From assembly GCA_025677825.1 (NCBI GenBank), contig JAIXMO010000078.1:30911-94910 (forward strand): 64,000 nt of DNA, in the 5' to 3' direction. Position 1 is the stretch's first letter. Each line of letters opens with the position of its first letter. Positions 1-64,000 of the stretch are shown here, piece by piece. The translations under genes and the position numbers were made by a program. This DNA is from Helicostylum pulchrum. Taxonomy: Eukaryota; Mucoromycota; Mucoromycetes; Mucorales; Mucoraceae. The notes beneath the pieces are model-generated. The model was not told the DNA's origin. It searched no databases and worked only from the letters and a program-made list of their open reading frames with translations.

Positions 1-954
1 GCAGATTAATCGTGATATTATCCCCGACATGAATGATAAAAAAAAAAAACCATTGTGCCTCTTGCCATAGAACTTACTCGGATAGAAAAAATTATAAGTA
101 TCACTTGACAGCAATACATGATATGAAAGAAAAAAAATATTAAACAGGAAGATGAAAACGAAAAGTCAAATATTTGATTTGTGCAAACAAACTAGTATAT
201 TCTAGGCTGAAGAAAAAAGTATCCTTATAATAAACCTACTATCGAATTATGTAACTAAATTATTGCTTTTTTCTCTAATTTTTTTTTTTTTGAGGATCTG
301 TTAAGCTTTCATCTTCGCGTGGTAGATACTGTTAATCGACTGGTCCTTTAAAGCTTTTACACATTGGTGGCGGACAAGATTCATTGTCTCATACTATTTC
401 AGAAGGTCATGTGACAACTGTAACTATGTCCCCGTCATATCTATTGTTTTCAGACAGGCATTTTTCTATAATTGATAAAGAAAATATGTTAAAGACTAAC
501 TTCTACTATGTTACTTGGACAAAAGAATCATTTCCTGACTTTTAATTGTACCTTATTTCGATCACTGTAACAATGACCTTTTTTAAAAGTAAAGCTTAAA
601 TATTCACTTAAAAACATGCGTTTTAAATAGGATAATGGATGGACAATAATGGATTGTAACACTTTAAATAGTTCTTGAACTTGTCCAAGTTATCGTACAA
701 AAAAATATGCTGAGTATCTTTTTCGGTAAATGTTTTTGGGTGAACTAAAACGTTCCCCACTCTAAACTGGTAACGTTGTTTTTTTTTTTACTTTTCGAAC
801 TATTTATTTCTAATTACGTTACTCACAGGTCGCTGTTTATTTGTGGATGTATCAGAAAAATATATTATAAGTATTGCCACTTGGAATACACACTAAAAAA
901 ATACTTTCGCAGTAGTTAACTCTGTAAAATTATTTAAATATAGCGATAATTGAC
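1..954. other. Gene-poor AT-rich flank
   Basis: No open frame, RNA gene or recognisable repeat could be supported here. The stretch is AT-rich with several A/T homopolymers and ends where the repeated 1.5-kb unit begins. Confidence 0.6.
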
Positions 955-1094
955 ATACTGTGAGTATTTACTATAAAACAAATTAATTAGCCAATAGAAA
1001 TGATGTATTTTCAAAGATTGAAACTTACATAAACATTTTTAGAATAGAAAATGTAATAGAAAATTAAAATAAATAAATTAATTGTTTTAAGCTC

Positions 1095-1514
1095 TTACCT
1101 AGATTTTTCTAGTAATACCATCATCGATAGCAGGCCTTGAGGTGTTTCGGTTAAGGAAAACCTCGGCTTTTTTTTTTTGAAATCATCAGTATTTGTTTCA
1201 CTGTTGTAGTCGTTGTAACAAAAAGATGGATGTTGCATCTTTAGTAGTAACATAACCGATCCTGAAATACATATTGCAGTAGCAGATACGGCATGTCTTC
1301 CCTTGTGTGTTTCATGTTTCAAAGCCAATATACAATGCTTGTTAGAGCAAACTGTTGTTCCTCTTACTTCCTTGACGAGAGTACCATTCTTGGTTTTTAA
1401 GACTTTGAACGGGTGTGTTGTTTTTTTAAAGCAAAAAACGCAAGTTTGAGATGTCAAATTTTCAAAAAAAAATAAAATATTATTTCGTAAATGCTTCCGA
1501 TGTACCTGAGACAT
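1095..1514 (-). pseudogene. Fanzor (TnpB-like nuclease) C-terminal fragment
   Basis: Only the C-terminal part of a Fanzor remains. Visible are a Glu three residues before TSQTC (residue 18 of the reading), a C4 zinc finger (Cys 25, 28, 56, 61) and the RuvC-III helix GRHAVSATAI. The family has RD at that last position (as in the copy near 29,900, KARDEVSALAI); here the catalytic Asp is His, codon 1295-1293. RuvC-I and the N-terminal lobe are absent. On the minus strand it lies directly downstream of a Crypton first exon. It cannot encode an active nuclease. The family assignment rests on the zinc finger plus RuvC-III pattern shared with the longer copy. Confidence 0.75.
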
Positions 1515-1581
1515 ATAACCTATTAGGGTCCGAGCACTTTTAAACTTAAAGATAACTTGCTACTAAAAGAAAACTCACCTT

Positions 1582-1752
1582 CTATTCTTCCAGTTTAGCG
1601 ATGTGTGCCTTGATCGTGTTTACAGGACGACGTGACATACCTTGCGCTATAATCATCTGGTTACTGCGATGCATAGCTGAGCTGTTATCAACCATACGTT
1701 GAGTACCTTCGTTATTAACCTCGATAGATGTACTTTTTTGACTATTGTTCAT
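1582..1752 (-). pseudogene. Crypton recombinase first-exon fragment
   Basis: An ATG at 1752-1750 opens 56 codons that match the first exon of the Crypton genes at 4884 and 25113, with a shared core like NNEGTQRM...SSAMHRSNQ...RRPVNTIKAH. The reading ends at a TAG (1584-1582) where the 25-kb copy has TGG (Trp) just before its splice donor. The donor-like GTGAGT sequence after it is still present. The rest of the recombinase is missing and the sequence runs into the Fanzor fragment. It is a relic, identical in structure to 62732-62902. Confidence 0.75.
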
Positions 1753-2035
1753 TATAGATACTCTGTATTTAAATATATAATCAGGTTAATAAACATATTA
1801 AAAACATCTATGACTTTGAGCCTTAGTATCTCAACTTACAGGAAATAATTAAAACAATATATGAAAGAATATAGCAAAGAGAAATATTTTAAGAAATGAA
1901 AAATATGTGTCTTTTTATAATACGAATCATTAGTTAAAGAAGCGCGTCTATTCATACCATACGCAATCGAAGGGCTTCAAAATTAAAAACTTAAGCACTT
2001 TATTGGCTTTTTGGCTTTAATTTTTATTTCAGTCA

Positions 2036-2088
2036 GACCAGAAAATACTTTTTTTTTATTTTTTTCCCTGCTAAATTCAAGTCTGGAG
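2036..2088 (-). repeat. Conserved non-coding motif, left copy (truncated)
   Basis: This AT-rich block, containing GTATTTTCTGGTCT on the minus strand, matches longer versions at 30157-30227 and 63199-63270. The left copy has lost the adjoining TTACGCCTAATTTTTGG part. It is non-coding; see the finding on a candidate guide-RNA or terminus sequence. Confidence 0.65.
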
Positions 2089-2333
2089 ATGCTGCTAAAT
2101 TATCCAACACCAAAAACCCTTTTTATATTATTTTCCTTCGTTTTCGCGTTTTAGTTTCTAACTATTTTATTTTATGTTTGTACACAAACTGATACGGTTC
2201 TTCTTAGAGCACTGACCATCCATAAAGGTAAGCGAAAAGTGACTTGAAAAGTTATTTTTTTCGGTTAAACATTTTTCATGTGCCAGGAAATATAAACCTT
2301 CCAAAGTTATTTTTTTAACTAATTCTTTTTAGA

Positions 2334-2486
2334 CTCCCTGTCTCATGGAAACAAACTCGAATGGTTCTACTTTTCAAGAAGGGCGATCCTACCCTGCTAA
2401 GTAACTGGAGACCTTTATCACTCATTAACACTGATGCGAAAATTTTCACCAAATTACTAGCTAATCGGTTTAATAGGATACTGTAT
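2334..2486 (+). pseudogene. L1-type LINE reverse-transcriptase fragment
   Basis: About 50 codons read LPVSWKQTRMVLLFKKGDPT, then NWRPLSLINTDAKIFTK and LLANRFNRIL. This is the typical start of the reverse-transcriptase palm of L1-like retrotransposons (LLFKKGD, NWRPLSL, DAKI). It opens just after an acceptor-like TTCTTTTTAG and breaks off at the ATACTG boundary of the repeat unit. No other LINE sequence is visible, so it is a captured fragment. The right copy is at 63518-63673. Confidence 0.75.
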
Positions 2487-2649
2487 TTTTTTTGAGAAAA
2501 CGCTCATTTTTATCCCTTTTATGATTATTCGTTTGTCTCTATGCTTTTCTAATACTTTATTTTAGTATGAATGTTTTTTAATAAAAATATATACTTGGAA
2601 AAATAGAATTGAAACAATGAATATTTATTAAATTTAAAGAAAAAGACAT

Positions 2650-4884
2650 CTATGTGGTATTATTTTTAATCGTTTTTATCAGTTTGTCTATTGATGCGCC
2701 TAATTCAGTGCGTCTTGTTTCTAGTATTTGTGCTGCCTCTTCACATGAGATACTTCTTTCATTTGCTATTTTTTCAACTTCTTTATATATAACAGAACGA
2801 GTGTTAAAAAACTTTGATTCTGTTCTATTTTTTCTCCATTTAGCCTTGTGCTCTTGCTCCATTGTTTTCACCGAAGGTGACCCAGATATCCCAGTTGCAT
2901 ACTCTCGCCATACATCATTGATATTTACAATATGTCTGTTCATTTTATATTGTACAATACCATCAACTTGTTCAATGTTTGTATTGTCGGTAGTAGCGTT
3001 ATTGTTGGTAGTGTTGGTAGTAATAATCGTCTTTATAGTGGCAGTAACAAAATTATTCACTTGATCAACATGACCTGGCTGTCTCAAAAGTGATGCTACG
3101 TTCATGAATGAGTCTGCGAGAGTGTTCTTAAATTCCGCCTGAGATTGTATGACCTGCTCGTTGCTTGTAATTACCTGGGATTGCATTGCTTGCATCACAC
3201 TTGTCATGGCTTGAAACCCAATTCTGAATACAGATGCTAATTCAGGAACCAGAACCTCCAAATTTTGCCCCATATTGAACCTGTCACTATCTTGAGAAAC
3301 TGCCCGCAAAACTTGTTGTTCAAAGAAGCAATACTCGGGTGTGCTAAAAATCGAGTTCGTCCATAAGTAATGGTGCGGGTATTTGTGTTGGAGCAAAACA
3401 GAATCCTAGTAGTAATAATTAAAATACATGATTAATAACATTATTCAGGCATTAATTCTGTTCATATTACCTGAAGCAAAACTACACGTAAGAATGATAA
3501 TAAATTTAAAAAATTAATTCCTGCAATACCTTCTTGAACTTTTTTATTGGCGATCTTTTGTTTCCATTCTTCAATTTTTGTAAATATTGACCTTTTCAAT
3601 GTTTCAGATGACTCTACAGTTGTTTTACTTACAAAGTAGTTTCCTTTTTTTAAACTAAACCCAGCAAGACATTTTATAGCATCTACTGTAAGACCAGTAA
3701 GATAGCATCCAGTCATTCTATCAGTACCCCATCGTCCAACTTGACGTAGCTGATCACCGGAGACACCAGAACTCGAAACCATGTTAATTGCACTTTTTCT
3801 ATTGATGTGCGTGACCTTCGAAGAATTAATACTAACAGCTTGAAACACTTTCTTGTATATCTTTGCATGCTCATTATAGCTCAAAGGTTTACCTTGTTCT
3901 TTACCAGGAATAACATAGGTATCGTGCCAAGCTGCTCTAGTTGAAAAATCAGGAAAAGGATAATTTTCATGATGAAATCTTGAGAAAAAATATAATGCAA
4001 ATGCTCCAATTGAACAAACTTCATAGTCTGAATGGCGAAGTGCAGATCTATATTCGAGCTTTCCGTCTTTGTTAGTTTTTCCAAACGAAATTGTTGCGAC
4101 AATTGCGGTACATTTTGAAATTCCTTGACCATGTAGTTCCATTGAAAAAAGATCAGGAAGTTGCATTGATAGAGCATTTTCGCTACGAAGAAGCATGACA
4201 TGACTCATCAAAAAACAAAGTCTGTCTCTTGTACCAAGAACAGAGTTGCGATTCCAGAAATATTTGCTTATGTCGAGAAGACCTTGTGGGTCATAGCCGT
4301 CAATTAGAATATGCTTTCCACGATCATGATGATTTACCCTTTGACGCTTCACTCCTTTTTTAATATGTGTATCGAGAAATGCTCTTACAAGCGGTCCTCT
4401 TGGAGAAGGATGGTTATTAACATTCAAAGATTTCTGCCAATTATAAAGATCCGTAACAGCTTTAACATACACAAGAATAGATTCAGCACCTAAAGGAATA
4501 GGTACACCGTCTTCACCTTTTTTAAATTTGTTACCGCGGACCTAAACAAAATCATTCATGAAGAAACAAAGCTTTTCGTCAGTTACTATTATGCCATCAT
4601 CGAATTTCTTAATTTCCCGGCACCAATGCTAATAATGGAAGTTATTATATTTAGTACTCATATCGTCAGGAATATATATATGCATATTCTGTTACCTTAA
4701 ACTCTTCTTTCTTTGAAGAATATGCGATATTGGTATTTTTAGGGCGAAGTGCCATGTTTTCAGCCATAACCATTTGACTATTACGATGCATCTCTACATT
4801 ATTATCAACATTATTTTGATATTCATCTCCTAAGGAACTATTTCCTTGATAAGAAGAAGAAGAGGAAGAGGCAATGTTGTTCAT
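2650..4884 (-). pseudogene. Crypton tyrosine recombinase, near intact with one in-frame stop
   Basis: The exons read 4884-4696, 4628-3471 and 3405-2650 with good GT/AG junctions, giving about 700 residues. The middle exon is a Ndc10/Crypton-type tyrosine recombinase: Arg in MLLRSEN, the HxxR box THINRKSAINM, GRWG, and the nucleophile Tyr in MTGCYLTG are all present. The last exon has a GCR1_C DNA-binding domain (NDVWREYATGISGSPSV...KWRKNRTESKFF), the usual Crypton partner. The reading is broken once, by a TAG at 4544-4542 in the sequence FFMNDFV*VRGNKF. The family function is excision and integration of the element by site-specific recombination. It could be a recent pseudogene, or the stop could be an assembly error or read through. 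Confidence 0.85.
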
Positions 4885-5222
4885 ATAAAAATAATAAAAA
4901 ATTAACGTGATAACAATTGAATTACTTCGTTATTTATAGTCATCAAATAATAATTTCTATTTTATTACTGGTGCCTATTTGAACCAGTCATTCTTTCAGC
5001 TACATATCATGTAATTGATTTGTACCTGTCGTTTACTCATGTTATGCAGAAATCATTTTTATTTCCATATATGAAAATTAAGCTTTTTTGGCTGTTCTCA
5101 AGCAAAAAAAAATACACCCCTCACCTTTTGGAAAAAAATACAACCCCCTCAATAAGGCAATTATATACATACTCTTCAGCCAAAAAATGAGTTTCATTAC
5201 AGATTTTGTTTTTAGAATATAG

Positions 5223-5241
5223 CCCACCCTCTGAGGGTGGG
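5223..5241. repeat. Short perfect hairpin
   Basis: CCCACCCTC and GAGGGTGGG form 9-bp perfect arms around a single T, unusually GC-rich for this region. It sits between the Crypton and the Harbinger element, so it may mark an element end, but no matching partner was found. Confidence 0.5.
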
Positions 5242-5418
5242 TCAATTACTATAAAGCGTAAAAGTACCCTCATCTGATGTATTAATTTTGTCAAAAAAAA
5301 AAATACTAAGCTAACCCCTGTTATTTGACAGCAATAAAATAAAATCGTAGAAATATAAAATAAAGCAAGTATTTTTGTTAATTATTTTCGTCTTATTTTC
5401 ATATTACATGTAATACAA

Positions 5419-6220
5419 ATGTATGCTACTCTCAATTTTAACGATTATATAAGCTCTGGAAGAGGCCCTGGATGGTCTATGCAAGAAGAGTTATTACTTA
5501 TCTCAATATATACAAAATATTTTAATTCGCTTTAAAACACTAACAGCGACCCCGAAAAAGCTGCAATTTATATCAACATATCGTCTGAGTACGATGCGAA
5601 AGCTATGGAGCTGCATTTGAGAATTCGTATTCCAGACGAACAAAAAGTAAAGTGGAGACGTATGGTAAAAGCATTCAAGGAGGAATTTACCAGACGTCAC
5701 ACGACTGGAGCAGCTGGTAATACACCAGATATGGTGTACGAGAAGCTTGAGGAACTTCTGTTGCAATACCCTACCGTCCTGCCACCTATTGCATACAGCT
5801 CCTACCGAAGAAGCTTCGAATCAAACTCTTCTGCGCCAGTTGTTACCAGTTGCTGAGCATGAGCGTCCTGAAGCTTCTCGGGATACGGAACCCCCTTCGA
5901 CCAGAAAAAGAACGGTAACATCTCCCCCCGCTAGTATCCTTTCCACCAATGCACCCTCCATAACATCAAGACGGCGCCAAGGAGCAAGTACACCCGATAT
6001 GAAAACTATGCTAAACCGTATTGTCGATAGAGAACATGTGTTTCGACAAGGTATCTTTCGGGAAGTTAGAGAGCACATGGAGTCGCGAGAACTCATTAGC
6101 GATGCTAGAGGGGATGCTTTACTTGCTGCTCTCAATCGGGCGAGTGATATCGCTGAGCGAAATGGTGCGATAATGAGAGAGGCATACGATCTTTTTCTCC
6201 AACAAAGTCGTAATCAATAA
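5419..6220 (+). pseudogene. PIF/Harbinger accessory (Myb/SANT-like) protein, decayed
   Basis: The reading starts at ATG 5419 (MYATLNFNDYISSGRGPGWS) and resembles the trihelix/Myb-like partner of Harbinger transposons: PGWSMQEELLLISIYTKYFN near the start, then DEQKVKWRRMVKAFKEEF. It is broken by a TAA at 5533-5535. A frameshift between about 5750 and 5850 moves the C-terminal half into the frame ending at 6220. The C-terminal part (RIVDREHVFRQGIFREVREH) is helical. It is convergent with the transposase at 6281-7630, the usual two-gene Harbinger layout. In the family this protein helps the transposase enter the nucleus and bind element ends. It is non-functional as read. Confidence 0.65.
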
Positions 6221-6280
6221 ACAATAAAAAAAAAGAATATAATATCATACATTATTTATAACAAAATTATACATTAATTT

Positions 6281-7630
6281 TTACTGAGTGCTAAACCATC
6301 GATTCAATTCGTTTCTTCTCACACGAACGGATCTAGGGATATTATCCTCGTTTTCATTTTCTCCTTCGTCTTCTCCTTCTTCTTCAACCGATCCTATTTC
6401 GTTTGGGATTCGAAAATCAAAATCAGGATAATCGATATTGATACAGATATTGTGCAGTATACATGCTGCAGTGATAACATAACAAACGTCAGTGATATCT
6501 CTCATGTATACATGCTTGCTAATGAATCGCCATCTAGCAGAAAGCAATCCAAAGACCCTTTCGACGGTCATTCTTGCAGACGAATGCACTTTGTTGAACC
6601 TTCTTTTGGCAATAGCATCCGGGGAATTACCAGTGGTCTCCGTTATTGGATACGGGACAATCACGTTACGCGAAAGAGCATAAGCAGAATTTAGAAAATT
6701 CATATACATAATGCTTTAAAATCAGTATATACAATTATCAATAATTAATGGTTAAACAGATTTCTACCTGCGAGAATGTATCCTTCATAGGAAAAAAAGA
6801 TTTGTGGATGTCGCAAGAATACCGTGAATACCTCGGTCCATTTGAATGCAGCAGCATCGTGAGTACGACCTATTTAATGTCATCAGCATGGTAGTCGATA
6901 TTTAATAAATTAGTTGTAAACCATACCCGAGTCCCTTACACAAATATATGTGAAACGGCATTTGTCGTCACACACGGCTGTCAGTTTCATCGCAAAGTTC
7001 CCTTTTCTATCGCGCCAATGTTCCGGATGAACCCTTGGTGATTCAATGATCACATTTTTACCATCGAGTGCACCAATAACATTAGGCAAACGACGGAGCG
7101 GCCCTTCTTCCGGACATAGTGGCCATTCAAAGCCTGTGTGTATAGCCTGAACTCTTTCTTGATCGACAGGCCAACTAATGTTGCTTCCATAGACTCCTTC
7201 GATTGAAATTAGGGTTCTACGGAAAAAATTGATGTAACTTCCATGGGATACACCCAGATCAGCGTTACACATTCTGTATCCGAGATGACAGTTAGCTAAC
7301 CGCCAGATAGCACGAGATTTGTATATACACTGGTATGCTATTGTGCGCTCTCAAATCAAAAGCAAGATGCTGGCTGAGGTCATTAACCAGTCTTTCAAAA
7401 CTGGCAAGATTCCTTCGGTACATCGCACGAAAACTCGTACGCGAATTGTCATCGTTTACAAGAAATGGGTGAGTAATAGTCCAGTATTGAAGCTTGCTGA
7501 ATGATACATTTCCTGTCGATGGAATAGCACGAGTTGATCGTGTGCCAACTGTCATGAAAGGCAATGCGTCAAAGGAAGAAGGTGCGTCAAAAATACCAGA
7601 ATAGTAATAAAGAAACGCTTCTCGGTTCAA
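6281..7630 (-). pseudogene. PIF/Harbinger DDE transposase, decayed
   Basis: Three blocks form a DDE_Tnp_4-type transposase. 7630-7292 is N-terminal. 7272-6910 holds VIGALDGKNVIIESP with the first catalytic Asp (about 7064). 6709-6281 holds NSAYALSRNVIVPYP and a VERVFGLLSARWR region with the third acidic residue. A spliced piece near 6870-6770 supplies RTHDAAAFKW...GYILAG. The join at 7270-7330 is a frameshift with no splice signals. The second catalytic Asp, normally GDSAY, appears as Asn (codon 6691-6689), and no AG acceptor precedes it. I judge it dead. No terminal inverted repeats or target duplication could be found by eye. Confidence 0.75.
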
Positions 7631-8050
7631 GTTACTTTCGAGTTCATTTTCAGTGAGTTAAGAATAAACGGCTGCAGAACATGTGTTCGTTAAAAGCATT
7701 GAATCTTCGTAAGTGATAGCAAGCTGTTGCAAGAATAATTCTGCGTATGTAGACATTTCAAATAAAAATAAAAATAAAGTAAATGAGAAGAAAAATAAAG
7801 AAAAAAATATGCATTTTATAAAGTTGCTGGTGGAATGGACCCTCTTTTTTTGTGTGGTGAAGTGGAATGGAGGACAGTAATCAGAAAAAAATTAAATCCT
7901 GATATCATAGAGTACTCCTAATTAGGAATATAATTGCTAGATCTCATTTTTTAAAGATCAAAAAGCAAGAATATCCAGCTATACCTCAGGTATAGTCGAA
8001 AAAAATGGACTTTACCGAAGAAAATTTGAAATTTCGAAGATTTTTTTTTT

Positions 8051-8092
8051 GCGATTCGATGCGATTCGATGCGATCCAATGCGATCTGGGGT
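8051..8092. repeat. 10-bp tandem repeat
   Basis: GCGATTCGAT is repeated about four times, the last units drifting to GCGATCCAAT and GCGATCTGGG. It lies in non-coding sequence between the Harbinger remains and the oxidoreductase gene. Confidence 0.7.
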
Positions 8093-9129
8093 GGGATACT
8101 GCCTTGATTAGAGATTACTTTCCTTTATTACTTAAATCTTCATCGTTGTTATCATTAATCATCATCACTATTCTGTCTATGGATTCATTAAAGATCAGCC
8201 TTAATAGCTAAGATAAGTGGGGTCGCCTTTTAGCCTATATAAAAAGCGACATTTTTTTTTAGAATGAAAAGGTTACTGCCAAAATAAAATAAATGATTTA
8301 ATTGTGATAAAGAAGGGACCTATTTAATAATAATGAATATAATAACTTGTTTTATAAATACGTTAATAAAAGAATCTAATTTACATATTAAAGCAGCTAC
8401 ATATACTTATCATGCAAACCTATTTATTTATTTCGTATAACAATTTTATGAAATCAGCGCGCATAAGCACGGATAAACGAAATTGAACGTGTGTAAGAAA
8501 AGTGATAAATAGTTTTTTTTGGATCGATCGGGTATATAGATCGTGTACATATAAAAAAGCTGTAACTCTACTTAGAGTAATTATTAAGCGTAAAATAAAA
8601 CCAAATTGGTGTAATAACAAAATATATAAAGCAACTATATATATCGTGAAGGTATAATAATATGTTTGGCTATTTCTCTAAGAATACTTGGCTTCAGGGA
8701 TAATTATTTTTTTATGAAAATGTATTATAAAGAGTTGGTAGAACTGCTTTTTTAAAAAGAAACTATTTCGATTTGTTTGGTTACATACATCGGTATCGGG
8801 AATTAAGGTTGATGTTACTCGAAAGTAAAAATCCCATAGTTTATAGTTTTTGTTTATAGTCACCTAAATATACTTGTACGACAAGTTTATTTTGTAAACT
8901 CATATAAACCATGCTCAAATCAACGCCACTGAATGTAATAAAATCACGACATGGTTCTTCCCAGTAAATTAAGTGAATCCCTTTCGCTTATTAATTCGCT
9001 GTATTACTAATAAAAAGAGTGTCACTTTTTGGAACTCCAACTTTAGATCAGATATAAAATAAAAGTATAAAAACGTCTTAATTCAACCTCTTTATTCTCT
9101 TGTATTTTCAATAATATAGATAAATAAAA
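8093..9129. other. Intergenic, upstream of the oxidoreductase gene
   Basis: No credible coding or RNA gene is visible. The AT-rich sequence presumably contains the promoter of the gene starting at 9130, but no confident TATA or regulatory site was picked. Confidence 0.5.
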
Positions 9130-10472
<1,343 letters not shown>

Positions 10473-10668
10473 ATAAACCTTGTTCCCTTTAAATATGTAC
10501 AATAATAAAAACGTATTAGATTTTTCTTCTTATTTATGTTGTACAAGAAAATAATTGTGAATCTTTTTCCTCACAAGAAAAAAAAATAGTCCTACGTCAC
10601 ATCCCTTTTTGTTATAAAAACGATGCCATTTTTCTTTGTACTCTTTTTTCTTTCTTTTTGGAAAAATA

Positions 10669-12328
10669 ATGTACACGCGATATAAAAAGGACTCATTACC
10701 ATCACCAATGTCACGTTCCTCTCCAACCTCTCGACGAAGTTTTAGTGTGCCAAATGTAGCTGATCGACGCAATTCAAGACGTCCTTTATATGAAGAAACA
10801 TTTACTTATGAAAGGGAATCTGAAATTCTTGATATAGATAACATTGACCATGATGCTATACAAAATGATGCTGAATTAAGAGGTAGGTTAGAAATTGTCT
10901 AGTTTTCATTTTTGCTATCATAGTTACTTAAATTCAACTATAGGGTTATCACAAAACAAGTCCGCTTTTAATAATGACGATAGCTTTGATTACTTTGCTG
11001 AATTAGAGGAACTTGTTCATAATTCTGAGGAAGAAGATAAATACTTGAGTTACTTGGACGAGAATCTAGACCAACCTGTAACACCTTCGTTGAGTTATTC
11101 TCGTACAAGTAAAATCAACAGCAACAAGCATATTATTAACGATGATATGCGCAGTAACAATAACCGACAAAACATGCGCAGTAAAAACCACCAACAAAAA
11201 GCTAGAACATTGAAAGAAACATGCGAGTTTGGCTTTTATGAAGCCTTGAGGGCACTCGTATTTTTACTTTTCATGCTCTACTGGATTATTAAAGAGCCTG
11301 TTATTAGAACGGTCACTTTATTCACTATGATTGTATCAGCCCTTATTGTCGATCCTATCATGTTTATTGGCACCTTTTTGCCTAATAGTGAAAAGTGGAT
11401 GCCCAGCCCCAAACATCGCAAAAAACTGACTACTTGGACCACTTTGATTGTTTTCGCAGTTTTATGCATCCCCTTATACGATCGTACCAAGTCTTACATG
11501 TCTGCCTCCGTGGATTATTTCCCCCTTACATTTAGCCGTCCAGAACAAGCAAATGCCAATTTAATGCAATCATTAAATTTATTACGAAAAGAGGTAGAAC
11601 AATCGCAAGAACGAATTTTACAACTTGAAATCCACTTCCGTAAACGCGAAAGCGTCCTCGGTGAAGTTGAAAACGTTCTCGGTAAACATGAAATTCGCCA
11701 TGGTGAAGTTGATAACGTCCTCAATAAATATAACGATATACTCAATAGTATAGAAGGCACTGTGGACAATGCACTCGCAACATACCACCAGGATGTATTG
11801 AACAAGGCAGACTTTGCCCTTTATTCTAGAGGTGCTAGTACTCTTGTAACCCTAACAAGCTCTTCTTGGTCTCCCCTCCCCGAATGGACACAAGCTTTGT
11901 ATCGGTTTGCTGGCTTACCATTTATTGATAGTGCACCAGAATCCGCTATTTCGCCGGATAATCATGTCGGCGAGTGCTGGCACATGTATGGAGATACAGG
12001 AACGTTAGGTATATCACTCAGCGAGGAAATACTTGTCAAAAGCATCGCTATCGAGTATCCATCAAAAGATGTGATTAACGACATGTCTTCTGCGCCTAAA
12101 GATGTACAGGTATTTGGAATTCAAAACTTCTATAAAAAAAGTGAACGCTGGTTCTTGCTTGGAGATTTTAAATACGACATTGACAAGGGTGAGCCAATAC
12201 AATTATTTGACACGATTGACTTAAACACCGCCTTTAAAATAATTGTTTTTAAAGTAAAATCCAATTGGGGTAACGAAGAACACACTGACTTGTATCGTGT
12301 ACGAGTCCACGGTGAACCAAGAGTATAA
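10669..12328 (+). CDS. SUN-domain protein of the nuclear envelope (LINC complex)
   Basis: Exons 10669-10882 and 10944-12328 give 532 residues. The N-terminus is a Ser/Arg-rich nucleoplasmic tail. Hydrophobic segments follow at RALVFLLFMLYWII, TLFTMIVSALIVDPIMFIG and TLIVFAVLCIPLY. A coiled coil comes next (ANANLMQSLNLLRKEVEQSQ...), then a C-terminal SUN domain: DFALYSRGASTLVTLTSSSW, PDNHVGECWHMYGDTGTLGI, IAIEYPS and a closing LYRVRVHGEPRV. SUN proteins span the inner nuclear membrane and bind KASH proteins in the perinuclear space, linking chromatin or spindle poles to the cytoskeleton. The order tail-TM-coil-SUN matches Sad1/SUN1-2. An upstream in-frame TTG was ignored in favour of the ATG at 10669. 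Confidence 0.93.
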
Positions 12329-12881
12329 TCCGTTGTATTCTTTCATCATCATCATTATTATATTATGAATAGTAAATATGTATATACTAAATACCAATAA
12401 CAATAAATAAAAATATATTTATTATCAAATCATTAAAAATATATATATTTGTATTTCCCAACTTAAACGGTAAGCTTTAAATAGAGGACCATGAGAATTT
12501 TTCGCGTACAGAAAACAAAGGTCGTAGTTTATTCAGGGAGATAATTGGACGTGTAGAAGGTTTACCCCTGCATATTCTATGACAACTTTTGAGTGTATTG
12601 AATGGTAGTACGTTTAAATATAAAGCATAAACTGATTAGCAAATATAACTGCGTAACTTATTGATCTATAATTATACACTTTTTTTCTTTGTATTTATAC
12701 TAATATAAACACTCTATACACTCTAACGTAAATTTTATTGAGAATAAATTGGCAAACTAAACAAAAAAGCGATACTTATGATACTAGCCCGGAATGCAAT
12801 ATACCTTAAATCGGGTTGAAGGAAAATAATTCTCTCTTTTTAACTACAACCCCCCTTTCTCTCTCTTTACTAATTATAAAA
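12329..12881. other. Intergenic spacer
   Basis: This is the 3' end of the SUN gene followed by AT-rich sequence. A CT-rich tract (CCCCCTTTCTCTCTCTTTAC) lies just before the ATG at 12882, a plausible core-promoter or leader feature. No gene is seen. Confidence 0.5.
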
Positions 12882-14255
12882 ATGCTCCAAGACGAATACA
12901 GGGAACACAGGAAAATTGGTAATGAATATCAAAAGCTATTATCGTCATGGAATAACGAACAGCTAAATAACCCATCCACCAATATCAAACGGTCTAAAAT
13001 AAATAAATCCGAACATGCTCAATTCACGCTAATACATTTATTCAACGACTACCTGAATCAAATATGGTCTGACTCGAAAAGTATGGTACAATGTGCAGAA
13101 GCTTGGGCCAGCCAAACGACAGAATTAAATCCTGCTGAAAGCGCTTTCACTATGAATATACATGGACTGCATTTAATGAAGCAATCTCTTCGGAAAAGAC
13201 AGCAACTTTTTAGGATCGTAGATGAATTGAATAGTATATGCTATGTGGAAAAAGAAAAATTATACGAATCGTTGTGTTCTTCATCCGACTCTACCATATC
13301 TCAAGAGTACTCGACTCAAAAGAACCTCCAAAAATCAGATACGCAAAAAATCAAATGTGATTTAACCATCCAAAAAGACTTTGAGTATTTTGATCTTGAA
13401 CCAAACAGACAAAAAATTGACTCTGAACCTAGCAGAACGGTTCGTTTGATAAGATCGCCATCTACTCCAACAATTAGTAGTTTTTGGGAAGAAGGATCCT
13501 CTTGTTCTCAGAATTTTACACCTGCCTGTAATTTCTCTACTTATTTCCCAAGAGAAGATGATACTCATAAATTGTCTTGTCACTTTTGCCAAAAGATGGT
13601 TCCTTTAAAGAAAAGTTTTTCTGTTGAAAATCTCGACTCATTTCAACAAGGTATATCAAATATAACGGATGATGAAGGCAGTTCAGGAAATGATGATGAC
13701 AGTAGCTACGATATTACATCTTTGTATCGTTATAGTAAGGGGGATTATCAAAATGATATAGCAGAGCGGGAGATACTTTTAGAGGATAATGATTGGGCTT
13801 CTATAAGCAAACAGTACCAACATGTAAATGATACGGAAGATAGTCAAAAGATAGAAATTGAGCATGAAAAATTGAAGCCCTCTGAAAGAGTATATTACAA
13901 GAAGTATAGTTATCCGCCACTCTGCAATTCAACGTCCTATTCAACGTCAAGAAGTTATTCTGAGACTACGAGCAACAAAGATGTATCACATAAAAAACGT
14001 TCATCTATTGAAAATAATGCAGGCACGGCTAATAAGAGTGTACGAGACAACTTGTCAGTAGCTAATAGATCGAGTGAAAGTAGGGCAGGAGCACTTGTAC
14101 TAAAATCTCACAAAGGGAAGCCAGATATAAAACCAGCCAAGAAAATGACCCGCTCGCCATCTTCCATTGTTCGTTCTTTTTCTGCTAAAAATATTAATCT
14201 TTGTAATATGTTTTCAACAAGAAAATTAAATTTTACAACACCCAACAATAAATAA
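12882..14255 (+). CDS. Uncharacterised Ser-rich protein
   Basis: A single open frame of 457 codons starts at MLQDEYREHRKIGNEYQKLL. I do not recognise a family. The first 150 residues look helical, with a stretch AEAWASQTTELNPAESAFTM and a basic segment SLRKRQQLFRIVDELNSI. The remainder is low-complexity and rich in Ser, Asp and Asn with short basic-Ser motifs such as TRSPSSIVRSFSAKNI that look like kinase targets. A CxxC pair (CHFCQKM) is present but alone is not a zinc finger. It ends 78 bp from the convergent Fmp27 gene. It is probably real because the frame is long and sits alone in an AT-rich region, but its function is unknown. Confidence 0.75.
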   Translation: MLQDEYREHRKIGNEYQKLLSSWNNEQLNNPSTNIKRSKINKSEHAQFTLIHLFNDYLNQIWSDSKSMVQCAEAWASQTTELNPAESAFTMNIHGLHLMKQSLRKRQQLFRIVDELNSICYVEKEKLYESLCSSSDSTISQEYSTQKNLQKSDTQKIKCDLTIQKDFEYFDLEPNRQKIDSEPSRTVRLIRSPSTPTISSFWEEGSSCSQNFTPACNFSTYFPREDDTHKLSCHFCQKMVPLKKSFSVENLDSFQQGISNITDDEGSSGNDDDSSYDITSLYRYSKGDYQNDIAEREILLEDNDWASISKQYQHVNDTEDSQKIEIEHEKLKPSERVYYKKYSYPPLCNSTSYSTSRSYSETTSNKDVSHKKRSSIENNAGTANKSVRDNLSVANRSSESRAGALVLKSHKGKPDIKPAKKMTRSPSSIVRSFSAKNINLCNMFSTRKLNFTTPNNK

Positions 14256-14333
14256 GCCAACCCATATTTTTTTTTTATAAAATATATATTTTATTTGATA
14301 CTCTAACGTCAGATGTAATATTGTATAAAGTTG

Positions 14334-17300
14334 TTATTTCCTAAAGATTTGTTTTCCTCTCATTTTTGATTTCGGCGCAAGCCATTGAGTGGGGCCGTTA
14401 TAATATTTACCCAATAAATATCTTCCCTTTGCAGTCAATTGATCGTCGTCGTGTAAATGTCGCGTAGCTGCTGATATAGAACGAGTAAGTACGATAGGAG
14501 AATCTCCAGTACTTAAACTTCTTTGATGATTATCAGCATGTGATAATGTATCAATAGTTAAATGATGGCTATTACTGGGACTATGCAAGATAGAATCAGG
14601 CACTGATTTTCCAGTTTTTTGGTCTGAGGTTGAGTTTGATTTCTTTGGTTTCGTTAATCTAAAAAAAAAATTATTATCTGTTACATTAAAAGGAATTTAA
14701 TTTAAATGCTTACTTTGACCAAATATGACTACGTTTCGGTAATGCTTCTGGACTTTCGGTCTCCCAATTATCATGAGAATGAGCAGAATTTAGTGATATA
14801 ACATCTCTATCCAAGTATTCAGTATCGTCTCGTGAGCTTTCTGTATTCTCCGAGTTATTATCTGCTTCAAACAAAGACGCAGTGCTATGTTTTTCTGGTT
14901 CTGCTACGTAAGTAGGAACACTATGGTACGAAATACTAGATTCTATCAATTTGCTATTTTCGCGTGGATGTCTACGGAGAAGTTTTTCCTTTAATAAGGC
15001 AGTACTATTATGCAATAATGCGGCTCTCATAAAATCTTGAAAAAAAAACCATCAATTTCTAGTCATATATGTGTATAATACAAGCTAAATTTACCTTTTT
15101 TAACATTGGATGCTAGCTCAAACCATGACCAAGTCTCATTACGAAATTCAAGAGTAGGTTGCTCAAATGCAAAATCTCTTAAATCTTCAATATTCTTATC
15201 TTTGGGCCCCTAATAATAATAGAAAATATTAATAAATAGATATTAAATAGTTAAAATAATAATAGCCTTACTTGGTAACTCAAACAATGTCTAGCGCCAG
15301 GAACTTTAACTAGAATAAATGCTCGATTACTAGAAGCTCTTTTCTTCATTACAGAAAGATCATCCATCGTCTTGGATTTAGTTAGCTTGTGCAGGTTTTG
15401 CTTTTTGGATTTTTTGGATGAATTTGTTACTGTGTTTGAAGATGTATCAGTTTGGGTATCAGGGTCTATATCATCGCGTGGAGGACTATTTATATTGGGA
15501 TTTGATTTCTGTAAATCGCTAATTGAACCTACCGAAGGTTGCGCATCAAAGTTTTTCATTGAACTAGATGATTTTATAGCGTCTTTATCGGTCTTTTCAC
15601 TATTGCTATGCTGAAGTACAATGTTGTGTATTCCGGTCATTTCTAATTCATTAGATGCTCCACTATTACTAGCAGTTGGTGTAGAGTTAGATGTTACCAT
15701 GTTTGCAGATTCGATAGGTTTATGTCTCTTCTCAGGGGGGAAGAGATAGTACGATAATGCCTTTCCGAAACTATGTGTCATTTGAACACGCAATGGATGA
15801 AGATTAACCTCTAAGTGCTGTATCACCGGGATACCACCTACAGCAGCCAGTGTAACAAAGTAACATCGTAACATTTTATGACGAGAGAAATCGTATGGCT
15901 TACGCGCATCATAATAAGGACCCAGGATATCAACAAATACTGGTGATGGAGACGTATTCTTCACTTGTACAACATCTACTTCCAATGTATTGGTAGCCGA
16001 ATGATCTTCTTTACTTACAAAAATAAAATTAAAGTTGGTCAAGGTCCATTCACTAAGAGGAGTTTCTCCTTTAGAAAGCATTTCCCAAATAAGTTTTTCT
16101 GCACACAACACAAACTTGAGATTAGTCTTGGGTTCATGATAATCTTTTCTTTGATTACTTTGCATAAGTTTAATAGCTTCCATTCCTAAATAAAGTTCTT
16201 CCAGTGTATCGTACAAGGTCAATCGGATAGATTTAAACTCTTCTATACGAGCTTCATCTAACAAGGCCATATTTTGACGGTACTGGTCGCGAGCATGAAT
16301 TAGTTGACGTGATCTGTTTTGTAAATCCACAATTTTTTCTGTAACTTCAAATAAACTAGCGCGATCTGCTGCCATCATAATTTCACGAAGACGGGCAAGA
16401 CGTTCCTTCTTTGCAGGTTCCTTATATAGCAATAAATCGGTAGTAACTTGGTAAACAGCATTGTATTGAGCTGAATCAGCCGTCACCTTGAGTTTAGGGA
16501 AATTCAATTGAACGGAATCACAACGATCTTCAAATGGATGAACTTGAGAGTATGCCGTGGTATTTGTTTTAATTCTAAGAGGATTGTATTTATCATACTG
16601 CAGCGTTGCAGAAATTCGATCACCAATACGCTGAAATTTATCTGAATGCTTTACATAACTAATCAACATCTCTGGTGGAATCCATGCTAACCAATGATCA
16701 CTTTCTTTAGCACCATAATGGTTATCCAATAATAAATCAACACTATCAAATTGTTCCTTCTTTGCAACGAATATTTGAAGGTTGTCTAAACTTACAACTG
16801 TTCTATGCTTTACCATTTCCATTTCAACATCAGGATCAGTTTCATCAATAATATTAAACCCTTTTACTTGAGCTCTTTCGTTAGCAACAAGTACAATGTT
16901 GTTAGGATCGCAATCACTTTGTAAACTAATTTGAGGATTAAGAAGATCGACAAGATAACTACTCTTCATAACATAGCCACTAGGGATAGTCTTTAACTGC
17001 ATCTTTGGGTTGTTGACATTTTCACTACGAGACATATCTACTTCATCTGATTCGCGTCCACCAAGAGGCGTTTCTTCTTCTGTTTCGTTAGGAGCAAAGA
17101 ATTTTGTATCTTGCTCGGATAATAATTTTGCAATTAAATCTTCGGCCATAGATCGATCCATACCTCCTTCATCATCATCAAGCACAAATGGTTTGAGACT
17201 ATCTCCATATCGTAAATCAGATGCTTCAATAAGATCTCTCAAAAACTTGACGGTACGAGAAGTCATATAGTACGATAAAGCACGACGATGATCACGAAGG

Positions 17301-20300
17301 TCCATTGCATGATATAAAATATTTCGAATTGAATTGTTCCATAAGATTTGAGGATTGTGAGCAATATATCTTACTTTAAAATAACCCATTAATTCTTCCC
17401 ATTGAGTAAGTGAATCTTTTCCAAAGATTGTTGAGTTGGTGTAAGTATCGGATTTTTTACCATGGACTATGTCAGGCATTGCTTGTGTTGATAATTCTTT
17501 AAGATAACGTTGTAATAACTCTCGTTTTTCGTACAAGATTCTCGTTTTTTCTACAATTGAATCAGACTATTCACGTAATATTGTTAATATAAAAAATAAT
17601 CCTCTTTTTTCATTTTTTTTAAAAAAAATAAACTTACCAGTTCTTCTAATAACTTTTCATCCGTACCGTGTTGAAGTCGCTTCGATTCTATATTATGAAG
17701 ACGAGTCTGATGCTTTCTAATTTGTACATCAATACTTCTACTTCTATCATGCAGTAAATTCATTTGCATTTCTCGGGTATCTTTTTTTTTTAGAAAAAAG
17801 TAAGTAAAGATAATAGATATACATTTATAATTGTTACTTACCAACGGCAGTTCCAAGAATACAATTATGAGTTTTATGCCGATACTTGTATTTTTGAATA
17901 TCCTCTCTGTTGTTTTGTCGAAGATAATAAATACAGGGCGAGAAAGCGAAAGGTAAGACCTGAATTGCAGGGAGTACAGCAGGTGTGACAACATCCATCT
18001 CAATAAAATCGTCCAAGTCAACCCAATCCGATGAATCCGAGTCATTATTACACTGATAATTTAATCCTTCCATCATATCAAGTCCATTATCACTATCATC
18101 AGACAAATAATTTTGATCGGCATGTACAGGAATACTGACATTTTCAGCACCGGACGAAGATAAAGATTCATCACCATTACCAGAATAGTTTGCTCGTACC
18201 GCACGTAAATCAATATTTTTCAATTGAACTTCTGCTTCAGATACAGGCCAGTTTGCTTTCAATCTCTTTTGATCTAATTTATAATTTGCAACATTTATCA
18301 CTTCTCTCCTTTGGTGCATATCAATACAAAAGAATTTAACGAATCCTTTTAAACCAACAGAGTCGCCAAGTTCTTCAGCCGTTACTTCATTAGCAACCAC
18401 ATTTTCATCCTTGATAAAGTATCCAATTGTAAGAGGATTAACAACGATTTTATACTTCATTGTACTCATATGTCTGCCAAACTTTTTCGTAGGTCGCGTA
18501 TCGGATTTAGGAAACAATGAACCATCACGAACTGGGTAACCCATAGCACCACCAAATAATCTGAACCAAGAAACGAAATGATCAATAAAACCAGGCGTCA
18601 AATGCATCGAGTTTCCTGTGATATTTCCTTTTTCGTTTTCCGGTTCTGTAGTATCGAATTTGATAACACTTAGAGATAAGTGAATATAATCAGATCTAAA
18701 GCCTCTGTAAGCATCATAACCCTAAAGTTATATGTTAATAAAATCCAATCTTTTTTTTTCGAATTAATAAAAAAAAACTACCTTTTCATGAACATTTTGA
18801 GGTGCCTTGAGTTTAACCTTGTAATGAGGTAAGAAAGTCAATAACTTACTCTTGTGAACTTCACGAGCTTCATCACTATAATCACTATCCTCATTACATA
18901 TTTCACAATGAGGTTCACACATCCTTTCCAGCTGACATCCAAGGCCCATTCGAATACCTCCAGATAATTTAAGCGCAATCTTTACAAACCTAGATTCATT
19001 TTCATTATCTTTAGAAAGAGTAGATGAATTAAAGGAAGACATGGACGTAGACTGACGCATTTGCTTTTGCGAGTTTTCACTTGATTCTTTTCCAGAACTA
19101 TCAGCAGCAACAATATAAGAAGCAGTGTATCCTCCACGAACAAGGTCCGGAACACCAAATGCATAATCACGACTTATAATTTGCATAAATTCTCCTTCTG
19201 GATTTTCTACACCAAATAACCAAACAACATCATTTCTCCATACTTTGGCAAGACCGAATCCTTTTTCACTCATATCGTAAGGATCACGAGCTCCTTTCAT
19301 TACAATGGCAAGATCACCTCCACCCACAAATTTAATCTTGGCACGAGTATGAATAATAAGTCTTATTTTGTCCCAGAAACCAATCTTTTCGGAAGGATCG
19401 ACAGGAGCTCTTGTAAATGTATCCATAACACGAGAAATATCTTGAATGGCAGGTTGATAAGAAACACACCAACATATTTGAGATAAACCAGAGTTATGTA
19501 CTTCGATATCGACAGCAGAAAAGAACTTTAATGGTGTACTAGTACGTGCAACATTAATAGTATAAGAGGCGCTGTTTTCATCGACAATAGATATATTGAT
19601 ACAGCGTGTACCATCCAAATTCCCAAGATCATCCGCAAATACATAGTTACCAGAAAGTGTCCAAGCTGGTAAATTGCTATCATCTGTATTGGTAGGAGGA
19701 ACTAGGATAAAAGGTACCGGATAATCACGCAATTGACCCCAGGTTTCACCAGACTTCCAATTCAAATGAAACGGAATCAATGTCGATAGCGGTGTATCCA
19801 AAGGTTGCTTCTTACCAACATTATAAATAAACTCTCTTGTCTCTTCAAGATCGAAATCAGGCGGCTTAAAATCCAAACAAGCATTATTCATGGTGATATC
19901 TAATAAAGCAGGATAAATAGGGAGATCCACAATCTCGATACAAAACATTTCTGAAAGGTTTTGCGTCTTTTCATCCTTGATATCATCAAATACTTCATCC
20001 ATTTGACCAGACATATTGACATGCCGATAATTAGCACTTTGAATTCTTTCATAAGTTGAAGCTTCTTTTAAAAGTGCTGCATCGATATGTCGTTTCCAAG
20101 ATTTCGAATTATGTTCTTGAAGTCCTTGCCAAGCGTCATTTACTCTGCTATCCGTTTCTTCGTCAATATAAATTGATTCTGCTATTTATTTAAATTAGCA
20201 TTTTATATATATATATATAAAGAAATGATAGCCAAAAATAATTACCTCTATCGGAACCTCTTCTTTTATCACTAGGATTTTGCATCAAAGTTTGTGCCTT

Positions 20301-23300
20301 GACTTCAAACGCTTCTTGAATTGCATTACGATTTGATTGTTCTACCAGACCAGTTTTCCAAATAGACCTTAATCTAGCCTCAAACGGATCATCTTCGAAT
20401 TGAAAAGTAAACAAATCACAGACAAGTTGCATATGAGGTATCACGACAGGCGTCTTTTTTTCTGTAGGACCAAAGAACAAGAACGAATTACCTTTATAGA
20501 TACGTGTATGTGACGCCTTTACTGCTTTGATTAAAGTCACTGTACTATCGACAAAGCTACTCAATTCATAACCATAAGGGATACGCAAGTAGAGCTTGGA
20601 CATTGATAACTGGTTTGATTTCTTTAATGTACCCGTATTAAAATCAACATCCTTTTCAATTACAAATCGCATATTATCCATTTCTAAAAGTTGATCCCAA
20701 TGACCTGGTCTACGAGGAGCAGCTCCGTACAAGGTCAAGTTTCGAATAGCAGTAGATGGTACCTCTCCTCGATGCTCCACATCATTGTGCCACTGAGTTC
20801 TTAAACTATCCATGCGAATATACAATTCAGTGTCTCCACCGGGTAAAAATACGTGAACGTCACTACGATTGATTTGGAATTGAAGATTTTGAACTGTAAC
20901 CTTTTTAGCAGTGGCTGGTGACTTGGGTTCAGCATTCTTTTTCGGAAAACAACGTTTAATTAAATCCATGGTTGAATGTGCCAATATAAGAACGGTATAA
21001 TGATTGGAAATAGAGTAATGAACACCATTCTTTTTAACTACAACAGAAGGTATGAGAATAATACGTTGAGAGAATTCGAGTACCATTTCCGTTCTGGTAT
21101 TAATACGTGAAATCCAAAGTAAAACTGATTTTTTATTCTCGTGGTGGTGCCAATTAAGTTGATTGGAATCGTGGTCAGCTCTAAATATCCTTTCCAGAAC
21201 GATATGTTGAAGTGATAGACGAGATGTTCCAAAAGATACCTGGTGTGAACCTTTGCTTTCTGAAGCAGCGATTGTTTCATTGTCATCATCTGAATCCTCT
21301 GTTGATACTGATCCGATACTATGACTGAGTTGGTGCTTTCCACGTGTCGCCGCAAATATACGAGATCCATTAAATACAAAAGACACTTGTTTAATTGAAG
21401 CAATCATGCGTACACATATATCGTTTTCGGGCGCGTTATCGAGAAATCCAGTAGGTATCGACCGTTTTCCATTCAACCCCTTATCCATACCTTCCAAAAC
21501 TACAAGCATATTTTTGATTTTCATTGAAGTCTTGAGAATCGAAATAAATCCAAATATATCTGTCATATTATGAGGAGTATTAACTTGAGCCTTGATAGAT
21601 GTGTTGTTATTCTTGATATTGGTTTTGATTTGACCTGCAATATTTTTTACCCAAAATTCCAATTGACTTTCTTCTTTATTGGTAGTCTTTGTCCATAAAT
21701 TCAACACGGGTGTATCCACTGTCATTTCTACATTAATATGATGTGCATCAGGATCCCATACAACATGAATACGTTGGGCTGCTACATCTTCTACAAAATT
21801 AACATTTAATCGAGTAAACACGGTAGTTTCAAATTCTTTCACTGATATAAAAGCATTGTTTGGTTCTGATTTTTCTTGTTTCTGCAATTTAGGTTTTAAA
21901 CTGTCAATAGTATTTTCAAAGCAAGTGTTTTGAACCACGATACGTGTAGACGCCTTATAATGCCATTCGATCGCATTCTTTTGAGCTGTTTCGTTAATTC
22001 CTTTAGATTTCCAACTTCTTCTAAACAAATTGGTCCATGAAGGTCTGGATTGAGATTGAATACGTTGTACAGGATTTGAATTAGGTTGGTATTCTGTATG
22101 GTCATCAAGGTGGGTATACTGTGCGTTGGATGTAGTGGGTTGTACAGGTTCAGAGAATCTAGAAATAATTGAAACAGGTCGATTCTTTTGGGCACTATAA
22201 GTACCTGAAGCTTCCAATGTAATATCAGACCAAGAAATAATACCCATTTGCATACAAGTACTCTTCATTTGCACACGAGGATTGTCGATTTGAATAGACA
22301 CACTTGCTCTTGGTAAATTGAAAAACGTACATGTATTATTTTGTTTATTACTCTTTACTCTTTGCTGTTGTTGTTGATGATGTTGCTTTTTCAACGCTAA
22401 TTTTGCCAATAAGTCTGCTTTGGAAACATCTAGGTACAATATAGGTTCCAACAGTGTAAATTGAACGTTGATATACTTTTGATTCGGCCCCGAATCTTCA
22501 CTATTCCAAAATAAATCTTCTTCGAAATCCACTGTAATAGGTTTTTTACTAGCCGCGGACATGATTAAACTTTGAGCTAAATTGACGTTGAATTTGATTT
22601 CCGGTAATGTGATCATCTTCATCTCTAGATCTTTTACTAACTGGTCAAATAATGTCCAATGTGTTAATCCAATTAAAAGCTGCAACTTGTAATAAGGGTC
22701 TACACCAGCTACCGAACTCTCTGCAATACCACTTAAATGAATTTCTTCCAGTTGAAGTGTACTATGATATTCATCTTGATGATGTACTTCCACAATAGTA
22801 TTATCAATGCATAATGTTACCGATCGAAGTAATTGTATGATATTGGCTTTGTGGTGTTTATCCTGTTGCTTTTGATATAATTTATCAAACCCAGATTTTT
22901 CGTTATTAGTTAAGGTAGATTGTTTAAGTCGATCAATTAAATCAAGTAAAAGGTTTAGATTTAACTTGAATGTATCTACTCGGGTATTGATATCGACATC
23001 CTTTAAAGTAACACATCCAGCTGATAAATGACAAGATACCTCAATCTGAACACCAGAAGGCAAAGTCAACATTTCGATACGTTCTGGTGTAGTTAAAGAG
23101 ATTGTTCCTACTTTAGCCATAATTTCGAAAAACTTCTCTTTAAATAAATGTTGAGCACGTTTTAAAGAATGTCGTTGATAACTAGAATGAAGGGTAGTTA
23201 AACGTTCAGATAATGTACGAAAATTATCAACAGAAGGGTTAGGAGAAGAAGGTACCGAATTAGGAACAGAGTTACAAGTCGAAGAAGGAATAGTGACATT

Positions 23301-23861
23301 GGCAAATAAAACCGAGCTAAAATTAACGTCGTGCACCTTGATTTCAGCTTGTTGTTCAATATTCAGTTTAAAGTCTTGCACTTGTACGTCGACATAATTT
23401 GCGAGACCAGCCATTAATAACTGAGCAGGTAATGCCGATGTGAATTTGATTACATATTTAACAATGGATAAAGAATACCACCAAGGTATTTTTTTAAGAG
23501 AAGAACTGACTCGAGAAAACCTTTTGTTTCGTGTTGTTTTTTCTTTTTGTTGTCGTAAAGCAGCTAAAGCGGTTAAACTATGCAATTGCACTTGAATATC
23601 AGCCACGTATATTGTAATGAATGGAGTTGGAGAAGATAAATTGGGCGTTCTTCTTAAACGAAGCTTGAGTTTTCCTACTTTTACTGACCATAAAGCAGTT
23701 TCAGACGACTTGTGGTGATGGTATTGAATGTCATTAATTGAAAAGAATCCAATGCGTCCAAATTTAAAATGATATCGAAGAGATAAAAGCGACTTCAAAC
23801 ATATTCGAGCAAGACAAAAAGCCAAGACAATGCAAATATAATTGTAAAAGCTTAAAGACAT
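14334..23861 (-). CDS. FMP27: Fmp27/BLTP2 (Hobbit) bridge-like lipid transfer protein
   Basis: Eight exons (23861-20246, 20181-18782, 18721-17842, 17780-17638, 17566-15272, 15209-15095, 15035-14714, 14658-14334) join in frame to 3,031 residues. All junctions are GT/AG and phases agree. The start has an N-terminal hydrophobic anchor (NYICIVLAFCLARICLKSLL) followed by the Fmp27 N-terminal region. The diagnostic GFWDK motif (SEKIGFWDKIRLIIHTRAKI) is near residue 1473. GYDAYRGFRSDYIHLSLSV and the C-terminal CLSYQGPKDKNIEDLRDF with LEFRNETWSWFELA are also family hallmarks. The family forms long hydrophobic grooves at ER-plasma membrane contacts that move lipids in bulk. The C-terminal 220 residues are low-complexity. 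Relatives are usually 2,500-3,000 aa, so this copy looks complete. Confidence 0.93.
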
Positions 23862-25112
23862 TATTTATTCTCGACGATTACAAGTTATTTCTCTTTTTGT
23901 CAAACAGCTTTTTTAGCAACAATGAAATAAAAAAAAAAAGGGACGGAAATATACAAGTTTTTAGAGATGAGAAAGGTACATTTTGCTTTTTCAATACAGA
24001 CCTCTTTTTTTGTATATATTACAAAAAAGGCAACTAAGATTACACTGTAAGTTTAAATATAGAACATTTGACTTTTAAAAACAAATAAATGTCAATTGCC
24101 CATGGCTCTTTGCACTTCTCCAGTCGGGGATCGCTCCCCTTTTTGTAACCTACACTGACATGGCTATAAATAAAGATTATGTCTATCGCCACCAATCGCT
24201 CTTATTCGACGTGACATAGAATTTTTTCTAAAGAGAGAGGGAAGCACAATCAAACTATTCGATTTCGTATCCGGAGACATAGTCTTTATCGAAATAGAGG
24301 TAGTATGGTGCTATCTAAAATTAATGACCTTGCCAACTATTAACATCTCCGTATTGTTTACTCCGTAAAAAAATTGGCGGTACCAGCTTTCGATACTCAT
24401 AGTGAAACTTACTTGACAATATTTACAATCGAACCTTAGGTACATTCGGTGCTAATAGATATCTTTTTCAGACGCTTTTATTATTTTTAATTCCATTGAG
24501 AGTAATATGAATGCTATTCATGTTAATTTATAGAAAATTTCCTTCTTCTTGAAAACACGAGTTTTGTTCTACTTTTCGTACTACCCTGTATCACCTCGAC
24601 CAGGATATCTATTGTGGTTGATCTCGTGCAAGTATACTTTTACATTTCTTGTGATCAATTTGGTAATGCAAAAAAAAGGGAAAATCTTGATACACGAACA
24701 ATTTATATAGTAAAACAGAGTTAGATTTCTCAGCCTTTGGTTGCTTTCAAACTGGGGTTAGGTCGCTTGACACTCGAGCAATTTTGTATACTGGTGGCTT
24801 TTTTTCAAAAATAGCAGTAAGATCACCGAACTATTTCGATAAGATTGTCTCTTTTACTATTGGTATGTTGATCCACATTGACCTTGTAGTTTTATTCTTT
24901 ATACATTAATTATACATGTAGAACATGTCAAACTAGTCGACATCAATTATACACCTTGAACATCCTTAATAAGAAAAGGAATATAATTTTTCGTTTGTTA
25001 GATTGTCGAGTGTAAATGATGTTTACAGGGTGTTTTAAGTGTTGAATAAGAAAAGATAAGATTTTATACTTTTTTTTCTTGGTTTTAAAATATGTGATCG
25101 CTCATCCTAACT
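23862..25112. other. Gene-poor spacer
   Basis: No open frame with family features, tRNA or rRNA could be supported. It contains the presumed Fmp27 promoter (right end of that gene) and then sequence leading into the Crypton relic at 25113. Confidence 0.5.
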
Positions 25113-25850
25113 TTGAAAAAAAATGCAACCAAGTTATCCAGAACCCAGTATCTTCTTCGCAGACCAGTCAAGAAAAGTACACCTGTCGAGGTTAATAACG
25201 AAGGTATTCAACGTATGGCTGATAACAGCTCCGCTATGCATCGCAATAACCAAATAATTATAGCGCAAGGTATGCCACATCGTCCTGTAAACACGATCAA
25301 GGCATACACCGCTAAACAGGAAGAATGGAAGGTGAGTTTTCTTTTAGTAGCAAGCTATCTTTAAATTATGATATTAACATATAAATCAAAGGCTTGGTGT
25401 AACGATCAAAATTTTGAAGATGGTCGAACAGTATCTGATTCAAAATTAAGCTACTTTTTGATGGAGCATGTGTCTAAGCGTGGTCGTAAATGTCGAAAAT
25501 TTCCAGACAGACGTCCTATAAAGTTTGGAATGGAATCTTACAACGCTTATGTTAAAGCTATATCTGATCTGTGTAAGACGCAAAAAGCTCTGGGTTGGAA
25601 TCCCAATGGTATAGTTTGAGGTCCTTTAGTAGCAACTTTTTTGGAAAAAACTAGAGGGCTTACTTCGCCGATCGTGGTAAGAATGGTCTTGATGATATAT
25701 ATACAAGAAAAGAACTTCAAGAAATAAGTGAATATTTCATAGCTAAAAAAAAATGATTGTCGTAGCTCAAGAGATAGGCTCTGTTTTTTTCTTAGCCATG
25801 CTATGCTTTACCGCAGTCAAAATGCTTTAGGGATGCAGTTTGCAAAAAAA
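25113..25850 (+). pseudogene. Crypton recombinase 5' half, truncated
   Basis: The first exon (to about 25334, donor GTGAGT) matches the N-terminus of the Crypton at 4884 and the two edge copies: VNNEGIQRMADNSSAMHRNN. After an intron ending near 25391 it continues AWCNDQNFEDGRTVSDSKLS and KFGMESYNAYVKAISDLCKT. There is a stop at 25617, then fragments in shifting frames (TRKELQEISEYFIAK, RDRLCFFLAM, SHAMLYRSQNALGMQF) that align with the Crypton up to its first catalytic Arg. It ends in a poly-A run at 25845. The HxxR, Tyr and GCR1_C parts are missing. It lies upstream of and collinear with the Fanzor gene. Confidence 0.8.
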
Positions 25851-26104
25851 AAAAAAAAATCGAAGTTGGGCATACGGATCACTTAAACAATCAATATTTT
25901 CTATAATCCGAGAAGATTTCCAACAAAAACTAGCACATAGACATCTTTTCTCTTAAATTTAATAAAAAAAAAATGTACATATATATTTCCTTTTACTTTC
26001 ATCACTAAATAATGCAAAAAAGCGTTTTTTTAAATCTAAAAAAGTAATTAACTTCGACTGAAATTTAAAGAGATTTGGAACTGTGGCGGGTCTTGGCGGG
26101 AAAT

Positions 26105-26119
26105 AATACCCTCACAGTA
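26105..26119 (+). repeat. 15-nt candidate element end
   Basis: AATACCCTCACAGTA is an exact match to the reverse complement of 62161-62175, the outer end of the right mosaic unit, and close to the left unit's end at 955-970. Here it lies between the Crypton relic and the Fanzor reading. Confidence 0.5.
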
Positions 26120-26121
26120 CT

Positions 26122-26335
26122 CTGGACACGGAAATGATCCACAGGATAGAAAGGTGGACTTTGGAAGCGTGGCTCAATTAAAACAGACGTGCCTATAACA
26201 GCAAATAATTGAGAAGGGCGCTATTAGTGACACTGAAATAAACAATAGCCTAACTAGTGGATCTGTGAAGAAGTACATCAGGACCAAAAAAAAACACATT
26301 TTGGACTGACATAGTCGAAAACCATTTTGATGATA
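26122..26335 (+). repeat. Diverged partial duplication of the Fanzor 5' region
   Basis: This block aligns along its length with 26643-26890. Examples are CTCAATTAAAACAGACGTG against CTCAGTTAAAACAGACGTG, and GAAAACCATTTTGATG in both. Differences are frequent and the frame is not kept, so it is an old internal duplication or the remains of a second Fanzor copy. It has no coding capacity of its own. Confidence 0.75.
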
Positions 26336-26458
26336 CATTGCTGTCTCTGATTAATCGATAAATTTCATGTGATTCATAACAGCATTTCTGTATTTTTAAA
26401 TCTTTTTCTTGTTCATCTTTCCAGCTTCCTTTCTTTTCAACATAACCTTTTGATTTAA

Positions 26459-29400
26459 ATGAAATACAGCAAAAAGAGACAGAAGCACACTTACGATACT
26501 GAAAATTACGCTCCAAACCATTGTCCAATTTGGAAAACGAGCATAAAAAGAGGGTATGAAGTAGAATCCGTAGCAGGTTCAAGTAATAGAAAATGTGCCA
26601 AGGGAGACGAAAAAGCACAGAGAGATCGCGCTTTACAAGAAGCTCTTGGCACAGAAATGATCAAAAGATTAACCAGAAAGATAAAGACGTGTATTTTGCA
26701 GAAGGGAAATACGGCTCAGTTAAAACAGACGTGTCTGGAACAACAAAGAATTGAAAAGGGGACTGTTACTGACGCGGAAATTAACAATGACCTAGCTAGT
26801 GGATCGGTGGAAAGTTACATCAGGAAAAACAAAAACAAAAATATAGCCTTTTAGACCGACATAGTTGAAAACCATTTTGATGGAATCTTGTCGCAATTAC
26901 AGCAAGAAAACGTTACCGCATCTGAGGGCAGTTCTCGCGCTAAACCAGAAAACACTGCTGAGAATGTGGTCAATATGGATACCTCTAGAACTTGCTCTGT
27001 TCAATTCTCAACTATACTTAGAGAAGATTTGCCTGAAGACATTTCACAGTGGTTTCAAAAGACACTGAAGGATTCTTTACGGAATACCACTAACTACTTA
27101 ACAGACTTCTCTGTTCGCCTATACAAGATTTTCCTTCAATAACCAGTTCAAATGTTTTTAGTTTTGGTGCTGCCAAAGGCGTCGCGATCAATACAATTTT
27201 ACCGATTGCCTACCAATCCAAGGAGGACGAATTTCTGGCACCCCATTATAAACCGGAATGCACCGATAATGATTTATTCCAACAGCAAATGAAGACCTTG
27301 TTCAGTTCAGCTCATCTTTCAGCAGTTCACTCAAAGTATTACGGCGATGACGGAATACGAGCGGAAACCTTGAAAAAGTATCCATTACATGCTGCTGTTT
27401 TTAAGCTCATGCCCACCGACGAGACAAATCATTTCAAGTGTGACGCTGATACTCACGCAATGAAACTGGCTTTAGCTGGTTACATGGTTAACTTCTCAAA
27501 CATGTGGAAAAAATCTAATCGTTTTTATAAACTATTGAACAACCTGTTGCAAGTTTTACTTAAAATACATCTCGCTCCTACAAGAGAACGACGATATAAG
27601 GATTTTATTGCCCAAAAGAAGCAAGAAAAAATCGAACGTCATGGTACATCGCAAAAGTTGGTGAAAAAATCGAGAAGCGGCCTACGAAGATTTTTTAAAA
27701 AAGAAAGAGCAAAACAGGAATATTATCAACAGAAAGTATCACAAGGTCATGAGCAGCGAAGTGTATGAGAGGAAAAGGTAGCAACGTGCAAACAAAAAAT
27801 TCTCGATTTTGAGGAAAATATAATGAAAAAGGTACGTAAAGTCAATAATGTGTTTGAGACCACTACATTAATAAAAATATGCTATATAGCGCGAATCTTT
27901 GCCTTCGAGCAATATAAAAGAGGTATCTGAAGATGAAAAATCTATGGAACTAGAAGTTGCAAGCGAAATAGAACTGGATTATATTGAAGATATTGAAGAT
28001 CAAGATAATGAGCAAGAGCAGCGTAATGACACCGACCTGTCAACAAGGCGTTTATTCCATTTGCAGTCTATTATTAGAGACTTATTGTTGAAAAGTGGCA
28101 GGAAGTCTATAGGTGTACAAGACCTTAAAGATGCTTCTAATGATCTCGAGGACAAGGAAGTAAGTGTCTGTATGTTGATATTCAACTTGATTGCTCCGTA
28201 TATTTCTGATCATAAAAACAGAGGATCATTTGCGTATCAATTGCCCTTTCTGCTTAAGTGTAATCAAATATCTCTAGTAACTGAATACTTCAAATTTGTG
28301 GTAAAGTTATGTCCTATCATTAAACCAGGAAGTCTATCTTCCCTTCGGATGGATGCAGCTGGCTTATACAGCTTGTTTAGCTCACAGAAATTTAAAGAAA
28401 AACCATTGAGAGTATTCGATCACAATAATCAAGAGATTACATCAAATAAAGCCGCGACAGATCTAAAATACGCCATGTTTGGATCATACTTCAATCTCCT
28501 AAAGGTCTTCCAACGTTCAGCAAGTTATAGACAAGTCTTTCAACATTACATGATATTTCTACCTGGGCTACAGACCGTTCGATTAATAGGAGAGATAAAA
28601 AAACCCACCATGTCAAACATTCATTGAACTACAGGAGCCGCAAGAACAAGCTCCGTCTGTCGTAGAGAAACAATCAAAACGGAAGATAGAATCACAAGGA
28701 AAAGAAGAAAGGATGAAGTTACTTAGAAGAGAGCAGGATGACACTATGAAGGAGTTAAACTTGGCTCTTGAAGAAAGAAAGAAATGTACCGTGCGTCAAG
28801 ATATGAAACAACTGAAAGGCCAATGGGTAAAAGGTCAAAAGACACACTCTAATCAAGTCTTATTCGAAAAAATAAACAAGTTGAAAGAAAAACGCGACGA
28901 GCTTCAACAAAAAGTATTCCTTTTGAGCAACAAGAAGAAGGAGTTAGGAAAGGAAATTTATTATTTAAACAGACGGGTTGGGGTAAATAATAAGGAAGAT
29001 GAAGAAGAACAACCTGTTGTCAAAAAGAAGTTAATCAGCTATAGTAACTATAAATGCATGGAGAAAACTGAGAACTTGAAAATGGATGAAGAGCTTCTGA
29101 ACGGAAATTTGTGTATGTCCGGCACAGATAACGGCATCGTGACAATGACAGAAACATGCAAGTTAGATCTCGAAAAATTCAAGTACCATCTTAAACTTTA
29201 CAATCGATACGATGCTCTAGAAAATGAAGGTAAATAATATTTTCTATTAATTTTAGAAGTCACTGAAGAGGACAAGGTCATGGCATACATTCCCAAGACC
29301 ATGAAAATCTACTCGAAGGATATCTAATATCGATCAGGCGGTAAAAGTGCTCAGGTAAATTTGATAAAAAAGAAGAAGCGTGGAGAACAAGGTCAACGTA

Positions 29401-30070
29401 TCGTAGAAATAGAAAAGGAATTATATGAAAGCAGCCTTTGGATCGCCACAAGCATCGACGATTTGACAAATAAATATTCAAAGCATGACGGCTATAAGAG
29501 ATTTTTATTACTCAAAAAACATGGTCAAGCAAAGAAGAAGATCCGAATTATCACTCCAACGTACAAAAGATCGCGTATGTTCGGAAGAGCGCAAATTTGT
29601 TGGAAACAAGTCGAAGTCAGTCATGTTTATTGGAGATCGTGGCTATGGAGTTGGTAGTAATATTAAAGGGCATATCAAATATGGCGGTAAATGGAAACCT
29701 GCTATACACTTCAGTTTGTATCACAAACGAGCATTATACGTCACAGACATGTTTGTTCTGCTACGGAAAATTAGACCATCCATTAAAAACGGTCGTATCA
29801 AAAAATGGCAAAGCATCTCTACGCTCCATCAAAGGGACGTTTGTTTGCAACAACAAAAAATGTCTACTTCAAAAATTATCTGCTACTCACAAAGCTAGGG
29901 ATGAAGTCTCCGCTCTTGCCATTGGTTTGTCTGGCGCAGCTAGTTTAATCCTTGACATCGCTTTCCCTTCTTCCGATCCAAACACCAGTCAATCTAAAAC
30001 TGAAAGATTTAAAAACACTGCCGTTGCTTTCCTTAAACGAAACGCTTCTAGGCCCACTTTCCCGAAGTAA
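26459..30070 (+). pseudogene. Fanzor (eukaryotic TnpB-like RNA-guided nuclease), decayed
   Basis: A long gene survives in pieces. 26459-26854 and 26888-27142 are in one frame with a TAG at 26852. Then come 27140-27768, a possible intron about 27832-27892, 27893-28625, 28620-29237, about 29255-29530 and 29500-30070, with shifts between them. The C-terminal half fits the published TnpB/Fanzor pattern D-x(125-275)-TS-x-x-C4-RD. The RuvC-I Asp is in MSGTDNGIVTMTE (codon 29127). GDRGYGVGSNIKGHIKYGG precedes TNEHYTSQTC. Zinc-finger Cys codons are at 29750, 29759, 29846 and 29861, and RD in KARDEVSALAIGLSG at 29897-29902. Spacing Asp to TS is about 204 codons. Fanzors cut DNA guided by an omega-RNA encoded at the element end. 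At least four lesions make this copy inactive. The N-terminal half (MFGSYFN, LAGYMVNFSNMWKKSNRFYK) is unassigned. Confidence 0.8.
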
Positions 30071-30156
30071 TACTTCTTAGTCTGATACTAAAGTAATTAA
30101 AAAGTTAGTGTCGTCAAAAAAAAAAAAGCCATCATTACCTTCCTAAAGTATTTTGG

Positions 30157-30227
30157 CTGGACTTGAAATTTAACAGGGAAAAAAGATAAAAAAAAAGTAT
30201 TTTCTGGTCTTACGCCTAATTTTTGGA
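30157..30227 (+). repeat. Conserved non-coding motif just downstream of Fanzor
   Basis: Beginning 87 bp after the Fanzor stop is a block CTGGACTTGAAATTTAACAG, then GTATTTTCTGGTCTTACGCC and TAATTTTTGG. It matches the reverse complement of 63199-63270 closely and a shortened version at 2036-2088. No frame is conserved. Placement 3' of a Fanzor reading makes it a candidate element terminus or omega-RNA segment, which is inference. Confidence 0.65.
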
Positions 30228-30457
30228 AAATACCCTACCGTAGAAAAGAGCGAAAAGGTTTGGGTGTACCGATTAATTTAGGGCTGTTATGCAAATTCCT
30301 CATTTTACTTTTTTAAAAGGTGAAGAGTTCGGGCCGTGTTCCTTTAAGATCATGCCGAACTTTTAACTCGCTTAAAAGACTAGTTTATATCCTAACACGA
30401 ATAAATTCTCTTTATGTATTGTTAATAAAGTCTATAGACATGAAAACCAAAAAGGCT

Positions 30458-31434
30458 TTATCGCTTTGCAAACATTTGTGACAAGCTAGGCATATCTGCC
30501 AACATCTTTTGTGCGTCTGCTTGTGACTGATTGATTTCTTTGGCTCCCTCGGGATCTAGAAAAAAAACAGGTTAAAAATTTAAAACGCTATGGTTGTTCG
30601 TTATTTAACAACTAACCCATCTCTTGCATTGCCTTCATCAACTTTGGCATAAAGAACATCATAATAGCACTAACACCCATCATTAAGAACATGGGATTCT
30701 TGAACATACTCATCACGTTAAAACCTTTACGTTCCTAATATATAGATCAAACCTTTAAATACTTTTTTTTCTTTCTTTTCGAAACCTCTTTTTTTTATAA
30801 AATAATACCATGAAATATTCTGAATCTGCTTTTGCTTGAATCTCTAATGGGTATGAAATCGAATTTCCTCTTTGATTCCAATCGATTCCAAGTCCAGTAT
30901 AAGTAGCTTTTACGTTATTTTCCTCTACATCAACACGCAACTAAAAAATCGTTTTCAAAATGTAAATCCTTAAGTACATGAATCATTATTATTTAAAAAA
31001 AATTTGTACCTTGGGAAATATATGTTCGATACTTTGGACTTCTAACAAGTAAGAACCTGCTTTGACATTAGGACTATTTAATGATAAGTATCTTTCTCTG
31101 TCTTTTTTAAAAATAATAATGTAATCTTACATGTTGAATTCACCATTAGCCTTGATGCGGGCAGTATATTGAGCACCGTTAAGAGCTACTCTTGTTGTAG
31201 CAGTATCAATCTCTGACACATCTATAATCTTACATGTTAAATTGGAAATAAAAATAAAAAATAAAAACTTAAATGTTTACCAGGAATAACAGCATTAGGT
31301 ATAATTTTACCCTCGATATTCATTGCAGCAGCAGCAGCAACTAGGAAACTATAAAATTCACTTGTCAACTATAATTTTAATATCGTCTTTGTACTATCCA
31401 TTTACCTAGCGATAACAATACTTAATAATTTCAT
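30458..31434 (-). CDS. EMC7: ER membrane protein complex subunit 7
   Basis: Seven small exons (31434-31406, 31348-31281, 31221-31131, 31073-31010, 30940-30809, 30734-30617, 30555-30458) join in phase to 199 residues, each with GT/AG ends. The protein begins with a short signal sequence (MKLLSIVIASFLVAAAAAMN) followed by a lumenal beta-sandwich: IEGKIIPNAVIP, VALNGAQYTARIKANGEFNI and PNVKAGSYLLEVQSIEHIFP. It has one C-terminal transmembrane segment in the strongly conserved NVMSMFKNPMFLMMGVSAIM region, followed by FFMPKLMKAMQEMDPEGAKE. EMC7 is a lumenal/peripheral subunit of the EMC insertase for tail-anchored and multipass membrane proteins. It is divergent from the GT8 gene, sharing a 494-bp promoter region. 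Length and domain order match the family. Confidence 0.93.
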
Positions 31435-31928
31435 AACGTGGTATGCGGGGAAAAAGGTAGGTTTTTATTTATTTATTTTCGTTCCACTTCAATTGATGTA
31501 AATATATTGATATCCCGAATGGGGGCGCGGTATGATACATGTAGAGTTAACTTGAAAAGGTACTAATATCTGGTATATGTCAGTGAGTACATGCTTGTTA
31601 TTATCAGTGTCAATACAATGAGGCACCAAGTAAATAAGGTGACGATATTTTTTCGGTAAATAATTTATTATAACCGACTGATCTTCATCTACAAAACGTA
31701 TTTTTGGCGCATTATATATAAAAAATGGCGTAAGATAAGCGTAAGATAGGCACAACTTGCAATCAAAATAATCCTAAATATTTACGATGGCTGCAGATTT
31801 GTTTTTCTGTTTGTGGAATAGACCGTTTAATTTTGAACACAATGTTTCATCCTTTTTTGTTTTGTTTTAAAGTATCTTTTTTTTTCCTTCTTCTCTTTCT
31901 TTCCCTTTATATTCTTTACAATAGAAAA

Positions 31929-32813
31929 ATGGTTACTTCTACCTCAATAAACGGTGCATGGGCCGTTGTTTTAACTAGCACGAATGATTATGTCAAGGGA
32001 GTATTTGCCATCAAACACGCGTTGCATAATTTATATCAAAGCCGATATCCTCTCCTTGTTCTGTATACTTCAGCCGTCATCCCACAAGTCGTTGACAAAT
32101 TAAAAACTCTTGGTTGTATTGTAAAAGAAATTGAGCCTATTCGTCCGAAAGGTAAAGTAAATTATCACTTTGAAAGGTTTTCAGAGACATGGACAAAATT
32201 ATCAGCCTGGGATCAAACAGAATACGATCGTTTGGTATTATTAGATGCTGATATGTTACCACTTCAGAATATGGACGAACTGATGCAAATGGATTTTCCT
32301 AGTAAAGATTCGATAGCCGCTTGTCATGCTTGCTTATGTAATCCTCAAAAGATTAAACACTATCCTGCCTCTTGGGTTCCGGAAAACTGTTCTTATACTG
32401 GTACAAGATCTATTGAACCACATCCTGTAGACACAAAATCAAATTATTTTAATAGTGGTCTTATTGTCCTTGTACCTAATGTTAATAGATTCAAGGATAT
32501 GCTTACTTATTTACACGGCAAACCGGATCTAAACAATTACCCTTTCCCGGACCAGGATTTTTTAAATGAAATTTTTGCAGATAATTGGGTACCTTTATCT
32601 TTTATTTATAATGCGTTAAAGACACTTCAATGGGCTCATACACCAATGTGGGATATAAGCAAAGTCAAGAATATTCATTATATCCTTACGAAACCTTGGG
32701 ATGTTAATACAGAGGGAGAATTGTCGGATTTGGAGACTATTTACAAGCCGTTATATCAAATTTGGTGGGACAATTATAATCTTATTAATGACGCTACTAG
32801 TTCTATAGAATAA
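31929..32813 (+). CDS. Glycosyltransferase family 8 protein
   Basis: An intronless frame of 294 residues starts at MVTSTSINGAWAVVLTSTND. It has the GT8 fold seen in glycogenin and galactinol synthase. Features are YVKGVFAIKHALHNLYQSRY with PLLVLYT, the metal-binding DxD as LVLLDADMLPLQNMDEL, an acceptor-side KSNYFNSGLIVLVPN, and the C-terminal IHYILTKPWD typical of the family. No signal peptide or transmembrane helix is seen, so it is probably cytosolic. Sugar donor and acceptor cannot be decided; glycogenin usually has a tyrosine target in a longer C-terminal part that is absent here. An upstream ATG at 31839 in the same frame would add a hydrophobic leader (VSFFFLLLFLSLYILYN), making a type II membrane form possible; I prefer the start at 31929. 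Confidence 0.85.
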   Translation: MVTSTSINGAWAVVLTSTNDYVKGVFAIKHALHNLYQSRYPLLVLYTSAVIPQVVDKLKTLGCIVKEIEPIRPKGKVNYHFERFSETWTKLSAWDQTEYDRLVLLDADMLPLQNMDELMQMDFPSKDSIAACHACLCNPQKIKHYPASWVPENCSYTGTRSIEPHPVDTKSNYFNSGLIVLVPNVNRFKDMLTYLHGKPDLNNYPFPDQDFLNEIFADNWVPLSFIYNALKTLQWAHTPMWDISKVKNIHYILTKPWDVNTEGELSDLETIYKPLYQIWWDNYNLINDATSSIE

Positions 32814-32991
32814 TAAAGGCATTAATTGAATCATTCATATTCTGTTTTTTGTTTTGTTTTTAAACCCGCGTCTATAACCGATATGCAAAAAGTATATATA
32901 ATATTATATTTTGTCTCTCCGTTTCTTCTATACTGCTCTCCCTTCTTTTTTCTCTTCTCTCTACCGCTTCCTATTTTAACTATTCAATATT

Positions 32992-34389
32992 ATGGTTCCT
33001 ATTCCACCCAAGTACCGTTCCTTCATATCTGTACCGACAGGAATTTCCGCTAAATCAATTGCGGCACCTAAAGGGTTTAGTCTTGTTACTTCTCAAATCT
33101 ACACCAACATATGTCTCTTTTTTGATAACGTCCACGGAGATCCTAATTTTATGCACTGGCAAAGAATCAAGACTGCTTTAGAAAAGACCTTGAATGTCTA
33201 CTATCCATTAACTGGAAGATTGACTAAAACCGAAAACGGTAGATATAATATCAACAATTTTGAAAAGGGAGCGTTATTCGAAGTGGTCGATTCTGCAGAT
33301 CATTTTGACGACTACAAGAAATATAATTTCTCTTACTCGGGTGTACCTATGGAAGAACTGCTTTCCATTCCTACTTACAAGTCTCGTGATAGTCCCTTGC
33401 TTGGTATCAAACTTACGTACGCTAGATGTGGAAGTTGTGTGATGGGTATTTCGTTGCATCATAAGGTTGGTGATGGCTGTACTTTTACTCAATTCTTGAC
33501 CATGTTTGCTGCTTTTAGTCGTGGTGCGTACGTAGATACGAGCGCTCTTCATCTTTATACGGATAAGGATAGAAACCCGGTTCAGCCTTTACCTGGTATT
33601 GACCATTCCAGTCTCTACCCTACTTATCCTGCTGGTCAGTCCCCACAGCCTACTATTCAAATGGGTCCCTCCAGAAAAGTTATCTTTAGTTTTGGTAAAG
33701 AGGTTATGAAGCAGTTGAGATATGCTACGTTGGAAGAAGTGGATCAACCAAATGCAAAGGTCTCTTTGTTTAATATATTATCTGCATTCGTTCATCGCGC
33801 GGTTGTAAAGTCTCGCAGAACAGCCGATGATAGCTGTGCTGACTTGATATGCATTGTTGCTGCGCATCATCAACATCCTGATAAAAAGATGAACAAGTAT
33901 ATAGGAAATTTTGTCATGCAAGTACTTTTATTATTATCTTCTTTTTATATTCTGCTTACTTAATATTGTTTTTTCTATAGGCCTGTACCTGTTCCTAATA
34001 CAGTAAAGCAAGTTTCTGAAAAAAGCTTGTTTGAAATATCTAAAGAAATCAACGATAAGACGCATTCGATCAATGTACCCTTTATGGAATCGCTCGAGTA
34101 TTACTTTAACCACGCTGAAAATGTTGAGAACATATTTGGGCCTATTCATGGTTTAGGTAAAGGAGCGGTCGGATTTTCAGATTGGTCAAGATTTGTAAAT
34201 AACTTTGATTTTGGTTTTGGACATTATATTCGTTTAAGAAGCTTTGTACAGACCTCCCCAATGGCTATGATTACAGTCATGCCTTTTCTTTCGGATACCA
34301 TTGAGGTCATTATTCAGTTAGATATAAAGAGTTTGGATAGGTTGATCGGTGATAAAGAGTTTATGAGTTACGTTAAAGCGATTAATTAG
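32992..34389 (+). CDS. BAHD-type acyltransferase
   Basis: Exons 32992-33917 and 33981-34389 give 444 residues. The catalytic HxxxD is present as ISLHHKVGDGCTF and the structural DFGWG motif as NNFDFGFGHYI. Other family features are YYPLTGRL near residue 70 and FEKGALFEVVDSAD. BAHD/transferase-family enzymes move acyl groups from acyl-CoA onto alcohols or amines. The intron must use a GC donor (CAT|GCAAGT...TATAG): the nearby GT leads to a stop within six codons, while the GC donor restores MPVPVPNTV in frame. The gene begins 178 bp after the GT8 gene, in the same orientation. The substrate is unknown. Confidence 0.88.
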
Positions 34390-34446
34390 ATAATTATGTT
34401 TCGGATAAGCTTTACAAAGTAAAAATAAAGTAGCAGTTATTGCCGT

Positions 34447-34447
34447 T

Positions 34448-34478
<31 letters not shown>
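34447..34478. repeat. AT dinucleotide microsatellite
   Basis: About sixteen AT units lie between the two acyltransferase genes. Confidence 0.85.
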
Positions 34479-34481
<3 letters not shown>

Positions 34482-34838
34482 CATCTTGCCTTTTGTAATT
34501 TTAAACTATAAATAGTCTATGAATTTAATATTACAGAGATAATGGTTTTTGTTCCCTTTTTTTTATATATATAGAAAAAATAAGGCAGTTAAACACGAGT
34601 ATTTTAATTTAGGATAAGACATTTAATGGTTGTATGTAAAACTTTTTTGGTTAGTTAACGACGGTATTTTAAGGTTAAAAGCTAAAATTCATGCTGTATT
34701 TACATGGCATAGTTATATAGCAGGCCTCCGTGAGAAACGATGGACTACATAACTACTCATATGAGCAAAAATAAAAATGTATATATAAAGATGTATATTT
34801 TTTTATTTTTTAAAAAAAAGTTACTTTTTAAATTAAGA

Positions 34839-35588
34839 ATGGTACATATTCCTACAGAAAGAGCCGGTCATTCGACCTCTTTACCACCACAAAAAAGAAA
34901 GTTTGTTACTTGCTCTGTTACTGCTCCTGCCATTCATTTGAAAGATGCATCAAAAAAATTAAAAGTATCAACAAGTCATTCCTATAAAAACTTCGTTTTG
35001 TTTTATGAAGATACAGCTGAACATGCTGGATTTAGTTCGACTGAATCAATTGAATCAGTCTTTATTCAAACTCTAAATCGATATTACGCTTTTACTGGTA
35101 GACTTTCCAAAGAGGAAGATAGTAATGTGATTAACCAATTTGAAAAGGGTGCTTTATTTGAAGCAGTGGATTCAACAAATGTATTTACTGATTACAGTGA
35201 CAAGGAATTCTTACAAAATAATTTATCGCAATTGGTATCATTAACTCGTTACAATTCACGGGATTCAGCTCTGTGTGGATTAAGATTGACTCGGTTAAGA
35301 GGCGGTGGGATTGTGATTGGCATTTCCCTTTTTCGTCATGTTACTGATATTGCAAACGAACTCAATTTCCTTCAATTGTTCTGCAGTCTGGGTAAAAACG
35401 GACACCGTGATGCTGCACCCTTCAATCTGTTATGGCATCATCAAGTACCTATACAAGCTGACGAATCCACTATAGTCTATACTAAATCAAGAAAACTTTC
35501 GGTGGTAGTACCTTATAGTTACACAAAGACCAGTCTAAGTTCTTTAAAAACAGAAACAGCTAGTATTATTCATATTTTGGACATTTAG
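34839..35588 (+). pseudogene. Damaged BAHD-type acyltransferase paralogue
   Basis: The 249-codon frame starts MVHIPTERAGHS, like MVPIPPKYRS of the upstream gene. It shares YYAFTGRLSKE, NQFEKGALFEAVDSTN, NSRDSALCGLRLT and IVIGISLFRHVTDIANELNF with it. In that last segment the catalytic His of HxxxD aligns with Arg (LHHKVGD against LFRHVTD), and the frame stops before the whole C-terminal lobe and DFGWG motif. It looks like a tandem duplicate that lost its 3' half, although the remaining frame is intact. A neofunctional short protein is possible but less likely. Confidence 0.7.
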
Positions 35589-36073
35589 TGTTTATTTATT
35601 TGACACATTATTATTTTTAAAAATAAAATAACAATCAACAAACAAAAGGTCATGAGGTCTAATTTAATGCAAGGCGTAGTTTTTGGGGTGCTGCAAAAAA
35701 AGATAAGTACAATACAGTATATTAGCTTTGGCAACGTTTTACTATTTGTTGGCGCTATTAGTTCATACTTACATTCTTTGCGCTCACTTGACTATGATAT
35801 TTATATCGTACCATTTATTGTTTACGCTTTTTTTTTTTTTTATATGTATACTTTAAGTCATTCTTGCTAATAAGAGATAGAGTAGGCCTGATAAAAAGGA
35901 ACAATAAAGAAGCGTAGCACAATTGACTAAAAAGGGGGATACCAAGTGACTGCCTATGCGGCACAAGGTTGTTGGTGGTAGTGTATAAGTATTTTATTTC
36001 CCTTTTCTTTTTTCTTTTTCTTTTTTTACTTTTACTTTCTTGTTGCTGCTACAAACAACATAATAAAAAAAAA
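35589..36073. other. Intergenic spacer
   Basis: A 72-codon frame at 35652-35870 contains hydrophobic runs but no family features, and I do not call it. T-rich tracts precede the ATG at 36074 and probably form the leader of the next gene. Confidence 0.5.
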
Positions 36074-39000
36074 ATGGAAGAACAGTTTCCAGTAAACTCT
36101 GGAAATATTCCTCCACCTTCTCAATCTACCAATGTACTTTCTCATCAACTTGCCAACTTTACGGCATTTCAAAATAGTAACGGTCAAAGACGTAAAGGAA
36201 AAGAAACACAAAGACCTGCACCAAAAGTAAAACACATGTGTATTTTTTTTTGAGATAAAATATTGACATTTTTTTTTTATTTTAAAAAAAAAAGTTGAAG
36301 TTAGAGAGAATTATGGGTCTTACTTCAACTTCATCCAATATATTAGCCACAGCAAATGATGTAATAGCTTATGCGGCAGGAGCAGTTGTAGTTATTTATA
36401 ATCATAAACGAAATAAGCAAGTGGCACTATTATACCCTCCTCAACAGCAACAATTGTCAAATACAAATACAAATAACAATAATGTAAATAATTCGAATTT
36501 AAATCAACCTTCCACTACACCACTTATTTTACCACTGGGTGGTATCAATGCCAATACCAATAACGATGTACTTCAAAATAATATTACTACGGATGAAAAG
36601 AAATCAGCTACACCTGCTAGTACTCGTGCCAAACCAATCAGCTGTTTAGCGTTTTCTCCAGATGGGAATTATTTAGCTGCTGGAGAAGTAGGAATTAAAC
36701 TTTTTTTTGCTGCGTATGTACATAAGCTGACAATTTAGTTATTATGTAGATGGGTCATCAACCTCGTATACTCATTTGGGACGTAAAAGAAAAAAAACTT
36801 CTCCGAGAATTCAAATCACACAAATTTGGTGTCCTGTCATTGTCATTTTCTCCGAACATGAGATATTTAGTATCGATTGGATTCCAGGTACTCTTTTAAA
36901 CTTTGCTTACACACATATGTATCCTTATTAATATGTATACTTTAAAAAGCACGATGGTTATCTTTATGTTTGGGATTGGAAAAAGGGTATGAAATTAGCT
37001 GGTAATAAAGTTACCAGTAAAGTAAATGCCGTGTCATTTTCAAAAGATGGATCTTACTTTGTTACGGCTGGATTACGACATGTCAAATACTGGTATTTAG
37101 ATGCTCGCGGGCGTATTCCAAAAAGAGTAATTTTACATTTTTTTTCTTATTTTATAGAATATGTTAAAAACAAACCTTTTTTTAATTTTTTTTTAGGGAA
37201 ATTTATCATCAAGTCAAACACAAGTTTTGGATGGTAGATCAGGAATCTTGGGTGTATTACGTGACGCCAACTTTGTTGATGTTGCTTGTGATCGGAGTAG
37301 TCAGACTGGTTACACTTACTTCATCACGGATCTTGGAATCCTTTGTATATTTAAAGAAGGTAGAGTGCTTGATAAATGGGTTGATCTTCAAGTCAAAAAT
37401 TCTTTTTCAATTGCTGTTTCATCAAATTATGTGATATGTACTTGCTCAGAAGGCGTCATTAGGTATGGTATATAAATATATATTTTTTTTATGCATTGTT
37501 TCTCCTTTATTAATTTATATATGCCAGACTGTTTGAACCAGTCACGTTAAAGTATGTAGGTATACTTCCTAAACCACATCCTTTAGGTACCGATATTAGT
37601 TTAGTCACTTCGCCCGATATGGTTCGATCAAACGATGCTCACTATCCTGACGCTGTAGCAATGGTCTATAATGCAACTTCCCAACGTGTTGTTTCGGTTT
37701 ATTCTGATAAAAGTTTATATGTTTGGGATATAAGAGATTTAAGCAAGATAGGAAAATATCGAAGTTTTATTTTTCACAGTGATTGTGTTTGGGGTGTCGA
37801 GCCTTGTCCAAATATTGAAAGAGATGATAATGCTATCCCACTTAATTCATTTGCTACTTTTTCTGCGGATGGTACTGTTCGAATTTGGAATCTAGATACA
37901 CCTGTTCATACCACTAGCTCGACTTCTTCTTCTCCGTTATCTCCTCCTGTGCAACAAAATGGTATATTATCTCCTAGTAGTAGTACCGTAGTAGGATTAC
38001 ATCGAAGGAACATTTATTCTCGAGAACTTGTTAAAATGATTTATGTTGATCCTGATGCTGCTCAGTTTTCAAAGTTACGGAGTAATTTTGGTAAGTTTTT
38101 AAGGGAAAATACGTTTAAAAAAAAAAAAGTTGGTTTTTTAAAAATTCAGGTCGATTTTAGAATTTGCTGAAGATCAGTGCCCTGATTTTGGTATTCGTTC
38201 CTTAAAAATGAGTGCCGATGGACAGATGATGGCGAGTGGGGATAGAAGTGGTAACTTGAGAGTGCATGATATGAATTCTTGGGAAATGTTGACTTATCAA
38301 GAAGCCCATGACTCTGAAATCTTGTCAATTGATTTAACTACACCAACCGACAAAGGTATTTTATATATGTATTTATATGATATATTAGAAAGTACATTAA
38401 CATCTTCTTTTTCTTTGATTAGATGCTCCTAGTTTAATTGCTACCGCTAGTAGAGATAGATTACTTCATATATTCGATATCAAAACCAATTTTCAACTGG
38501 TTCAAAGTTTAGACGATCATTCATCTTCCATCACTGCCGTCAAATTCTCTCAGGATTCAGAAAAATTAATTAGTTGTGGAGCTGATAAAGGTATCATCTT
38601 TCGACATCTAACAAATCCCGTCACACCTTTTCTTGACTCAACTCCTCGACCTTTTTCCACCTACCATAATTACTCTGGCAGAAGCACGGTATTTGATATG
38701 GCGCTTGATGTTAACGCTCGTTATGTCGCTACAGTCACTGGTGAACGAAAGCTCTATGTACTCAGTGTAGAATCAGGTAAACCGTTTCGTATTTGTAAAC
38801 CGGAAACAGCAGATGAAATTGGTAAATTCTCTGAAAACTCGGGTGGTAGTTTAATTAATATTGATTTGGATCCATTCTCTGGTACATATGCTGTCACAAG
38901 TGGATCAGATAGGTGTATTCGCTTATTTGATTTAACCAACAGTACCTGTATTGAAAAAATGTGTGCGCATTCTGAACTGATCACTTCCGTCAAGTTTATT

Positions 39001-41408
39001 CGAACCAATACCGAAGAAGATGGATTGCGAGTAGTGAGTACGTGTTCGGATGGTACTATTTTTATCTGGAAAGTGAATCGTGAGATCATTGCTAAAATGT
39101 GTGCGCGTGCAACCGAACGAGATTTAAAGATGAAACAGCATCGAACAGAAGATGACGGTGATACGAAACGTGCTGCCATGTTACTTGGATTACAAAGCAA
39201 CCATAATAAACGTGCGCGTAGAGTAAGTACAGTTACCAACGTTCGACCCACTGCAAGTATTTCGCAAATGATTCGACAAGGTGAACGTAGAACATTCTCA
39301 ACCATGTCTCCTGCAGAACAAAAATATGACGATGTATATAAAAAAATTGCTGCTTCTTCAGGGCGTCGGAATCAGATCAATGAGAACACTACTATACCCA
39401 CTACTATTAATAATACGCAAACTTCAGAGACTCCTCCTGGTTCACCTAATAGATTAATCAATAATAACAATAGAAATGTATTTTTAAGAAAAGAAAATAG
39501 AATCATATCGGCTCCTCTGCAGCAGCAACAGGATTTAACCGGTAGGAAATCTCCACCAGAGAAAACTGGAAAATTAGATCGACTTTATAATGGTCTGCCA
39601 ACTTCGTATGGTAGAGAAAGAACGCAAAGTCAGGTTACGCCTCCTGCGGGTTTAGCACAGTATCGTCAACAATCACCTACACCACCGGCTTCTGCTGGTG
39701 CGAGAAATCCTATCTTGAGAAGGGCTATATCAAGGGATGCTATACTAAAGAAGGACCAAGAATATAATACCAGTAGAAAATCACCTACAAAAACAACAGT
39801 ATTCACATTAAATAATAACAATAACAACACTACGACTGCTACTACTACCGCTACTAATACAAAACAATCTGTAATCAACCGTAGAAGTAGTCAACCCTCA
39901 TTTAATAGAAGGAAAAGTGATCCACAACAAACAATAGTAACAAGTAAAGCCACTTTTAAATCATTGGCCGAAGGTAAGAAAAAAGGAAGCAAAAAAAAAA
40001 TTGCGTGATCTAATTTTTTTTTGTTGTCGAAAAATTAGAAGATGATTCAGACAATGATGCAGATACCAATAATAATGATAATACCAGAGAAGAAGAAGAA
40101 AAAGATGAAGACGACGAAGAGGAAGAGGAAGACGAATACGAAGAAGAAGAAGAGATAATTTTCACACCAGAACAAGACCGGGTATGTAAACCGTTTGAAG
40201 TTTCACAACATCATCATCACCATAGTACACAAACAACATGTGACGAAGAAGATGAAGAAGAAAGTGGAAGCGCTCCCGTCTCAGACAATGAAACAAGCAC
40301 ACAGTTGAACTGTAATGATGAAGAGTCGAGTGAGGATAATGCCGATGATGAAATCAACAGAGATATCACAGCGCGTGAACCACCAAGGGTTTCAACTTCC
40401 ATTATTAGAACGTCTACATCTTCTTCCATCCGCCGTAGTATACATATAGATGGTTCTGGTAAATTAAGCCATGATGATTCGATGTCTTCGCCTATCATGC
40501 CTTCTTCTCCTCCGCATGAATCCATACAGGATACCATCGAGATTGCGCAAACAAGTGTGGCTTATAAGGAAATTCGAAGGAAAATGGAAAGAGCTGCCAA
40601 GAGACAAAGTATCACAGCAAGGTTTTTATCAAGCTTGACTGGTGCAGTTAAAAATGATGGCGTTAGACCATCCTTGGACCATGTTATGAGCTCGTTTCAA
40701 AGCATCTCTAGTCAACCTACGTCGCTGATTACTCCACCTATCTCTACACATGTTATTCAATCTGTTGAACAACCGGTTAAGTTAACAATTGACATTGTGC
40801 CTCCCAGTGTGTATCATCAACCTGCTGTAGAAGAAGATAACAGTCTGTTAAAACTGAAACTGGTAGAACGCGCAAACGAGCCAATTGAACCTGTGAGAGG
40901 ATTTATTGAACCTGCGAAAGAATCAACCGTACCCGTAAGAGTACCAGATGAGACAAAAGCAGTAGAGAGGAAAAAAGTAGTAACAGATAAAGAAGAAGAA
41001 GAAGCAGTAGAGAAGAAACCAGTAGAAGAGGAAGTGATTAAAACAGAAGAGGAATCAGTGGTAAAGAAAAAGGAAAAAGGACCCATAAACGAGGAATTAG
41101 TTGAGAAACAAAAAGTACCTGAAAGAGAAGAAGAAGATCCCAAGTTGGAAAACGCATTAGCAGATTTAGACGGTGTAGCTATTTTACTTGATAGTGTGTT
41201 AGAAACTTATTTAGCTACGGCAAAATCCATATCAAATCGAAAATCTTTATTGATAATTGAAAACAAACTTGATCAAGTTGTGGATAAAATTTCCAAAACA
41301 ATTCAAAAACCGGATATATCTGAACAGTCGCCGGAGACAATCAAGTTACTGGAAAGGTATTCCGCGCTATTATTAAATATTGTCGAAACAAAAATAAATA
41401 GTAAATAA
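36074..41408 (+). CDS. WDR62/MAPKBP1-like WD40 scaffold protein
   Basis: Nine exons (36074-36226, 36295-36687, 36750-36887, 36950-37126, 37197-37462, 37528-38090, 38161-38355, 38423-39973, 40039-41408) join in phase to 1,601 residues. The first half is a double WD40 propeller with family-specific segments: [25 protein letters not shown] then [45 protein letters not shown]. The second half is disordered, with Ser/Pro-rich, poly-Asn, very acidic ([20 protein letters not shown]) and Glu/Lys repeat regions, ending in a likely coiled coil ([20 protein letters not shown]). Animal WDR62/MAPKBP1 scaffold JNK and act at spindle poles. The fungal role is not established here. The last two exon joins rest on frame alone. 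Confidence 0.87.
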
Positions 41409-41938
41409 ATTTGTCACACTGGAGTGAACAATGTCTGTTTGTTTATTTCATTTAAGTGCATTATTTCAATGCGACTTTTTTAAAGGACTATAAATAAAAA
41501 CGGAACCGTAAAAACTTCTCATACAAACAAAAAATAAGTGCATTATAAACAATGCAGTGTTTTCGCGTTTTGGAACTTTTGTGTATTCTCATTTGTTGAA
41601 ACCAGGAGATTGTCTAAAACAGACTTCTTTTTCTCCCTTTTCAATAAAATCGCTTTTTTTAACCAAAAAAAAAAAAAAAAGCCGAATTTGCGCACGGCAA
41701 AAACGGTCGATTATGAAGTGTTCCTTAGAGGGCATGCCTCAAAAGGTATGCATGAAGACGAAATCATTTTTTCTCAGCTAAAAAGAGAAAAAAACTGAAG
41801 AAGACATTTGCTTAAGAAAATGTCAAAGAGGAAGTTTTAATCGGGGATCCGTTCTGAAAGGGTTAACCAGTGAATATATATAAAAATACTTGCTCTCGCG
41901 TGAAATGCGAAATATAAAAAGGTTTCGGTGTAAGCACT
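41409..41938. other. Intergenic with short decayed frames
   Basis: A frame ending at 41798 (VDYEVFLRGHASKGMHEDEI) has no recognisable family and no clear start, so it is left uncalled. A TATA-like AATATAAAAAGG at 41910-41921 precedes the relic gene that follows. Confidence 0.4.
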
Positions 41939-42205
41939 ATGTTCTGTTTATTAATACGGCTTAAACTTATTCACTTTTTATAGTTTCAGAGCCTAGTAGT
42001 TCTGATACTAATACTTCTACTCGTATCAGAGCTTATACTTTAGAACCTTTTTTTGAACCTTCTTCTCCTGAACCTGAATCAGCAGAAATCGAAAATTTAA
42101 AAAGAACACTGGAAACTCTAGAAAAAGAAGAAAAAAGCTCTTGAATTAAAAACTAAAAAAATTAAAACTACCAAAACTATCGAAGAATATTTAAACATTC
42201 AATAA
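41939..42205 (+). pseudogene. Decayed small gene, copy A
   Basis: After an acceptor-like TTTTTATAG the sequence reads SEPSSSDTNTSTRIRAYTLE and SSPEPESAEIENLKRTLETLEKEE. A one-base shift then gives KALELKTKKIKTTKTIEEYL ending at a stop near 42205. The Pro-Glu-Ser then coiled-coil layout is echoed by copy B at 42590-43160. The family is unknown. A frameshift or unrecognised intron separates the two parts. Confidence 0.45.
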
Positions 42206-42589
42206 TTAGCCTTTCTTTTTGTTTTTTCACTTACTTTCTTTGGTGAATCAATGGCTTGGCTGCGCGGTGGAAGTATTCAATTATCCTTAGAAGGTGCAAT
42301 AAAGCTCCGGGCAGTTACTAAAAAAGAAGAAGGGAAACTTTTGATACACAATTCTATTTTCAGGTTGATAAAAAAAAGCATGTCGCTCTATTTCGTTTCT
42401 TCACGTTGGTTTTATCAAAAGGGCTTATCACATTAATTAAGTAAGTAAAAAGTACAATAAAAATATATACATGTAATTAACGTATAGATAATATAAATAG
42501 GAGTGTGCGAGAAAAAACAATCGTAATCAATCGTTCTTGTTGTGCGCAAATTCGCCTTTTTCACTTTTTATAAATTTTGCATTTTACAG

Positions 42590-43160
42590 TTCGCAACAAC
42601 ATCTGAAGCCAGTAATTTTATTACGCCTATTCGCAAAAAGACGCAGTTGTCTGTAAAAAAATTAAAATTTCATTTTCACAAGAAGCCAAGTACGGCAAGA
42701 AAACTGTGGTATATGTAAGTTTATAACTTTGTTTATAAAATAAGAATTATTAACTAAAGCTTTATTTATAGGACTCATCTGCAAGCGAAACAAAACAGAC
42801 CTCTTCGTTGACCTGGTACTATTGTGCTGTTCCTTCTACTCGTACTATTGCACCTGTTACTCGTACGGTAACTGTGCAGGTTCAGGAATACCAGGTTCAT
42901 AATTAAGGCCATATATACCAGTACGTGTACGAAAGCGCGTGGCAGGTTCAGCGGGTATTTCTGCCTAATTATAGATCGAATTTAGAAGCTTCAGGCTCGA
43001 CCACTTACTCATAATCGTACGATGAACATAGAGGAAATTCCTTAGCCGGAATCCGAAGATACAAGAAATATAAAAAGCACATTGCTAAGACTTTAACAAG
43101 AGGCAGCCGCAGAAGAAAAAGCTCTTACTTTGAAATATACTTGAAAAATTAAACATCTTA
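42590..43160 (+). pseudogene. Decayed small gene, copy B
   Basis: Fragments align with copy A in order. A leader CGCCTTTTTCACTTTTTATA is like that of A, a Thr/Arg-rich part is present (TRTIAPVTRTVTVQVQE), and a tail PESEDTRNIKSTLLRL, then AAAEEKALTLKY, corresponds to PEPESAEIENLKRTLETL and EKALELKT. There are several stops. It is a degenerate tandem paralogue and probably not expressed as protein. Confidence 0.4.
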
Positions 43161-43871
43161 AATAGTTAACCATTTTTTGTTTTTTTTTTGCTCTTTCAAA
43201 ATAAAACTTACTAAACCCTATATTTTGTAACCCTCTTTAAAATGCCTTTCAAAATATATAAGTAAATACATGTGTATTGTTAAGAGTCATGGAACTCTTT
43301 ATTTTTTTGTGTGAAAAGTACAGCAACCATATTTTTTCATGTAATGCTAAAATGACATAGGCACACCCCCCCCCCCCCTCTCCTTACTTTTGTTAATTTC
43401 GTTATGCCCTTTACTTTTCGCAGCAATCATATTTCTCTGTCTTCTTTAACGTCGCTTACCTTACAGGTTTTTTTTAATGAAGGACTAAAACCATTTGGCT
43501 AGTTGAAATAAATCAAGCTGTATGGAGGTGTGAGTCTCCCCTCATAATCAGCTTATTTTTTTTTACTTATGAATGTTTTGAGGGAACAGGGTACTGGATT
43601 ATTTCTTTCATACTGATTCAAGCTGGTGCCTTGATGATTCTACTGTAAAAAAAAAAGAAGATACCAAGGCTCTTGGTTCTTTCAAAACCATTTGCAAGCT
43701 TGGCCCTAAATCACGACATTTTAATCAATTCGTTTAAAGAAGTTGTAAAAAAAGGGATTTGCATAATTGTGGAACGTAATACTTATTGTCATGAACCTTG
43801 GAACAATCACGTGCATTGCAACAATTTAGAAAGGGTGATATTTTTTTTTCTTTTCTGTCTTTCTTCTCTTC
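43161..43871. other. Intergenic, upstream of COP1
   Basis: This non-coding stretch contains a C homopolymer (about 43367-43378), T-rich tracts and no supported gene. The 3' part is presumably the COP1 promoter and leader. Confidence 0.5.
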
Positions 43872-46513
43872 ATGTCTGAATCAGAACAAGAAGAAGTGCA
43901 AGTTTACTCAGATAGTGGTTCTGAAGAAGAATCTGGTTCGACATTGCAACAAACAACAGATACTGAACAGTCTAAAAGTTGGCCTTCTATATCTTCAATC
44001 ATGACCTTATTTAGTGGATCCCGACCTAATCAAGAAAACATAGAGTTAACGAAAGAAGACGACACAATTGATGAAGAGTTGTCATGGTAACGGGCGACAG
44101 TATTTTTTTAAAAAAAAATACTAATAATTATTACTTATAGTCCTATTTGTCAAGAGATTATGGTTGAAGTCTTTTCAACTAAATGTGGTCATTCGTTTTG
44201 GTAACTAAACTTTAGGCACGCTTAATCATGATTACTTAAAAAAAACCAACTTTTAGTTATGCATGCATTACTTTACATATTGACCGTCAACCTGATTGCC
44301 CTTTATGTCGATCTCGTTTAACTAGAGCTGATATAAATCCAAACTTTCAACGTAAAAAAAGACACGTCGAAAAAAAAACGATTTCATTTTAACAGCTTTT
44401 TTTTTGTAGTAAATCGACTTGCAGAATATCGCATCAAAAGTTTAAAACAAAGTAAGAGTACACAACCGATGGATCGTATAAATCAAACTATAAAAGGAAG
44501 CTCATTAGATCACGCAATGATTGCTAAATCGTTATCAAGCTATTTGCCATATAAAGGTGTAGGAATAATGAAAAACAGCATGTAATTTGATGGTAAAGAT
44601 ATTAACCCTACCACTATTTTAGATCTGGTCGAGATATTCAATTTAGCAGTAAAAGAAAAAAAGAACGCGGATATTGATCAAAATAAAGTCAAGGAAGGTT
44701 TATTACGACATTTCCTGACTAAGTTAAAAAAAGAAAATAAAAAGGTGAACAATACTGATATTTTAAATTTGCACAATTATTTATACTGTATATAATAGAC
44801 TATCAACGACTTGATAAATCAAAATAATTGTATTACGAGTGATTTTAAAGAACTTATGAACCAAGACGAGCAACAACTAAGATTTTCTATAAATCAACGA
44901 AAAAGAAAATACTCTGTAAGTAACTAACTATATATATGTATATATGTATATATAAAAGTATTCATTCACTTACACACATATATATTTGCAACAGCAAATA
45001 CAAGGCTCTGAAACTGAAGCAGAAGAAGAAGAAGTCGCTAGTAGTCAACAGAGGTAAATTTTTTGGAAGCTTGATTTAGTTTTTTTTTTTAGTTGTTAAA
45101 GGGGTATTTAGTATAACCACAGCATCTCTATCAGAATATGAAGACTCGTTATCTGAAAGATTAGACAGTAGATTTTATGATTTAAAGGAACTCTATCGAG
45201 ACACATTAGCGACGGGCATGACTAAAGATAAGAGTAAGTATATAAATCAAGTCATAAATAAAAATTATAATTGATACTTACATAACAAAATGTTTCAGGA
45301 AAGCAATTATTAACAGAATTCTCTTCAACAATGTACGAGTTATTACGATACAACCGATATAATGTCATTGATAAGTTAAACTATGCAGATAATAAAACGG
45401 TATCAACGATTGTCTCGTCTATTGAATTTGACCGAGATCAAGAATTATTTGCAGTTGGTGGTGTAACGAAACAAATCAAAATATTTGACTTTAATATGAT
45501 GGGATACTATCCTAACGGTGTTCATTGCCCAACGCGTATCATTAATTGTGATTACAAGATTAGTTGTTTATCCTGGAGTCCCTATATTAAATCGCAACTG
45601 GCTAGTTCTGACTATCAAGGCTATATTCATATATGGGATGTCTCGACTGGTCAAAAGACAACCGAGTTTAGAGAACATAAAAGACGCGCTTGGAGTGTAG
45701 ACATCTGTCATCAAAACCCTACCATTATTGCCTCTGCAAGTGACGATACTACAGTTAAAGTTTGGTCGTTATCAGAACCTGATTCGATTTTTACTTTGGA
45801 ACAAAAAGGAAATGTCTGTTGTGCTAAATTTGCTCCTAACAGTAGTCATTATTTGGCTGTTGGCAGTGCAGGTAAAAATTGCAATCTATCAAAAGCACCA
45901 ATAATTGTTATGGGCGTACTAAATGTATAAAAAGATCATTTTGTTAGTTGCTTTGATTTAAGATTTCCCAAGCAGCCAGTCAAGGTATATGAAGGACATA
46001 GGAAAGCTGTATCATATGTAAAGTGGTTAAATGATGATGAGATTATATCTGCGTAAGTGTTTGATTTCTTTTTAAAAATAATGATAGCCTAAACTTTTCT
46101 ATCATAATTTAGTTCGACTGACAGTACGTTGAAGTTATGGAATCGCGAATCGATGTTATGTAAGCGTACTTATGAGGGACATCAAAATGAAAAGAACTTT
46201 GTTGGATTATCGATTAATGGCGATTGGATATCCTGTGGTAGTGAAACCAACACAGTCTATACCTACCACAAAAAATCTAAATACCCAGTTACAGAATTTA
46301 AATTCCCATCCACCTCTGAAACAGGATCTGTAAAGTATATATTCTCGTAGATTTTTATGACAGGCAACTAACTTTTTGTTTTATTTTTTTAAGGATGGTG
46401 AAAGCGATGAAGATCCGCCTGTATTTGTGAGTTCGGTTTGCTGGAAAAAAGGAACCAATAGTATCCTGGCTGCTAATAGTAAAGGACTTATTACAGCTTT
46501 AGAAATGGAGTAA
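43872..46513 (+). CDS. COP1: COP1-type E3 ubiquitin ligase (RING, coiled coil, WD40)
   Basis: Twelve exons (43872-44086, 44141-44200, 44257-44351, 44410-44556, 44623-44744, 44799-44915, 44995-45053, 45112-45233, 45299-45871, 45935-46052, 46113-46329, 46394-46513) give 654 residues, close to plant COP1 (about 675). An acidic N-terminus is followed by a C3HC4 RING (CPICQEIMVEVFSTKCGHSF, then CYACITLHIDRQPDCPLCR) from residue 72. Next come INPNFQLNRLAEYRIKSLKQ, a helical middle, and a WD40 propeller. Hallmarks of the propeller are EHKRRAWSVDICHQNPTIIA, SASDDTTVKVWSL, GHRKAVSYVKWL, STDSTLKLWN and GHQNEKNFVGLSI. COP1 ubiquitinates transcription regulators with a VP motif. Partners (SPA, DET1, Tribbles type) are not in this window. 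The 66-nt intron at 44557 contains an in-frame stop and must be spliced. Confidence 0.93.
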
Positions 46514-46703
46514 AAAGTAAAAATAAACATAATGCGTTTTAAACCTTATTCCAATAAGCGCTTTTACATCATATACTATAAAAAAAACGCTGAAGAAGTT
46601 CATGGGTTCATCAACTCCGTCAAATTTTACTAAAATAGTGAAACTTTTTTTTTTCTTTCTTTCGCGCTCTCTCTATCTCTCTCTCCTTGTAACTAAATAA
46701 AAT

Positions 46704-47535
46704 ATGTCTGTAAGTATTCAAATAAAATGGAACGGAAAAAAGTTTCCTGTTGAATTCCAAAGTGTGAAAGAGTTGGAAGTGACACCAGTAAAAGAATTAA
46801 AGGCACATATTCAACGCATGACCGGTGCTGATCCAGCTACAATGAAACTACAAGCTTTTGGAGGTAAGTTTTTTGTTGTTGTTGTGTGTTGCCCAGTGAT
46901 TTTAAAAAAGTTTTTTTTTAAAAAAAAATAGGCGACATGAATAACGACGAAATGCCGTTAAGTGTTTATGGTATTAGACCTGGTTGTTTCATTACGTTAA
47001 AGATAAAAGAGGTAAAATTTGGTTTCGAGCGAAAAGAAGAAGAAGAAGAAAAAAAAAAAATTAAAATATGTGTATGGATTATATTTAGGGTCATCATCAT
47101 AAGCACGAAACTAAAAAGCAACCTTCCAAGCCTCATAATAATAAACAACCTACGAGCAAACCTGTCACTAAGGAACACAAGGAAAAGCCAGCAGCTAACG
47201 AAGAACAAGCATTAATAGAAAAGTTACAAGTTATCAAGAACAAATTAGAGTCTGAATTAAGTCCACAAGTTAAAAAGTACGAAAAGGATACAAAAGAATT
47301 TATGAATCAATCTGAAAAGACAGAAAAAGAAAAGAAAAAGAAAATATATATGGGAGCATATCTTGCTGAACAAGTAATGCTTGTCCTGTTTGATTTAGAT
47401 GCCTTTTCTTGTGGCTCTCATTTAAATGCCCGTCAAACAAGAAAGGAACTAGTTCAAACTTCTCAAGCTTTATTAGATAAAGTAGATGAAATTAAAGCTT
47501 TAGTAAAGAATGTAATTGTTACTACTGATCAATAG
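46704..47535 (+). CDS. BAG-domain Hsp70 cochaperone with ubiquitin-like N-terminus
   Basis: Exons 46704-46863, 46932-47011 and 47089-47535 give 228 residues. The first 80 residues form a ubiquitin-like fold (ELKAHIQRMTGADPATMKLQ, then LSVYGIRPGCFITLKI). A His/Lys-rich linker follows (HHHKHETKKQ). The C-terminus is a helical BAG domain: QALIEKLQVIKNKLESELSP, then KKKIYMGAYLAEQVMLVLFD and LNARQTRKELVQTSQALLDK. BAG1-type proteins release nucleotide from Hsp70 and can hand clients to the proteasome through the ubiquitin-like domain. It lies about 190 bp downstream of COP1 in the same direction. A CT-rich leader (CGCGCTCTCTCTATCTCTCT) precedes the ATG. Confidence 0.88.
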
Positions 47536-48147
47536 GCCGCAGTGTATAAAATAAAATAAAATAAAATGTAGAGTAAGTTAGTTTGTAATTTGACTTACCT
47601 TTTTATACAGTGAAAACAGTGCCTTTTTCCAATAGGCGGCCTTCCTATACTCAAAGGGCGGCTTTTGGTATTTTAATTGACGGTTTTTCTTTTCTCAAAG
47701 GGCAGTTATGCTTTTCCTATAACATAGCAATAAAACATAAATGAGTGCTTATTTCTTCTACAAAGATGGTCATTGAAAAATCTTTGGCGAAAAAGATAAA
47801 AACACTATGGATTGGAAAGATGTGAATCCATTTCATTTAGATACAGTAACCAATAAACTTTTTAATATCATATTATGTCGCATTTTTCAAAGAAAATCAC
47901 GGCGTAGCACAACTCTATTAATTAAACAAGCCATTGCAATTTACTCATTACAAGGATCCTGAAAACTCGGTCGTTTACAATTTACCTTATTACGACTATA
48001 GCGACAAATGAGTCCATAACCATTAAGCACTTGACCCAAAAGAAAAGAAAAAAAAAAGACCTAATGTATCCAAAGTTCCACAGTCATTTAAAAATACACA
48101 CACACACATATTTTTATTTATATACGCACATACATATTATTATTATT
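47536..48147. other. Intergenic with possible relic frame
   Basis: Apart from repeats of a GGGCGGC-like word near 47634-47705, a short broken frame around 47740-47960 (MDWKDVNPFHLDTVTNKLFN) may be a gene relic but matches nothing I know. The right end has CA-rich and T-rich tracts that are likely the 3' region of the next minus-strand gene. Confidence 0.4.
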
Positions 48148-48601
48148 TTATGGGGGGAAAAGTACAAAATCATCTACTACTGGTAAAGTAGAATCAGAAG
48201 GAGATAATGGAGGTGAAAAAGGTAGTTGAGTTATCCATTCAAATTCTTGCAATACCATTTCATCGCCTAGTATCTTTGCACTAGTACCAAACATAATATC
48301 ATTTGAGTACAAGGTTGGTATATCGCCAAACAAAGCCTCATCTTCCATTACACAAGCACTAGCAAGAAATTGATTAGAGTTATCCGGGTTATTATTGTTA
48401 AATTCGAGTATTTGAGAAGGGCCTTGTATTAGGTTTGGGTCAGTTTCTTTTAGTTTTACGGTGGTTGGAGGTGTGTATCCAGGTGAAAACCCGACATGAA
48501 GGCTGCGCCAAGAAAGGCGTGAACAGATGTCTCCATGTTAGTATTGCTTTGATAAAGTGGTCCATTATTGTTGTTGTTGTTGTTGCTGTTGTTGTTGTTT
48601 C

Positions 48602-48647
<46 letters not shown>

Positions 48648-48674
48648 CATTTTGTTGTTATTGAAAGTATTCAT
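48148..48674 (-). CDS. Asn-rich unknown protein, frame interrupted
   Basis: Two minus-strand readings appear to belong together. 48674-48456 starts MNTFNNNKMNNN and runs through a poly-Asn tract encoded by an AAC/GTT microsatellite, to TNMETSVHAFLGAAF. A second frame gives HVGFSPGYTPPTTVKLKETD...LIQGPSQILEFNNN, then SACVMEDEALFGDIPTLYSN, ending at 48148. They overlap near 48460-48500 with a frame change and no obvious intron. The acidic, Asn-rich, Pro-containing composition is like that of transcriptional activators, but no DNA-binding domain is present. Either a small indel has broken it or the start lies elsewhere. Confidence 0.4.
48563..48650. repeat. GTT trinucleotide microsatellite
   Basis: An almost pure (GTT)n tract with a few interruptions encodes poly-Asn on the minus strand. 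It is prone to length change. Confidence 0.9.
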
Positions 48675-49619
48675 AAAAGTTATTGTTAACCGAAATATTC
48701 AAAACGAGCTTGTTTTTATTAGACAAAAATAGTAATAAAATATTGAGTGAGATGAACTCCTGGAGTAATCACTCAAATGGTTAAACGAGAGGGGTAAAGA
48801 GGAAGAAGAAAGAAAAATATTTTAACTATGAAGAGGCACTATAAAACAAAAAATTGTCGCCGTTCCAAAAAGCAATCTGCTTTTCTTCTTCTTCCTTTTA
48901 TCCCCTGAGGCATATGACAGAAACCTCATATTTGAATTACCAATTTCATTTAGTAAAACACTACATGTTATACATAAACAATGCTTTTGTTTATTCAAGA
49001 TTGCAAAGGTTTTTGAGCTTGTTAGCCAAAAAGTGGCTTTTTCTTCTGGAAGAGAAAAACTGAAACAATAAGTTACAAAACAGTTAATCGGTACTACGTT
49101 ACCACAGGGTGAAGAACTCTCTTAAACAAAGGGGGTCGTAAATGTTCCTCAATCATTTATCTTTATAAAACAGAGCTGAAGCACGACCCCCCATGCAGTC
49201 ATAAATCGAGCTATTACTGGCTGCGATGAGTAGAAACCCGACCAACAGAATTGTATTAGCCCCTTCAGTGTAAAAGTAAAACCTCATATAAGGAAAATAT
49301 ATCAAACAGAAAAACAAACAAAAAATTCTTTGAAGTAGTGGCAAGAATAATTGCTATAGGCGTCTTAAAGCAAAGTGTATGAACTAATACAGACAAAACT
49401 TAATTTATCTTCCTAAACCCATAATAATGGTTTTATATCTCTTGTGTAACTAAAGTTGTACTTGAATATTCGCATATTAGAGACCTTGTTGGCTAACAAA
49501 TATTTCAAATTTTTGTTGAGTCTTGTGAGTTTTTTTAACGTCTTGAAATGGTAAATACAAAAATAAGGACGAAATTTTTAAATTTAATAAAAATTTCATT
49601 TCACACTATATTCCTCTCT
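48675..49619. other. Gene-poor spacer
   Basis: Short frames here (for example 48854-49063) have no family features. I see no RNA gene or element end. Confidence 0.5.
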
Positions 49620-50650
49620 TAAGCATCAGAGCTCTTGATAGACCTTGAGATATTACCGTCAGATATATCAAAGATATTGGCCATGTCAACATGTATTCTG
49701 GAAGTTAAAAAGCAAACCATAAGCATATCTAGTAAGCTAATTCTCTTGGTAAACTAAGACAATTTACAAGTCAATACTGATTATATCAGGACAACACGGA
49801 CTGTAAGTGCAATTCATGCTCATATTATAGAAAGTATAAAAGAACCTCAATTTTCCTTTTCTTAAATCAACAATTATATTAAGTCTTCCGTAATTGGTGT
49901 TGGTTGGAAGCCCCAATACGTACCCGTTTTGAAAAAACTAGTATCGGATGTATATTATCCGGTTACTCATACATATATTTTTAGTAGATATGTATTCATT
50001 CAGGAACTTGAATGTGATAATACATTTGATTTGGAAGAAAATGTTGTCCAAGGGTTTTTAAAGAAGTATTTTTACCTTTAGTAGAAAAAAGGAGTCAAGA
50101 TGGCGGTAAGCTGTCAACCAAAATAACAGCTTAAAGATCACTAATACAAAAATATAAAGAATCATATACGAAGCATTCCTCTCTCAAACCAAAAAAACAA
50201 AGTAATGCATATCAAATAGCGGCTTATGAAGCTACAAAAATTCAAACGGCGTATATCAATGCTTTAAGTTTACAATTTGGCAATAAGCTTAGAATGGTTA
50301 TTAACAAAGTAGTAAAAGTTAAAGAACGTGTAGCACACCTTGCCAATGACTTAAAAATAAGAAAGGCTGTACCGATAAAGAAATCAAACTTGCCGTTAAA
50401 AGCGATATTATTGATATAAACCAGATTCCGAGGGATTTTTTAGATGAAAAAGCTATCAAGCATATTGGCAACTTTCTCTCGTCCTATAGGGGAAGGAAGA
50501 GTTATGAGCTTCAAATTAATGTTACTCAGGTGTACCAAAAGCATGCAAGTTATTTTATGGAATCATCACCAAAAAATTATCGTTATATTTGAGGATGGAA
50601 AACTTTCAAATCATGATTACCCCTTTAATACTGAACACTTTTATATTGAA
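49620..50650 (+). pseudogene. Decayed long reading frame, probably element-derived
   Basis: Consecutive broken frames show protein-like stretches: MSTCILEVKKQTISISS, then VYYPVTHTYIFSRYVFIQEL with ECDNTFDLEENVVQGFLKKY, then NAYQIAAYEATKIQTAYINA with LSLQFGNKLRMVINKVVKVK, then SDIIDINQIPRDFLDEKAIK and YELQINVTQVYQKHASYFME. They are separated by stops and shifts about every 150-250 bp. The composition (Tyr/Lys/Asn-rich helical segments) is reminiscent of the N-terminal half of the Fanzor reading at 27-28 kb, but I could not align them. I cannot name the family. Confidence 0.45.
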
Positions 50651-50860
50651 TGAGTTTTTTTATTCATGTAAATAAAAACTTCGTTTGCTTTATCACAACA
50701 TGTCTTACATTTTATGCTTTTACTTTTTGTCTGAAATTGAACAGATTTGTGGTAAAGATTTGATTGGCTTAAAAACGCAACTCAATTTTATTAACAAAAG
50801 TTTCGTGTTTTTTTAAAAAATAATAATATCTAGTTTGGACCTCTTTCAGATTACTATATA

Positions 50861-51326
50861 ATGGATCAACTTCAAGTCGCCACACAAAAGTTTATCTCTG
50901 GATACAAGAAGGATACACCTTCTTCTTTAAAGTTGATTGATGTTTACCTTGTTTATATTCTCACCACCGGCATCATTCAATTTGTATACATGGTCTTGGC
51001 AGGTACATTTCCTTACAATGCTTTCCTCGGTGGTTTCATCTCTACTGTTGGTAGTTTTGTTCTCGCTTGTAAGTTTTTTTTTTTAAAAAAAAAAGAGGCA
51101 TAAAAAAATAAATACTAATATTTTAAAATAATAGCCAATTTACGTATCCAAACTAATTTTGAGAATAAAGACGAATTCAAGACGATATCACCTGAAAGGT
51201 AACTCATTAGAGAGACAAGCATAAATAGACGTTTTTAATAATATGTGTATTGTTTATAGAGCCTTTGCAGATTTTGCAGTTTGTAACATTCTTCTCCATA
51301 TCTTTTGTATCAACTTTTTGGGTTAG
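50861..51326 (+). CDS. OST2: Oligosaccharyltransferase subunit DAD1/Ost2
   Basis: Exons 50861-51068, 51135-51198 and 51260-51326 give 112 residues, the family's normal length. It is a small ER membrane protein with three hydrophobic segments: [40 protein letters not shown], and the C-terminal [17 protein letters not shown]. The signature [19 protein letters not shown] and the ERAFADF motif after the lumenal loop are conserved, as is the terminal NFLG. The subunit stabilises the OST complex that transfers N-glycans in the ER and is usually essential. The final exon's last codons and 3' flank are duplicated downstream at 51498-51665. Confidence 0.95.
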
Positions 51327-51665
51327 AAATATACAGTATTTATTTTTTAAAGAAAAAAGAGAGAGAGAAAGAGAAAGGAACCAACAATATTAAAATAAAT
51401 GCGCATTATTGTTTTTTATACGTGTAAACGCTGTTATTGAATATATAGTCTTGTATTGAAGAAGGTATAAAGAGAGTGAGAGAGAAGTTTTCTCTGTATC
51501 TTTTGCATCAACTTTTTGGGTTAGAAAGATGTAGTCCTTATTTTTTCAAAAAGAGAGAGAAAGGAACCAGCACGTAGTAAAATAAATGCGCACTATTGGT
51601 TTTTTTATATGTATACACACTATCATTGAATACAGAGTGTCGTATTGAAAATAGATAAAGAGGGG
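51298..51665. repeat. Tandem duplication of the DAD1/Ost2 3' end
   Basis: About 170 bp starting in the last exon (TATCTTTTGTATCAACTTTT) recurs at 51498-51665 (GTATCTTTTGCATCAACTTT). Both copies keep TTTTTGGGTTAGAAA with the stop codon, an AG-rich tract, AAAGGAACCA and AAAATAAATGCGCA. The second copy includes the last eight codons and stop but cannot be translated. Divergence suggests an older event. Confidence 0.8.
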
Positions 51666-52109
51666 TTTAAAAAGCCTTACACCGCACTCATTGAGATTTT
51701 TGATTCTTTAAAAGCTAATGGGTTTGAACATTTTGTTCAAAAATAGGTCTTTTCCACCGCGCTTGTATGATGATGGCATTAAACATAAACTGAAGTCACT
51801 GGTTTTTTTTTTTCCCTTTTGATTAGTTTTGACTGCTTATTTAAGTTTTAAGAGAAAAAGACTAATTTATTGAAAATAAAAGAACCAACTACAAGGTTAT
51901 AGTTTTGTTAAAAAAAAAGAGTTACAGTAAAAAGTTAATAGTTCTTACTACTAAGGTTGGTTAGTTTGAACTGTTTTAAAAGAATAAGAAAAAAAAGAAA
52001 TGACAAAATAAAAAAAAATAGAAAAATCGCCAAAGTCACTGTTTTTTCCCTTTTTTTTTTCTTTCTTTCTTCTACAAATACATTTTTTTTTTATTATTAT
52101 TATTTTATA
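51666..52109. other. Intergenic spacer
   Basis: AT-rich sequence with a T-rich tract (52048-52095) immediately before the TFIIF-beta start; no other feature is supported. Confidence 0.5.
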
Positions 52110-53280
52110 ATGTCTGATAATCACGAAGTTGATGCACTCTTTGAGGACGATCCAGGATCTTTAGAAGAAGTATTTGACGAAGACGATGCGGAGGATCTTA
52201 AATTAGACGACGTTGATACAAAAGTTTGGCTAGTTAAAGTAAAGTATTGTTATTTTATTTTTCACTCGCTTTAATTACATTATACTCAATTTTTTTGTTT
52301 TAAAAAACAAATAGGTTCCTTCATTTCTTGCTAAAAAATGGAAGGATATCGATGAAGATAATTTGAACTTAGGAAGTGTACGAATTTATAACAGGTAAAG
52401 TATATATGAATATACGTATAAAAAGGTACGCTCATACTAAACCTTTTTTGTTTATAATATAAAAAAAAAAGACCACCACCAGGAAGATCAAGCGCTGTAG
52501 GGATTAAAATACTATTTTCTTTAAAAATGTAATACACACTAAAATATATATATATATATTCGATAGATTTCACTTGTATTGCCAGAAGAACCTGGATCTA
52601 GTATTCCAAGAGAATACAATATATCTATTTTACCTGGAGAAGTACAAAACAAGTTTGTATTCTCAGAGGATCAAAATGGAGTAAAGGCTATTAGTGGAAC
52701 GGTCCACCATGAATGTGCAGCAACACCTACTGAGTTCAGATCTTACAGAAACATTATGAGAAAGCGTGTATTGGATGCAGGAACACCCCAAAGATCGGTA
52801 CAAGTCTTGGGACAAAACAACCAACCTGTATTTGTACCTGGTGCTAGCAGTAGTATGCCCAATAGTAGTTTCTCTGACTTTGTTGTAAGTATTATAATAA
52901 GGAGCAACAAAACGAAATAGTTAAACTCGATTTTATTTTTTTAGACTACCAAGAAGCGTAAGATTGATAAAGAAAAGGCTACTCGTATGCCACGTAATGA
53001 ACTTATGGATTTATTGTTTGCTGCGTTTGATAAATTTCCCTACTGGTCATTTAAGGGTATTGTAGAGCACACAAATCAACCTAATCAGTATTTGAAAGAA
53101 GTGTTGGCAGAAATTTGTATCTTAAATAAGAGAGGTCCCTATGCTGGTAACTATCAACTTAAACCCGAGTATAAGCAAAGATTGTCAGCTGCAGAACGAC
53201 AAAATGTAGTTAATAAGTTACCAGAAGATGGCTCTTCCAGTGAAGATGATGAAGAAGATATGGAAGAAGTTCGTTTCTAA
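52110..53280 (+). CDS. TFG2: Transcription initiation factor TFIIF subunit beta (RAP30/Tfg2)
   Basis: Exons 52110-52238, 52315-52394, a short exon from 52472, 52567-52884 and 52945-53280. The protein has an acidic N-terminus, the dimerisation region DDVDTKVWLVKVPSFLAKKW with LGSVRIYNR, then SIPREYNISILPGEVQNKFV. The middle has HHECAATPTEFRSYRNIMRK. The C-terminal winged helix reads RMPRNELMDLLFAAFDKFPY, then LKEVLAEICILNKRGPYAGN and YQLKPEYKQR. TFIIF-beta binds RNA polymerase II, recruits it to the promoter and pairs with the alpha subunit. The end of the short third exon is uncertain: GCT|GTAGGG at 52496 keeps frame, while the more obvious GT at 52529 does not. Confidence 0.9.
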
Positions 53281-53413
53281 CTCAGTTATTTTCGCGTCAT
53301 GACACAACGAAGTACACACTCATATTTTATATTATAATTTTTTTTCTTACTTTTACCTTTTTTTTTTTTTTTTTACACATATACACACACTATATTCATT
53401 ATTAAAAAACTAA

Positions 53414-54930
53414 ATGAAGATACAATCACTCTTGTTGGGCCATTTTCAGTCGAGTCAAGCTTTTTATCTTTATCGTATTAAGAACACTAATATTCTTTTA
53501 TTTAAATTAACGCAAGTTTGTTCCTTTTTTGATTTACCATTGACTCAACTGCTAGAGTCTCAATCTGAACTATTTTATCGAGACAAACATGATGAAGTTT
53601 ATTTAAAGACAACTAGTTTAGCTTCTATTGCTATAAAGTATAATAAGTTTCTGTTGGCAGAACTTTGTAAATTAAAACCAACTGATTACGCAGCCAACTT
53701 GGCAGATTCAATATTATTCAACTTGTCCGGGTTAGAGCACAACAAACTTAAACTGGATAAAACACAATATGAAGACACAAATATTGAACTTTTAGAAGCT
53801 ACTAGTCCTATTCAAATAGTAAAGACAGAACCAGTATTGACAAACGACCCAATGGCTATTGATTCCATGTTAACTCACGGCGCTGGAAGCCAAAAGACAA
53901 GAAGACTCAGCAGGTAATAATTAATTTTCTATAATTAGGCTTTTTTAACTAATTTTTAATTAGATCTATTGAAGAACCAACAACAACAACTAATAAAAGA
54001 CCAAAATTGAATATATTACCTAAGCCTGTTCACACTGTAAGCTCACAACAAGCTCCACCAAAGTTACTGTCTAATATGAACATCAAGCAAAATCAATCTG
54101 GTAAAAACACAAGGAATTTAACTATCTTTACTCCTGCTTATGGTGAACACGCTTCAAATGGTATTCGATCCGCACCTTTAAACTCCAATTTCCGTCAAGT
54201 ACAATCAAAATCGCAACCTCATCCTTTATCTCAAACTACGATACGTAGTCCTGCTAGTTCCAGTACTGCCGAATTCGCTATTCCTCCCATCGTACCTTCT
54301 CAACAACAACCTCCTCATACTGCTCATCCTAGTAGTATCAACAATCACTTCCCTCCGCACTCTCCTCAATACCCTTCTTCTGCTTACGGTCATAGTTTTC
54401 CAGTCACTTCTGGCAGAGTAATTATGGAACCAAAGACGCCTACAACCGGATCTTCAAGCTCTTCTGGTTTACAAAGACAGCAATTTATGCAACCGTTTGA
54501 ACACTTGTTTGATACAATTGAAACGACTAGAAGCTTAAAGTCTACGCTGGATGATCAAATTCGTAGATCTTCTACTTTAATGCAAACGTTACAAGCTTCG
54601 TCAACTACGATTGAAGGGCTAGTTAGAAATCAAATCAAGGAAATGCAAAAGGAAAGTTTGAATCGGTTGGAAGATACGCTGGAGAAATTATTTAAGAAAA
54701 TCTCTGTCTTGGAAACAAGAGCAAATATAGATCATGTAACGCAAGTAAATACTACAGCAACGGCACATCAGCAACGCGAGCAAGAACACGAGCAAGAACG
54801 ACAGCAAGATATCATAAATCCACCTACAATTGTAAGATCACAAAATGACATTGGGCCTAATGAATATCATGACATGCTAAATACATTACGAGAGCGTTTA
54901 GATAAATTAGAGAGACAACTTGATAACTAA
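53414..54930 (+). CDS. Uncharacterised protein with disordered middle and C-terminal coiled coil
   Basis: Exons 53414-53913 and 53964-54930 give 488 residues. I do not recognise the family. The first 120 residues look folded (KIQSLLLGHFQSSQAFYLYR...LLFKLTQVCSFFDLPLTQLL) and could be a small protein-interaction domain. A long Pro/Ser/Gln/His-rich disordered region follows, including a basic nuclear-signal-like TTNKRPKLN near the splice. The end is a coiled coil (ETTRSLKSTLDDQIRRSSTL...MQKESLNRLEDTLEKLFKKI). A nuclear scaffold or regulator is plausible. It runs in the same direction as TFIIF-beta, 133 bp downstream. Confidence 0.8.
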
Positions 54931-54985
54931 AATTTGATTTTCTTTTTTTTTCATGCAAAATAATATAATGGGCATAGTATGTGCG

Positions 54986-55001
54986 TGTGTGTGTGTGTGT
55001 G
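54986..55001. repeat. GT dinucleotide tract
   Basis: About eight GT units in the 3' region of the preceding gene. Confidence 0.7.
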
Positions 55002-55333
55002 ATTTTTAATTTATCTTAGTTTAAAGTATTCGTGAATATCATGGATCCATTGGTGATGAGTATTAGCTCAGTATTTTGGAAATGGCACTGGGCTACCTAT
55101 TATAATTGAATGATGCTTTTAAGCTTTTAACAGATAGTGATGCAAGTCTACCGATTAAAAAGAAAACAAAATGTTTTGGATTTTTTTTCTCTTAAGCCAC
55201 ATTATGCAAAATAACAAATAGTCATCGGAGAGACTTTGGAGCGTGTGAGAAACTTTTTTTTTTGGTTTTAAGTGAAAAAAAAAAGTTCTCACATCTTCTT
55301 TTTTTCTTATAAAAAAAAACTTTTTTAAACAAA

Positions 55334-55669
55334 ATGAGTAAATATCATGTAACTATTGAAGACTGTATTGATCAAGATGAACTTCAGCATAATACTGGCT
55401 ATGATGAAATTGATTTAAACCGTGTAAGTAGCAATCAATCATCAAACTCAGAAGAAAGCACAAGCAGTAGAAGACAAGCATGGGTATTAAAAAAATAAGA
55501 GTTTTTGTAAGATAATACATTTATTCGTAATATCTACTCGTAGGAACACATCGATGCTTTAGAAGAGCAAGCTCGCTCTGAGAAAATGCAAAACCAGTCT
55601 ACTGCTAGAGAAAACGCTACAAAAACTGCCCGTATCGTAAGAGAAGCTCAACAATCATCAGGATATTAA
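55334..55669 (+). CDS. Small charged protein, unknown
   Basis: Exons 55334-55483 and 55544-55669 give 91 residues, starting MSKYHVTIEDCIDQDELQHN and ending ENATKTARIVREAQQSSGY. The intron has GT...TAG ends and the frame is kept (AW|EHIDALEEQARSEKMQ). It is highly charged with an acidic first half and a helical second half. No known family is recognised. The AT-rich leader and A-rich sequence before the ATG resemble those of neighbouring genes. I think it is real because both exons are open and phase-matched across good splice sites. Confidence 0.65.
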
Positions 55670-56172
55670 ACTCCTCTTTTAAAGAAAAATCCTTTTTCTT
55701 TGTGTAAATACACTGTATTTCATGTCATTTGAATAAATAAATCCCACATTGTTTACATGTATTTTTGCATTATTTAACATAACGAATGGTTTAGCTAAGC
55801 TAGAAACTGTTCTTCCTCCCAATGTCCGCATTTACAGTTGTTGTACGCATGAATGTCTTTTTTTTTTCATTCTGCGCGTATAACTTCTTTGTGACCTTGA
55901 TTTGCACATATTTATTTATAAACAACCACTTATTTAACCTTTTAAATATATTCAAACGAATTTAACCGTAATCCTGAAAGTGGATGGTAGAAAGAGATCA
56001 TTTCTACAAAGTTCGTAATATGGAAATCATTGGATCTTGTGTCGCCTACTTTATTAGGTTTAAACGACTTCAACAAATATCTCTAATTTGTTAGCCCGAT
56101 TGCCCGGATAAAAAAAGTTTGAAATCTAACTTTTTTTCTCACCCCTTTTCCTTTGTAAAAAATAAAAAGAAA
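55670..56172. other. Intergenic spacer
   Basis: No gene is seen. It contains the presumed promoter of the acetyltransferase that follows. Confidence 0.5.
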
Positions 56173-56725
56173 ATGTCAAAATACAGTAACGTTTCTATCA
56201 AGCACTTGCAAACTGCCGAAGAAAGAGAGGATTCGTTAAAAGTTAGAATTCCTGTATTTGTAGACGAACAAAAATACACACTTGAAAGCGAGCTTGATAT
56301 GTAATGCTTACATAAAATGGGGTCAACATACAAACATTATCTAATCAAAAATAAAAACCTTTGATAGTTATGATGATGAATCTGAACATTTTGTGGCCTA
56401 CTGTGACAAAGAAAACCAAGATGGCACAGTAGAAAAACATGTGCCTGTTGGCACCATTCGTTTAACTCCTAAACCGGATCGTCTTGCTAAACTGAGTCGA
56501 TTTGCTGTCCTTGGTGATGCTCGAGGCCTTCACATTGGCCAGCAACTTGTCAAAGTTTTTATTCAGTACTGCAAAGAAAACGGGTTTAATAAAATCGTTT
56601 TGCACTCGCGATATCAGGGACGTGGATTTTACGCAAAAATGGGGTTCGTGATTGAAGAAGGCGATGATGCTATCTTTGATGAGGACGGTGCACCTACTAT
56701 TCGTATGTGGATGCGTAATCTTTAG
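56173..56725 (+). CDS. GNAT-family N-acetyltransferase
   Basis: Exons 56173-56300 and 56368-56725 give 161 residues. The GNAT fold is clear: VRIPVFVDEQKYTLESELD in the N-terminal substrate region, HFVAYCDKE, VPVGTIRLTPKPDRLAKLSR, and the acetyl-CoA pyrophosphate loop around VLGDARGLHIGQQLVKVFIQ. Strand/helix elements follow at FNKIVLHSRYQGRGFYAKMG with FVIEEGDD. It resembles small ElaA/YjdJ-type acetyltransferases of unknown substrate (amine or peptide N-terminus). The splice adds Ile-Tyr-Asp-Asp across the junction and keeps frame. It stands alone, with an AT-rich spacer on each side. Confidence 0.9.
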
Positions 56726-57505
56726 ATTTTGACACGTAATAAAATACTATTATTTTTTTGGCAAGAAGCCTATACTACCGCAGTAGAATAACTCCCCCCC
56801 CCCCAAAAAAAACTTTTTTCTTTTGTACAGCATTTCTAAAACATTTAGCCGATACACCCCTACTGTTATTACGTACTTGATTGTTTGATTAACAATATCA
56901 GCAAGTCTTTCAAATAAAATAAAGGGTTCCTTCTCGTACATAATACATCAAATAAGTACTTCATTTCATTTTAACTCGTTCGATAATGTGGAAAGACGGG
57001 AAATAAAATACGCGGCATTAAAGATAGGGAAAAGTAGTACTACTGCATGGATTATAAGCTCAGATGCCTATAGGGTATTTACATTACGAAAGATAACGAA
57101 AACATCTCCTAAAAAAAGGGGGGGCGGTTAGGGCTCCTTGACCTTTTTCTACTTTTATAATATATTTAATCGTAGTTCTCCGCACTGTATGAAACTGCAA
57201 TAACTAATATCGAAAACTCTATTTCATAAGAAGATCTTACCAGTACGTATTCTTTAAATAAGTAAAAAAAAACACCTTATTGCGGTGTCAATTGTATTAG
57301 TCGAAAACATATCGCCTTTTTAAGGTAAATAATGAATTCCGTTGTTAATTGAGAAAAAATTGCCACAGCCACCATGTTATGTAATAAATCTTCGGGCCAT
57401 ATGTAGTGTATATAGTCAGTATTTGATCGGGTAACCTGTGGTCATACAAAGCTAAGTACATTACCTGTGGCCCGAAAAATTTAGGCTGTGGCCCCTAAGA
57501 AGGCC
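56726..57505. other. Gene-poor spacer before the palindrome
   Basis: It contains a C homopolymer at about 56794-56804, a G-rich AAAGGGGGGGCGG at about 57113-57127, and two nearly identical words (TTACCTGTGGCC and CTGTGGCCC) at 57460-57495. No gene is supported. Confidence 0.5.
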
Positions 57506-58183
57506 GATAAATAATAGTAAACGACAATCTTAAAAACCTCTTAAAAAAACCTTTCGAGAGTAAAAAAAAAAAAAATAGCGCAAGAGGAAAAGATAACGGA
57601 AGAGTAGCATCATCTTGAAATATAACCACACCAGTCGGCACCAGAAACCATAAAAATATTACTAACACCACTCAAAAATCCAAGCAGAACAAAGAATTCC
57701 AAACAGAGCAAAAAGTACCAGAAGAGAAAGAGCCAAAGAAGAACAAGAGTACATAAAGAGTTTCAACATACCTTGAAGAAATATAATAAAAAGTTTGTAC
57801 CTTGAAATTGGTTTTATCATATATAATGACAGATGCTTTACCAAGAGGAGACCTTCTTTTTTTCATTTATGATAAAACCAATTTCAAGGTACAAACTTTT
57901 TATTATATTTCTTCAAGGTATGTTGAAACTCTTTATGTACTCTTGTTCTTCTTTGGCTCTTTCTCTTCTGGTACTTTTTGCTCTGTTTGGAATTCTTTGT
58001 TCTGCTTGGATTTTTGAGTGGTGTTAGTAATATTTTTATGGTTTCTGGTGCCGACTGGTGTGGTTATATTTCAAGATGATGCTACTCTTCCGTTATCTTT
58101 TCCTCTTGCGCTATTTTTTTTTTTTTTACTCTCGAAAGGTTTTTTTAAGAGGTTTTTAAGATTGTCGTTTACTGTTATTTGTC
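57506..58183. repeat. Large near-perfect inverted repeat (315-bp arms, 48-nt loop)
   Basis: 57506-57820 is the reverse complement of 57869-58183. I found only two mismatches, both within 17 bp of the outer end, and beyond it the flanks diverge abruptly. The loop is 57821-57868. The arms carry coding-like sequence (MLKLFMYSCSSLALSLLVLF) on the plus strand of the right arm, hence also on the minus strand of the left arm. A transcript across it would fold into a 315-bp hairpin. Confidence 0.92.
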
Positions 58184-58455
58184 ACAAAGGTAAAATATTG
58201 ATATAGTAATTTTGATTAATTTCTTTTATCATCTATTTTACAATGCAGTCTAATTATGTTGCAAGTTCCCTTAATTCAAATACATGGCTTATGTTACAAA
58301 TAATGCTTTATATTGTTACAGGTATGATATCTAAATATAAATTTTACGCGGCTTTAAGCTCTGTAAAAGCCTACCATTTACATTTTATTTTTATCACTCT
58401 CAGGCGGAATTTATCTATTGAAACTGTTTCTGGTGTTGTTCGATCTGTATGATTT
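57826..58455 (+). other. Possible multi-exon membrane-protein gene starting in the palindrome
   Basis: Reading right from the loop, ATG 57826 opens MTDALPRGDLLFFIYDKTNF. Hydrophobic sequence follows (LKLFMYSCSSLALSLLVLFA, PLSFPLALFFFFLLSKGFFK). Outside the palindrome are splice-like joins: HK|gtaaaat...aatgcag|SNYVASSLNSNTWLMLQIML, then VTG|gtatga...ctctcag|GIYLLKLFLVLFDLYD near 58404-58450. I cannot build one continuous model through the right arm, so this is a suggestion that the 5' part of a small membrane-protein gene was duplicated in inverted orientation. The family is unknown. Confidence 0.35.
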
Positions 58456-61132
58456 GATATAATTATAGTCTGGAAAATACATTTATACTAATATCAACTT
58501 TAAACAACTATTAGGGAGCTTACTTTTTTTTACACGCATCGAAAGTCCTATTACCAAAAACTAGTTTACGTTTACACGTAAGTTTATATTTCAGATTTTT
58601 GATTTGAAGAAAAAAAAAACTGACTTGCCTTTTTTGTAACAATAATGAACAGGTGTGTACATTAAGACAGAAGCGCAAACATGATACATATAATAAAAAG
58701 CTATACATCTATGGAATTATTTCATCGACTTTGCAATTTTTTTGTTTCCGTGTTTTATATATATGCACCTAGATACATAAAAGCTACTTTCTAGCCATAT
58801 TACGTTTAAAAAAACACGTTATACATAATTATGGATATTCTCAATTTCATTAGGACCAGGTAAAAAAAAAAATCCAGCAACATGCTTATACTTTTTTTTC
58901 TTGTAAAAATACGCATAAGCTAACATCTCAGTTATTCTATCAATATAGTTTATGCAGGTATGAATCTACGTTCAAGGAACCTTATTATCCGCTTACCAAA
59001 TTCTCCCAGATGGGCTGCTCACGATCATAGAGCGCCCCATTTAATCCACGAGTTAACCAGGAGCGGTTTTTTTCAGCAAGAAGTTGATCGAACAAACACT
59101 AGCCGCCGCCGGAAATATTTCAAGAAAGCAACTCAAATCATCCCATTTGCTCTTTTCGGTTTATTTTTTAGGATTACATTCTTTTACCGATATTATTGTC
59201 AAGAAATCGAAAATCTTTATTATGTCACCAATGTGCTTACAACAAGCTCCCTTTTTTTTTAGTTATAATAAATATCTTTAATAATGAAGCGCTTTTTTTT
59301 TATTTTAGTAGAGTAGTTTTATATATATTAAAGCAAATAGTGCTTTTAATGTCTTTAATTAATATTTATACTAAATGCCTTTTAGCCAGGGATGTACAAT
59401 TTATTTTGACCGAGAGCTCCCATATAATCGACTCCTACTTTGGAACAAGTTATGCCTTAACTACATCATTGTATCGTGGTTTCTAAGCTAAAGAAAATTC
59501 AGAACCTCCTCTTCTTTCTTTTTTCTAGATATCTGGCTAACTGCAACATGAAATACCAGATAGAACTGTAAAACGCTATACTATTATATAAATATAAATA
59601 AAAACACTTAATCGATATTTTTTCTTTTCTTTCTAAAAAAAAAAAAAAGCGGTGCCCTTCAAACTGTTAACCTCTCTATACAGGTTTATGCAGACAAACT
59701 TACACAAAAATATTTCCTGTTATGTTTAATGTTTACCACGTCCCTTCATTCGTCAATGATACGAATATAGAATCAAATTACGACGAAAATAAAAAAAAGA
59801 GTTTAACTGGACCGGGTTGTACATGAATACATGCAATGTATAAATAAAATGTACATTTTGTTGTTTGGTTGTTTTTTTTTGAAGAAAAAGGAAATTGATA
59901 AACAAGGGATTTTGTTTTTCTGCTTGCAAAAAAAGAAAAAATAACTAATTACACTGTTTGCATTATCAGTTCTAGTAATCCCTTCTTCCAAGTAATGTAG
60001 AATAAATAAGTAGCCTTTAGCAGTATTTATTATGGGCATGCTTGTAACCTGCACACAGATAGAAATAAGGTATTATGCATTGAGTTACGCCAGTATAAAA
60101 TCAATGCCCCCCCCCCCCTCTCCCTTAATATACATATGATAGTGTCAATTATAAAGACTGTTTTTGGGTATTTAGCCATATTCTCCTATATCAAAACATC
60201 TATAATTAAATCAACCTTTGTACCTCTCGATAATCCAACCAGTAAAAGCAATTGGAGAATAATAATAAAAAAAAAAGGGGGAGAGGGGTTGATTATAGAA
60301 GAAGGAGAACGAAAAAAAAAAAGAGGAACAAAGAGGGAGAAAATTACGTGCTTCACGAATAAAGAAAATACTAGAGTATGTTTCTCTCGGCGGCTATTTT
60401 TTTTTTTTTTTTTTTTTGAACGACAATGAAAATATGATATTTTAGTATTTTAGGTACACAAAGGGGTGGCGGATATGTACGGTTTCATAATTGGTGTATT
60501 TTGATGTCGCATGCATGTTTACGTACATGTAAATTTTAATTAGGTATCTAGATATTTAAAATCGCACACTATAATATTGCTAATTATACATGGTTTAATA
60601 TCTTGCACGTTACTATATTATTGACCGGGATATACTCAATTTGTCAAAAAGTCTTTTAAATCCTCCATGTATAGTATGTACTTGACAAATAAAAATAGAA
60701 AAAACTAAACGGTCTGGAACCTCCTTAAAAATTCAAGTTTTTTTTTTGGGTTTGTGGTACAGAGTTGTTACTGATCAAAGTCTACGAACATCAAATGTAG
60801 AAAAGGGATCATAAATGCAGAAACTCAATATGTACTTTATATACTTATTTTATTCTCTGTCAAATATCATAAGCATGTATATATGTATATTTTTTAAAAA
60901 AAATATGGAGTAACTAATTATAAAGCAATGAGTCAAGTATAAAAATCTACTGACAACAAATTACACATGTATATTATAGACTATCAATGATGAGCAAAAG
61001 GGGTGGACATGCATCAACTATATATGAACGAGGAAAAAGGGGCAATATAATAAATAAAATGAAAGGAGGTGGTGTGCTATAACGAGCGTAGTCTCATCAT
61101 CAAACGAATTATATTATTATTATGTTTGGGAG
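58456..61132. other. Long gene-poor region
   Basis: Several short frames (58960-59262, 60136-60429 and others) were inspected. They are low-complexity or lack any family pattern, apart from a possible gene relic at 58960-59262 (LRSRNLIIRLPNSPRWAAHD, KKATQIIPFALFGLFF). C homopolymers (60107-60117) and A/T tracts are frequent. No tRNA or rRNA was recognised. Confidence 0.45.
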
Positions 61133-61146
61133 AGTATATATAAAGC
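61133..61146 (+). promoter_or_regulatory. TATA box
   Basis: AGTATATATAAAGC lies 64 bp upstream of the ATG at 61210, followed by a T-rich then C/A-rich leader. Spacing and sequence fit a strong core promoter for the secreted-protein gene. Confidence 0.65.
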
Positions 61147-61209
61147 AGGTATTTTTTAATTTATTTTATTTTTCCTTCATCGACTCAACTTCTTAGACTC
61201 TCAATCAAT

Positions 61210-61527
61210 ATGAAATTTATCTCTCTCCTCGCCATTGCCGCTTGTGCTGTTCTTGTCTCTGCTGCTCCTCACGGTGGCTCTAACCAAGAAGTTGATATTA
61301 ATGATGAAAGCAATTTTGAAGTAACTGATAACAGTCGTAAGAAGGCCCAAATCATCGAGCAAAATAAGGTAGAGGGTAACACTGCCAACGACAACTCTGG
61401 TCTTTTGGGTGGTGTTCTCGGTGGCAATATTCTTGGTGGCGATATTCTCCAAGGTGGTGTCAATGTCCTCTCTGGTACCACTGCAAATAAGAATGAAAAC
61501 CAAGTTGCCAGCAACAAGGACAATTAA
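61210..61527 (+). CDS. Small secreted Gly-rich protein
   Basis: The intronless frame gives 105 residues with a clear signal peptide (MKFISLLAIAACAVLVSAAP, cleavage probably after VSA). The mature part is polar (GGSNQEVDINDESNFEVTDN) then has a short repeat, LLGGVLGGNILGGDILQGGV, and ends in Asn/Lys-rich KNENQVASNKDN. There are no cysteines. The Leu-Gly-Gly repeat suggests a beta-rich or self-associating surface protein. Codon use is biased to C/T-ending codons compared with neighbours (CTC, GCC, GGT, AAC), which with the good TATA box suggests high expression. I recognise no named family. Confidence 0.85.
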   Translation: MKFISLLAIAACAVLVSAAPHGGSNQEVDINDESNFEVTDNSRKKAQIIEQNKVEGNTANDNSGLLGGVLGGNILGGDILQGGVNVLSGTTANKNENQVASNKDN

Positions 61528-62159
61528 ATTGTTTGCTGTGTAATGATTTTTTTTTAAATCAAACACCATTACCCACTTTTCTTCTGTTTTTGGTAGCAGA
61601 ATAGTTCCATGATAGCCTTCAATCATTACTTAATAAATTATTCATTTATTTATCAACCATCTGTCTTTTTTTCTTTCTTTTTTTTTGTAAGTATCTGATA
61701 AATAGATCATATTTTTTTAAAAAATATATAGCTGTAGAGGTAAATATTGGATTTATTTGTAAGGCACTTTACAATTTAAAACAATGAAATACACATACAA
61801 AAAGAAAACACACTGTTACAAGGTTTAGTAATGATCAAATTACCTTTTTTTCTTTAGCGCTCGACCGATTATAAACAAATGTCGATGATCTTCCTTTTAT
61901 TTACCTTTCAAGGAACGCCTTTTTTTATTTATTTTAAAAACTATTTGAGAAACACGTACTACCATGGTCTCAGCTTGCCAAATATTATAGATTAGAAAAG
62001 GTTTAAATTATGGGTATGCTTTTATGGGGAACTAGTTACATTAAACTTCAACAATTCAAATATCCCACGAAACTGTTCGATAAAGACACATAATCAATTT
62101 GCCATTTTCAATGCTATACTTGCTGATAAAAGTAATGAGGAAGACTAGGTTACCAGACG
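61528..62159. other. Gene-poor spacer
   Basis: The antisense frame over 61201-61626 is a shadow of the secreted-protein gene. No further gene is seen before the repeat unit starts at 62160. Confidence 0.5.
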
Positions 62160-62251
62160 ATACTGTGAGGGTATTTGCTATAAAACAAATTAATTAGCCA
62201 ATAGAAATGATGTATTTTCAAATAAATACATTGGTTGTTTTAAGCTCTTAC

Positions 62252-62620
62252 CTAGATTTCTCTAGTAATACTATCATCGATAGCAGGCCTTGAGGTGTTT
62301 CGGTTAAGGAAAACCTCGGCTTTTTTTCTGAAATCATCAGTATTTGTTTCGCTGTTGTAGTCGTTGTAACAGAAAGATGGATGTTGCATCTTTAGTAGTA
62401 ACATAGCCGATCCTGAAATGCATATTGCAGTAGCAGATACGGCATGTCTTCCCTTGTGTATTTCATGCTTCAAAGCCAATATACAATGCTTGTTAGAGCA
62501 AACTGCTGTTCCTCTTACTTCCTTGACGAGAGTACCATTCTTGGTTTTAAGACTTTGAACGGGTGTGTTGTTTTTTTGAAGCAAAAAACGCAAGTTTGAG
62601 ATGTCAAATTTTCAAAAAAA
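62252..62620 (-). pseudogene. Fanzor C-terminal fragment, right copy
   Basis: It is the same fragment as 1095-1514, with the RuvC-III helix GRHAVSATAICISGSAML again carrying His for the catalytic Asp. A one-base deletion in the run after AAGACTTTGAAC-like sequence (GGTTTTAAGAC against GGTTTTTAAGAC) shifts the frame within the zinc finger, so TSQTC and the second Cys pair are in different frames. It is more decayed than the left copy. Confidence 0.75.
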
Positions 62621-62731
62621 AAAAATATATTATTTCGTAAATGCTTCCGATGTACCTGAGACATATAACCTATTAGGGTCCGAGCACTTTTAAACTTAAA
62701 GATAACTTTCTACTAAAAGAAAACTCACCTT

Positions 62732-62902
62732 CTATTCTTCCAGTTTAGCGATGTGTGCCTTGATCGTGTTTACAGGACGACGTGACATACCTTGCGCTAT
62801 AATCATCTGGTTACTGCGATGCATAGCTGAGCTGTTATCAACCATACGTTGAGTACCTTCGTTATTAACCTCGATAGATGTACTTTTTTGACTATTGTTC
62901 AT
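62732..62902 (-). pseudogene. Crypton first-exon fragment, right copy
   Basis: ATG at 62902-62900; 56 codons identical in layout to 1582-1752, including the TAG at the former Trp codon before the GTGAGT donor. The shared nonsense mutation shows it predates duplication of the unit. Confidence 0.75.
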
Positions 62903-63198
62903 TATAGATACTCTGTATTTAAATATATAATCAGGTTAATAAACATATTAAAAACATCTATAACTTTGAGCCTTAGTATCTCAACTTACAAGAAATAATT
63001 AAAACAATATATGAAAGAATATAGCAAAGAGAAATATTTTAAGAAATGAAAAATATGTGTCTTTTTATAATACGAATCATTAGTTAAAGAAGCGCGTCTA
63101 TTCATACCATACGCAATCGAAGGGCTTCAAAATTAAAAACTTAAGCACTTTATTGGCTTTTTGGCTTTAATTTTTATTTCAGTCAGAGACTGAAAAAA

Positions 63199-63270
63199 AA
63201 TCCAAAAATTAGGCGTAAGACCAGAAAATACTTTTTTTTTTATTTTTTTCCCTGCTAAATTCAAGTCTGG
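63199..63270 (-). repeat. Conserved non-coding motif, right copy (full)
   Basis: This is the full version of the motif, aligned on the minus strand with 30157-30227 (CTTACGCCTAATTTTTGG at its end). Here it lies upstream of the Crypton first exon, whereas near 30 kb it lies downstream of Fanzor. Confidence 0.65.
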
Positions 63271-63517
63271 AGATGCTGCTAAATTATCCAACACCAAAAA
63301 CCCTTTTTATATTATTTTCCTTCGTTTTCGCGTTTTAGTTTCTAACTATTTTATTTTATGTTTGTACACAAACTGATACGGTTCTTCTTAGAGCACTGAC
63401 CATCCATAAAGGTAAGCGAAAAGTGACTTGAAAAGTTATTTTTTTCGGTTAAACATTTTTCATGTGCCAGGAAATATAAACCTTCCAAAGTTATTTTTTT
63501 AACTAATTCTTTTTAGA

Positions 63518-63673
63518 CTCCCTGTCTCGTGGAAACAAACTCGAATGGTTCTACTTTTCAAGAAGGGCGATCCTACCCTGCTCAGTAACTGGAGACTTTT
63601 ATCACTCATTAACACTGATGCGAAAATTTTCACCAAATTACTAGCTAATCGGTTTAATAGGATACTGCCATAG
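63518..63673 (+). pseudogene. L1-type LINE reverse-transcriptase fragment, right copy
   Basis: It reads LPVSWKQTRMVLLFKKGDPT and NWRLLSLINTDAKIFTK like the left copy, with Leu where the conserved Pro of NWRPLS was. It stops at TAG 63671 right after the ATACTG boundary. There is no LINE continuation in the flanking sequence. Confidence 0.75.
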
Positions 63674-64000
63674 AATAGACTGAATATGTTCAAGATCAAA
63701 TCAAACGACAATGGGAAAAAAGGCAGAATATCATAAAATTTTTTTCCAATTTGGACATGGAAGAGAACTAATTATTTATTAAAGTGGAATCATGTTTTTT
63801 TTATAAGGTGATATGGATTATTAATAAGAAATACAGGACACTTCGCCCCACAGACACGTTAGGACCGCGATGAAGACCTTTTTCGACCTAACTTGGTGTA
63901 AAATGGGGAAGTAAGAACTCTCCCCCAAGAACTTAAAGTGAGTCGACACTGGTAATTGCACGGCCGTAGAGTACAAACTTATTACAGCTTTACTTTCGAT
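63674..64000. other. Right flank, unassigned
   Basis: Broken frames such as NFFPIWTWKRTNYLLKWNHV look protein-like and might be another element relic, but I cannot assign them. The window ends here. Confidence 0.35.

Follow-up and report, generated by a model that had tools for sequence, protein, structure and literature searches.

The window analysed here is a 64,000-nucleotide stretch of the Helicostylum pulchrum genome, and positions 25146-30243 of its + strand hold a composite of Crypton and Fanzor sequence. The locus opens with a 5' terminal hexamer CAGTAT (25146-25151, +) followed directly by CTTCTTCGCAGACCAGTC, comparable to the 5' end of the C1 copy (CAGTGTATCCTTCCTCAGACCAGTC); relative to C1, approximately 400 bp are missing between this hexamer and exon 1. 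The 5' half of a Crypton follows (25166-25844, +), with exon 1 extending to ~25331, an intron, and exon 2 ending at around residue 136 when placed on the tyrosine recombinase (YR) of the window's other Crypton. The original prediction of a Crypton recombinase 5' half was borne out: this segment shares 90.6% identity with a Crypton at C113:105288-104587 that has a YR of full extent interrupted by stops. The window copy itself carries stops and frameshifts. Alignment of copies placed a Crypton 3' remnant after an internal deletion (25925-26106, +), of which 25925-25966 resembles the end of the Crypton coding region and its 3' UTR (42 nt, 81%). An internal, fossil Crypton-type 3' end, TACCCTCACAGTAC (26107-26120, +), was recognised by letter comparison across copies; its letters are identical in 9 of 11 aligned copies, with two mismatches in C113 and C123. 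Directly abutting this end is a 5'-truncated and decayed Fanzor exon duplicate (26121-26340, +), so nesting or a tandem arrangement produced the first join. The expectation that nothing lay between the Crypton and the Fanzor therefore did not hold, given the remnant, the internal end and the exon duplicate found there. A divergent Fanzor gene occupies 26460-30070 (+). The predicted reading at 26459-30070 is thus a real Fanzor, but it is split over several frames, includes an in-frame TAG at 26852-26854 and is a pseudogene in this copy. The 3' side (30071-30243, +) is rearranged, with an inverted piece of the Fanzor 3' UTR and then element 5'-terminal sequence from 30146; a possible but uncertain degenerate end, TACCCTACCGTAG, lies within it at 30231-30243 (+).

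The C-terminal frame of the window Fanzor carries TNEHYTSQTCLFC and RD, an active-site signature that was observed directly. A [TS][TS]xx-C4 zinc finger with an RD motif is described as characteristic of Fanzor1 (PMC3627910), and both were found here, the finger as TSQTC..C with its second pair as C-x4-C, and the RD column as D in 21, N in 3, G in 1 and a gap in 2 of 27 rows. Fanzor1 is also described as having an alternative glutamate that precedes the zinc finger by six residues (PMC10711439); the corresponding E-x6-CxxC pattern was present in 22 of 27 relatives (A5) and 13 of 14 canonical Fanzors (A4), compared to 0.8% of shuffles of A5 members. The DPG motif in RuvC-I, described as near exclusive to Fanzors (PMC10711439), is replaced by SGTDNG in the window, C78b and P0038, a divergent form. 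The TNB domain profile (PF07282) gave E 0.032 with the window Fanzor, and E was below 0.1 in 4 of 27 relatives. Aligning the Fanzor relatives with canonical Fanzors by hhalign gave E 0.00047 at a probability of only 32%. No match to solved Fanzors was obtained from A2, L015 or the window frame; the canonical set A4 matches SpuFz1 (E 1.3e-9).

Crypton-Fanzor composites recur as a unit in the genome of this Mucorales fungus. Twelve were read and another, C80, was identified by coordinates alone. Over the 66 pairs among the 12, the longest matching piece was 86-97% identical (median 92.5%), and the window copy is 93% identical to one other composite over 4,994 bp. Of the 97 Fanzor loci, 18 have a Crypton YR fragment in the same orientation within the 8 kb upstream of them, against 1, 0 and 1 in the controls. 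Two of these do not count as composites: host-like genes intervene at C113:97047, and C145:32080 adjoins a separate Crypton. Breakpoints are shared as well, the deletion junction and the internal end being present in the window and 10 other aligned copies; the internal deletion has the same 3' side in all of these copies, and approximately 30 further junction bases are absent in four. Among the composites printed (9 of 12) the left flanks are unlike by eye, and at C78b, C152, C106:62999 and C94 Cryptons and Fanzors of distinct lineages follow one another in the same order. As originally predicted, the window locus is a composite element, a decayed copy of this recurring unit, and not chance nesting.

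The further suggestion of a working recombinase and nuclease pair within one element was not upheld, as in the composites read the YR either breaks off at around residue 136 or 123, survives as a fragment, or has decayed (C94). Composite A lacks the R-H-R-Y set of a tyrosine recombinase, and its GCR1_C domain is deleted, leaving a 3' remnant. Because its copies keep the YR to around residue 136, it is filed as a Crypton-derived, non-autonomous element and not a complete Crypton. No intact recombinase-plus-Fanzor element was found, nor any intact YR beside a Fanzor in the loci read. The sole candidate for a complete composite, a C113 Crypton (105 kb) with a Fanzor 6.9 kb downstream of it, was rejected: the two are separate elements with host-like genes between them.

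In the two edge repeats, both on the - strand, the join originally noted was confirmed: Crypton exon 1 runs into the C-terminus of a Fanzor that belongs to a second lineage. The left copy (955-2483, -) is a deletion derivative ending in ...TACTCACAGTAT; the right copy (62160-63667, -) has the same structure and ends in TACCCTCACAGTAT. Each consists of a reverse-transcriptase (RT)-like 5' end, Crypton exon 1 and a Fanzor-B C-terminus. The RT-like fragment at the 5' end (2319-2483, +) is antisense, and its last codons supply CAGTAT. It matched RVT_1 with E 0.011, below the cut-off, and its relatives show 65% identity (in a frame of 483 aa) and 56% (410 aa). The right edge repeat (C145 right) has flanks in common with two further copies, C98 a and C98 b, so segmental duplication does occur here.

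The termini of composite units were read as a 5' start at CARTRT-like hexamers and a 3' end of TACCCTCACAGTAT, that is, short terminal direct repeats (within 4-6 bp) and no terminal inverted repeats (TIRs), as in CryptonF. Both ends were read in C158, C78b, C122a, C1, C102 and the two edge-repeat loci, CARTRT-like at the 5' and CAGTAT-like at the 3' side. The variants among these ends were CAGTGT, TAGTAT, CAGTAA and CAGCAT, the first three of which occur as type-A 5' hexamers. The C78 Crypton, C78b and C122a show homology from CARTAT onward and have differing flanks; in the two edge-repeat loci, again unlike in their flanks, it begins at CAGTAT. Flanks beside the hexamers do not match each other by eye. 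C158 starts at a CAGTAT that lies inside the longer 5' region of related copies. The same CAGTAT was at first taken as the 5' end of C106b, an assignment withdrawn since shared sequence in C57 and C136 reaches at least 650 bp beyond it on the upstream side; C158 alone starts there. The ends could thus be defined, as anticipated, but the same did not hold for empty sites: when the joined flanks of 9 copies were searched for paralogous empty sites, with the 5' end of C106b misplaced, no match spanned a junction. Frames of at least 70 aa run through the rejoined site in 3 of the 9 (C78b, C1, C113).

A 14-bp 3' signature is common to three Fanzor lineages. Genome-wide, the END motif with at most one mismatch gave 87 matches, related copies included, against 2 for the reversed pattern. 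Of the 97 Fanzor loci, 28 have it on their own strand no more than 700 bp downstream (controls 2, 1 and 1), and the other 69 lack it in that range. Conversely, 44 of 72 END matches were unassigned to any Fanzor, nine being internal ends of composite A and one belonging to C129; among five others sampled, one had a Fanzor-type 3' end and four shared the motif alone. A conserved RNA fold of the 3' UTRs was considered and not retained; the consensus energies, computed without a control, were -11.8 (family A), -7.0 (family B) and -27.6 (C79 type, four near-identical rows). In C133 a single CAGTAT connects the 3' end to a 28-base stretch that matches the C1 5' terminus exactly. Other 3'-to-5' junctions were observed in C122b, which has a different 3' end (CTCTAGTAT), and in the window; all three fit either a circle or tandem copies.

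Full-length Cryptons are candidate helpers for such units. A separate one in the window (2650-4884, -) comprises exon 1, a YR with R119, H245, R248 and Y280, placed by motif, and GCR1_C (NDC10_II E 5.6e-42, GCR1_C E 3.6e-25, and a weak Phage_integrase match over residues 201-281, E 0.0045); by eye, an in-frame TAG (4542-4544) precedes the YR core. The C129 Crypton, encoding YR and GCR1_C, carries END with one mismatch 750 bp past the GCR1_C match, and the C113 Crypton matches END at 11 of 14 bases. Frame breaks or stops interrupt the Cryptons at C129, C78 and C113:104 kb. Open YR frames were found at C7 (469 aa), C91 (421 aa) and C113:222752 (326 aa), and END with up to two mismatches was absent from the fetched stretches of these three.

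Since the outer ends are of Crypton type, recombinases of full-length Cryptons most likely mobilised the composite in trans. Overall, we consider it probable that the element is a non-autonomous, Crypton-derived Fanzor carrier, mobilised in this manner, whose 3' end is fixed and whose 5' ends are promiscuous. In this account, the catalytic YR half was deleted from a CryptonF-type Crypton, and a divergent Fanzor gene became attached at the 3' end of that Crypton. We infer that movement proceeds via a circle closed at the hexamer, with the 3' end holding a long fixed signal and the 5' side requiring little beyond the hexamer. Cryptic hexamers upstream could then be captured as new 5' ends, which would explain why the 3' region is constant and the 5' region variable.

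The alternative that fares best, though we regard it as improbable, is that a Crypton fragment came to lie beside a Fanzor element by chance and that the block was then copied by segmental duplication without transposition. The three edge-repeat copies with shared flanks and the internal end set against a broken Fanzor exon, which points to a first join by nesting or tandem, both favour it; however, left flanks differ in the 9 composites printed, ends coincide with hexamers wherever both were read, distinct Crypton and Fanzor lineages are joined in one order at four loci, and the strand and order bias is 18 versus 1, 0 and 1. Slightly less probable still is a Helitron-like or other rolling-circle element that carries the Fanzor and took up Crypton sequence on the 5' side. 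Fanzor1 is described as associated with Helitron transposases, among others (PMC10711439). The constant 3' and variable 5' ends, several of the latter readable as A|TC, would suit this explanation, but there are hexamers at both ends and the 3' signature is common to a Crypton encoding YR and GCR1_C. Helitrons end in CTRR at the 3' side, whereas the ends here are CAGTA(T). LINE-mediated copying via an RNA intermediate, with truncation at the 5' side, already disfavoured and very unlikely, would account for constant 3' and variable 5' ends and for the RT-like fragment, but that fragment is antisense and belongs to the unit, neither a poly(A) tail nor a target duplication is seen at the 3' ends printed, and Crypton intron 1 is retained in C102, C106, C122b, C123, C133, C137, C1 and C78, as scored in copies whose alignment with the window crosses it.

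Returning to trans-mobilisation of a Crypton-derived carrier, if the Fanzor was active, the single CAGTAT remaining at an emptied site would naturally serve as its target-adjacent motif, with the right flank as guide. A putative guide RNA would read through ...ACCCTCACAGTAT into that flank. A tentative extension, which we think has less than an even chance of being correct, joins asymmetric Crypton recombination in Mucorales to re-cutting of emptied or allelic sites by the Fanzor, driving the element back in. A long fixed 3' site would recombine with a bare CAGTAT-like hexamer as the 5' partner, and any upstream CAGTAT could become a new 5' end, bringing captured DNA along, while the divergent Fanzor (DNG, alternative E) rides on the constant 3' part. 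If true, this would be a eukaryotic recombinase and RNA-guided nuclease pair acting in trans, a counterpart of IS607-TnpB. IS607 and IS605 elements with TnpB combine a recombinase or transposase with an RNA-guided nuclease; unlike them, the Fanzor-bearing unit here encodes no intact recombinase, and we put the parallel forward as a hypothesis.

SpuFz1 is described as lying between 30-nt inverted repeats, with gene-less 'ghost' elements that keep the 3' end (PMC10432273). The unit described here likewise has gene-less copies retaining the 3' end, but its ends are of Crypton type. Most fungal CryptonF elements are described as having 6-bp terminal direct repeats and no TIRs, and are reported also from Rhizopus oryzae (PMC3212892). 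Similarly, the full Cryptons here encode YR and GCR1_C, and the elements here have 6-bp terminal direct repeats and no TIRs; the composite differs in lacking the catalytic YR half and GCR1_C and in carrying a Fanzor. A Crypton-linked Fanzor family in Mucor was already in print in 2013, and the element here is a variant of that kind. As described by Bao and Jurka (PMC3627910), the MCi-2 family of Mucor circinelloides has a constant 3' part that holds a Fanzor1 gene, 5' parts that vary, and no TIRs; MCi-2A has a Crypton transposase missing ~200 C-terminal residues; MCi-2A and 2D have 11-12 bp target site duplications (TSDs) of the pattern ATAATTNNNN(N); and the class of MCi-2A-type elements was left open. 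Our element shares with MCi-2A the Fanzor in a constant 3' part, the variable 5' part, the truncated Crypton transposase, the lack of TIRs and a Mucorales host. Compared by published description, it differs in its 6-bp CAGTAT-like direct repeats and 14-bp 3' signature, and the ATAATTNNNN(N) TSDs were not seen at the composite ends printed. New here is that the ends of a joined Crypton-Fanzor element have been worked out. Hexamers at both ends and a 14-bp 3' signature shared, to one mismatch, with a Crypton speak for Crypton mobilisation, and these termini would account simply for why the 5' parts vary, a question left by Bao and Jurka in 2013. The role of Fanzors in eukaryotic transposons thereby becomes a defined question, namely whether the nuclease needs CAGTAT beside its target.

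The original prediction placed a Crypton half and then a Fanzor gene at 25113-30227, and this arrangement proved to be a real, recurring unit. In the genome containing the window (32.2 Mb, 168 contigs), the same order of a Crypton 5' half followed by a divergent Fanzor-A gene (composite A) was read at twelve loci and likewise, by coordinates, on contig C80. The window copy, running from 25146 on the plus strand, aligned with the C106 copy over 4,994 bp at 93%, and the longest matching piece over 66 copy pairs was 86-97% identical (median 92.5%). The left flanks were unlike one another by eye (9 of 12 copies printed). A fragment of the Crypton tyrosine recombinase (YR) lay on the same strand and ≤8 kb upstream at 18 of 97 merged Fanzor loci (a lower bound, because these came from one query), compared with 1 for the same strand downstream, 0 for the opposite strand upstream and 1 for the opposite strand downstream; these counts are not independent events because copies within a family are related. 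Two of the 18 were rejected as composites: host-like genes intervene at C113:97047, and the neighbour at C145:32080 is a separate Crypton. Element copy C78b joins a different Crypton lineage to Fanzor-B, the joins at C152 and C106:62999 link YR amino acids 141-193 to a third Fanzor, and that on C94 links YR pieces up to amino acid 309 to Fanzor N-terminal pieces.

The Crypton half of the composite (25166-25844) is 90.6% identical to the Crypton at C113:105288-104587. With the other Crypton in the window as reference, its protein comprises exon 1 and the YR to approximately amino acid 136, retaining at most the first arginine of the catalytic residues. An intact YR was found in none of the composites read, and the suggested pairing of recombinase and nuclease in one element was therefore not borne out. 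The window locus is a decayed copy of a non-autonomous, Crypton-derived Fanzor carrier.

The window's second, separate Crypton (2650-4884, minus strand; NDC10_II E 5.6e-42, GCR1_C E 3.6e-25) has R119, H245, R248 and Y280 as assigned by motif and, by eye, an in-frame TAG at 4542-4544, where its C129 relative reads through. Among the Cryptons examined, this copy and those on C129, C78 and at 104 kb on C113 were broken; open YR frames were present on C7 (469 aa), C91 (421 aa) and at C113:222752 (326 aa). Elsewhere in the window, minus-strand frames at 5536-7657 putatively resemble, by eye, a DDE (Harbinger-like) transposase with an adjoining plus-strand gene, and 57506-57824 and 57865-58183 are the 319-nt arms of a near-perfect inverted repeat, with a 40-nt spacer and 99% complementarity.

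The original prediction saw nothing else between the two halves, but this interval contains a Crypton 3' remnant (25925-25966; 42 nt, 81% like the coding-region end and 3' UTR of the window's separate Crypton), an internal Crypton-type 3' end reading TACCCTCACAGTAC (26107-26120) and a decayed, truncated Fanzor-exon duplicate (26121-26340). Among the alignment rows listed, this order is common to the window and 10 other copies, the internal end is letter-identical in 9 of 11 (C113 and C123 have two mismatches), and approximately 30 further bases are missing at the deletion junction in four. Given this recurrence, the composite started as an internally deleted Crypton that directly abutted a disrupted Fanzor exon.

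The C-terminal frame of the window gene and its relatives read NEHxTSQTCxFC, then C-x4-C and RD. A glutamate six residues ahead of the zinc finger is a Fanzor hallmark (PMC10711439), and it was present in 22 of 27 relatives and 13 of 14 canonical Fanzors, compared with 0.8% of shuffles of the 27. Several results speak against a Fanzor assignment. The RuvC-I motif of the composite Fanzor is DNG instead of DPG. The PF07282 match is weak (E 0.032 in the window; <0.1 in 4 of 27 relatives), the profile matched canonical Fanzors with E 0.00047 and a probability of just 32%, and the family profile found no match among solved Fanzors. We call the gene a divergent Fanzor; in the window it is a pseudogene. 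The same genome holds a second, canonical Fanzor1 family with DPG (C158:323101-324528, a 476-aa open frame, and relatives), whose profile matches SpuFz1 (E 1.3e-9).

Homology on the 3' side of Fanzor-A, Fanzor-B and C79-type elements ends at ...TACCCTCACAGTAT. This 14-mer had 87 genome matches at ≤1 mismatch (reversed control, 2). Fifteen of the form TCCCCTCACAGTAT were excluded and 72 kept; the excluded variant occurs on 11 contigs (C15, C18, C23, C29, C36, C38, C39, C42, C67, C69, C70), with opposite-strand pairs 1.6-6.8 kb apart in C23, C36, C38 and C39. At 28 of 97 Fanzor loci the same strand carried the signature ≤700 bp downstream (controls 2, 1 and 1). It was also found, with one mismatch, 750 bp past the GCR1_C match of the C129 Crypton, and the C113 Crypton end, CAGTCTCACAGTAT, shares 11 of 14 bases; near the open-frame Cryptons on C7, C91 and C113:222752 it was not met in the stretches fetched. 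No Fanzor was assigned to 44 of the 72 matches, among which nine are composite-A internal ends and one is that of C129. Five others were sampled: four had the motif alone in common, and one, C125:707580-707593, had approximately 105 bp of C79-type 3' UTR, and the 511 bases fetched there did not match a Fanzor. This ghost-like copy resembles the ghost loci described in PMC10432273.

In most rows retaining the stretch, ATGTAAGT lies approximately 80-100 nt ahead of the end in three otherwise unlike 3' UTRs (for example C133:140489-140683, Fanzor-A; C78:73417-73579, Fanzor-B; C79:463480-463686, C79-type), with one base different in C123a and C137. The element end, TTTACCCTCACAG followed by TAT, resembles a 3' splice site. 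The 3' tail may be spliced; alternatively, ATGTAAGT and the end could belong to a guide RNA.

The hexamer CARTAT opens the 5' homology of the C78 Crypton, C78b and C122a, whose flanks differ, and CAGTAT opens that of two differently flanked edge-repeat loci; C158 begins at a CAGTAT that lies within the more extended 5' region seen in C106b, C57 and C136. Type-A hexamers are CAGTGT, CAGTAA and TAGTAT, with CAGTAT in the window (25146-25151). By eye, no repeated sequence adjoins the hexamers in the flanks. Most fungal CryptonF elements have 6-bp terminal direct repeats without TIRs (PMC3212892). On C133 the 3' end runs through a single CAGTAT directly into 28 bases identical to the C1 5' terminus, C122b has a 3'-to-5' junction with a different 3' end, CTCTAGTAT, and 5'-terminal sequence in the window begins at 30146, preceded by an inverted 3' UTR piece. 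Either tandem copies or a circle that was opened at another place would fit these junctions. A search with the joined flanks of nine copies found no empty site.

The edge repeats (955-2483 and 62160-63667), which are deletion derivatives, start within a reverse-transcriptase-like stretch in antisense orientation, in which the CAGTAT is supplied by the stretch's own codons, and we infer from this that their 5' end was probably captured. Captured 5' ends would result if a fixed 3' signal partners a bare hexamer. Elements with the 5' region at C114:577400-578420, C158:306711-308300 and C106:22350-23824 carry, by eye, a C2H2-like coding piece, CTACDLKFKNARTLIGYMSQVHRKH, and that on C114 also has a longer open stretch between the Crypton exon and the Fanzor; both are possibly captured gene pieces.

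Our literature search returned nothing on transposition in Helicostylum, and in the literature consulted we found no earlier description of the element ends, the common Crypton-type 3' signature or the hexamer 5' model. A Fanzor from Parasitella, also of the Mucorales, has the TAM ATN (PMC11423790), and Crypton is absent from the part of that text consulted. The Crypton-Fanzor association itself is already known: Fanzor1-associated transposases include Crypton recombinases (PMC10711439), and MCi-2A of Mucor circinelloides, whose classification was left open, combines Fanzor1 with a Crypton transposase from which approximately 200 aa are missing and has 11-12 bp TSDs (PMC3627910). Bao and Jurka described constant 3' and variable 5' parts in MCi-2 (PMC3627910), and the pairing of a fixed 3' signal and a hexamer on its own would explain that pattern too.
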